Shown: positions 1 through 37,597 of the stretch, piece by piece
How positions within the stretch are numbered: the stretch's first letter is position 1
Layout of the letters: each line of letters begins with the position of its first letter
Source of the DNA: Clostridia bacterium
GTDB taxonomy: Bacteria > Bacillota_A > Clostridia > Oscillospirales > CAG-272
Direction: 5' to 3'
DNA length: 37,597 nucleotides
Assembly (NCBI GenBank): GCA_017632155.1
Contig: JAGBRZ010000168.1
Coordinates: 1-37,597 of the forward strand
Translations under genes and position numbers: made by a program
Notes under the pieces: model-generated
Told to the model about the DNA's origin: nothing
The model's database searches: none
The model's input: the letters and a program-made list of their open reading frames with translations, nothing else

Positions 1-1038
1 GAAAAAAGTTATAAACCTTGTGGGTTCGAAATTGATTACTGGGGATTGGTAAAATTCAATCCCAATGAATACAGAGCATTTCGGAAAAGAAAGATAAAGG
101 GCAATATTTTGCTTGCGGCATACTATAGTCCGATGACAATTCAAGAAATCAGTATCGAACTCGGTGTCGCGCTTCCTTACCTTGAGGACGAAATCAAGCT
201 GCTCGTTGATCGTCAGTATCTTGTCTGCAACAACGGTAAATATCTGACCAACATTCCGATTTTCACGCTTGATTGCACGAAAACGATTGCTGAAAAGCTG
301 AAAGAGCTTATCGAGGAAAGCGCACAAAAGATTGTTGCCGTAACGGATGAATTTGACGCGTTTTTGGGAAACAGATTTGCAAACACAAATCTCGCGCGTT
401 GGCAAAAAGGTTTAATGTGTATGCACTTCGCGTTGATGGAAACCGAGAATACTCTGAAAAGCAAGTATGGTAAAACAACCGAGAACAGTAAGGGTGTGAT
501 CTGGGGCAGAAGTTTTGAATCCTCTGTTCAAGAAAAACTTCCGCAGGGTATTCAAGGTATTTATAATGGATGCGAGTCAAGCGATAAACGCGGAAGTGTT
601 ATAGCTATGAATTTCAGACAAACGCTGAACGCACAGCATTTTGAATATGGCATGACCGATCCCATAGTTTGCACAGCGGTTGATTGCTTTGAATATTTGC
701 CGAAGGATTGGCAGAAAGTGCTGGACGAACGCGGTTACGCAAAGGATGGCAAGGCGAATTTTACTGTATGGTCATACAGAGAATATGAGGAACTTAAGCA
801 GATCCTGCATGAATGTATCTCTGTTGTTACGGATTTGAACAGAAAAACTGCCGAGATTGCCGCAAACATAACTGCAGATCTTGCTCCTTCACACATCCGC
901 CAAACCGCAGAATACGTTGGAGCGCTTGTTTACCGCTTCTATTCAATAGACAAAGTGGTAAGTAAACTGTTTGAGATGAATTGGATAAATTCGGTTGCGG
1001 ATAACGAGAAACCTGCCGTTTGTGTTGTAAAGTATTAA
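1..1038 (+). CDS. C-terminal part of a winged-helix regulator, possibly an ECF-type sigma factor with long C-terminal extension (5' partial)
   Basis: The frame is open from base 1, so the gene begins outside the window. A TTG at 46 is an unlikely real start because similar-looking sequence precedes it in frame (KPCGFEIDYWGL). Around residues 20-80 of the visible part there is a helix-rich stretch (ILLAAYYSPMTIQEISIELG then YLEDEIKLLVDRQYLV) that reads as a helix-turn-helix/winged-helix unit. The remaining 240 residues are mostly helical and I do not recognise them. From memory, Clostridial sigma-70-like proteins with large C-terminal extensions carry a similar KPCG...ILLA...EISIELGVA...YLEDE segment. 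That assignment is an inference, and the sigma regions 2 and 4 that would prove it lie outside the window. A perfect hairpin follows the stop codon. Confidence 0.45.
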   Translation, partial: EKSYKPCGFEIDYWGLVKFNPNEYRAFRKRKIKGNILLAAYYSPMTIQEISIELGVALPYLEDEIKLLVDRQYLVCNNGKYLTNIPIFTLDCTKTIAEKLKELIEESAQKIVAVTDEFDAFLGNRFANTNLARWQKGLMCMHFALMETENTLKSKYGKTTENSKGVIWGRSFESSVQEKLPQGIQGIYNGCESSDKRGSVIAMNFRQTLNAQHFEYGMTDPIVCTAVDCFEYLPKDWQKVLDERGYAKDGKANFTVWSYREYEELKQILHECISVVTDLNRKTAEIAANITADLAPSHIRQTAEYVGALVYRFYSIDKVVSKLFEMNWINSVADNEKPAVCVVKY

Positions 1039-1044
1039 ATAAAT

Positions 1045-1080
1045 TCCGCCGAGAGTAACTGATATATTGCTCTCGGCGGA
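1045..1080 (+). terminator. Hairpin terminator after the leftmost gene
   Basis: A perfect 11-bp stem (tccgccgagag / ctctcggcgga) with a 14-nt loop starts 7 nt after the stop codon. No real T-tract follows (tattatag), so termination strength is uncertain. Confidence 0.5.
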
Positions 1081-1121
1081 TATTATAGATAGTGAGTAAG
1101 TTCGCACTTTCGCATCTTAAT

Positions 1122-1309
1122 CACGGCGAAGCCGTGTATATCATCAATCCGAAGGATTGTATATCATCAAGGCGTAAGCCTTGTATATCATCAACACGAA
1201 GTGTTGTATATCATCAAGCCGCAGGAGATACACGCTTCGCGTAATGATATACGCCTTCGGCGATGATATACACGCTGACGCGTGATGATATACCAAGCCT
1301 GCGGCTTGG
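1122..1309. repeat. Array of nine small hairpins with variable stems and constant 8-nt linkers, in two opposed halves
   Basis: Left half: hairpins at 1122-1136, 1145-1159, 1168-1183 and 1192-1206 are separated by the identical linker tatatcat (1137-1144, 1160-1167, 1184-1191, 1207-1214). Stems are 6 bp and each has a different sequence but pairs perfectly: cacggc/gccgtg, caatcc/ggattg, caaggc/gccttg, caacac/gtgttg. Loops are gaa, gaa, gtaa, gaa. Right half: hairpins at 1232-1242, 1252-1262, 1271-1284 and 1293-1309 are separated by the reverse complement linker atgatata (1244-1251, 1263-1270, 1285-1292). A broken unit at 1215-1225 (caagccgcagg) is complementary to most of the last unit, so the two halves can also pair with each other. 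It is not coding, and I do not recognise a named element. Confidence 0.85.
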
Positions 1310-1312
1310 ATA

Positions 1313-1346
1313 AAAAAATCGACAAGCGTACGCTTGTCGATTTTTT
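1313..1346. terminator. Perfect 34-bp palindrome, bidirectional terminator-like
   Basis: A 17-bp arm (aaaaaatcgacaagcgt) is followed directly by its reverse complement. A-run and T-run ends make it terminator-like on both strands. It abuts the decayed tRNA 3' end in the same way that the hairpin at 1482-1515 abuts the intact tRNA-Ser, suggesting it was that tRNA copy's terminator. Confidence 0.6.
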
Positions 1347-1380
1347 GGCGGAGATGGAGAAATTTACGAACTCCTGCGTG
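1345..1380 (-). pseudogene. Relic of a tRNA-Ser 3' end
   Basis: Positions 1345-1360 repeat exactly the 16 bases at 1517-1532, which hold the CCA end and 3' acceptor strand of the intact tRNA-Ser. Similarity fades through the T-arm (aaatttacgaactcc against gatttgaactctc) and then stops. Only about 36 nt of tRNA sequence remains, with no anticodon or D-arm. It is either a decayed tandem tRNA copy or an attachment-site duplication left by an integrative element. Confidence 0.6.
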
Positions 1381-1481
1381 CGCGAAAATTGGGTGCGGAA
1401 ATAATGTTTCAGCTATGCGCACGCTATGGCGAGTTTGCGGGGCAAACTCGCGGAGTTCTGCATCTGTGCAGCTTCACGAAC

Positions 1482-1515
1482 AAAAAACGGTATCGCATAA
1501 GCGATACCGTTTTTT
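1482..1515 (-). terminator. Terminator of tRNA-Ser (works in either direction)
   Basis: A 15-bp stem (aaaaaacggtatcgc / gcgataccgtttttt) with loop ataa lies 2 nt beyond the CCA end of the leftward tRNA gene. It ends in a U-run when transcribed on the minus strand. Confidence 0.8.
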
Positions 1516-1517
1516 GT

Positions 1518-1608
1518 TGGCGGAGATGGAGAGATTTGAACTCTCGCGCCGGTTACCCGACCTACACCCTTAGCAGGGGCGCCTCTTCGGCCTCTTGAGT
1601 ACATCTCC
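1518..1608 (-). tRNA. tRNA-Ser(GCU)
   Basis: On the minus strand the gene is 91 nt including an encoded CCA. The 5' acceptor strand GGAGATG pairs with CATCTCC, followed by discriminator G and CCA. The anticodon loop CTGCTAA contains GCT, which reads AGC/AGU serine codons. A long variable arm (GTGTAGGTCGGGTAACCGGCGC region), as expected for class II tRNA-Ser, is followed by a T-arm with the TTCAAAT loop. A consensus promoter lies at 1653-1681 and a strong terminator at 1482-1515, so it is probably transcribed alone. Confidence 0.95.
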
Positions 1609-1652
1609 GTATATACTCTCGCGAGCGGCCGTTTGCAGAACTCGCGGATAAT

Positions 1653-1681
1653 ATTATACACTATTTTTGTGTGTTTGTCAA
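1653..1681 (-). promoter_or_regulatory. Sigma-A promoter of tRNA-Ser
   Basis: On the minus strand: TTGACA (1676-1681), 17-nt spacer, TATAAT (1653-1658). Both boxes match consensus exactly. The predicted start is about 40 nt upstream of the mature tRNA. Confidence 0.85.
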
Positions 1682-1760
1682 GATGTTTTTGAGCTTTTCT
1701 TATACTTTTATAATAATTATTTGCTTTTCCTTTCGTTTTTTTGCCTCCGAACGATTATTC

Positions 1761-1789
1761 TTGACATTCTCCGGTGTTTATGATATAAT
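1761..1789 (+). promoter_or_regulatory. Sigma-A promoter of the YcxB-like gene
   Basis: TTGACA (1761-1766), 17-nt spacer, TATAAT (1784-1789), a perfect consensus pair about 25 nt before the ribosome binding site at 1806-1812. Confidence 0.85.
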
Positions 1790-1818
1790 GAAATTGAAAA
1801 ATATTGGAGGTGACCGAA

Positions 1819-2334
1819 ATGGAACTCAAAATTTCAACCGTTTATACCAAACAGCGGCTTTTGCGTTTCAATGATTATTTTTGGAAGCAAAGAAAAGTCT
1901 TTTTCTCTTTCATGGCTGCTTGCACTTTGCTCATTTGGGCGTGCGTCGGCTTCTTGATTATGCTCAATGCGCTTACCGACACCGTTGTTTTGTGCGGAGC
2001 TATGGTCACGCTTATGGATCTTGCCTACCTTTTCGGCGCTTTTGTGATGCCGAGGCTGACGAAAAAATCACCTTCGGTAGATGCGGTGTTGAATTTCTCT
2101 TTTAAGGATAGTGAAATGAACTATACTGCCGAAACAACCCAAGAAATTGCGTCGGGCACTATAAAGTATTCTGCCATAATCAAGGTCGGAAAAAAGGATG
2201 ATGACGTATATCTCTTTATCTCCAAACGTCAGGGTTATATCGTTGACGTATCCGCGCTTTCAGAGATCGAGCTCCTTGCGCTGAAGGCACTTGTGACCTC
2301 GCACCTGCCCGCAAGAAAAGTCAAATGGAAATAA
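1819..2334 (+). CDS. YcxB-like small membrane protein
   Basis: The protein has 171 residues when started at ATG 1819, chosen because GGAGGTG (1806-1812) lies the right distance upstream; a TTG at 1804 sits on the ribosome binding site itself. Two hydrophobic helices (about residues 27-49 and 57-74) follow a short N-terminal segment, and a C-terminal soluble domain of about 95 residues starts near residue 80 (VDAVLNFSFKDSEMNYT) and ends in a basic tail. This arrangement, two membrane helices then a compact beta-rich domain, resembles the YcxB-like family, whose function is unknown. It is a single-gene unit: perfect promoter upstream and an intrinsic terminator right after the stop. Confidence 0.6.
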   Translation: MELKISTVYTKQRLLRFNDYFWKQRKVFFSFMAACTLLIWACVGFLIMLNALTDTVVLCGAMVTLMDLAYLFGAFVMPRLTKKSPSVDAVLNFSFKDSEMNYTAETTQEIASGTIKYSAIIKVGKKDDDVYLFISKRQGYIVDVSALSEIELLALKALVTSHLPARKVKWK

Positions 2335-2341
2335 ATTGTCA

Positions 2342-2378
2342 CCTCACGGCAAATTTTTTGTCGTGAGGCATTTTTGTT
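2342..2378 (+). terminator. Terminator of the YcxB-like gene
   Basis: A 9-bp stem cctcacggc / gtcgtgagg (one G-U pair) is followed by cattttt. Confidence 0.8.
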
Positions 2379-2379
2379 A

Positions 2380-2408
2380 TTGACATTTTCTTATTAATAT
2401 GATAAAAT
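2380..2408 (+). promoter_or_regulatory. Promoter of the APH-like kinase gene (and perhaps the sugar-binding lipoproteins)
   Basis: TTGACA (2380-2385), 17-nt spacer, TAAAAT (2403-2408). It directly follows the upstream terminator. Confidence 0.8.
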
Positions 2409-2447
2409 TATACTAACTATCTATAATTATTTGAAAGTGTGCTTGCG

Positions 2448-3233
2448 ATGCAAAGGGTTCTGACTCAAATCAATATCGAAAACTATCCAGAATCGCTTCG
2501 TCCTCTGCTTGTGGGCGCGGATATTTACGACAGCCGATGCGCGAGCGGCGCGGAGGTCCTTTTCATCGACCGCGACTGCGGATATTTCCTTAAAAGCATG
2601 AAGCGCGGCGAGCTTGAGGCTGAAGCGAGGATGACGAAGTATTTCGGTTCGCTCGGACTTGGCGCAAAGGTTATCTCTTTTGAGCAGACCGACCGCGATT
2701 ATATGCTCACCGAGCGCGTGCGCGGCGAGGATTGCACCGATAGCCGCTATCTTTCCGACCCGAAGCGCCTTTGTGAGCTTTATGCCGAGCTGCTTTACGA
2801 TCTTCATCAGCGCGATTTTACCGACTGCCCCGTGCAGAACAGGATCGAATCATACTCCGCGCTTGCATTTGAAAATTACCGCACGGGCAATTATGACAAG
2901 GATTCCTTCCCCGATTCCTTTGGCTACGCATCTGCCGAGGAGGCGATGGAGGTCATTAAAAAGTACGGCTCCGCGCTCAAAAACGATACCCTCATCCACG
3001 GTGACTACTGCCTGCCGAACGTGATGCTTGATGATTGGAAATTTTCCGCCTTTATCGACGTTGGAAACGGCGGCGTGGGCGACCGACACATCGATCTTTT
3101 CTGGGGCGCTTGGACGCTTTGGTACAATCTTAAAACCAACGAATACGAGGATCGATTCCTTGACGCTTACGGAAGGCAGAATTTCGACCGCGATATGCTC
3201 CGCGTTGTTGCGGCTTTCGAGGTATTTGGATAA
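2448..3233 (+). CDS. APH(3')-like aminoglycoside/small-molecule phosphotransferase
   Basis: ATG 2448 gives 261 residues; an in-frame GTG at 2439 is possible, and neither has a clear Shine-Dalgarno. The product has a protein-kinase-like fold: an N-lobe with YDSRC and an LKSMKRGELEAEA segment, then the catalytic loop HGDYCLPN with the catalytic Asp, then FIDVGNGGVGDRHID, where the metal-binding Asp of the ID-x-G motif lies. The length and the GVGDRHIDLFWGAWTL segment match the aminoglycoside 3'-phosphotransferase family, which transfers phosphate from a nucleoside triphosphate to an aminoglycoside hydroxyl. Whether it confers resistance or acts on another substrate cannot be told. No terminator separates it from the downstream sugar-binding lipoproteins (41-nt gap). 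Confidence 0.75.
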   Translation: MQRVLTQINIENYPESLRPLLVGADIYDSRCASGAEVLFIDRDCGYFLKSMKRGELEAEARMTKYFGSLGLGAKVISFEQTDRDYMLTERVRGEDCTDSRYLSDPKRLCELYAELLYDLHQRDFTDCPVQNRIESYSALAFENYRTGNYDKDSFPDSFGYASAEEAMEVIKKYGSALKNDTLIHGDYCLPNVMLDDWKFSAFIDVGNGGVGDRHIDLFWGAWTLWYNLKTNEYEDRFLDAYGRQNFDRDMLRVVAAFEVFG

Positions 3234-3274
3234 AAATAAAAATAAAAAAACATAAATCAAACGGAGGCAATGTT

Positions 3275-4783
3275 ATGAAAAACATTACACGCATTATCAT
3301 CGCGCTTCTCATTCTTGCAATGACGCTCCCGATGGCTCTTGCCTGCGCCGAAACGGCTCCCCAGGAAGAAATAACCACCGCGCCTGCAGAAACAGAAGCT
3401 CCTTCTGCAACCGATCTTCCCGTGGAAACAACCGCGGAGGAGACCCTTTTCGTCCCCAGCAACATCCCCGAGAACCTCAGATTTGATGGCACCACCATCA
3501 ACATCCTTCACAGAACCGACTCGAACAAGAATGAATTCTTCGTTGAAGATCAGTCCGGTGAATCTGTAAATGACGCCGTGTTCAGAAAGAACGCAAAAGT
3601 TCAGGAGCAGTTCGGAGTTACCCTTGAATTCTACGGTATCCCCGGTGCATACGAGCAGCAAAAGGACTTTGTAAACACCTGCATCAACAGCACTCAGGCT
3701 GGCGCGGATGCTTACGATCTTTTCTGCGGCTATTCTATGACAGGTGCAACTCTCGCGGTTGAGGGCGCTCTTCAGGATATGACCCAGTATCCTATCCTTG
3801 AATTCGACAAGCCCTGGTGGCCCGAGAGCCTTATTTCCAAGGCTACCATCAATGACGGTATTTATTTCGCATCCGGTGACATCGCACCCTCGTTCCTTTA
3901 TATGATGTACCTCATTGTATTTAACAAGGACCTTTTCACCGATTTCCACAAGCTTCAGCCGAACGATCTTTACGAGCTCGTTTATAACGGCAAGTGGACT
4001 ATCGACAGACTCATCGAGTACACCCAGGGTGTTTATCTCGATCAGGACGGCGATAATGCTTCAAGCGAAGCTGACCGCTACGGCCTTGTAATTACCACCG
4101 TACCCTTCGACTCCTTCTATACCGCATCCGATCTTTACACTGTTGAGCTCGATAAGGACGGCGCGTTCGTAATGTCCGACGATCTCTTCTCTCAGAAGAC
4201 CGTTGACCTTCTTGACAAGGTATGTAACCTCCTTCACACCTCGGGTGATGCATATATCAAGACGGATACAGCACACTTTAAGACCGGTAACTCCCTCTTC
4301 ATCATCCAGGCTGCAAGCATTACCGCAAATCACCTTACCGACGTTGATTTTACTTACGGTGTTCTTCCCATGCCCAAGTATAGTGATGATCAGGAAAACT
4401 ACCGCACCGCGCTTTCCTTCCCCTACACTATGTATATGATTTCTGCAGCAGCACCCGACTCTGAGGCAGCAGCTGCAACCATCGAGCTTCTGGCTTACCA
4501 GAGCTATACAAACGTAACTCCCGCTATCTTTGAGGAGTCGATGAAGCTCCGCTACGCTGATCAGAGCGACGACGCATTTATGTTCGATATTATCCGCGAG
4601 AACGTTGTTATCGACATCGGCAGACTTCTCACCACTCAGCTTGACAATATGTCCTTCAGCATCTTCCGTAACGCGGTAAACAACAACACTGCAGGAAGCT
4701 ATATGTCCGCGCAGAAGGTATATCAAAAGAACTTCGCAAAGAAGCTCGAAACGATCACCAAGAAGCTTGACGATCTCAAATAA
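3275..4783 (+). CDS. Sugar-binding-type lipoprotein (extracellular solute-binding protein), copy 1
   Basis: The 502-residue precursor has a basic N-terminus, a hydrophobic core and the lipobox ALAC, with Cys24 as the lipid-attachment residue. A Thr/Glu/Ala/Pro-rich linker follows (about residues 27-60), then a mature domain of family-1 periplasmic-binding type (INILHRTDSN, LDQDGDNASSEADRYG, ISAAAPDSEAAAATIELLAY). Such proteins are membrane-anchored receptors that deliver oligosaccharides to an ABC permease. GGAGG at 3263-3267 fixes the start. No permease or ATPase genes lie nearby, and the next gene is a close paralog, 20 nt downstream. The ligand is unknown. Confidence 0.85.
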   Translation: MKNITRIIIALLILAMTLPMALACAETAPQEEITTAPAETEAPSATDLPVETTAEETLFVPSNIPENLRFDGTTINILHRTDSNKNEFFVEDQSGESVNDAVFRKNAKVQEQFGVTLEFYGIPGAYEQQKDFVNTCINSTQAGADAYDLFCGYSMTGATLAVEGALQDMTQYPILEFDKPWWPESLISKATINDGIYFASGDIAPSFLYMMYLIVFNKDLFTDFHKLQPNDLYELVYNGKWTIDRLIEYTQGVYLDQDGDNASSEADRYGLVITTVPFDSFYTASDLYTVELDKDGAFVMSDDLFSQKTVDLLDKVCNLLHTSGDAYIKTDTAHFKTGNSLFIIQAASITANHLTDVDFTYGVLPMPKYSDDQENYRTALSFPYTMYMISAAAPDSEAAAATIELLAYQSYTNVTPAIFEESMKLRYADQSDDAFMFDIIRENVVIDIGRLLTTQLDNMSFSIFRNAVNNNTAGSYMSAQKVYQKNFAKKLETITKKLDDLK

Positions 4784-4803
4784 AAAATAAACGGAGGCGT
4801 ACT

Positions 4804-6306
4804 ATGAAAAGCATTACACGCATTATTATCGCGTTGCTTGTAATCACAATGATACTGCCCATGGCACTTTCTTGTGCCGAGACCACACCCTCGGGCGAAA
4901 CCACGGCTCCCGCTGAAACCCTTGCGCCTTCCGGAGATACTCCCGCTGAAACGACTGCAGAGGAAACTCTTTTCGCAAAAAGCGATATTCCCGAAGATCT
5001 CAGATTTGAGGGCACAACGGTCAATATTCTTTACTGGGATGACGTTCCCAACGTTGAATTCTTCGTTGAGAATCAGACCGGTGAGGCTGTAAACGATGCA
5101 ATCTACAGAAGAAATGCAAAGATCCAGGAGCAGTTCGGGGTTAATCTCGAATTTGTTGGAACTCCCGGTAATAACTCCAATCAGGGTGCGTTTGTCAACG
5201 CTTGCGTAAACAGCACTCAGTCGGGTGCAGATGCATATGATATGTTCTGCGGTTACACAATGACAGGTGCTACCCTTATGACTCAGGGCGTTACCCAGGA
5301 TCTTACCGACTATGAGATCATGGAGTTTGATAAGCCTTGGTGGCCCAAGAGCCTTATTTCCAAGGCTACCATCCGCGACGGTATCTATTTCGCATCAGGC
5401 GATATTTCCACCAACTTCATTCATATGATGTATCTCACCATATTCAACAAGGATATGCTGCTTGATATCCATAATATGAATGCGGAGGCTCTTTACGATC
5501 TCGCATATGAAGGCACCTGGACTCTTGATAAGCTGATCGAACTCACCGCCGGCACATACGTGGATCAGGACGGCGATACAGTTGCTTCCGAGGGTGACCG
5601 TTACGGTTTGGTTGTTACCAACGTGCATTTTGACCCCTTCTATGCAGGCTCGGATCTTACCACCGTTGAGGTAAATGAAGAGGGCAACCTTGTGCTTTCT
5701 GCAGATCTCTTCTCGCAGAAGACCGTCGACCTTCTTGAAAAGCTTTGCAACCTGCTTCACACTTCGGGTGACGCTTATATCAAGAAGAGCGAGCCTCTCT
5801 TTGCCGCAAATCAGGCGCTCTTCCTTGTTGACCGTCCCTACATAATCACCAGAAGCCTGACCGATACTTCCTTCAACTTCGGTATTCTTCCCATTCCGAA
5901 GTATGATGCCGAGCAGGAGGAATTCCGCACCTGTCTCGGATTCGGTTACACTATGTATATGCTCTCCGCAGCAGCTCCCGATCCCGAGGCTGCCGCAGCG
6001 ACTCTTGAGCTTATGGCTTACCAGAGCTATCTCAACGTTACTCCCGCACTCTTTGAGGAGTCGATGAAGGTCAGATATGCCGACCAGAGCGATGATGCTT
6101 ATATGTTCGACATCATTCGCGATGCCGTTGATATCGATATTGCAAGACTGTTCACCACCCAGCTTGATAAGATGTCCTACAGCATCTTCCGCAATGCAGT
6201 AAACGGCAACACCGCAGGTTCTTACATCTCTCAGCAGAAGGCTTACGAAAAGACTCTCAATAAGAGAATCACTGACATCAACGAAAGCTTCAAGAATCTT
6301 AAGTAA
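4804..6306 (+). CDS. Sugar-binding-type lipoprotein (extracellular solute-binding protein), copy 2
   Basis: This is a 500-residue paralog of the preceding gene, colinear over its whole length with long shared runs (for example VRYADQSDDA...FDII near the C-terminus). The lipobox ALSC places the lipidated Cys at residue 24 in both. The linker is again rich in Thr, Pro and Glu. GGAGG precedes the ATG, and the same upstream context (aataaacggaggc) is repeated, indicating a tandem gene duplication. Divergence is visible in the linker and in surface segments (TGVYLD versus TGTYVD), so the two copies may prefer different sugars. An intrinsic terminator at 6334 ends the unit. Confidence 0.85.
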   Translation: MKSITRIIIALLVITMILPMALSCAETTPSGETTAPAETLAPSGDTPAETTAEETLFAKSDIPEDLRFEGTTVNILYWDDVPNVEFFVENQTGEAVNDAIYRRNAKIQEQFGVNLEFVGTPGNNSNQGAFVNACVNSTQSGADAYDMFCGYTMTGATLMTQGVTQDLTDYEIMEFDKPWWPKSLISKATIRDGIYFASGDISTNFIHMMYLTIFNKDMLLDIHNMNAEALYDLAYEGTWTLDKLIELTAGTYVDQDGDTVASEGDRYGLVVTNVHFDPFYAGSDLTTVEVNEEGNLVLSADLFSQKTVDLLEKLCNLLHTSGDAYIKKSEPLFAANQALFLVDRPYIITRSLTDTSFNFGILPIPKYDAEQEEFRTCLGFGYTMYMLSAAAPDPEAAAATLELMAYQSYLNVTPALFEESMKVRYADQSDDAYMFDIIRDAVDIDIARLFTTQLDKMSYSIFRNAVNGNTAGSYISQQKAYEKTLNKRITDINESFKNLK

Positions 6307-6333
6307 TATCCGGGCTGATATATCCGCCCACAC

Positions 6334-6369
6334 CCCGCACGGAAAAATTTCTCCGTGCGGGATTTTTTT
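6334..6369 (+). terminator. Terminator after the two sugar-binding lipoproteins
   Basis: A 10-bp stem cccgcacgga / tccgtgcggg is followed by attttttt. Confidence 0.85.
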
Positions 6370-6370
6370 G

Positions 6371-6399
6371 TTGACTTTTCCCCCATAATGTGCTAAAAT
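6371..6399 (+). promoter_or_regulatory. Promoter of the carbohydrate operon
   Basis: TTGACT (6371-6376), 17-nt spacer, TAAAAT (6394-6399), just before GGAGG and the ATG at 6432. Confidence 0.75.
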
Positions 6400-6431
6400 C
6401 ATAGAAGTATTAATACATTTGGAGGTTCAAT

Positions 6432-7856
6432 ATGGAAAGACTTAAAAAGATCGGTGCGCTCGAGCGCCTCTCATCAAGTGAGATTGAATATTCAAAAATA
6501 GGAATCGGCTTCGAAAAGCTCGACCGTGACGTTTTCGACCCCGAAAAGGCATATGATAAAGTCGCCGCCATCGGCGTCAAAAAGGTCAGAATTCAGTCGG
6601 GTTGGCTCAAGACCGAGCGTGAGCGCGGAGTTTATGATTTTGAGTGGCTTGATAAGATCGTGGATAACCTCCTCGCGCGCGGAATGGAGCCTTGGGTCTG
6701 CCTTTGCTACGGCAACCCGCTTTATACCGATTTTGCCGGCAAGGTCTTCGGCGCGGTCAAGTGTCCTCCTCTCGGCGAGGATGCAAGACGCGGTTGGGTT
6801 AACTATGTTACCGCCATCACCAAGCATTTCAAGGGCAGAATTGAGTTTTGGGAGATCTGGAACGAGCCCGAGCTTGGCTGGAAGCATTATTTTGAGGAAA
6901 CGAAAGCTGACTACGATATGACGCAGAATGCGCGCGAGTACGCGCAGTTCGCCATCGACACCTCAAAGGCGATCAAGGCTGTTGATCCCGATGCCAAAGT
7001 TGTCGGCTTTGCCCTCGCACACACCCGCGCCCCCTATTTCGTAAACACCGCCCTCCGCGCGGGAATGGGTGATTATATTGATTATATCTCATTCCATCTC
7101 TATTCCGCATCCGATTGGCAGCGCGAGGACGTCATCCGCGCACTTCGTTCGCTCGTTGATATGTATAACCCGAAGATCGGACTCATTCAGGGCGAGGGCG
7201 GCGCGCAGTCGAGAAGCGACGGCAACGGCGCGGTCAAGGGATTTGCCTGGACGCCCGCAAAGCAGATGAAGATACTGCTCCGCACCCTCGTCACCGACCT
7301 TTGGTGCGGCGTTGAGTTTACTTCCTATTTTTCAACAATGGATATGATCGAGGCACTTTACGGTGTTGTCGGTGATAAGTCCACTTACCTTGATTACGGT
7401 TATTTTGGAGTTCTCGGTGCTGATTTTGACGAGAACGGCGTTGCGACGGGCGATTATACTCCCAAGCCCTCCTATTACGCGCTTCAGACCCTCGCCACTC
7501 TCTTCCGCGGCAACGTCAAGCGCGCAAATATCCCCTATTACCGCGCATATAACCCCTCGCGCCGTATTAACGCGACCGAGGAAGACGAGCAGGCAAAGAT
7601 CTACGGCTTCGAGCTCGATGACGGCAGCCACGCTCTTGTTTATTGGAATGCAACTCCCGTCCTGACCACCACCTACGAGGGCACGATCTCCTTCGCCCTT
7701 TGCGGTCAGCGCCCCGAGGATATCCGCCTCTGCGACCTCCGCAACGGCACCCTCTACACTCTCCGCGAGGATATGATCGAAGACGCCGGCGAGGATATCG
7801 TAAGACTCAAGAATCTTCCTCTGCTTGACGCGCCGCTTGCAATTTTGATGAAGTAA
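6432..7856 (+). CDS. Clan GH-A glycoside hydrolase-like protein
   Basis: The 474-residue protein has no signal peptide, so it should act in the cytoplasm on imported sugars. The TIM-barrel pattern of clan GH-A is clear: WEIWNEPE near residues 140-147 places the acid/base Glu at about 145 at the end of strand 4, and IQGEGGAQS places the nucleophile Glu at about 255 at the end of strand 7. A short beta domain follows from about residue 380 (YGFELDDGSHALVYWN). The overall look is closest to GH39/GH5-type beta-xylosidases or beta-glycosidases, but the exact family and substrate cannot be set by eye. It is first in an operon with sugar-acid enzymes. Confidence 0.7.
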   Translation: MERLKKIGALERLSSSEIEYSKIGIGFEKLDRDVFDPEKAYDKVAAIGVKKVRIQSGWLKTERERGVYDFEWLDKIVDNLLARGMEPWVCLCYGNPLYTDFAGKVFGAVKCPPLGEDARRGWVNYVTAITKHFKGRIEFWEIWNEPELGWKHYFEETKADYDMTQNAREYAQFAIDTSKAIKAVDPDAKVVGFALAHTRAPYFVNTALRAGMGDYIDYISFHLYSASDWQREDVIRALRSLVDMYNPKIGLIQGEGGAQSRSDGNGAVKGFAWTPAKQMKILLRTLVTDLWCGVEFTSYFSTMDMIEALYGVVGDKSTYLDYGYFGVLGADFDENGVATGDYTPKPSYYALQTLATLFRGNVKRANIPYYRAYNPSRRINATEEDEQAKIYGFELDDGSHALVYWNATPVLTTTYEGTISFALCGQRPEDIRLCDLRNGTLYTLREDMIEDAGEDIVRLKNLPLLDAPLAILMK

Positions 7857-7863
7857 GAATTTG

Positions 7864-7882
7864 GTTGCTAGTAACTAGCAAC
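7864..7882. repeat. Small palindrome between the first two operon genes
   Basis: gttgctag-taa-ctagcaac, an 8-bp stem with a 3-nt loop in the 55-nt gap. It could be an operator or an attenuating/processing hairpin; it has no T-tract. Confidence 0.4.
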
Positions 7883-7911
7883 TTGATACAGAAAACAGGA
7901 GTACAAATAAT

Positions 7912-8604
7912 ATGAAAATAACTTGGCTCGGACAAGCGGGCTTATTATTCGAGCGCGGCGGAGTTTCCGTCATGATCGATCCCTACTTGTCGAATTACGT
8001 AGAAAAGGTTCAGCCCGCGAATTATCGCCGCTCTCCCGTCAACGAAGCGTTTTTCAATATCGATCCCGATATTATGATCTTTACCCACGACCACATCGAC
8101 CACTACGACCCCGAAACTGCCCCCGTTTTCTTCAAGAAATCAAGAAAGCCGATGTCCGTCCTCGGACCTACCTCCGTCCGCGCGAAGGCTATGGGCGACC
8201 TCTGCGGTCAGAATTACATTCTCTTTGATAAATACACAAGTGTAACGCTCGAGGGATTTATCTTCACCGCCGTCCGCGCGGCGCATAGCGACCCTTATGC
8301 GATCGGTGTTGTCATCGAGGATACCGTCGAAAATAAGGTCTATTACGTCACGGGCGACACGCTTTATAACAGTAAAATTTTCGATAGCCTGCCCGACACG
8401 GGGCGCAATATCGACGTCCTCTTCTTGCCCATCAACGGCGTTGGCAACAATATGAATATGGCAGATGCCGCGCGATTTGCCAAGAAAATACACGCAATGA
8501 CGGTCGTTCCGCTCCATTTCGGAATGTTCGACTCGCTTGACCCGAAGGATTTCCCCTGCAGAAATAAAGTGATTCCCGAAATCTGGGAAGAGATTGAGGT
8601 ATAA
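7912..8604 (+). CDS. UlaG-like metallo-beta-lactamase-fold hydrolase
   Basis: The 230-residue protein starts with the hallmark WLGQAG strand and carries the metal motif THDHIDHYD (His59, His61, Asp63, His64), then further ligands in AAHSDPYAIG, the GDT segment and VPLHFGMF. This is the UlaG-like branch of the metallo-beta-lactamase fold, which includes L-ascorbate-6-phosphate lactonase; other members hydrolyse lactones or phosphodiesters. AGGAG at 7897-7901 supports the start. The stop codon lies 2 nt before the next gene, a galactonate dehydratase-like enzyme, so hydrolysis of a sugar lactone to an aldonate is a sensible but unproven role. Confidence 0.75.
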   Translation: MKITWLGQAGLLFERGGVSVMIDPYLSNYVEKVQPANYRRSPVNEAFFNIDPDIMIFTHDHIDHYDPETAPVFFKKSRKPMSVLGPTSVRAKAMGDLCGQNYILFDKYTSVTLEGFIFTAVRAAHSDPYAIGVVIEDTVENKVYYVTGDTLYNSKIFDSLPDTGRNIDVLFLPINGVGNNMNMADAARFAKKIHAMTVVPLHFGMFDSLDPKDFPCRNKVIPEIWEEIEV

Positions 8605-8606
8605 AA

Positions 8607-9767
8607 ATGAAGGTTATTGACGTTAAAACTTTTGCGGTCGATTGCTTCCGCACGAATTGGATGTTCGTCAAGGTCTACACCGACGAGGGCATCGACGGCG
8701 TGGGCGAGGCGACGCTTGAATATAAGGAAAAGGCGCTCATCGGCGCGGTTGAGCACATCAAGGAATATCTCGTCGGCAAGGATCCGCGCACGATCGAAAA
8801 GCATTTTCACGACATCTATCGCGATGCATATTGGCGCGGCGGACCCGTGCTTATGAGCGCGCTTTCTGCCGTTGAGATGGCTCTTTGGGATATCCTCGGT
8901 AAGTCGCTCGGCGTGCCCGTTTATCAGCTTCTCGGCGGAAAGGTTAATGAAAAATGCCGCATTTACGTAAACGGATGGTTCGCGGGCGCAAAAACCCCCG
9001 AGGAATTTGCCGAAAAGGCAAAGATTGCAGTAAAACGCGGTGTCACGGCAATGAAGTGGGATCCCTTCGGCAAGAGCTATCTTGAAATTTCCAATAAGGA
9101 TCTTGATACCGCTCTGCGCAACATCGCGGCAGTTCGCGAGGCAGTCGGCGACAAGGTCGACCTTCTCATCGAGGGTCACGGCAGATTCAACGTGCCCACG
9201 GGCATCAAGATCGCAAAGCTGATCGAGGAATTCAAGCCGATGTTCTTTGAAGAACCCACGCCGCCCGATAATCTCGAAGCCCTCAAGGCGGTTCGCGATA
9301 AATCCCCCGTTGCAATTTCGGCGGGTGAGCGACTTTACTGCCTCAAGGATTTCAAGGATCTCTTCGAAATGCGCGCCGCCGACTTTATTCAGCCCGACGT
9401 CAGCCACGCGGGCGGAATTATGGAGCTCAAAAAGATTGCGGCAATGGCGGAAACCTATTATATCCCCTTTGCACCGCATAACCCCTCGGGCCCCGTTGCA
9501 AACGCGGCAACCCTCCAGCTTGCCGCTTGCTGCCCGAATTTCTCGATCCTTGAAATTATGTATAGCGACGTGACATGGAGAGCAGATGTTACAAACGAGT
9601 CGCTTGAATACGCAGACGGATATATCACAATCCCCGACAAGCCCGGTCTCGGCATCGAGATCAACGAGGAGGAGTGCCTGAAGCATCCCTATCAGCCGCA
9701 CACCCTCCGCCACTACACGGGCGCGCTGACCGACATCCGTCCGCCCGAAACGGCTTTCTATTTCTGA
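8607..9767 (+). CDS. Mandelate racemase/enolase-superfamily sugar-acid dehydratase, D-galactonate dehydratase-like
   Basis: The 386-residue protein has an N-terminal capping domain (to about 115) and a TIM barrel. Barrel motifs match galactonate dehydratase: IEGHGR (residues 188-193), FFEEP (213-217), SAGER (238-242), QPDVSHAGG (262-270) and APHNPSGP (289-296). Known members dehydrate aldonates such as D-galactonate to 2-keto-3-deoxy acids using Mg2+. The first metal ligand, normally Asp in DFHGR, is Glu189 here. GAGG lies before the start, and the gene begins 2 nt after the previous stop. Related substrates (other aldonates) are possible. Confidence 0.8.
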   Translation: MKVIDVKTFAVDCFRTNWMFVKVYTDEGIDGVGEATLEYKEKALIGAVEHIKEYLVGKDPRTIEKHFHDIYRDAYWRGGPVLMSALSAVEMALWDILGKSLGVPVYQLLGGKVNEKCRIYVNGWFAGAKTPEEFAEKAKIAVKRGVTAMKWDPFGKSYLEISNKDLDTALRNIAAVREAVGDKVDLLIEGHGRFNVPTGIKIAKLIEEFKPMFFEEPTPPDNLEALKAVRDKSPVAISAGERLYCLKDFKDLFEMRAADFIQPDVSHAGGIMELKKIAAMAETYYIPFAPHNPSGPVANAATLQLAACCPNFSILEIMYSDVTWRADVTNESLEYADGYITIPDKPGLGIEINEEECLKHPYQPHTLRHYTGALTDIRPPETAFYF

Positions 9768-9775
9768 GGTGCGAG

Positions 9776-10555
9776 ATGAAAAGTGTACTTATCACCGGCG
9801 CGACGATCAACACGGGCGTTGCGATAGTTGAAAAATTCGCCTCGGAGGGCAAAAACATCGTCTTCACGGGCAGAGATCCCGAAAAGGTCGCCGAGGCAGA
9901 GAAGAAGTATCGCGCAAAATTCCCGAATGTAACCATTATCGGCTGCGCCATAGATTCGCTCCTCGACGAGCGTACCGTTGACGAGGAAGGCGTCGAGGAA
10001 TTGTTTGCTTTCCTTGACAAAAAGGGCATTTTCATCGAAACCCTTGTCCTCAACGCCGCCGATCAGGGGCTTGGACAGAAGATCTTTGAGAATCCGCTAA
10101 CCGACTTGATGAAGGTCATCAACACCAACGTTGTTTGGAACTATTGCATCTCGGAGCACGCGGCGGCAAGAATGAAGGAGCAGGGCGGCGGAAATATCGT
10201 GTTTATCAACTCGAACACAGCATACCGCGCCATCCCCGACCGCGTGGCATACGTTGCCTCAAAGGGCGGTCAGCTCGGCTTGATGCGCGCGCTTGCAATT
10301 GATCTCGGAAAGTATAATATCCGTGTCAACGCAGTGCTTCCGGGTATGATCAGAACCGACCGCTGGGAGAAGAATCCCGATTTCTACCGCGACGTTCCTT
10401 CACGTTTCACCCCCATCGGAGATGTTGCCGACGGCGCGGACATTGCAGACGCCGTTTGGTACTTCGCCGAGTGCGCCCGCAACACCACCGGCGCGGAGCT
10501 CGTCGTCGACGGCGGCAATACGGTTCAGCTTTATCCTATCATTCCAAAGGAGTAA
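9776..10555 (+). CDS. Short-chain dehydrogenase/reductase
   Basis: The start at ATG 9776 (259 residues) is chosen because GAGGTG precedes it and the Rossmann motif TGATINTG (7-14) then sits at the usual place; longer in-frame starts run back into the dehydratase gene. The NAA segment (93-95), the catalytic Ser146 (NSN), and Tyr159/Lys163 in YVASK complete a classical SDR active site. It probably oxidises or reduces a sugar, sugar acid or polyol with NAD(P)H. It starts 8 nt after the dehydratase stop and 3 nt separate its own stop from the next gene, so it is translationally linked to both. Confidence 0.85.
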   Translation: MKSVLITGATINTGVAIVEKFASEGKNIVFTGRDPEKVAEAEKKYRAKFPNVTIIGCAIDSLLDERTVDEEGVEELFAFLDKKGIFIETLVLNAADQGLGQKIFENPLTDLMKVINTNVVWNYCISEHAAARMKEQGGGNIVFINSNTAYRAIPDRVAYVASKGGQLGLMRALAIDLGKYNIRVNAVLPGMIRTDRWEKNPDFYRDVPSRFTPIGDVADGADIADAVWYFAECARNTTGAELVVDGGNTVQLYPIIPKE

Positions 10556-10558
10556 GTT

Positions 10559-12001
10559 GTGAAAATAAAAGTCAACCGTTCCGAAAAGCTCGGAAGATAT
10601 ATTGATCCCACGAAGTGGCAAAACAGCACTCTGCGATATTCGCCGCCCGAGGATTTCCCCGCTTATATGGCAAAAGAGATCGGCAGAGCCGAGATCATGC
10701 GCGTTTGGATCACCCTTGACGAGTATTGGGATTACAGAACGAATGAGTTCTATCCCGATTACGATATCGGTGTCGCGCGCTATCCCGCAGAGGAGCTCCA
10801 TTACCCCTACGATTGGAAAAACATCGTCCCTGCACCGTCGGGTACGCGATTCAAAGCCTACCTTACCTCCCACGCAAAAGAGGCGGACGAGCTTCTGCTC
10901 AACGTCCGCCGCCTTGAGCGCGAGGTTTCGGATGGCGCGATAACATACGATCAGTATGAAACTATATTCGAGAAGTCTGTCGAATATTGTAAGGAGCTCG
11001 CGCCGAATATCCGCTATATCGAGTGCTGTAACGAGGTCGATATCCGTTCTTTCGGACTTCTGAACGCCGAGGAATACGTAAAGATCTACCTTTGCGCCCA
11101 CCGCGCGGTCAAGAGGCTCAACGAAAAGCATAATTATGAACTTCCCCTCGAGCTCGGCGGCTTCGCGGCGGCGCACCCGATCACTGTTTGGGATATGATG
11201 CGCGAGATAGTTGAAAAGCTCAAAGATGCGGGCGTTGAGATGGAGTTTTATTCCTATCACCACTACGACACAGGCGCGACGGCAAATCTTATCTCGAAAA
11301 AGAATTATGAAGTCGCACGTCTTTCGGGAGTGAACAAGCTTCGCCATATTTTGAAGCTCCATAACGAAATGCTTGCTGATTTCGGTCTGCCGAAGAGAAA
11401 GGTATTTCTCAACGAGCTTGGCAGAGCAAAGACCACGGGCATCGACGGCGACTCGATCTACAATGCCGCGGGGCTTATTACATATCTCCTCGCGCTCGGA
11501 TGCGAGGATGAGCCCGAGCTTTACCCCTTCCCCTGGTGCACCTTCCACAATCCGAATCTGCAGATATCCTACACGCAGTTCCTGCTTTGCGATGACGGAA
11601 GCTACGCGATGACACCGAACGGTGTTGCGATCAAGATGCTCCACAGCATCGCGGGCGAGCGCCTCGGCGTCAGCATATCGGAAAACTCCGCGCGCGATCT
11701 TGAATATTGCGCCGTTGCCGCAGAGGACGAAAAGGGAATCTTCGTCCTTGCCGTCAACCCTTCGGGCGAGCCCGATATCGGCGAGCTTGAAATTGAGGGT
11801 ATGCCCGAGGGCGAGTACGTCATCAAAGGTCACCTTTGTGACGCAAAGCACAACAACTGTGTGACTTGTCCCGCATGCGACGGCAAAACGCTCGAGCAGA
11901 CGGGCGAAGCCATCCGCAAGGTCGGCGCAGACGGAGTTTTCAGGCACGTATTTTCGCTTGAAAATTACGCGTTTGTGCTTTATAGGATAGAAAAAGTATA
12001 A
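10559..12001 (+). CDS. Clan GH-A glycoside hydrolase-like protein (GH39-like)
   Basis: The 480-residue protein starts at GTG 10559, with GGAG inside the end of the preceding gene. It has no signal peptide. Clan GH-A hallmarks are recognisable: IECCNEVD puts a likely acid/base Glu at 159, YSYHHYD lies at 231-237, and VFLNELGRA puts a likely nucleophile Glu at 286. A C-terminal beta domain follows (IFVLAVNPSGEPD from about 390). The acid/base motif is NEVD rather than NEP, which is unusual, and two long helical insertions are present. It may be a beta-xylosidase/iduronidase-like GH39 relative. The MITE starts 8 nt after the stop. Confidence 0.6.
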   Translation: MKIKVNRSEKLGRYIDPTKWQNSTLRYSPPEDFPAYMAKEIGRAEIMRVWITLDEYWDYRTNEFYPDYDIGVARYPAEELHYPYDWKNIVPAPSGTRFKAYLTSHAKEADELLLNVRRLEREVSDGAITYDQYETIFEKSVEYCKELAPNIRYIECCNEVDIRSFGLLNAEEYVKIYLCAHRAVKRLNEKHNYELPLELGGFAAAHPITVWDMMREIVEKLKDAGVEMEFYSYHHYDTGATANLISKKNYEVARLSGVNKLRHILKLHNEMLADFGLPKRKVFLNELGRAKTTGIDGDSIYNAAGLITYLLALGCEDEPELYPFPWCTFHNPNLQISYTQFLLCDDGSYAMTPNGVAIKMLHSIAGERLGVSISENSARDLEYCAVAAEDEKGIFVLAVNPSGEPDIGELEIEGMPEGEYVIKGHLCDAKHNNCVTCPACDGKTLEQTGEAIRKVGADGVFRHVFSLENYAFVLYRIEKV

Positions 12002-12009
12002 AAGTTATG
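12002..12009 (+). repeat. Target-site duplication, left copy
   Basis: aaagttat, identical to 12245-12252, immediately outside the left terminal inverted repeat of the MITE. Confidence 0.85.
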
Positions 12010-12244
12010 GCTCTGTCCTAACAAATGACAGATAATTATGTTTTTTAGGGGACCCCCCACTTGTGTGTTCCCCTCTTTGCAAAGCTGCGCTTCGCAAATT
12101 CACCCCTCGTGGCGCTTATGAGCTTTGGGGTATTTCGACCTCTGCGGAGGTCGACCAACGCCACGCGGCGTTGGATTCGCGGTCGCTTTTTGAAAAAAGC
12201 GACGCAAAAACTTTCAAATATCAGTCGTTTTGCGTGACAGAGCC
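12010..12244. mobile_element. 235-bp MITE-like non-autonomous element
   Basis: The ends are ggctctgtc (12010-12018) and gacagagcc (12236-12244), a perfect 9-bp terminal inverted repeat that extends imperfectly to about 29 bp (21 of 29 matches by hand). A perfect 8-bp direct repeat flanks it. The interior has no credible gene but several hairpins: tcgacct...aggtcga (about 12137-12154), ccaacgcc...ggcgttgg, and gtcgctttttt-type stem near 12182-12203. GGCTCTGT-type ends with an 8-bp duplication are typical of ISL3 or IS1595-type transposases, which is an inference. It sits inside an operon, between the GH-like gene and the FAD gene. Confidence 0.85.
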
Positions 12245-12252
12245 AAAGTTAT
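12245..12252 (+). repeat. Target-site duplication, right copy
   Basis: aaagttat, identical to 12002-12009, immediately outside the right terminal inverted repeat. Confidence 0.85.
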
Positions 12253-12270
12253 TTACAAGGCGAAAAGATA

Positions 12271-13563
12271 ATGGAAAAGCTTACATACACAAATAATATA
12301 TCATACCTCGGCGAATACGAGGTTTGCGTTATAGGCGGCGGTCCTGCGGGAGTTTGCGCGGCTATTGAGGCGGCTCGCGAGGGCAAAAAGACCGTTATCG
12401 TTGAGTCCACGGGTATGCTCGGCGGTATGGCGACGGCCGCTCTGGTCGGTCCCTTTATGACCTGCTATGACAGCAAGGGGGAGGAGAGAGTTGTTCGCGG
12501 ACTTTTTGACGAGATCGTTGAGCGCACTATTGCAATCGGCGGCGCACTATCGCCCGACGATACCGATGCGCCGAGCGTTTATACCTCCTTTCTCAAAAAG
12601 TACCACCGCCGCGTCACTCCCTTCGATTCATACGCGCTCCAGCTCACACTCGACAGAATGTGCATCGAGGCGGGCGTTGAGATCTTCCTTTATACAAAAT
12701 ACGTTGACAGCGTTTGCAAAGACGGCGCGATCGACTCGATCGTTCTTGCCGCGCCCGAGGGGATTGTTGCCCTAAAGGCGAAGCTCTATGTTGACTGCAC
12801 GGGTAACGCGGACGTTGCCGAGAAATCGGGCGTTGAGACCTGGTGTGGCTCGGAGGACGGTATGCTTCCTCAGCCCGGCACCCTCTTCTTTGAGGTTGAC
12901 GATGCCGATGACGAGGCATTCCTCGGCAGAGGAACACGTCCAAAACAGCCAACAAAATGCTACAGAAAGCCGATCCCCGGCACCTACAAGATCAACCATT
13001 ACCGTGTTTACGGTGTCAACGCCAACAGCGCGCGCAGTATGACGGATGCTCACATCGAGGCACGCGAGCAGGTTCTTGATTCATACAGAGATCTGCTTGA
13101 AACCGAGGGATTTGAGCACTGCAAGATCACGCAGGTTGCTCCCGTTCTCGGCATCCGCGAGTCGCGCCACATCGTTGGCAAGTACCGCCTCACGGTGAAC
13201 GATATCTCCGAGGGCGTGTTCTTTGACGATACTGTTGTTGTCTTCGGCTATGGAATGGACGTTCACAGCCGTGACGGTCAGATCTCGGGCGGTTTCCACG
13301 GCAAGGTCGCGCCCAAATATACGATTCCTTACCGCTCACTCGTTCCCGAGGGATGCACAAACCTTCTTGTTGCGGGCAGACCGATCTCTGCGGAGTCGCA
13401 GGCGGCGGGCGCATTCCGCGTAATTCCCGCTTGTATGGCAATGGGTCAGGCGGCGGGTCAGGCTTGCGCCATCGCAATTGACAAAAATTGCACCGTCGGC
13501 GATGTCGATATAGACCTTCTCCGCGAAAATCTCCGCGCACACGGGGCGATAGTTGATTATTAA
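12271..13563 (+). CDS. FAD-dependent oxidoreductase
   Basis: The 430-residue protein carries the dinucleotide-binding motif VIGGGPAG (20-27) followed by the acidic end of the second strand (VIVES), GMLGGMATAAL, a DCTGNADVAEKSG segment in the middle, and the C-terminal FAD-contacting NLLVAGRPISAESQA...ACMAMGQAAG. This pattern is the FAD_oxidored family, found in sugar and sugar-acid gene clusters; the substrate is unknown. Its ribosome binding site is weak (AAGG at about 12258). Before the MITE inserted, it was probably the last gene of the operon starting at 6432; expression now depends on read-through of the MITE or a promoter in it. Confidence 0.85.
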   Translation: MEKLTYTNNISYLGEYEVCVIGGGPAGVCAAIEAAREGKKTVIVESTGMLGGMATAALVGPFMTCYDSKGEERVVRGLFDEIVERTIAIGGALSPDDTDAPSVYTSFLKKYHRRVTPFDSYALQLTLDRMCIEAGVEIFLYTKYVDSVCKDGAIDSIVLAAPEGIVALKAKLYVDCTGNADVAEKSGVETWCGSEDGMLPQPGTLFFEVDDADDEAFLGRGTRPKQPTKCYRKPIPGTYKINHYRVYGVNANSARSMTDAHIEAREQVLDSYRDLLETEGFEHCKITQVAPVLGIRESRHIVGKYRLTVNDISEGVFFDDTVVVFGYGMDVHSRDGQISGGFHGKVAPKYTIPYRSLVPEGCTNLLVAGRPISAESQAAGAFRVIPACMAMGQAAGQACAIAIDKNCTVGDVDIDLLRENLRAHGAIVDY

Positions 13564-13576
13564 TAATTAAAACAAA

Positions 13577-13616
13577 AAACTCGGATATTTTGAAGAACTT
13601 CAAGATATCCGAGTTT
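13577..13616. terminator. Bidirectional terminator at the end of the FAD gene
   Basis: An imperfect 18-bp hairpin, aaactcggatat... / ...atatccgagttt. Rightward it follows the FAD gene; leftward (minus strand) it ends with a long T-run and would stop the RNA begun at the promoter 13660-13688. Confidence 0.8.
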
Positions 13617-13653
13617 ATTTATGCGGCACTTAACATTAATTTACACAACGCCA
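13577..13653 (-). ncRNA. Candidate short RNA of about 75-80 nt
   Basis: A perfect extended sigma-A promoter at 13660-13688 fires leftward and only about 40 nt lies between its start point and the terminator stem. The transcript would hold an ATG-initiated 11-codon frame (MALCKLMLSAA) without a ribosome binding site, so it is more likely noncoding. No known family is recognised. Confidence 0.45.
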
Positions 13654-13659
13654 TTTACC

Positions 13660-13688
13660 ATTATATCACACACTTATCAAGATGTCAA
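13660..13688 (-). promoter_or_regulatory. Leftward consensus promoter
   Basis: On the minus strand: TTGACA (13683-13688), 17-nt spacer ending TGA (extended -10), TATAAT (13660-13665). It points away from the larger RNA at 13798. Confidence 0.75.
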
Positions 13689-13762
13689 GCACAAATTCGT
13701 CATAGTACCTAAATTCTGCGAATTATACAAAAAATAATTGTATACTTTGTGGAATTTGCATA

Positions 13763-13791
13763 TTGCAAAGCAGAAAAAGATGTGCTATAAT
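13763..13791 (+). promoter_or_regulatory. Promoter of the 430-nt RNA
   Basis: TTGCAA (13763-13768), 17-nt spacer ending TGC (extended -10), TATAAT (13786-13791). Confidence 0.7.
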
Positions 13792-13797
13792 ATAGTC

Positions 13798-14234
13798 ACA
13801 GGAAAGGAAGGTACGGGCCAATGTACAACTAAAGTACAGACTCACAAAGAATCCGCTTGAATAACTCGATGCTGTGGCGAAGGATCACGGGTCGAAAAGA
13901 CGCAGAGCCGGGAGGCTTAAATAAAGATCAAGCCCGCGTGTAAAGGACACGGAGTGAAGGATCAATTAATATAAATAAGGTTCAAGCAGAAACTTTGAAA
14001 AATTTGAGTCGCAGGAAAACCTTCGCCTTTATCCGAATCAAAGATGCGCAAAAAAGCATATGGGAATTCTCCTTAGAGAAAAAGTAATTAGATGCTTTTG
14101 AATGGCGTGATGTGAAGGAAAAGGTAGATGAAGAAAGAGAGGATATACAAATGATGTTAGATACCAAGATCGAACACAAATGACCCTTGACTGGCAGGTG
14201 TAAAGAAACCGCAGTCAAGGGTCATTTGTTTTTT
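13798..14234 (+). ncRNA. Structured RNA of about 430 nt, family not recognised
   Basis: The stretch has an extended -10 promoter just upstream and ends with an 18-bp hairpin plus six T residues. No rightward frame longer than a few tens of codons exists, and no ribosome-bound start is apparent. Local helices include tgtac/gtaca (13823-13839), ggctt/aagcc (13914-13934) and cgtgt-aaagg-acacg (13937-13951). The segment gtcgaaaagacgcagagccgggaggctta (in part 13891-13919) looks densely structured. It does not match what I know of tmRNA, RNase P, SRP or 6S RNA. It ends 74 nt upstream of fprA, which has its own promoter, so a cis-leader role is unlikely. Confidence 0.6.
14176..14234 (+). terminator. 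Very strong terminator of the 430-nt RNA
   Basis: A perfect 18-bp stem (14176-14193 with 14212-14229) encloses an 18-nt loop and is followed by a T-run to 14234. Confidence 0.9.
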
Positions 14235-14255
14235 GTTTTGGTAATACTTTTCCCC

Positions 14256-14284
14256 TTGACATGGGGCTTTTTTTGTGTTAAAAT
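14256..14284 (+). promoter_or_regulatory. Promoter of fprA
   Basis: TTGACA (14256-14261), 17-nt spacer, TAAAAT (14279-14284). The -35 box lies in the loop of a small cccc/gggg inverted repeat (14252-14266), a possible operator. Confidence 0.75.
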
Positions 14285-14307
14285 ATAATAAAAAACGGAG
14301 TACATAA

Positions 14308-15636
14308 ATGATAAAATACATTGGCGTAAATGACAGAGAAATAGATCTTTTTGAGGGTCAGTACGTTGTTCCGAACGGAATGGCTTACAATTCTTACGTT
14401 ATTATAGATGAAAAAATTGCTGTTTTTGACACGGTCGACGCACGCTTCGGCGGCGAGTGGATGGTAAATCTCAAATCTGCGCTTGATGGCAGAACCCCCG
14501 ATTACCTCATCGTTCAGCACATGGAGCCCGACCATTCATCGAACATAAATCTTTTTGCTGATGAGTTCCCGAATGCAACGATTGTTGCATCCGAACGCGC
14601 TTTTGTTATGATGAAGCAGTTCTTCGGCAGAGATTATGCAGACCGCCGCATCGTTATCGCGGATGGTGACACTCTCAACCTCGGTTCGCATACCCTTAAC
14701 TTCATCGGCGCAGCAATGATCCATTGGCCCGAGGTAATGATGACCTACGAATCGAGCGAAAAGGTGCTCTTTTCCGCAGACGGATTCGGCAAATTCGGCG
14801 CACTTGATGCCGATGAGGATTGGGCTTGCGAGGCGAGAAGATACTATTTCGGCATCGTCGGCAAGTACGGCGCGCAGGTGCAGAAGCTGCTTTCGAAGGC
14901 TTCGAAGCTTGAAATTACAAAGATCTGCCCCCTCCACGGCCCCATTTTGACCGAAAATCTCGGTTATTACATCGATCTTTACAACACTTGGTCGAGCTAC
15001 GGCGTCGAAAGCGAGGGCGTTGCGATCGCGTACACCAGCGTTTACGGCAACACCAAAAAGGCGGCACTTCTGCTTGCCGATGAGCTTCGTGCACTCGGTT
15101 GCCCCAAGGTTGCCGTCAGCGATCTTGCGCGCGATGACAGTGCCGAGGCACTTGAGGATGCTTTCCGCTACGGCAAGCTCGTTCTTGCAACAACGACGTA
15201 TCAGGGCGACATTTTCCCCTTTATGCATAATTTCATCCACGCACTCGTCGAGCACGGATATCAGAACCGCACCGTGGGTATAATAGAAAACGGAAGCTGG
15301 GCGCCTCTGGCGGCAAAGAAGATGAAGGCAATGCTTGCCGAGTGCAAGGACATCACCTTCACCGACACCACCGTCACCGTCCGCTCGGCCGTGACCGACG
15401 CGAACCGTGATGAGATCAAAAAGCTCGCCCGCGAGCTCGTCGGCGCTTCCGAAAACGATGAAAAGGAAGAGAATAGCGTGAAATACGTATGTGAAATCTG
15501 CGGTTACGAATATGACGAGTCCGGCGGCGATCCCGATAACGGAATCCCCGCCGGCACAAAGTTCGAGGATCTCCCCGAGGACTGGACCTGCCCCCTCTGC
15601 GGAGTTGGTAAGGAGAATTTTTCTAAGGAAGAATAA
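14308..15636 (+). CDS. fprA: A-type flavoprotein (flavodiiron protein) with C-terminal rubredoxin domain
   Basis: The 442-residue protein reduces O2 or NO in the cytoplasm and protects anaerobes. The N-terminal metallo-beta-lactamase-like domain has the diiron ligands in HMEPDH (His71, Glu73, Asp75, His76), His139, Asp158 and His210. A flavodoxin domain starts at about 239 with the FMN loop TSVYGNTK. A rubredoxin domain fills the last 50 residues: CEICGY and CPLCGVGK supply the four iron-binding cysteines, so the electron donor is fused to the enzyme. CGGAG precedes the ATG, and the gene is monocistronic, between its own promoter and a terminator shared with the convergent PHP gene. Stand-alone rubredoxin is the more usual arrangement in Clostridia. 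Confidence 0.95.
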
Positions 15637-15660
15637 AAAGGAGCCGAAAGGCTCCTTTTT
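15635..15660. terminator. Bidirectional terminator between fprA and the convergent PHP gene
   Basis: aaaaaggagcc-gaaa-ggctccttttt, an 11-bp stem with a GNRA-type loop. Confidence 0.9.
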
Positions 15661-15661
15661 A

Positions 15662-17020
15662 TTACAGCTTAAAATATTTCTCCATCATATCCTTCTGCTG
15701 ACCCTTCATCGCTTTGAGGATGGTGACGGCTCTTGCGTCGCCGGCGAGGTAGCGGTTCATGTAGTAGCCTTCTGCCTCGCACGCGAGGTCGTGGAGCGGG
15801 AAGTAGTTTTCCATAAGGAACGAGCCGTACTTGATCAGTCGGAAGTCGCCGACAAGGCGGTATTCCTTGCTGATGGTGTCGACCGCGAGGGAGTATTTCT
15901 CCTTGATCGCGTCAATGAGGGCAACTCGCTCGTTCTGCTTTGCAAAAACGATGGTGGAGCAAATGTCGCCGTTGCGGTTGTGCTCGGTGGAGGAGTGGCT
16001 GTCGGTGCTTCCGACGATGGGGTGATCGTAGCCTTGCTCGCGCATCATATAGTAAAACGCCGTCTGGAAACCGTTGTGAGAGAAGATATTTTCGCCGCCA
16101 AGCACTTCAAAGGCATCGAAGGGCTTGTTTTTGTAGACGAATTCGGTGTAATCCTCGGGGAGCTGCATCATCTGGCAGAGCCAATAGGGGTGCGGGAAGA
16201 TGCCAAGTCCGCCCGCCGCCTGCACCTGCTCGTGCGTCCACTCGAGAACTGCGTAGCTGAGGCGTTCTGCTTCGTGCTCGCGCGGAACGCTCTTTGCGCG
16301 CTCGCGGATCATTTCCTTCCATTCCTCAACAGGTATCGGATCGGGCGCGTTGCCGTCGATCGAGCGGTACTTGAGCGCTTGACCCGCCTTCTCCTCGTTT
16401 TTTGAGGGTGTAACGAGGGCGTTTATACTGTATGTGCCGCCAAAATTGACGTAATGCACGTTGTTGAGGGGCAGATGGACTTCCTCGCCCTGAATGATGG
16501 CGAGATCGGTGAGGTCACCGAAGACTGAGATGGCTTCAAGCGAGGGATAGTATCGGTGATGGTCGGAGATGACGGTGAAGTCATAGCCCTTCGCGCGGTA
16601 GTTCGCGGCAACGTTCGCGGGACCCTCCTTGCCGTCCGAACGGCAGGTGTGCATATGCAAGTCGCCGCGGAAGGGAAGTCTGCCCGCCATATCCTCGGCG
16701 AGGCTGTAAACCGAGAGGGTGAATTTCGGCTTCGCCGCGGGGTCTTCGTAGACGTTGATGAAGTGCTCGCCCTCGCCCTCAAAGCGGGCAGAGAAGCGGA
16801 GGCATCCGTCGCAATCAGGCTCGACCGTCAGCTCACTTCTGCCGCTTCTCTCGGGATATACCGAGGGATTCGACTCGCTGACCTTGAATATTCTTACGGT
16901 ATAATTCTTTTCCTGAACAAACTCCGCGTGCAATCCGAGCGGCTGGATCGTGATCTTCTGCTCGCGATCACCGAGGAATACTTTGGGATAAATGTCGTAA
17001 TGATAAAAAATAGGTTTCAT
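15662..17020 (-). CDS. PHP-domain metal-dependent phosphoesterase with N-terminal beta domain
   Basis: Started at ATG 17020, which has AGGAG 7 nt upstream, the protein has 452 residues; the longer frame to 17056 has no such site. The first 110 residues are strand-rich (YTVRIFKVSES, LRFSARFEGEG) and unlike the usual PHP protein. The PHP domain follows with GDLHMHTCRSDG (His122, His124, Asp129), SDHHRY (Asp153, His154), GEEVHLP, FPHPYW and STDSHSS, giving the metal ligands of the amidohydrolase-like PHP fold. Such proteins hydrolyse phosphoesters of nucleotides or small phosphates; the substrate here is unknown. There is no signal peptide, and it has its own perfect promoter. Confidence 0.85.
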   Translation of the reverse strand: MKPIFYHYDIYPKVFLGDREQKITIQPLGLHAEFVQEKNYTVRIFKVSESNPSVYPERSGRSELTVEPDCDGCLRFSARFEGEGEHFINVYEDPAAKPKFTLSVYSLAEDMAGRLPFRGDLHMHTCRSDGKEGPANVAANYRAKGYDFTVISDHHRYYPSLEAISVFGDLTDLAIIQGEEVHLPLNNVHYVNFGGTYSINALVTPSKNEEKAGQALKYRSIDGNAPDPIPVEEWKEMIRERAKSVPREHEAERLSYAVLEWTHEQVQAAGGLGIFPHPYWLCQMMQLPEDYTEFVYKNKPFDAFEVLGGENIFSHNGFQTAFYYMMREQGYDHPIVGSTDSHSSTEHNRNGDICSTIVFAKQNERVALIDAIKEKYSLAVDTISKEYRLVGDFRLIKYGSFLMENYFPLHDLACEAEGYYMNRYLAGDARAVTILKAMKGQQKDMMEKYFKL

Positions 17021-17055
17021 TGACTTTCTCCTTTTCGGGAAGATTTTATGATTCA

Positions 17056-17084
17056 ATTATAGCTTTATTTTTCGCCTTTGTCAA
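17056..17084 (-). promoter_or_regulatory. Promoter of the first PHP gene
   Basis: On the minus strand: TTGACA (17079-17084), 17-nt spacer, TATAAT (17056-17061), perfect consensus. Confidence 0.85.
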
Positions 17085-17135
17085 TAGAATTGAGAAAAAA
17101 GCGGTATAATAAAATAAAAAAAGGGGGAATGTTTG

Positions 17136-17684
17136 GTGGACGGTACGGTGCGCTCGGTGGCGCGGAGGTTGCCTTGGCTCGTTTCGCTGCTGTTTCTCGG
17201 GCTTGCGGTTTCGGGAGTTTCGCGTTTTTTCGAGGGCGTTGTCGGTGAGTTGCCGATGCTTGTGGCGTTCCAACCCCTCCTTCTCGGAATGGCGGGCAAC
17301 GCGGGCACGCAGTCACTTGCTGTCACGATGCGAGGACTCGTAAAGGATGAAAAAAGCCGCCCGAGGATGATTCTTTCCGAAATGCGGATAGCCTTTCTGG
17401 CGGGGCTTGTCATCGGTGCGCTATCATTTTTTGCGATATGGGTCTATCTCTGCCCGATTTTGAAATATTCCTCCGATTTTTCCGCCTCCGCTGCATTTTG
17501 CATTGGAGTTTCAAGCACGATCTCAATGACTGTCTCAGGACTCACGGGAAGCGCGATCCCCATCATTCTTTGTCGCTTTGGAGCCGACCCCGCCGTAGCA
17601 TCGGGTCCGCTCATCACCACCGTCAGCGACCTTTGTGCGCTGATTTGCTATTATTCGATAGCGTGGGCGATGATGTTAAGATAA
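17136..17684 (+). CDS. Stand-alone MgtE/SLC41-type membrane domain (divalent cation transporter)
   Basis: Starting at GTG 17136 (GGGGG 8 nt upstream; a TTG at 17133 is also possible) gives 182 residues. It begins RSVARRLPWL and runs through about five membrane segments with the family signature FQPLLLGMAGNAGTQS and the end motif TTVSDLCALICYY. This is the C-terminal pore domain of MgtE Mg2+ channels. The cytosolic N domain and paired CBS domains that gate full-length MgtE are missing, and upstream sequence shows no trace of them. Two such domains would need to assemble as a dimer to make a pore. Metal choice (Mg2+, Co2+ or other) is open. Confidence 0.8.
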   Translation: MDGTVRSVARRLPWLVSLLFLGLAVSGVSRFFEGVVGELPMLVAFQPLLLGMAGNAGTQSLAVTMRGLVKDEKSRPRMILSEMRIAFLAGLVIGALSFFAIWVYLCPILKYSSDFSASAAFCIGVSSTISMTVSGLTGSAIPIILCRFGADPAVASGPLITTVSDLCALICYYSIAWAMMLR

Positions 17685-17713
17685 AAATCCTGCCCGTTTC
17701 GGACAGGATTTTT
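17683..17713. terminator. Bidirectional terminator between the MgtE-like and second PHP genes
   Basis: aaaaatcctg / caggattttt stem with an inner cc/gg pair and gttt loop. Confidence 0.85.
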
Positions 17714-17716
17714 GGT

Positions 17717-18649
17717 TTATTGATTGCTTTTTTCAATATTGATACACTCCTCAATCACTGCATCTCGATCGGGGTTGAGGGTTCTTGTTTTGATCTCCCG
17801 GAAGAAGAATTCTTGCGTGCCGCAGGAGCATTCGGGGACGTAGAACTGGCTTTCCTCAGGTTTTTCGAAGCTTGAATAATAGCCGCCGCAGAGTCCGTCG
17901 TGGTCACTGCCGCCGGAAATGAAGAGATTGTGCTCTTTCGCGATCTTCAATGCCTCAAGTCGCTCCTCGGGAGTCAGCAGATGATGCCATACCTCAAGTC
18001 CCGAAAGTCCCATTTCTATAAGCTCGGGAATTGCGTGGAGCTGACGGTGCGGATGCGCGACAACGGCAAAACCACCCGCGTCGCGGATAAGGCGGAGCAT
18101 TTGGTCGATCGGCTTGAATTCGTAAGGCGGCTTAACTTCGCTGCGGCGTTTGCCGTAAACTGTGTGGAAGAAATTCATATAATCAAGGTCGGTGGCGAGC
18201 CCCTTTGCCTTCATCGTTTCAAAAACGTGATTGTTGCAGAGCCAAGTGACACCCTTGTTATAGTCAAGAACTTCCTCCCACTCGATGCCGTGGATGAGTC
18301 CCTCGGATAGACCGCGTTCAAAGAGGATGCGCGTCTGTTCAGCCTCGCAAAAGCTCCGATCGGCGAGATATTCCTTCATTTCGGGGTATTCGGGATCAAA
18401 ATCAAAACCGACGATGTGGAAATTTATCCGTCGCTTGCGCCAAGGGGAAGAGAACTCGCATCCGAAGATGAAATCAAGTCCCGACGCTTCGCATTCGCGG
18501 CGCATATCGGCATTGCCCGTGGTCGTATCGTGATCTGTCAGCGCAAGCGCACGGTAGCCCTCGTCTTTGGCAATTCTGACAAGCCCTGCGGGCGTGTAAA
18601 CGCCGTCCGAATGGGTGGAATGAAGATGGAGATTTGCAAATTGTTTCAT
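17717..18649 (-). CDS. PHP-domain phosphoesterase (RNase AM/TrpH-like)
   Basis: The 310-residue protein begins directly with the first PHP motif, HLHSTHSDG (residues 7-15), followed by LTDHDT, the metal-bridging Glu in GCEFSS, AHPHRQ and SGGSDHDG near residue 250. The layout matches the YciV/TrpH group, whose studied members remove phosphate from nucleoside 3',5'-bisphosphates and trim RNA 5' ends; substrate transfer to this protein is an inference. It is cytoplasmic. GAGGTAAT before the ATG fits. It is transcribed from a promoter that interlocks with the divergent promoter of the YhhN-like gene. Confidence 0.85.
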   Translation of the reverse strand: MKQFANLHLHSTHSDGVYTPAGLVRIAKDEGYRALALTDHDTTTGNADMRRECEASGLDFIFGCEFSSPWRKRRINFHIVGFDFDPEYPEMKEYLADRSFCEAEQTRILFERGLSEGLIHGIEWEEVLDYNKGVTWLCNNHVFETMKAKGLATDLDYMNFFHTVYGKRRSEVKPPYEFKPIDQMLRLIRDAGGFAVVAHPHRQLHAIPELIEMGLSGLEVWHHLLTPEERLEALKIAKEHNLFISGGSDHDGLCGGYYSSFEKPEESQFYVPECSCGTQEFFFREIKTRTLNPDRDAVIEECINIEKSNQ

Positions 18650-18668
18650 ATTATTACCTCGGTAATAC

Positions 18669-18697
18669 TTGACAAATTGAATTTATAATGCTATTAT
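18669..18697 (+). promoter_or_regulatory. Promoter of the YhhN-family gene
   Basis: TTGACA (18669-18674), 17-nt spacer, TATTAT (18692-18697). Its -10 overlaps the -10 of the leftward promoter. Confidence 0.75.
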
Positions 18698-18721
18698 ATA
18701 ATAAAAGATTCAATAAGTCAA
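18693..18721 (-). promoter_or_regulatory. Promoter of the second PHP gene
   Basis: On the minus strand: TTGACT (18716-18721), 17-nt spacer, TATAAT (18693-18698). Confidence 0.75.
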
Positions 18722-18737
18722 TAGAAAGAGGCAAAAA

Positions 18738-19412
18738 ATGAGTGGGAATACGTCGGCATTGTTTTTGAATATACTGATTATTTCCGCGATATTTGTCTTG
18801 AATTATTTCTATCAAAAGAACAATTTTGTCTTTTCACTGAAATGCATATGCAGCGCGGCATTTGCGTTGCTCGGCGTCATTAATCTTTTGTTCGCGATTG
18901 TGGAATCTCAAGAGGATCCGGAATTCTTTGTCCTGATGTCGGTGGCGCTTGTGTTTGCTATGCTCGGTGATGTTTTCATCAATAAGAGCTTTGCTATGGG
19001 CGCGGGATTTTTTGCCCTTGGGCACGTAGGATTTGCCGTTGCATATTCATTTTTGCAAGGATTCGACCCGCGTGACGTCATCATAGTCGGCATCATCTTT
19101 TTGGCAACCGCCGCATTTCTTCTTTTTGCACCCTGCGTTAATTTCGGATCGAAAAAAATCAAATGGATATGCCTTGCGTACTCATTTATCATTTCGATAA
19201 TGCTCGGAAAGGCGATGGCAAATCTGATCTGTCAGGTGAATGCAGTGAACGCGCTTATTTCGGCGGGTAGCTTATTGTTTTTCTTTTCGGATCTGATGCT
19301 TGTTTTGAATTGGTTTGTAGGTGTCGGACGGTGGGCAGGCAACGCTTGTATGGGAACCTATTATCCTGCGCTTTGCATCCTTGCGTTTTCAATGTATTTT
19401 AAAGCTTTTTGA
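18738..19412 (+). CDS. YhhN/TMEM86-family membrane protein (lysoplasmalogenase-like)
   Basis: The 224-residue protein has about eight hydrophobic helices. Two family signatures are present: the LGDVF...MGAGFFALGHVGFAVAY block (residues about 74-105) and the GSLLFFFSDLMLVLNW block (about 174-189), which carry the conserved acidic and His residues of the YhhN family. Characterised members hydrolyse lysoplasmalogen in the membrane, which would make sense in an anaerobe with plasmalogens; bacterial YhhN activity here is unproven. GAGG lies upstream of the ATG. It is separated by 29 nt from the ketopantoate reductase-like gene, and I see no terminator between. Confidence 0.8.
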   Translation: MSGNTSALFLNILIISAIFVLNYFYQKNNFVFSLKCICSAAFALLGVINLLFAIVESQEDPEFFVLMSVALVFAMLGDVFINKSFAMGAGFFALGHVGFAVAYSFLQGFDPRDVIIVGIIFLATAAFLLFAPCVNFGSKKIKWICLAYSFIISIMLGKAMANLICQVNAVNALISAGSLLFFFSDLMLVLNWFVGVGRWAGNACMGTYYPALCILAFSMYFKAF

Positions 19413-19441
19413 ATGAAAATTTATTTTTGTGAGGTATAAAA

Positions 19442-20458
19442 ATGGGCAGAAATGCAATTTACGGCGCGGGCTCGCTCGGAACTGTGCTTGGCGCTTACAT
19501 AACGAAGAACGGTGGACAGATCGATCTGATCAACCGCAACAAGGCTCACGTTGAAGCTCTGCGTGAAAAGGGCGCGCGCATTACGGGCACAATTGAGATG
19601 ACCGTTCCCGTAACCGCGTACACTCCCGACGAGATGAGCGGAACTTATGATATTATCCTTCTTATGACCAAACAGCTTTTCAATAAGGAAGTTGTTACTC
19701 AGCTTAAAGACTACCTCGCCGAGGACGGCGTTATCGTCACTCTGCAAAACGGTCTGCCCGAGCCGGGCATCGCCGAGATCGTTGGCTCAAACCGCACCGT
19801 GGGATGCGTTGTTGAGTGGGGAGCGACTCTTTCTGCTCCCGGCGAATGCACGCTGACGAGCGATCCCGCGTCGCTTTCCTTCCATATGGGCAAGATGGAG
19901 GGCATTTCTGACGAGCAGTTCAAAAAGGTTAAGGATCTGCTCCAGCTGATGTGTCCCGTTCACGAGGAAGAAAATCTCATCGGCGCACGTTGGTCGAAGC
20001 TTCTCATCAACGCTACCTTCTCGGGACTCGGCACGGTTGTCGGCGGAGTTTTCGGCGACGTTTCCGAAAATAAGGCGGCGGCAAAGGTTGCCGTTCGTTG
20101 TATGAAGGAGTGCATCGACGTCGGTCACGCCGCGGGCGCGGAATTTGCACCCGTTCAGGGCAAGAATATTACGGCACTTTTCTACTACAAGAACGCCATC
20201 AAGCGCGCGTTTGCGACCTTCCTTATTCCAATAGCAATGAAGAAGCACCGCGCCATCGAGCCATCGATGCTTCAAGACCTCAAAAAGGGCAAGCCCTGCG
20301 AGATCGATGCCATCAACGGCATCGTCTGCGAGTGGGGACGCAAGTGCGGAGTCAAGACTCCCATCAACGATAAGATCGTCGAGATCATCAAAAAATGCGA
20401 GGCGGGCGAGCTGACCCCCGACGCCGCAAACATCAAGCTTTTTGACGGAATTTTATAA
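19442..20458 (+). CDS. Ketopantoate reductase-family oxidoreductase (PanE/ApbA-like)
   Basis: The 338-residue protein starts with the Rossmann loop YGAGSLGT (7-14) and Arg/Asn (NRN) at the end of strand 2, typical of NADPH binding. Family landmarks follow: MTKQ near residue 79, LQNGLPE, the catalytic-Lys region ARWSKLLINA near 176-185, and a substrate-binding segment DLKKGKPCEIDAINGIV near 280. PanE reduces 2-dehydropantoate to pantoate in CoA synthesis, but the family also contains reductases for other 2-keto acids. The next gene, 2 nt downstream, is sialidase-like, so a role outside pantothenate synthesis is likely. Confidence 0.8.
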   Translation: MGRNAIYGAGSLGTVLGAYITKNGGQIDLINRNKAHVEALREKGARITGTIEMTVPVTAYTPDEMSGTYDIILLMTKQLFNKEVVTQLKDYLAEDGVIVTLQNGLPEPGIAEIVGSNRTVGCVVEWGATLSAPGECTLTSDPASLSFHMGKMEGISDEQFKKVKDLLQLMCPVHEEENLIGARWSKLLINATFSGLGTVVGGVFGDVSENKAAAKVAVRCMKECIDVGHAAGAEFAPVQGKNITALFYYKNAIKRAFATFLIPIAMKKHRAIEPSMLQDLKKGKPCEIDAINGIVCEWGRKCGVKTPINDKIVEIIKKCEAGELTPDAANIKLFDGIL

Positions 20459-20460
20459 AT

Positions 20461-21669
20461 ATGAATAGATTTCAAATTGATATCAGCGAGCCGAGAGTTG
20501 TTGCACAGGGCAAGAACACCGGCTGGGGCAACTATCAGTTCCCCGAAATATGCTTCACCAAAAACGGCTCGGTTTACGCGACCTGGGCAATGCGCCCCGA
20601 TGACGTCGAGGCTTATGAGGGCAAGACCTACGGTGAGGCGGTGTCCGACGATCTCGGTCTGACTTGGCGCGAGCCCAACGAGGGGGATATACTCACTTGG
20701 GGCATTCCGCTGAAGGACGGCAAGCTTTTCAAGGGCTTTCAGCGTCAGTATGCTTTTGCAAGCGATTATATAAAAAATTACACTCCACTGGCAATCCACA
20801 AGGGAAGAAAATATCATTTCCTTGAGGATATAAAGGAATACGAGTCAACTCTCGAGGGAGTTATGCGCGATCCCGATACGGGTGAAGAAAGCTTGTTCCC
20901 CATCGATCTGAAATGGAAAAATCTTTCCCTGATCGAGTATGCGGACGGAAGATTATTACCCACGGCTTATATGATGGCGGTCTGCGGTGCCGCACCGAGA
21001 ATCCTGCGACTTTCAGACGGTCTGTATTTTGCCACTTACCATTGGAGCTTTGATATAAACGCGAAGTCGCGCGCGGATATAATTGATCCATACCTTGATT
21101 ACAGCGTGTTCGTCTTCCGTTCTGCGGATGAAGCGAAGACTTGGGAGTGCATCTCTCAAATAACGCCCGACGGGGACGTTCACAGAACCGATGACGGATA
21201 TGAGGGCTTTTGCGAGCCTCAGCTTGAGCTGATGGAGGATGGCTCTGTTGCGGTGCTTATGAGAAGCGGATCACCGAGAGGCCCGCACGACCCAAAGCGT
21301 TACCCTTCCTATATTGCGCACTCAACGGATAATTGCCGCACTTGGTCAAAGCCCGAGGTCTTTGACGAGATTGGCGTGCTTCCGCAGATAACAAGACTCG
21401 GTTGCGGGGTGACTCTTGCCACCTACGGCAGACCCATAATCTATCTTAAGGCGACCGATGATCCCTCGGGCAAAGAATGGGCAGAGCATATTGAAATCGG
21501 GCTCTCTCCCTCCTCGCACGATAGATCCTGCTGCTACACCCGTCTTCTTCCGATAGACGATCACAGCGCGCTTTTGATCTACTCGGATTTTAATTATCCC
21601 GATAAGATCAGCGGCGAACCGAAAAAATCAGTACTCGTCAGAAAAATAACTGTCAAAGCAAATGATTAA
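20461..21669 (+). CDS. Sialidase-like beta-propeller protein (BNR/Asp-box), cytoplasmic
   Basis: The 402-residue protein shows Asp-box motifs of six-bladed sialidase propellers: SDDLGLTW (62-69), a degenerate copy SADEAKTW, and STDNCRTW near residue 285. FCEPQLELMEDGSVAVLMR is the typical acidic Glu-containing strand pair. No signal peptide or anchor exists, so it must act inside the cell, unlike secreted GH33 sialidases. The N-terminal RIP/FRIP-like arginine motif of true sialidases is not evident. The substrate is unknown, and a related family of propeller hydrolases is equally possible. Its start overlaps the tail of the previous gene unit without a clear Shine-Dalgarno, so translational coupling is likely. 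Confidence 0.65.
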   Translation: MNRFQIDISEPRVVAQGKNTGWGNYQFPEICFTKNGSVYATWAMRPDDVEAYEGKTYGEAVSDDLGLTWREPNEGDILTWGIPLKDGKLFKGFQRQYAFASDYIKNYTPLAIHKGRKYHFLEDIKEYESTLEGVMRDPDTGEESLFPIDLKWKNLSLIEYADGRLLPTAYMMAVCGAAPRILRLSDGLYFATYHWSFDINAKSRADIIDPYLDYSVFVFRSADEAKTWECISQITPDGDVHRTDDGYEGFCEPQLELMEDGSVAVLMRSGSPRGPHDPKRYPSYIAHSTDNCRTWSKPEVFDEIGVLPQITRLGCGVTLATYGRPIIYLKATDDPSGKEWAEHIEIGLSPSSHDRSCCYTRLLPIDDHSALLIYSDFNYPDKISGEPKKSVLVRKITVKAND

Positions 21670-21693
21670 CAACATAGAAAAGAGGAAAATGAA

Positions 21694-22671
21694 ATGATTC
21701 CAAAGACAAAGCACACTCTCCGCTTCCACGAGGACGGCTCGTTCCGTATTCTTATGGTTTCGGATCTTCAGGACAAGCTCGAATATGATCCCAGAACCCT
21801 TGCGGGATTTGATGCGATAGTTGAGGCGGCAAAGCCCGATCTCGTTATTCTCGGCGGTGACAACGTTGACGGCAGATATCTCAAGCCATACGATGAATTT
21901 ATTAAATATATGGATATCTTCACCGCACCGCTTGAGAAGAGAGGCATCCCGTGGATGCATGTTTTCGGCAACCACGATTATGACGTTGACGTTCCGGGCA
22001 TCGAAATGCAGAAGGTTTACGAATCTTATCCCCATTGTGTATCCTCTCACAGCGAGGGCATCCCCGGCATCACCAACTATATGGTCCCGATCCTCGCGCA
22101 CGATTCCGACCGTGTTGAGTACGCTGTCTATGCCTTTGACTCACAGTACAAGGACAGAACAAGACGCCCCGGTGTAAGTCATAACGATCTGTTGCTACCC
22201 AACCGCGAGCCCTTCTACAAAAAGTGGGAACCCATTTATTTTGAACAGCAGATGTGGTATTGGAATCTCTCAAAGGAGCTTGAGGCACAGGAGGGACACA
22301 CCGTTCGCGCAATGGCGGTAATGCACGTGCCTCCGCACGAGATCATGATGGCTGTCAACAACCCCGAAGAAACGGGTTATACCGGCACGGATGACGAAAA
22401 ATTCCAGTGCCCCATGATCAACTCGGGCGTATTCTCGACAATGCTCGAGCGCGGCGACGTTGAGATAATCGCGGCGGGTCACTTGCATAAGAATATCTCC
22501 GACGGCGTTTACGGTGGCATCAGATTCACCCTTGATGCTTGCGGCGGATTTGCTATCGGCGGAGTTGACACTCGCCGCGGCGGACGAATCTTCGATATCC
22601 GCAATGACGGAACCCACGAAACACATATGATCTACGCCAAGGATTATATTGATGTCAGTAAACCCGAATAA
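21694..22671 (+). CDS. Calcineurin-like metallophosphoesterase
   Basis: The 325-residue cytoplasmic protein has the metallophosphoesterase signature in order: SDLQD (23-27), GGDNVDG (54-60), FGNHDYD (91-97), AVMHVPPHE (about 210) and AAGHLHKN (about 265). The first motif is D-x-Q instead of the usual D-x-H, a variation known in some members. It removes phosphate from an unidentified phosphomonoester or diester. GAGG precedes the ATG by a normal distance, and the gene lies 24 nt after the sialidase-like gene; a terminator follows. Together with the PanE-like and sialidase-like genes it may process a phosphorylated sugar acid, which is speculation. Confidence 0.85.
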   Translation: MIPKTKHTLRFHEDGSFRILMVSDLQDKLEYDPRTLAGFDAIVEAAKPDLVILGGDNVDGRYLKPYDEFIKYMDIFTAPLEKRGIPWMHVFGNHDYDVDVPGIEMQKVYESYPHCVSSHSEGIPGITNYMVPILAHDSDRVEYAVYAFDSQYKDRTRRPGVSHNDLLLPNREPFYKKWEPIYFEQQMWYWNLSKELEAQEGHTVRAMAVMHVPPHEIMMAVNNPEETGYTGTDDEKFQCPMINSGVFSTMLERGDVEIIAAGHLHKNISDGVYGGIRFTLDACGGFAIGGVDTRRGGRIFDIRNDGTHETHMIYAKDYIDVSKPE

Positions 22672-22675
22672 TTTC

Positions 22676-22701
22676 AAAAGGACTGCCCCAGCAGTCCTTT
22701 T
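22676..22701 (+). terminator. Terminator of the PanE-like/sialidase-like/phosphoesterase operon
   Basis: Perfect 11-bp stem aaaaggactgc-ccca-gcagtcctttt, then tatt. Confidence 0.9.
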
Positions 22702-22745
22702 TATTGCAGATGAAACAAAATTTGAATATATTTTTGAAATTTGTA

Positions 22746-22774
22746 TTGACAGATTGTTAAAATCATGATATAAT
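22746..22774 (+). promoter_or_regulatory. Promoter of the short secreted protein gene
   Basis: TTGACA (22746-22751), 17-nt spacer, TATAAT (22769-22774), perfect consensus. Confidence 0.85.
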
Positions 22775-22817
22775 AAATCAACTATAATGGCTGAATGCCA
22801 CAAAAAAGGAGAAAACT

Positions 22818-23867
22818 ATGAAAAAGATCATTACAAGATCGCTCTGCGCACTTCTTATGCTCGCAATGCTCGTTCCCATGATGAGTGTTATGGCAAGCGC
22901 AGCGGACCTCACAAATCTCTATGACGCATCCAAGGCTGTGTGCGGAACACCTAATAGCGCTCAGAGAGATACCGCACCCACCTACAACGCAAACTACTAC
23001 TGCTCCGAGCCGATCTACGTTAAGGAAGGCGACGTTATCACCGTAGGTCCCGTACATGTGGATCAGGGTTACTACTTCACAACCTACAAGGCAGACGGTT
23101 CCGTTCACACCAAGCAGGTAAAGTACGCTGACTGCGTAGAGCTCGAAGTTATTAAGGCTAACTCCGTTATCGTTAAGTGGACCGTTCCCGCAGGCGTTGA
23201 CAGCTTCAGAATGGCTACCTCCCAGATGTTCGTTGATAACACCCTTATCACCAAGAACCAGGAATTCGGCAAGGCTGACTACATCGCTTTCATGGAAAAG
23301 GCAGGCGCTGATGTTTCTTACTTCACCGGCGTAAACGCAACCGGACTTGTAAACCTTTTCCCCACTTCAGACAGCACCTTTGCAGGCAGAGGCTCGACCT
23401 CCGGCGACATTGCTGACGCTAAGTATAAGACTTGCGATTACATCCCCGTTAAGGAAGGCGACGTTATCTACTTCGGCGCAGCTGCATCCGCTCAGAGCTA
23501 TCAGATCGTTCTCTATGATGCAGACAAGAAGCCTACCACTCACGGCAACTACAAGTATATGGTAAACGTTGACTCCATCGACGATACTCACGTTATCTAC
23601 TCGTACAGAATTCGTCCCGGTAGCGCATACGTTCGTTTCGTGGCTCCTACCGACGTTTACGAGGCAGGCAAGCAGCTCGTTACCGTCAACCAGCCTTTCA
23701 CCGCTGAGGGTTACAACAATTTCTTCAATCCTCCCGCAGTGACCGAGCCCGAGGTTACCGAGCCCGTAACTCCTCCCACCACCGGTGACTCCTCTCTCGT
23801 ATTCGCCGCTATCGCGATTATCTCCCTCATCGGAGTTGCAACCGTTGCAAAGAGAAGAGAAAACTAA
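22818..23867 (+). CDS. Secreted, membrane- or wall-anchored protein with two beta-domain repeats and TTGD-type tail
   Basis: The 349-residue precursor has a signal peptide cleaved after ASA (residue 28). Two related units follow: TNLYDASKA...YVKEGDVITVGPVHVDQGYY (about 31-155) and VNLFPTSDS...PVKEGDVIYFGAAASAQSYQ (about 175-295). Each has the V-x-EGDVI turn and a later ITKNQEF/VTVNQPF segment. A Pro/Thr/Glu linker leads to PPTTGDSSL, a hydrophobic helix and a KRREN tail, a layout like LPxTG sorting signals but without LPxTG. The two units match the N-terminal half of the SGNH hydrolases downstream. It may bind carbohydrate, but that is unproven. Confidence 0.75.
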   Translation: MKKIITRSLCALLMLAMLVPMMSVMASAADLTNLYDASKAVCGTPNSAQRDTAPTYNANYYCSEPIYVKEGDVITVGPVHVDQGYYFTTYKADGSVHTKQVKYADCVELEVIKANSVIVKWTVPAGVDSFRMATSQMFVDNTLITKNQEFGKADYIAFMEKAGADVSYFTGVNATGLVNLFPTSDSTFAGRGSTSGDIADAKYKTCDYIPVKEGDVIYFGAAASAQSYQIVLYDADKKPTTHGNYKYMVNVDSIDDTHVIYSYRIRPGSAYVRFVAPTDVYEAGKQLVTVNQPFTAEGYNNFFNPPAVTEPEVTEPVTPPTTGDSSLVFAAIAIISLIGVATVAKRREN

Positions 23868-23870
23868 TAT

Positions 23871-23896
23871 AAAAAGACCGCTTCGGCGGTCTTTTT
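23871..23896 (+). terminator. Terminator of the short secreted protein gene
   Basis: aaaaagaccgc-ttcg-gcggtcttttt, an 11-bp stem closed by a UUCG tetraloop. Confidence 0.9.
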
Positions 23897-23898
23897 TA

Positions 23899-23927
23899 TT
23901 GACAAAAAATTTTTTTCGTGGTATAAT
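23899..23927 (+). promoter_or_regulatory. Promoter of the first SGNH hydrolase gene
   Basis: TTGACA (23899-23904), 17-nt spacer ending tcgtgg, TATAAT (23922-23927). The spacer end, -10 and following bases are shared with the promoter at 26003-26031. Confidence 0.85.
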
Positions 23928-23959
23928 AAAACTATCCAAAATAAGCAAAGGAGCAGACA

Positions 23960-25783
23960 ATGAATAATCTCAGAAAAATAGTCTGTGCGCTTCTGATGCT
24001 CGCAATGCTCGTTCCTATGATGAACTTCGGCGCAAGCGCGGCAGATTTCGTAAACCTCTACGACAACGCTCTGGCAACGATCGGAGTCCCCCCCGCCACC
24101 AAGGATGCCCCGGGCAACGGAAACGCTAACTACTACGTTTCAAATCCCGTCGAGGTCAAGGAAGGCGACGTAGTTACATTCGGTCCCGTTCAGATCAACC
24201 AGGGTTACTTCCTCACAACTTATGATGCAAACGGAAATAAGAAGATCGCTCAGGTCACGTATGCAGACTGCACGAAGGTAGACACCATCCTTCCCGGCAC
24301 TGAGATCGTTCAGTGGACGGTTCCCGCGGGAAGCGCGTATATCAGAATGGGCACCTCACAGCTCTACTTCGATTGCTCTATGATCACCGTAAACCAGACC
24401 TTCAAGACCGCGGATTACTTCGCAGCTATGGATAAGGCGGGTGTCAATGTTGAATTCCTCCGTCCTGCCGCGGCACAGGGTGAGCTCGTAAATGTCTTCC
24501 CTAAGTCCGACAAGGTATTTGCGGGACGTGTTGACAAGAGCAACACCGAGATCGCAGCAGAACAGTACCGCACCTCCCCCGCAGTTCCCGTTAACGAGGG
24601 CGACGTGATTTACCTCGCTGCCGCTGATCTCGGTCAGGGTTACCACCTCGTTCTTCTCGATAAGAACGGCAATGGTACTACTACCGTTCAGTTGGATTAT
24701 ATGGTCCAGTACGATATGATCGGTAACGGCTTTGGCGTTCTGGCGTTCAGAATGCGCGCAGGCACGGGATATGCTCGTATTATAGTATCCACCGGAGTTT
24801 ATGACGACGGAATCGCGCTTGCAACCGTCAATCAGCCCTTTACTGCCGCTGATTATATGAAGATGTACAATATTACTCTTCCCGGTACCGTGGAGAGCAC
24901 AAGCCCCCTCAATGGCAAGACGATGCTCTTTATGGGCGACTCGATCAGCTTCGGTGCGGGCGACACCATATCTCCCTTCCGCACCGGCCGCGCTTGGGCG
25001 GGCAGAATTGCCGATTGGACCGGAGCGATCACTACCAACGCAGCCGTCAGCGGCGCAAAGGTAAGCTTCCTGACCGGCGACGATAACTGGGTATACAGCC
25101 AGTACATTCCTTATCAGAACACCAAGTTCGATATCATCGTTATGCACGGCGGCGGTAATGACGCAAGATACAACAGAGCCGTCGGAACTCTTTCCGCGAG
25201 CAAGGATGAGGATACCCTCAAGAAGAATCAGACGTCCTTCGTCGGTGGTCTTGAGTGGATCTTCTACAACGTAAGCAAGACCAACACCGAAGCTAAACTC
25301 TTCTATATCGCAAACCACCATCTGGACGGTCACGATAAGGGTCGGGCGCAGGATATGAGCGAGTACTTCGACGCCGCAAAGCAGGCATGCGAGAAGTGGG
25401 GCATCATTTTCATCGACCTTTATAACAACAAGGAGCTCAACGATAAGCTCGATACCAAGACCACGAAGTATCTTCCCGATACCCTCCACCCCAACGCGGC
25501 AGGTTACGATATCATCACTCCCTATATCATCGAGGCACTTGAAGCGGGACTGACCGCTCCCGCAGAGTCCGAGACCACCGCAGTTCCCGAGACCGATGCT
25601 GCCGTTGAAACCACCGAGGTTCCCGTTCCTGTAGAAACCGAAGCTCCCGAGACTCAGGCCCCCGCTACCGAACCCATCACCGAAGCACCTTCCGCAGAAA
25701 AGGGATGCGGCGGTATGGTCGCAGGCGCGGTTGCAATTGTAGCGCTTCTCGGAACTGCTATTGTTTTTAAGAAGAAGGACTAA
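23960..25783 (+). CDS. Secreted SGNH/GDSL-type hydrolase with two N-terminal repeats and GCGG-type C-terminal anchor, copy 1
   Basis: The 607-residue precursor has a signal peptide (ASA cleavage near 27), then two units homologous to the preceding short protein (VKEGDVVTFGPVQINQGYF; VNEGDVIYLAAADLGQGYH). From about 320 an SGNH hydrolase domain follows: nucleophile Ser328 in GDSISFGAGD, Asn400 in GGGND, and Asp507/His510 in DTLHPNAAGYD. Such enzymes deacetylate or de-esterify polysaccharides. A Thr/Glu/Pro linker ends in EKGCGGMV, one hydrophobic helix and KKKD, so the protein is probably held at the cell surface. AAAGGAG lies before the ATG. Confidence 0.85.
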   Translation: MNNLRKIVCALLMLAMLVPMMNFGASAADFVNLYDNALATIGVPPATKDAPGNGNANYYVSNPVEVKEGDVVTFGPVQINQGYFLTTYDANGNKKIAQVTYADCTKVDTILPGTEIVQWTVPAGSAYIRMGTSQLYFDCSMITVNQTFKTADYFAAMDKAGVNVEFLRPAAAQGELVNVFPKSDKVFAGRVDKSNTEIAAEQYRTSPAVPVNEGDVIYLAAADLGQGYHLVLLDKNGNGTTTVQLDYMVQYDMIGNGFGVLAFRMRAGTGYARIIVSTGVYDDGIALATVNQPFTAADYMKMYNITLPGTVESTSPLNGKTMLFMGDSISFGAGDTISPFRTGRAWAGRIADWTGAITTNAAVSGAKVSFLTGDDNWVYSQYIPYQNTKFDIIVMHGGGNDARYNRAVGTLSASKDEDTLKKNQTSFVGGLEWIFYNVSKTNTEAKLFYIANHHLDGHDKGRAQDMSEYFDAAKQACEKWGIIFIDLYNNKELNDKLDTKTTKYLPDTLHPNAAGYDIITPYIIEALEAGLTAPAESETTAVPETDAAVETTEVPVPVETEAPETQAPATEPITEAPSAEKGCGGMVAGAVAIVALLGTAIVFKKKD

Positions 25784-25796
25784 AATCATATTATAA

Positions 25797-25828
25797 GCAA
25801 AAACCTCGCGGTCGCGCGAGATTTTTGC
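25797..25828 (+). terminator. Terminator of the first SGNH hydrolase gene
   Basis: gcaaaaacctcgcg-gtcg-cgcgagatttttgc, a 14-bp stem with one mismatch. Confidence 0.85.
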
Positions 25829-25900
25829 TCAAAAGGTTTTGTCTGCTTATTGACTGTTTTTTGAATATATAGTATCAAAAATTCAAACTTGAAGCAGAGC

Positions 25901-25957
25901 GTAGCTGCTAGCTCACTCTGCGGAGTTGCAGTTATTGCAAAAAGAAGAGAAAACTAA
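25901..25957 (+). pseudogene. C-terminal relic of a second TTGD-type short secreted protein
   Basis: The last 18 codons plus stop read VAASSLCGVAVIAKRREN, against SLIGVATVAKRREN at the end of the 22818 gene; the bases from ggagttgca to aaactaa (25922-25957) are nearly identical to 23832-23867. No signal peptide, repeat unit or start precedes it. About 45 nt upstream is a degenerate promoter (TTGACT, 17-nt spacer, TATCAA near 25852-25880), consistent with an internal deletion that joined promoter region to tail. It lies exactly where a second short gene is expected from the duplicated layout. Confidence 0.75.
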
Positions 25958-25971
25958 ATCTTAATAATGAA

Positions 25972-25999
25972 GAGCCGTTTCATTTGAAACGGCTCTTTT
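25972..25999 (+). terminator. Terminator after the relic
   Basis: gagccgtttc-attt-gaaacggctc followed by tttttt. It has outlived the gene it served. Confidence 0.9.
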
Positions 26000-26002
26000 T
26001 TG

Positions 26003-26031
26003 TTGACAAATCCCTATTTTCGTGGTATAAT
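26003..26031 (+). promoter_or_regulatory. Promoter of the second SGNH hydrolase gene
   Basis: TTGACA (26003-26008), 17-nt spacer ending tcgtgg, TATAAT (26026-26031). Confidence 0.85.
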
Positions 26032-26066
26032 AAAGCCATCCTAAAAACTTTACAAAGGAGAAGACA

Positions 26067-27896
26067 ATGAAGAATTTCAGAAAATTCGTTTGCACGCTTC
26101 TTGTTCTTGCAATGCTTGTTCCCATGATGAGCTTTATGGCAAGCGCGGCAGATTTCACCAACCTCTATGATGCATCAAAGGCTATGTGCGGAACACCCTC
26201 TTCCACAGCTTCCGCTAATGCATCTTACAATGCAAACTACTACACCTCCAACCTCATCGAGGTCAAGGCCGGCGACGTGCTGACCTTCGGTCCCGTACAG
26301 ATCAATCAGGGTTACTTCCTTACCACCTATGATGCAAGCGGAAACCGCAAGATCAGCCAGGTCAAGTATGCTGACTGCACCAAGGTTGACACCATCGTAA
26401 AGGGCACCGAAATCGTTCAGTGGACCGTTCCCGAGGGAAGCACCTCCATCAGAATGGCGACCGCACAGCTTTACTTTGATTGCACTATGATCACCGTTAA
26501 CCAGCCCTTTAAGACCGCAGATTATTTTGCAACCATGGAAAAGGCGGGTACAAACGTTGATTTCCTCCGCCCCACCGCTGCAAAGGGCGAGCTTGTAAAC
26601 ATCTTCCCCAAGTCTGATAAGGTATATGCTGGCCGTGTAGACAAGAGCAATGCCGAGATCGCTGCTGCGCAGTACCGCACCTGCCCCGCTGTTCCCGTTA
26701 AGGAAGGCGACGTTATTTACTTCGGCGCAGCTGCTATCGATCAAGGATACCACCTTGTTCTTCTTGATACGAACGGCGTTGGTACTACTACCGTTCAGAT
26801 CGACTATATGGTTCAGTACGATGAAATCGGCAACGGTTTTGGCATTTTTGCGTATAGAATGCGTCCCGGCACCGGATACGTTCGTGTCGTAGCTGCTACC
26901 GGTGTTTATGACGACGGCATTGAGCTTGCAACCCTCAATCAGCCTTTCACCGCCGAAGATTATATGAAGAAGTTCAACGTAACTCTTCCCGGCAGCGCTC
27001 CCGAGGGCAGCCCTCTTTACGGCAAGAAGATGCTCTTTATGGGCGACTCGATCAGCTACGGCGCGGGTGATGCAGTTTCTCCCTTCCGTACCGGACGTGC
27101 TTGGGCGGGCAGAATCGCTGACCGTACCGGCGCGATCGTTACCAATGCATCCGTCAGCGGCGCAAAGGCAAGCTTTGTGCGTGGAGATGATACCGCAAAG
27201 TGGCTTTATACACAGTTTGATCAGAACAAGAACGCAAAGTATGATATCATTGTTATGCACGGCGGCGTTAACGACGCAAGACACAACAGAACCATCGGCA
27301 CTATCCTTGATTCTGAGGACGCATCCGCTCTTGACAAGGCAAAGACCTCATATGTTGGCGGTCTGCAGTGGCTCTTCTACAATGTAAAGAAGGAACAGCC
27401 ACAGGCGATCCTCTTCTTCATTGCAAACCATCGCCTTGACGGTCACGACACGGGTCACGCAAAGGATATGAGCGCATACTTTAACAAGGCAAAGGAGCTT
27501 TGTGAGAAGTACGGCATCATCTTCATCGACCTTTACAACAATAAGGAACTCAACGATAAGCTTGAGACCACCACAACCAAGTATCTCCCCGATACCCTCC
27601 ACCTCAACTCTGCTGGTTATGAGATCATCACTCCCTACATTATCAGCGCACTTGAGGCAGGTCTGACTGCTCCCGTAGAGCCCGAGACCACTGTTGCTCC
27701 CGAGACTCAGGCTCCTGAAACTCAGGCTCCCGAAACTCAAGCCCCCGAAACTCAGGCTCCCGAGACCCAGGCTCCCGCAACCGAGCCCATCACCGAAGCA
27801 CCTCCCGTAGAGAAGGGATGCGGCGGTATGGTTGCAAGCGCAGTTGCAGTTATCGCACTTCTCGGAACCGCTATCGTGTTCAAGAAGAAGGACTAA
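26067..27896 (+). CDS. Secreted SGNH/GDSL-type hydrolase with two N-terminal repeats and GCGG-type C-terminal anchor, copy 2
   Basis: This 609-residue protein is colinear with the 23960 product and strongly similar throughout. Signal peptide with ASA cleavage, two units (VKAGDVLTFGPVQINQGYF and VKEGDVIYFGAAAIDQGYH), then the SGNH domain with Ser328 in GDSISYGAGD, GGVND and DTLHLNSAGYE. Copy 1 has GGGND and DTLHPNAAGYD, so catalytic Ser, Asn, Asp and His are kept in both. The linker carries five exact APETQ repeats where copy 1 has one. The tail is EKGCGGMV, a hydrophobic helix and KKKD. AAAGGAG precedes the ATG. An ester-linked substituent on a polysaccharide is the likely target. Confidence 0.85.
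   Translation: MKNFRKFVCTLLVLAMLVPMMSFMASAADFTNLYDASKAMCGTPSSTASANASYNANYYTSNLIEVKAGDVLTFGPVQINQGYFLTTYDASGNRKISQVKYADCTKVDTIVKGTEIVQWTVPEGSTSIRMATAQLYFDCTMITVNQPFKTADYFATMEKAGTNVDFLRPTAAKGELVNIFPKSDKVYAGRVDKSNAEIAAAQYRTCPAVPVKEGDVIYFGAAAIDQGYHLVLLDTNGVGTTTVQIDYMVQYDEIGNGFGIFAYRMRPGTGYVRVVAATGVYDDGIELATLNQPFTAEDYMKKFNVTLPGSAPEGSPLYGKKMLFMGDSISYGAGDAVSPFRTGRAWAGRIADRTGAIVTNASVSGAKASFVRGDDTAKWLYTQFDQNKNAKYDIIVMHGGVNDARHNRTIGTILDSEDASALDKAKTSYVGGLQWLFYNVKKEQPQAILFFIANHRLDGHDTGHAKDMSAYFNKAKELCEKYGIIFIDLYNNKELNDKLETTTTKYLPDTLHLNSAGYEIITPYIISALEAGLTAPVEPETTVAPETQAPETQAPETQAPETQAPETQAPATEPITEAPPVEKGCGGMVASAVAVIALLGTAIVFKKKD
27696..27770 (+). repeat. Five 15-bp tandem repeats encoding APETQ
   Basis: Copies at 27696, 27711, 27726, 27741 and 27756 each encode APETQ with synonymous third-position changes. 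They lengthen the surface linker of the second SGNH hydrolase and are a likely site of length variation between strains. Confidence 0.9.
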
Positions 27897-27901
27897 TATA
27901 T

Positions 27902-27939
27902 AAAAATTGGCAGAGAATTCATTTTCTCTGCCAATTTTT
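27902..27939 (+). terminator. Terminator of the second SGNH hydrolase gene
   Basis: aaaaattggcagagaa / ttctctgccaattttt, a perfect 16-bp stem. Confidence 0.9.
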
Positions 27940-27940
27940 A

Positions 27941-27969
27941 TTGACAAATGGATCAATATGTGCTACAAT
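27941..27969 (+). promoter_or_regulatory. Promoter of the sugar isomerase-like gene
   Basis: TTGACA (27941-27946), 17-nt spacer, TACAAT (27964-27969). Confidence 0.8.
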
Positions 27970-28002
27970 AATTTCAAACTCGTAGCAGAAAGGGTTACCG
28001 AT

Positions 28003-28797
28003 ATGAGAATTGGAAGAATACAAAATAACTATACAGCGGCGGGATTTGACCTCGTCAAGAATACGAATCTTGAGTTCATCGAGATCTGCTGTAACAATCA
28101 GGCGGAGGCTGAAAAGCTGATAGCAAACAAGGACAATATCAAGGCGGAGATCGCTCGCACGGGCATCGACGTTTCTTGCGTTGGCAGATGGAATCACGAC
28201 ATCAACGTCGGCGGTAAGATCGATTCGGACAGACTGAACGTGTATTTTGCTCAGCTCGATGCGGCTATTGAGCTTGGTGCCAAGACCTTTGTTTGCGGAT
28301 GCAACTATGCCGATGAGGTCTCGCTTTATAAGAATTACACAGTTGCGCTTGAGTTCCTCGGTCAGCTTACCGAGAGGGCAAAGGCGAGCGAGAGCGGCAT
28401 AAAGATTGCCATCCAGAACTGCCATTGGAATAACTTTATCGATTCTCCCGAGCAGTGGAAGGTCATCCTCGGTGAAAATCCCGATCTTTGGCTTAAATAT
28501 GACGCATCTCACGCATATAACAGAAACGCTGACTATCTTGCTGAAATGTCAGATTACGGTGAAAAGATCGCGCATTTCCACGTCAAAGGCACAACCCACG
28601 CGGGAAGCCGCGCAGTTTCCGATCCCCCCGCGGGAATGGACGATCTTCATTGGGGAAGCATTTTCTCCATACTTTATGCAAGAGGATATGACGGAGATCT
28701 CAGCATCGAGCCCCATTCAAAGACCTGGCAGGGCGAGCTCGGCGCGGCAGGAGTTGAATTTACAAGACAGTTTATCAGTAAGTTCATTTTGAAATAA
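28003..28797 (+). CDS. Sugar phosphate isomerase/epimerase-like TIM-barrel protein
   Basis: ATG 28003 (264 residues) is used because the promoter at 27941-27969 lies inside the longer frame beginning at 27907. The sequence has the AP-endonuclease-2-type barrel of IolE/IolI and tagatose/psicose epimerases: LEFIEICC early, CVGRWNHDI, IAIQNCHWN (metal-ligand region), LKYDASHAYN, IAHFHVKGT and LSIEPHSKTW near the end. The Glu, Asp, His and Glu residues in these strands would bind a divalent metal. It probably isomerises or epimerises a sugar or inositol derivative. It is a single-gene unit with its own promoter and a shared terminator. Confidence 0.8.
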   Translation: MRIGRIQNNYTAAGFDLVKNTNLEFIEICCNNQAEAEKLIANKDNIKAEIARTGIDVSCVGRWNHDINVGGKIDSDRLNVYFAQLDAAIELGAKTFVCGCNYADEVSLYKNYTVALEFLGQLTERAKASESGIKIAIQNCHWNNFIDSPEQWKVILGENPDLWLKYDASHAYNRNADYLAEMSDYGEKIAHFHVKGTTHAGSRAVSDPPAGMDDLHWGSIFSILYARGYDGDLSIEPHSKTWQGELGAAGVEFTRQFISKFILK

Positions 28798-28801
28798 AAC
28801 C

Positions 28802-28839
28802 AACAACCCCGACAGACTTCAAAATCTGTCGGGGTTGTT
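28802..28839. terminator. Bidirectional terminator between convergent genes
   Basis: aacaaccccgacaga / tctgtcggggttgtt, 15-bp stem with an 8-nt loop. Confidence 0.9.
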
Positions 28840-28843
28840 ATTC

Positions 28844-29752
28844 TCAATAGTATATTTCCGATATTATTTGCTTGCATTCTTCTTTATTCATTCCGCATCT
28901 AATCGACGGATGATAGAGCAGTCGCAAAATCAGCATATCGACGTCGGTCATTTTTTGCGGTGCGGAAAAGCCCGAATAAATAATGCTGTCCGATCTCAGC
29001 GAAGTATCCTGTATTGGCCCGAGACTGTTATATATTTCTTCCATTATTACTGAATTGCGAAGCTCTTGACCGATATCGTTGCGGATGCAAATAACGGAGT
29101 CGTATATTTCGTCGTTTGAGTACCAAAACGTAACGTATCCGTCATTGCCGTCGCAGTTGTGTCCTATTATAACTGAAAATTCATTTGCGGGACAAAAATA
29201 TATCTTCATATTGGCGGTGTTGGGGTCATTTGTTTGTGAGATTCCCGGGAAACCCTCTACGCTGTTGAGAAATGATGCCATTTTGTTGATGACGGCTATG
29301 TCCTCTGCCGTAGGCGAACCGCTGAGCATGTAAAAGATGGGAGTTGCCCACTTCTGAAGCCGTGTCGGATCTCCCGCATTGACAAATTCCGCATCAAGGC
29401 AGACCTCGGAGAAGTATCTGACGGCATCATTCAAAGAAAGCGACGGCAGATAAAGCTCGGAATGCATTTCCTCGGCAGTTGTGATTTCGGGTACGGCGGT
29501 AGTCTCGGGTGCAGTAGTGGCTTCGGGAGCAATTGTAGTTTTAGGAATGACCGTAGTTTCGGGAGCTTCTGTTTCGGTAGTGCTTACGGTGGTTTCAGGG
29601 GCGGAGAAAGGCTCCGTGGATGGCGGTGCGGATGTGGATTCGATCGGTAGAGTTGTGTCGGTTTCACCGAAAGAGTCTGCCGCGCATCCGAAAGATAACG
29701 TAACCGAGATTACTAAAATAGATATAAAAATCGATTTTATAACAAGATTCAA
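28844..29752 (-). CDS. Lipoprotein with DUF2927-like domain
   Basis: TTG 29752 is preferred as start because GAGGTGATT lies the right distance upstream; the GTG at 29761 is inside that Shine-Dalgarno. The product of about 302 residues has a hydrophobic N-terminus with lipobox SFGC (Cys at about 23), a Thr/Pro/Glu linker of about 75 residues with repeated PETT, and a C-terminal domain with MKIYFCPANEF, GYVTFWY, the helix MEEIYNSLGPIQD and LILRLLYHPSIRCGM. These match the DUF2927 pattern, a putative metalloprotease-like fold of unknown function. The putative zinc helix reads EEIYN rather than HExxH-like, so activity is doubtful. Confidence 0.65.
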   Translation of the reverse strand: MNLVIKSIFISILVISVTLSFGCAADSFGETDTTLPIESTSAPPSTEPFSAPETTVSTTETEAPETTVIPKTTIAPEATTAPETTAVPEITTAEEMHSELYLPSLSLNDAVRYFSEVCLDAEFVNAGDPTRLQKWATPIFYMLSGSPTAEDIAVINKMASFLNSVEGFPGISQTNDPNTANMKIYFCPANEFSVIIGHNCDGNDGYVTFWYSNDEIYDSVICIRNDIGQELRNSVIMEEIYNSLGPIQDTSLRSDSIIYSGFSAPQKMTDVDMLILRLLYHPSIRCGMNKEECKQIISEIYY

Positions 29753-29771
29753 ATCAATCACCTCATTCTAT

Positions 29772-29800
29772 ATTATAACACAAAAGCATACCTTCTGCAA
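29772..29800 (-). promoter_or_regulatory. Promoter of the DUF2927-like lipoprotein gene
   Basis: On the minus strand: TTGCAG (29795-29800), 17-nt spacer, TATAAT (29772-29777). Confidence 0.7.
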
Positions 29801-29814
29801 TATAGTCGGATCAA

Positions 29815-29842
29815 AAAAAGAGCTATCGCGATAGCTCTTTTT
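29815..29842. terminator. Terminator of the Rnf operon
   Basis: A perfect 28-bp palindrome aaaaagagctatcg/cgatagctcttttt overlaps the stop codon of the Gx-transporter gene and ends the long leftward operon. Confidence 0.85.
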
Positions 29843-30335
29843 ATAATTTCATCTTATCAAGTCTTTTCAGTATCATAGCGGCGGTAAGGCCGATCAGGAT
29901 TCCCGCGATCGTGCCGCTGATGAGGAGGACGGGGAGATAATATGCTATCTGCGCCGTTTCCATAACTATGCAAGCGGTTGCGATCTGACCGATGTTGTGA
30001 AGTATTCCGCCCGCAACGCTTACCGTGATGGGTGCGAAAAGGTTCGTCTTTTTGAGCAATATCATTCCGATAAGGCTCAGCGCCGCGCCGACGAGAGAGT
30101 AGATCATCGAAAGGGGAGTGCCAAAGAGGATGCCGACGAGGATCACGCGCAGTATGCTGACGATCGCGGTGTCTTTTGCCCCGATCTTATAGAGCATAAA
30201 GACCATAACGATGTTCGGCAGACCCATCTTGACGCCGGGCACAGCCATAAGCGGCGGTATCTGGCTTTCAACAAAGGACAGTATCATTGAAAGCGCAATG
30301 CACATTCCTAAAAACGCGACTTTTTTCGTTTTCAT
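29841..30335 (-). CDS. Gx transporter / heptaprenyl diphosphate synthase component I-family membrane protein
   Basis: The 164-residue protein has about five membrane helices and the family signature VPGVKMGLPNIV (residues 32-43), with LHNIGQI further on. The family, annotated as Gx transporter or heptaprenyl diphosphate synthase component I, resembles S components of ECF transporters and is commonly found next to Rnf/ApbE and NusG-II genes, as here. A role in importing a flavin, quinone or isoprenoid-type precursor is a guess. AGGAGG before the ATG is strong. It is the last gene of the operon, with the terminator overlapping its stop. Confidence 0.8.
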   Translation of the reverse strand: MKTKKVAFLGMCIALSMILSFVESQIPPLMAVPGVKMGLPNIVMVFMLYKIGAKDTAIVSILRVILVGILFGTPLSMIYSLVGAALSLIGMILLKKTNLFAPITVSVAGGILHNIGQIATACIVMETAQIAYYLPVLLISGTIAGILIGLTAAMILKRLDKMKL

Positions 30336-30353
30336 AATACTGTCCTCCTATTT

Positions 30354-30704
30354 TTAACTAACTAAATCTACGCTTTCTTCCGCGCCGAAAACGGTGACGG
30401 TCAGCTTGTTGGGCAGGCAGGTGATGGTCTCGCCCGTCCTTGATATCTTGCCCTGATGAACGCAGAGTTTATCGGGGCAATTTGCATCTGTGAGATAAGC
30501 CTTACCGTTCTCGATTACGAGAATATTGGTGCCTCCGTTGAGTGGGTAGGTGCCGTTCTTCGAGAGCGAATATTCGGCGACCTTGACTCCGTCAACCTTG
30601 ACGGTCACCCCCGCGCCCTCCTCCTTCGTCAGCTCGACGATGAGGAAGAACGCGATGGCGACGATCAGAATCGATGCAATGAGAATTATATCTCTTTTCT
30701 TCAT
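30354..30704 (-). CDS. NusG domain II-containing membrane-anchored protein
   Basis: The 116-residue protein has one N-terminal helix (residues 7-25) and an extracytoplasmic beta domain of NusG-II type. Three cysteines stand out: CPDKLC (Cys76, Cys81) and Cys96 in TCLPNK; the pattern NCPDKLCVHQGKI is the family hallmark and could bind a metal or a cofactor. Despite the name, it is not the transcription factor. The start immediately follows the rnfA stop with no gap, in the position where rnfB normally lies, but the sequence has no ferredoxin-type cysteine clusters and cannot replace RnfB. Confidence 0.85.
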   Translation of the reverse strand: MKKRDIILIASILIVAIAFFLIVELTKEEGAGVTVKVDGVKVAEYSLSKNGTYPLNGGTNILVIENGKAYLTDANCPDKLCVHQGKISRTGETITCLPNKLTVTVFGAEESVDLVS

Positions 30705-31271
30705 TTAGAAGTTGAGTGCGAGAAGCGCGAGTGCGATCATTCCTGCGGTGAGAAGCGCAATGGGAAGTCCGCGGAAGGAAGCGGGAATAGCCTCTTCGTC
30801 AACGGGCTCGTCCTTGAGCTTGGCAAATACGCACATAGTAACCATAAGTCCAAGACCAACACCAAGGGAGGTGATAAGAGTCTCAACATAGGTGAGGTGA
30901 TGCTCAACGTTGTGGATGCAAAGACCGAGGATTGCGCCGTTGATGGCAAACTTAACGAAATCTGCGTGGCAGTAGCCGTCAAGAAGCTTCTTTGCGATGA
31001 TGTGAAGTACCTCAACAACGATGAGGATCACAAGAACGAATGCCATTGTCTGCAGGTAGGGCACGTGCTCAAGCACGTAAGTGTTGAGAGGCCAGCAGAT
31101 TGCATTGGTGATGAGCATTACGAGGGTAGTGCCAAGACCAAGAACAACGGACTGCTTGGTGGAGCGCTCGTTTTCCATAACGGCACCGGTGCCAAGGAAG
31201 TGGAGAAGTGCGTAGTTGTCGGAAAGAAGACCGGCAAGAAGAATACCGAAGATCATTTGGGTGGTAAGCAT
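30705..31271 (-). CDS. rnfA: Rnf electron-transport complex subunit A
   Basis: The 188-residue integral membrane protein has about six helices and the RnfA/NqrE-type segments LLSDNYALLHFLGTG and NGAILGLCIHNV, with conserved cysteine in the latter. RnfA and RnfE pack as an inverted pair in the membrane and coordinate an iron centre that passes electrons across. Its ATG overlaps the rnfE stop by one base (TAATG), so the two are translationally coupled. Its own stop abuts the NusG-II gene. Confidence 0.9.
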   Translation of the reverse strand: MLTTQMIFGILLAGLLSDNYALLHFLGTGAVMENERSTKQSVVLGLGTTLVMLITNAICWPLNTYVLEHVPYLQTMAFVLVILIVVEVLHIIAKKLLDGYCHADFVKFAINGAILGLCIHNVEHHLTYVETLITSLGVGLGLMVTMCVFAKLKDEPVDEEAIPASFRGLPIALLTAGMIALALLALNF

Positions 31272-31882
31272 TATTCGTTCGCCTCCCCTTCAAGATGTTC
31301 CTCTGCGCCTGTCAGCTTCTTGATAGCTGCAAGAACGCAAGCAAGGACGATGTATGCGCCGAATGCGCCCGCAAGAGCGCTTACCTTGTAGTTAGCAAGG
31401 AATGCGATCTCTTTGCCCCAGATGGAGGCGTTGCCGAGAGTTTCGCGGATGAGAGCGCAGATGACCATAATTACGGTCAGGAAAATACCGGTGGAAAGTG
31501 CGGTTTTGATCGAGGTCCATTCGCCGTTGTGGTCTGCAACCTCCTCTGCATCGCGGTAGATAACTGCACTTACTGCGAGAGCCGCAAGGTGTGCGCCGAG
31601 CATATCAACAACGATGGGGAAGAATGCCTGCATAAGCATCTGAATGATCGAAACGAAGCCGGTGATGATGAGAAGATAAACGGGAAGCTTTGCGTAATCG
31701 GGGATGAACTTGTGGATAGCCGAGACCACGATGGAGGTCAGCAGCATCGAAACGAGTACAGCCGCGCCCATACCGAGAGCCGCACGGATATCCGCGCTCG
31801 AAGCCATAACAAATCCCGAGCCGAGGGCAAGCACCATCGAGGGTGTGCCGCGGAGAAGGCAATTCTTAAAGAAGTTTTTCAT
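31271..31882 (-). CDS. rnfE: Rnf electron-transport complex subunit E
   Basis: The 203-residue membrane protein has about six helices, starting NCLLRGTPSMVLALG and carrying the RnfE-type block HKFIPDYAKLPVYLLIITGFVSI and IRETLGNASIWG. It partners RnfA. ATG overlaps the rnfG stop by one base, and its stop overlaps rnfA by one base. The usual E-A order of Rnf operons is kept. A charged C-terminal tail (EEHLEGEANE) is cytosolic or periplasmic-facing by inference only. Confidence 0.9.
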   Translation of the reverse strand: MKNFFKNCLLRGTPSMVLALGSGFVMASSADIRAALGMGAAVLVSMLLTSIVVSAIHKFIPDYAKLPVYLLIITGFVSIIQMLMQAFFPIVVDMLGAHLAALAVSAVIYRDAEEVADHNGEWTSIKTALSTGIFLTVIMVICALIRETLGNASIWGKEIAFLANYKVSALAGAFGAYIVLACVLAAIKKLTGAEEHLEGEANE

Positions 31883-33135
31883 TACTGAGCACCTCCCTTG
31901 ATAGCGTTAAATGCCGCAAAAGCATCGTCGGTCGACTGCTTGATTGCGTTCGATGTCATGGTGGCGGTTGCGATAACTGCAGCGTCGCCGTTCCAAGTGT
32001 CGGTGGTGATGCCGACGAATCCGCCCTTGTAAGCGCCAACGTCCATGCCGCCGAAATTGCCGAAGTATTCTTCGTCAAAAATGAACTGCTTTGCATCCAT
32101 CTTTGCGATGGCGCCGTTTGCGTCGATCACGAAGTAAACGTCCATCTGGTGGAAGCCGATGCTTCTCGAGTAGAAGCCGTAGTACTGCGCGCCGTCAACC
32201 TTGAAGGCGGCAGCCGCAACGACGGTGTTGAAGGTAGGAGGCGCAATGGGAATGATGTCGGTCGCATTCGCATAGAGACGGGTGATCTTGGTGTTCAGAT
32301 CCTCGGCGTAGGACTTCTGATTTGCCGAAGCTCTTTTAGCCTCATCGACGAAAGCCTTTGCCGTGTCTGTAATGTCTGCGCCGGTCACGTCGTAGACCCT
32401 GCCTACGCCGCTTGCATTGACGAGAACGAGCCAAGAAGTTTCTTTGAGCGTTATAACGTAAGCAAAGCCTGCATCGTTAGCGGCTTTCCATGCCTTTTCG
32501 ATGTTGCCGCCCTCATACGGAACCTCGAACTCCTCGAGTCCCAGCATACCGGGAGCGAGGGTGGGGATCATTTCCTGAAGGATCTGAGCATCGCTCTTAA
32601 CACCCTCTGCGATGAGAGAGTTGGAGATGAGAACCGAGAAGCCTTCGCTTACTGCACTCTTGAATGCGGTGGAGGAGTAGGTCGCGCCCGAAACGGTGCC
32701 GATGTCGGCAAGGGCGGAGTCCTTTTCAAGGTAGGAAGTGATATAGTTTGCGTCCTTTGCGCGGAAGTCGATCGAGTCGGTGTAAACGTCGAGCTGGATT
32801 CCGCAGATCTTACCGTCAGCGGTGATGCCGAAGGTGATCTCCATGGGTTCTTTTGAATACTGGGTGGAAGCCTTAGCGCGGACAACAAATCCCTTGCCGG
32901 AGGTTTCCTTGTAGATTGCGATAACGGACTCGGGAACGCCCGCGAGAGTGGAGGTCACTTCCTCGAAGTTATCAGCCTCGGGCATAACAGCGAGAAGGGG
33001 AGCAAATTCCGCGCCCTTGTTGTTCTCGGCGATGATGGGGCCGGTGAGGAAGTTGAGTCCGAACATTGCAACGCCGAAGATTGCGACGATGCAAAGAAGG
33101 ATAAGGATAGTTTTGAGAAGATGCTTGATATTCAT
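31882..33135 (-). CDS. rnfG: Rnf complex subunit G, double-length with two FMN-binding domains
   Basis: Start at ATG 33135, overlapping the rnfD stop by one base, gives 417 residues. One N-terminal membrane helix (6-30) precedes an FMN-binding domain with the flavinylation motif VSGATYSS (SGAT at 149-152, Thr152 the expected covalent FMN site). After a linker (GMLGLEEFEVPY) a second, related domain starts near 208 and ends in ATATMTSNAIK (389-399), where a canonical domain would have TGATMTSNAVK. Typical RnfG is about 200 residues. The second motif has lost the Gly before the Ala-Thr, so covalent FMN there is uncertain. RnfG passes electrons on the outer face of the membrane. Confidence 0.85.
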   Translation of the reverse strand: MNIKHLLKTILILLCIVAIFGVAMFGLNFLTGPIIAENNKGAEFAPLLAVMPEADNFEEVTSTLAGVPESVIAIYKETSGKGFVVRAKASTQYSKEPMEITFGITADGKICGIQLDVYTDSIDFRAKDANYITSYLEKDSALADIGTVSGATYSSTAFKSAVSEGFSVLISNSLIAEGVKSDAQILQEMIPTLAPGMLGLEEFEVPYEGGNIEKAWKAANDAGFAYVITLKETSWLVLVNASGVGRVYDVTGADITDTAKAFVDEAKRASANQKSYAEDLNTKITRLYANATDIIPIAPPTFNTVVAAAAFKVDGAQYYGFYSRSIGFHQMDVYFVIDANGAIAKMDAKQFIFDEEYFGNFGGMDVGAYKGGFVGITTDTWNGDAAVIATATMTSNAIKQSTDDAFAAFNAIKGGAQ

Positions 33136-34106
33136 TATTTGATACCTCCAAGGGGCTTCTTCTTCGTCCATTCATTGATGAAGGGAACGAGGAGGTTCAT
33201 TGTGAGGATTGCGATAGATACGCCCTCGGGATAGGATCCCCAGAAGCGGATCGCAAAGGTGAGAAGTCCTGCGCCGATGCAGAATACAACTCGACCCTTG
33301 TTGGTCGCGGGGGTGGTTACGTAGTCGGTAGCCATAAAGATAGCGCCGAGGAATACGCCGCCCGCAAGGATGTGCTGAAGCGCGAAGGTTACGTCAAAGC
33401 CGCCCGCGATGAGGTAGCAAACGAAAACGGTCGCGATGAAGGAAACGGGGATGTACCACTTGATAACCTTACGGCAAACAAGGTAGATAAAGCCGATAAC
33501 GAGCGCGATCGCGCAGGTCTCGCCGATAGTACCGCCGTGTGCGCCAACAAGAAGCTGAAGAACGGTGGGAGCCTGGGAGGCAGCCTCTGCGCCCTCATTG
33601 AGGAAGGAGAGGGGAGTTGCACCCGCTGCGATCTCGGGAACGGCATTGCCAAAGAAGGAGAGATCAAAGAGGGGGGAGATAGCCGCGCCGCCTGCAACCG
33701 AAGCGAAGGTGAGAAGCATAAGTACACGAGCCGCAATTGCGGGGTTTACAATGTTCTTGCCAAGACCGCCAAAGAAGCCCTTGACAACTACGATAGCGAA
33801 AACGGAGCCGAGAGCAGCCTGCCAGAGTTCAACATTGGTCGAAAGGTTGAGTGCGAGAAGAAGACCGGTTACGGTAGCGGAGAAATCGCCGACCGTCTGC
33901 TTCTTCTTAACGCAGAGATTGAAGATCACTTCTGCAGCCACTGCGCTTGCAACGCAGGTGAGGATGAGAAGGAGCGCCTTGATGCCGAAGAAAACGATTG
34001 CCGCGATGGAGGCGGGGATCATTGCGATCACGACGTCAAGCATAATATTGTGGGTGGATACGCCGCTGTTGATATGAGGTGCGGCAGTAAGTGAAAGCTT
34101 TTTCAT
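33135..34106 (-). CDS. rnfD: Rnf electron-transport complex subunit D
   Basis: ATG 34106 with AAGGAGG upstream (323 residues) is chosen over longer in-frame starts, which fall in rnfC. The membrane protein has the RnfD/NqrB layout: PHINSGVSTHNIMLDVVIAMIP at the start, GLGKNIVNPAIAARVLM in the middle, and the flavinylated-Thr region MATDYVTTPATNKG near residue 270, where FMN would be attached by ApbE. It conducts electrons through the membrane with ion translocation. It starts 14 nt after rnfC and overlaps rnfG by one base. Confidence 0.9.
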   Translation of the reverse strand: MKKLSLTAAPHINSGVSTHNIMLDVVIAMIPASIAAIVFFGIKALLLILTCVASAVAAEVIFNLCVKKKQTVGDFSATVTGLLLALNLSTNVELWQAALGSVFAIVVVKGFFGGLGKNIVNPAIAARVLMLLTFASVAGGAAISPLFDLSFFGNAVPEIAAGATPLSFLNEGAEAASQAPTVLQLLVGAHGGTIGETCAIALVIGFIYLVCRKVIKWYIPVSFIATVFVCYLIAGGFDVTFALQHILAGGVFLGAIFMATDYVTTPATNKGRVVFCIGAGLLTFAIRFWGSYPEGVSIAILTMNLLVPFINEWTKKKPLGGIK

Positions 34107-34120
34107 TGACTGTTTCCTCC

Positions 34121-35470
34121 TTATCTCGACTGCTTGGAGCGCTCGTACTGCTTGAGCCACCATTTTGCATCCTGGTTGGTTGCAAGCAGAGGACGGTGCG
34201 CGGGGCAAACGTAGGAACAGCATCCGCAGTCAACGCACTGGCGAACGCCGGTGTCGATAAGAGCTGCTTCACGCTTTTCTTCGTTCTTTATTTTCATAGC
34301 GGATTCAACAGCGCCGATGTTGATATCAACGGGGCACTTTTCCATACATCTGCCGCAGCGGATGCAGGCGGAGGGCTCGGGGAGAGTTGCTCTCTTTTCG
34401 TCGAATGCGAGGATGCAGTTGGATACCTTAACGATGGGGGAGTCAACGGAAACGGTTGCGTTACCGTTCATAGGACCGCCGATAACAACCTTGCCAACCT
34501 TTTCAAGGTCGGTCTCGGTGAGCTCAAGAAGGGTACGGATGGAGGTACCGATGGGAGCAATGAAGTTGCCGGGCTTCTTAACTGCGGGACCGTCAACGGT
34601 TACGATACGCTCGACAAGGGGCATACCGGTGTTAAGGTATTCCGCCATCTTCGCGAGGGTCGAAACGTTGATGATGAGTGCACCGAAGGAGGGGAAACGC
34701 TTGCCCGCGATGGCAACTCTGCCGGTCGCGTTGTAAAGCATAACCTGCTTTGCACCCTGGGGATAGATCGCATTGAGCTCGTGGATAACCACGTAGGGCT
34801 TGTTTGCAAACTGCCGCTTGAGCACCTCGATCGCATCGGGCTTGTTTTTCTCGATACAGATCTTAAAGGTAGCTTCTCCAAGATACTCACTCATATACTT
34901 GCGCATATATTCAATTCCGTCATCGATGAGATCTGCATGAGCGAGCATCATTCTGTGGTCGGATGTGATGTAGGGCTCACATTCAGCCGCGTTGACAAGA
35001 ACGGTATCAACTTTATAGTCGGGATTCTTTGCCTCGTTGAGCTTTGCCCAAGTGGGGAAAGCCGCACCGCCAAGACCGACAACTCCGCTCTCGCGGACTG
35101 CCTGAAGGAAACCGTCACAGCCCTCGAATACGGGGGGCTTCATATTGGGATCTGCCTCCATCTTGCCATCGCTTTCAATGCGGATCGCAGCAACGTCGCG
35201 GCCGCGAGCGGTGGGAAGGCTGAGTATCTCGGTAACAGTACCCGATACGGTTGCGTGTACGGGGGAAGAGAATCTTTCTCCCTCGCGTGCGATAAGCTGT
35301 CCTACGTAAACGTGATCACCCACGTTGACGATAGGCTCGGCAACGCTACCAGAATGCATGTTCATAGGCAGGATAACTTCTTTGGGTGTCTGAATTTTCA
35401 CGGGTTCGCATCCTGCCGTGTTTTTATTGTGCGGCACGTGCAGGGACGAAATGTCTTTCTTGAAAATCAT
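34121..35470 (-). CDS. rnfC: Rnf electron-transport complex subunit C
   Basis: The 449-residue peripheral subunit binds NAD+, FMN and iron-sulfur clusters. A biotinyl-like barrel near the N-terminus (ILPMNMHSGSVAEPIVNVGDHV) is followed by the Gly-rich nucleotide loop GVVGLGGAAFPTWAKL and NAAECEPYITSDH, standard for RnfC. Two ferredoxin-type clusters lie at the end: CIRCGRCMEKCP and CVDCGCCSYVCP. AGGAGG precedes the ATG at 35470. No rnfB accompanies it, so the ferredoxin-oxidising partner is missing from this locus. Upstream are two GAA/TTC-loop hairpins and then apbE. Confidence 0.95.
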   Translation of the reverse strand: MIFKKDISSLHVPHNKNTAGCEPVKIQTPKEVILPMNMHSGSVAEPIVNVGDHVYVGQLIAREGERFSSPVHATVSGTVTEILSLPTARGRDVAAIRIESDGKMEADPNMKPPVFEGCDGFLQAVRESGVVGLGGAAFPTWAKLNEAKNPDYKVDTVLVNAAECEPYITSDHRMMLAHADLIDDGIEYMRKYMSEYLGEATFKICIEKNKPDAIEVLKRQFANKPYVVIHELNAIYPQGAKQVMLYNATGRVAIAGKRFPSFGALIINVSTLAKMAEYLNTGMPLVERIVTVDGPAVKKPGNFIAPIGTSIRTLLELTETDLEKVGKVVIGGPMNGNATVSVDSPIVKVSNCILAFDEKRATLPEPSACIRCGRCMEKCPVDINIGAVESAMKIKNEEKREAALIDTGVRQCVDCGCCSYVCPAHRPLLATNQDAKWWLKQYERSKQSR

Positions 35471-35515
35471 AGCACTCCTCCTGTTTATATTAATTATAAT
35501 TTTTTAACGATTCTG

Positions 35516-35555
35516 TCCGCCTTCGGCGGAGTTAAGGTATTTGCCTTCGGCAAAT
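35516..35555. repeat. Pair of small hairpins between apbE and rnfC
   Basis: tccgcc-ttc-ggcgga (35516-35530) and atttgcc-ttc-ggcaaat (35539-35555) are separated by gttaaggt. Different stems with the same triloop recall the hairpin units at 1122-1309, though the linker differs. No T-run follows on the minus strand, so read-through into rnfC is likely. Confidence 0.6.
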
Positions 35556-35561
35556 TTCGAA

Positions 35562-36623
35562 TTAATCTTGCTCGGTAATGAGAAGTTTGAATCCCTCGGT
35601 CATCAGTTTTTCTCCGTCGGGGGTGATCCAGAGGACTTCAACACCGTCAAGTGAATCAACGAGAGCTCGTCCTTCCTCATAGCTCACTGTGAAGAGCGCT
35701 GTGGAGAGTGCGTCGGCAAGTCCCGAGTCCTTTGTGATGATGCTGACGGATGAAAAATGCTTTGAGGGCATAAGTGTGTCTTTATCGATTATATGGTGGT
35801 ACTGTACGCCGTCAACGGTGTAGAATCTTTCGTAGATTCCCGAGGTGACGCACGAGGTATCTGTCAAAGTTATATATTCTGCGTAGGTTTCGCCTCTGTC
35901 AAGAGGATTTTTGATGCCGGTAAGCCAGCCGCTGCCGTCGGGCTTTGTACCGATGATGCGGATATTGCCGCCAATGTTGAGAACGTATGAGCTGAGTCCG
36001 AGCGATTCAAGGTATTGCGCAGCCTTTTCGGTGGCGTATCCCTTGCCGAGCGCACCGACATCGAGTGATGCGGCAGGGTCGCTGATGCGGACTGTGAGGT
36101 TTTCTTCGTCGATCTCAAGCAGATCGATCGAGGTGTGCTTGCTTGCTTCCTCCAAAACTTCGGTGGAGGGGATCGAAGCGTTTGCGGGATCGCTTGATGC
36201 CGCTTGTCTGCAGTCGTGCCAAGGGCGAAGCACCGCGCCCATCATTACGTTCATCTCGCCGCCCGTGAGCGTATAAAGCTCTTTGGCATAAAGAAGAAAA
36301 TCAATTAATTTTTGGTCGACCTTAAGGGGTTCACCACCCGCATTCAGATTGATGGTGCGGAGGTTTGTGACACCCGAATGTTCATAATAGATGTCAAAAA
36401 GGTTGTGGTATTCTTCGAGAATTTTTGCAGTTTCGGAACAAATTTCTTCAAATTCCTCGCTGCCCTCGCCTGAGTAATTGTAAATATAGGAAACAGTGTC
36501 AAAAAATGTGTAATATACCATTCCGAGGGGTTCTGTCTTAACTGCAGATTGAGGGCAGCCCGTCATAAAGACGAGCAGCCCCCAAATCAGAGATAGACAG
36601 GAAAGGGATTTCAGAATCTTCAC
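35562..36623 (-). CDS. apbE: FAD:protein FMN transferase lipoprotein
   Basis: The 353-residue precursor starts at GTG 36623 and has a signal with lipobox MTGC (lipidated Cys at about 23), so it works on the outer face of the membrane. Family motifs: FFDTVSYIY near the N-terminus, DVGALGKGYATEKAA (about 190-205), LNIGGNIRIIGTK, HHIIDKDT, and SGLADALSTALF, which holds the Mg2+/FAD site residues. It moves FMN from FAD onto Thr/Ser of target proteins, here RnfG and RnfD of the same operon. Upstream ribosome binding sequence AGGAGATAGGA is close to the GTG. It lies 30 nt after the two-repeat protein gene. Confidence 0.9.
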   Translation of the reverse strand: MKILKSLSCLSLIWGLLVFMTGCPQSAVKTEPLGMVYYTFFDTVSYIYNYSGEGSEEFEEICSETAKILEEYHNLFDIYYEHSGVTNLRTINLNAGGEPLKVDQKLIDFLLYAKELYTLTGGEMNVMMGAVLRPWHDCRQAASSDPANASIPSTEVLEEASKHTSIDLLEIDEENLTVRISDPAASLDVGALGKGYATEKAAQYLESLGLSSYVLNIGGNIRIIGTKPDGSGWLTGIKNPLDRGETYAEYITLTDTSCVTSGIYERFYTVDGVQYHHIIDKDTLMPSKHFSSVSIITKDSGLADALSTALFTVSYEEGRALVDSLDGVEVLWITPDGEKLMTEGFKLLITEQD

Positions 36624-36652
36624 AATTCCTATCTCCTGTTAGTGAATTTTAA

Positions 36653-37597
36653 TTATCTAGCGTTGTTAGCAGCCTGTGCAACTACTGCGCAGATACCGGT
36701 GATCTGCATGGTGCAGCCTGCATCAAGAAGAGCCTGCTCAACAGAGATCTGGTGAGCGTTTACTTCCTTGGTCTGCATGCCTGCGATCTCTGCAGCGGTC
36801 TTGCCGAGAACGTAGCTGGAGAATGCAGCGGACTGGATGTACCACTCCTTAACGGTGCCGCCCTCAACGTTGGGCTGGCCGTAAGCTGCCATGTTGTAGC
36901 CTTCCTTGAGCTCACGCTTGGTGCCCTTGAACTCCTGAGCGGTGGGAACACCTGCAACAGTGATGTCGATCTTGGGCTGGATAGCGTCGTTAAGGGTAGC
37001 GATAACCTTGCCGTCAGCAACTACTGCGCAAGCGATGTCGGAGTACATAGCTACGAGACCGTCAGCCTCAGCGGTAGCAGCCTTGGAATCAGCAGCAGCG
37101 GTCTTAGCAGCTACACCAAGGGTGAAGGTGCCGGGAACTGCCTTGAATGCCATGCCCTGCTCGTCAGCGCAAGCCTTTGCAACTGCAGCCATGAAATCGG
37201 TGATCTGCATGGAGCAGCCTGCCTCGAGGAGTGCGGTGTCAACAGCGATCTGGTGGCCGCCTGCTTCCTGAGTCTGGAGAGCTGCAACCTCAGCGCCGGT
37301 CTTGCCTACAACGTAGGACTCGAAAGCCTTAGCCTGAGCGTCCCACTCGAGCATAACGCCGTTGCCGTCGTTGTCAACCTTGCCCTCCATACCGTATCTG
37401 GAGCCGAGCTCCATCTTGGTCTCGAAGGTCTTTGCGGTGTCAACTGCACCGTCGGTGATAGCCATCTTGTTCTGTGCAACGTCGATACGGCAGAGAACGA
37501 TCTTGCCCTCAGCGTCGGTAACAACGGTAGCGATGGTAGCGTCTACCTGTGCGTTGCCTTCCTTGGAGGAAGCGGTGCTAACTACTACGCCAAGTCC
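36653..37597 (-). CDS. Two-repeat protein of unknown function next to apbE (5' partial)
   Basis: The frame is open to the right edge (reading GLGVVVSTASS at the edge), so the visible 314 residues are the C-terminal part; an internal ATG at 37465 is not the start. Two copies of one domain are present. Copy 1 runs from the edge to about 37180 and copy 2 from about 37060 to the stop. Shared positions: DGK-x-V/A strand start, K-x-ELGxxYGM / KRELKEGYNM, EW-x-x-Q-x-x-AF-x-SYVxGKT, HQIxV, ALLxAGCxMQIT, and Ala-rich ends. The linker is Ala/Glu-rich. I have no named family for it; location beside apbE and rnf suggests a membrane redox or flavoprotein function, which is inference. Confidence 0.6.
   Translation of the reverse strand, partial: GLGVVVSTASSKEGNAQVDATIATVVTDAEGKIVLCRIDVAQNKMAITDGAVDTAKTFETKMELGSRYGMEGKVDNDGNGVMLEWDAQAKAFESYVVGKTGAEVAALQTQEAGGHQIAVDTALLEAGCSMQITDFMAAVAKACADEQGMAFKAVPGTFTLGVAAKTAAADSKAATAEADGLVAMYSDIACAVVADGKVIATLNDAIQPKIDITVAGVPTAQEFKGTKRELKEGYNMAAYGQPNVEGGTVKEWYIQSAAFSSYVLGKTAAEIAGMQTKEVNAHQISVEQALLDAGCTMQITGICAVVAQAANNAR

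Follow-up and report, generated by a model that had tools for sequence, protein, structure and literature searches.

The 37,597-nt stretch of Clostridia DNA analysed here (contig JAGBRZ010000168.1; hereafter the window) contains a member of a family of stand-alone structured RNAs that was apparently undescribed until now and whose members are apparently translated at both ends. The family is real, its anatomy is well supported, and it has so far been encountered only in Clostridia samples. A sequence-only reading of the window had pointed to this unit as a structured, stand-alone transcript of about 430 nt with a noncoding body. The unit itself was confirmed, with a promoter at 13763-13791, a body of about 430 nt and a terminator of -34 kcal/mol. 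The body, however, is not noncoding: conserved short ORFs with Shine-Dalgarno sequences lie at both of its ends. That reading had overlooked these ORFs and their Shine-Dalgarno sites, as well as a 12/12 promoter at 13688-13660 facing the opposite way. The elements in the window are:

13660..13688, minus strand: divergent sigma-70 promoter, TTGACA-17-TATAAT (12/12)
13689..13762, no strand: AT-rich control region between the promoters (consensus of 73 members aligned on the -10 box)
13763..13791, plus strand: promoter of the RNA, TTGCAA-17-TATAAT with extended TG (score 10/12)
13800..13819, plus strand: extended Shine-Dalgarno region of the uORF (duplex with a generic 16S 3' tail, -15.5 kcal/mol)
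13821..13832, plus strand: putative three-codon uORF, ATG TAC AAC TAA (MYN*), from reading the sequence
13839..13866, plus strand: helix P0, 5' strand (MFE fold; own-versus-swapped duplex test, 49 members)
13937..13951, plus strand: small hairpin CGTGT-AAAGG-ACACG, from reading the sequence
13980..14010, plus strand: helix P0, 3' strand (MFE fold; own-versus-swapped duplex test)
14025..14034, plus strand: helix P1, 5' strand (covariation, RNAalifold, MFE fold)
14052..14059, plus strand: helix P2, 5' strand, AAAAGCAT (covariation, MFE fold)
14067..14080, plus strand: hairpin P3, TTCTC-CTTA-GAGAA (covariation, MFE fold)
14092..14099, plus strand: helix P2, 3' strand, ATGCTTTT (covariation, MFE fold)
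14117..14125, plus strand: helix P1, 3' strand (covariation, RNAalifold, MFE fold)
14137..14142, plus strand: Shine-Dalgarno sequence of ORF2, GAGAGG (26 nt before the first ATG against the generic 16S tail, -12.5 kcal/mol)
14151..14183, plus strand: putative ORF2, MMLDTKIEHK*, or MLDTKIEHK* from the second ATG
14175..14239, plus strand: intrinsic terminator (-34.2 kcal/mol), the ORF2 stop codon near the base of its 5' arm
14256..14284, plus strand: promoter of fprA, TTGACA-17-TAAAAT

The transcription unit and its neighbours

The terminator consists of a hairpin (14175-14229), which was absent from the output of a simple terminator scan of the window, and a U-tract running to 14239. The RNA from 13802 to 14240 folds at -126.9 kcal/mol (z -5.85), and without the terminator (13798-14165) z is still -3.20; in neither case was any of 100 dinucleotide shuffles as good, which bears out the structure claimed earlier. 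In 73 of 78 members the 75 nt preceding the first uORF contain a promoter scoring at least 8/12.

The divergent promoter is also a family trait. On the minus strand the upstream 170 nt contain a promoter of at least 10/12 in 73 of 78 members, against 4 of 78 for the plus strand, and in 66 of the 73 its distance to the first uORF ATG is 155-167 nt. The control region between the two promoters has the conserved blocks AatTTCT.c.tTTTa.AcAAAAA..TtgT.aa.TTtt...AatTTgc. By eye, the divergent start region is often ATGTTGGG-like, and many members have a terminator-like hairpin within tens of bases of the divergent start (L088 has a gene start instead), implying that the predicted divergent transcript would be very short.

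The gene downstream in the window, called fprA (a name that, like 'FAD-dependent gene', comes from reading and from the earlier note), has its own promoter at 14256-14284, as that note had claimed. An fprA-like frame also follows the RNA in sister genomes and at locus L025. Elsewhere the downstream frame varies by locus and may lie on either strand, according to a crude longest-ORF table. When ten downstream proteins were tested against Pfam, families were found in seven, of which six are antisense to the RNA (L014 pyrophosphatase, L015 SpoVT, L031 NUDIX, L035 and L042 HTH, L063 VanY) and one is sense (L036 PheS). A crude, partly annotated table of the flanks contained no recurring neighbour except fprA in close relatives and L025. 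At locus L053 two complete copies follow one another head to tail, and each has its own promoter, uORF and terminator. Since the next genes differ and are often antisense, and since copies can stand in tandem, the RNA is no simple leader of fprA; such a function is strongly argued against, and the earlier claim that the RNA is separate from fprA is upheld. It is accordingly very improbable that the RNA attenuates its downstream gene (fprA in the window) in cis, even though a three-codon uORF with a terminator is the plan of the vmlR and cplR leaders in the available parts of their descriptions (PMC9226507, PMC10201436) and fprA-like frames recur in the sister genomes and L025. The separate fprA promoter and the unrelated next genes of other members speak against it, and gene orientation, with Pfam-matched antisense genes at six loci, largely rules it out. 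As a side observation, L014 and L038, which hold different copies, both adjoin small opposite-strand genes that look pyrophosphatase-like by eye, with a Pfam match for L014 only.

Relatives and covarying helices

An exact 27-base piece was found in one contig, from a goat-cecum Clostridia MAG, where the upstream gene, the RNA and fprA match in the order of the window. Through a match of 40 bases, a shorter but recognisable copy was located before spoVAC in Vescimonas fastidiosa (Oscillospiraceae). A DNA search of the genus gave matches in 5 of 13 genomes. In the family-level sample a pattern of the 3' end matched 33 of 395 genomes (38 matches) and its reversed control none. In the order-level sample there were matches in 23 of 394 genomes, and the reversed pattern occurred in 5 genomes; here 15 were counted as real, from the loci read plus the known genomes G001 and G039. 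With a covariance model of the 3' end, at least 24 of 391 genomes of the class sample gave matches at E<=0.001, and 20 of these were judged real by reading the loci. In the phylum sample the one genome matched at E<=1e-6 was G001 itself (at least 1 of 378). Genome searches with model R1 scored about 10 candidates per genome, so that these counts are lower bounds, and with such limited first-pass scoring the phylum result is a hint, short of proof, that the family is confined to the class.

A pattern of the 5' end matched 84 of 395 genomes of the family sample, some by chance, and gave 3 reversed-control matches (by reading). Among 30 loci from this pattern, 27 are members (19 by reading and 8 in already known genomes); L103 and L108 are non-members, and L114 is a match lacking the ATG. 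In all, 84 distinct copies from the family-, order- and class-level samples passed a script filter; that this equals the number of genomes matched by the 5' pattern is a coincidence. To pass, a copy needed the [TC]TAGAT core or either of two specified variants, a start codon in one of two places, a stop in the same frame and, beginning at that stop, a terminator arm; the core and the start, stop and terminator position of ORF2 are therefore partly built into the count of 84. It dropped at least two copies that had been seen, L083 (MTLDIKNEQK, by eye) and L111.

An origin in mobile elements was considered and rejected. The search of phages for the RNA gave no match, and two viral matches to the pattern resemble coding DNA and have no family terminator. 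In the plasmid collection the sole matching record was the Vescimonas chromid, and with L039 as query there was none. We also do not claim that the RNA is better conserved than its neighbours: at L001 the figure is 93.9% against 88.7% and 87.2%, but this excess is absent at L007-L009, where the RNA reaches 85.2, 82.2 and 81.5% and fprA 87.7, 90.1 and 82.9%.

P1, P2 and P3 are three nested helices directly upstream of ORF2, and they covary. Alignment A2, on which the structure was also drawn, comprises 38 of 65 members, picked by visible P1/P3 motifs; in it, 18 of 22 pairs show double changes, and 84.1% of cells are paired, against 77.8% after shuffling (none of 500 shuffles reached the real value) and no more than 53.5% with slid partners. 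These are the compensatory changes beyond controls that are generally expected of a structured RNA. Unprompted, RNAalifold recovered P1 but neither P2 nor P3, and the domain went unrecognised in many order-level members. Support for P0 is weaker. Its own strands pair at a mean of -25.0 kcal/mol, against -19.6 for swapped strands (Wilcoxon p 0.0007; 49 of 65 members); among the 48 ranks listed, 13 exceed 0.5, meaning that the swapped strands did at least equally well in over half of the swaps. The MFE fold of the window RNA contains P0, P1, P2 and P3 and leaves the ORF2 Shine-Dalgarno unpaired; in this fold 13807-13812, in the uORF Shine-Dalgarno region, is also predicted to pair with 14019-14024. 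We noticed in the sequence that the 5' arm of P3 could pair with the ORF2 Shine-Dalgarno.

Between genera, the central part of the RNA diverges strongly in both sequence and length. Inside the loop of P0, a motif ACACGRCGGTGTnACGY followed by an ATATAGA-like run occurs in L028, L031, L034, L038-L041, L073-L075, L082, L085 and others. Its R and Y positions appear to co-vary, which suggests a small covarying hairpin, and the hairpin at 13937..13951 may be the counterpart in the window of the ACGRCGGTGTnACGY motif in other members.

We compared the RNA with known families. Against Rfam 15, neither the whole window nor L002 gave a family at the gathering cut-off. Around the RNA there were 18 matches at E<=10, all below gathering scores and all but one to miRNA or snoRNA families; in a scan of 20 member loci at E<=1, flanking tRNAs alone scored above the cut-offs. 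The part CGAAAAGACGCAGAGCC resembles the GEMM motif, and a c-di-GMP-I riboswitch was rejected when Rfam gave no support at E<=10. tmRNA is a stand-alone structured RNA of a few hundred nucleotides that encodes a peptide of about ten residues, and the RNA resembles it in these respects; unlike in tmRNA, ORF2 comes with a Shine-Dalgarno and a start codon of its own, and the Rfam covariance scan of the window gave neither a tRNA nor a tmRNA match. Dual-function sRNAs such as RNAIII and SgrS are structured regulatory RNAs that also encode a small peptide. By description the present RNA is set apart from them by its far shorter peptide, its additional three-codon uORFs and its other hosts. If the RNA were a diverged version of a known one (tmRNA, 6S, RNase P, SRP or a riboswitch) missed by Rfam, its comparable size and stand-alone design would fit, but with no family at gathering in the window or L002, and flanking tRNAs alone across the 20 loci, we regard this as highly unlikely. 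The literature searched, with preprints and most subscription papers outside its coverage, contained no prior description of the family, and term look-ups in the accessible text of two genome-wide ncRNA papers (PMC11109978, PMC8632094) gave none.

The sequence-only reading thus fared well on these points. The conservation it had raised as a possibility is seen in 84 copies from family to class samples; the homologs with covarying helices that it had set as a test were found, with 18 of 22 P1-P3 pairs double-changed; and its inability to match the RNA to a known class agrees with the Rfam search it had asked for.

Reading frames at the two ends

Most of a generic 16S 3' tail can pair with the region before the uORF, 13800..13819; this tail sequence stands in for the members' own because a search for 16S in member genomes gave no match in 10 of 10 tried. 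A script found uORFs of two or three codons with a strong Shine-Dalgarno in 78 of 84 members, 88 on the sense strand (81 three-codon, 7 two-codon) and none on the opposite strand of these regions, at a threshold of -12.3, the value of the weakest member in the 16S-pairing set. The uORF peptides include MYN, MYK, MRK, MAK, MRI and others. Codon 2 is mainly Y, K, R or A and codon 3 mainly K, N or T, and both are highly variable, while start, stop and Shine-Dalgarno are kept. Most members (71 of 84) have a single site; the script detected two or three uORFs in tandem in 7, and more were seen by eye, e.g. in L117, L123, L126 and L132. The six members without a detected strong uORF are L029, L061, L062, L065, L066 and L068, of which L029 shows a short frame with a weaker leader and L061 a longer frame.

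Duplexes between the 26 nt preceding the uORF ATG and the generic 16S tail average -17.1 kcal/mol (n=56 uORFs), compared with -9.3 for 35 long ORFs of the window at their best start, among which shadow frames are possible. Such extended pairing with 16S would account for the conserved GUCC adjoining the uORF ATG. This strength of binding, far above that of ordinary starts in the window, together with the tandem sites in 7 of 84 members and more by eye, could mean that the RNA sequesters ribosomes, its one to three sites complementary to the 16S tail capturing 30S subunits or initiation complexes in certain circumstances. We consider this improbable: with a single site in 71 of 84 members the stoichiometry demands very high expression, and the conserved ORF2 and P0 would be superfluous.

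ORF2 apparently is coding, since it changes in a coding-like, frame-specific way. Among 55 distinct sequences, compared pairwise with kinship ignored, the fraction of one-base codon differences that are synonymous is 0.45 in frame and 0.23 and 0.12 in the shifted frames; an earlier run on 60 sequences gave 43% against 21 and 13%. The frame has nine codons in 79 of the 84 members, eight in 4 and seven in 1, and the commonest peptide, MLDIKSEQK, occurs in 26 copies. It begins mainly with xxG ATG or ATG ATG, the upstream codon (ATG or GTG) being the sole possible start in 6 of 84, and stops at the terminator base with TGA (68), TAA (12) or TAG (4). L111 has a frame-breaking difference, at which its near-identical copy L109 differs. 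The MLDIK start might mimic SerRS. Mimicry of the 16S 790 loop by TTAGATACC was rejected: relatives have TTAGATTTG or CTAGATTTC there with the peptide kept.

Two alternatives depend on how this frame is read. If the nonapeptide were the product of a small-peptide gene and the long 5' region a mere leader, frame-specific conservation of ORF2 would be expected. The structured leader, though, is many times the length of the ORF and has conserved elements of its own, and the crude, partly annotated flank table shows no recurring neighbour other than fprA (close relatives and L025); we hold this explanation to be improbable as well. Somewhat unlikely, yet deserving more weight, is that the RNA acts in trans through its structure and that translation of the end ORFs mainly stabilises it, a ribosome at the 5' end blocking 5' decay and the nonapeptide being inert. 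The stand-alone design, the covarying structure and the variability of uORF codons 2-3 beside a constant start, stop and Shine-Dalgarno are all in line with this. On the other hand, the frame-specific synonymous change in ORF2 exceeds what a mere ribosome pad would need.

Translation-sensing leaders and a proposed function

Three-codon uORFs are known from leaders of ABCF resistance genes, for which we draw on the accessible parts of two papers. The uORF of B. subtilis vmlR encodes MIN; MDN and MDK work equally and MRK less, and lincomycin stalling on this uORF switches the leader (PMC9226507). In Clostridia, cplR has a three-codon uORF MR[I/M], ribosome stalling there is needed to induce the downstream ORF, and a terminator stem sequesters the main Shine-Dalgarno (PMC10201436). 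The uORFs of the present RNA (MYN, MYK, MRK, MAK, MRI) resemble both the vmlR variants and the cplR uORF. With the vmlR leader the RNA shares a three-codon uORF with its Shine-Dalgarno, a structured 5' region and a downstream intrinsic terminator; with the cplR leader it shares a three-codon uORF and occurrence in Clostridia. The differences are that vmlR and cplR leaders control an ABCF gene in cis, whereas the RNA has a nonapeptide ORF in place of a cis-controlled gene and its terminator sits after ORF2, and no counterpart of P0-P3 was seen in the accessible part of the vmlR paper (PMC9226507). Of the features tested for the vmlR/cplR type, the RNA has the three-codon uORF with a strong Shine-Dalgarno near the 5' end. 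A same-direction resistance gene downstream was not found (fprA-like in the window, unrelated genes elsewhere), nor was a terminator or Shine-Dalgarno-sequestering hairpin between uORF and main ORF. The 5' end is therefore like that of a uORF sensor, yet the RNA falls outside the vmlR/cplR class, two of the tested features being absent.

From this anatomy we tentatively prefer, at a little below an even chance, the reading that the RNA is a stand-alone monitor of translation in which ribosomes on the uORF gate the nonapeptide ORF. A ribosome would load at the very strong 5' site and read the three-codon ORF, or two or three of them in some relatives. Because P0 begins 6 nt past the uORF stop codon in the window, the folding of P0, and then of P1-P3 beside the second Shine-Dalgarno, should depend on whether the uORF carries a ribosome stalled at its start, one that is completing it, or none. 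This refolding would gate translation of ORF2, whose stop codon lies inside the terminator, and the RNA or the ORF2 peptide would then act away from its own locus. The input could be ribosome stalling, e.g. by lincosamide or pleuromutilin-type inhibitors, and the output the peptide or the RNA. Counting against this sensor reading, the uORF-sensing RNAs of the two papers regulate in cis in the parts available (PMC9226507, PMC10201436) and the present RNA does not. Also against it are the 6 of 84 members without a detected strong uORF, the frame break in L111, the many order-level members with unrecognised P1-P3, and the 13 of 48 P0 ranks above 0.5.

A more inclusive proposal, possible but short of probable, is that the family forms an entirely new class, made up of stand-alone RNA genes of Clostridia that sense translation. 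Each would have one or several minimal ORFs, a core with covarying helices, a conserved nonapeptide and a conserved divergent promoter pair with a very short second transcript, and would act in trans on translation or the stress response. A conserved RNA absent from Rfam, present in many Clostridia, apparently translated at both ends and encoding a peptide of nine residues would broaden the notion of a gene. If its three-codon ORFs act as those of vmlR and cplR do, it would detect translation stress as a unit in its own right, instead of switching a single resistance gene. Vescimonas fastidiosa MM35 is a named relative in which this could be tested directly.

Small palindromes also flank the unit in the window. 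At 13577-13617 the stem AAACTCGGATAT...ATATCCGAGTTT, which gave sub-threshold miRNA matches in Rfam, lies between the upstream gene and the divergent promoter and probably serves as a terminator in both directions. After the terminator of the RNA, at 14252-14274, comes another small hairpin, CCCC-TTGACAT-GGGG followed by Ts, whose loop contains the fprA -35 box, and similar hairpins with altered stems precede fprA in L008 and L001.
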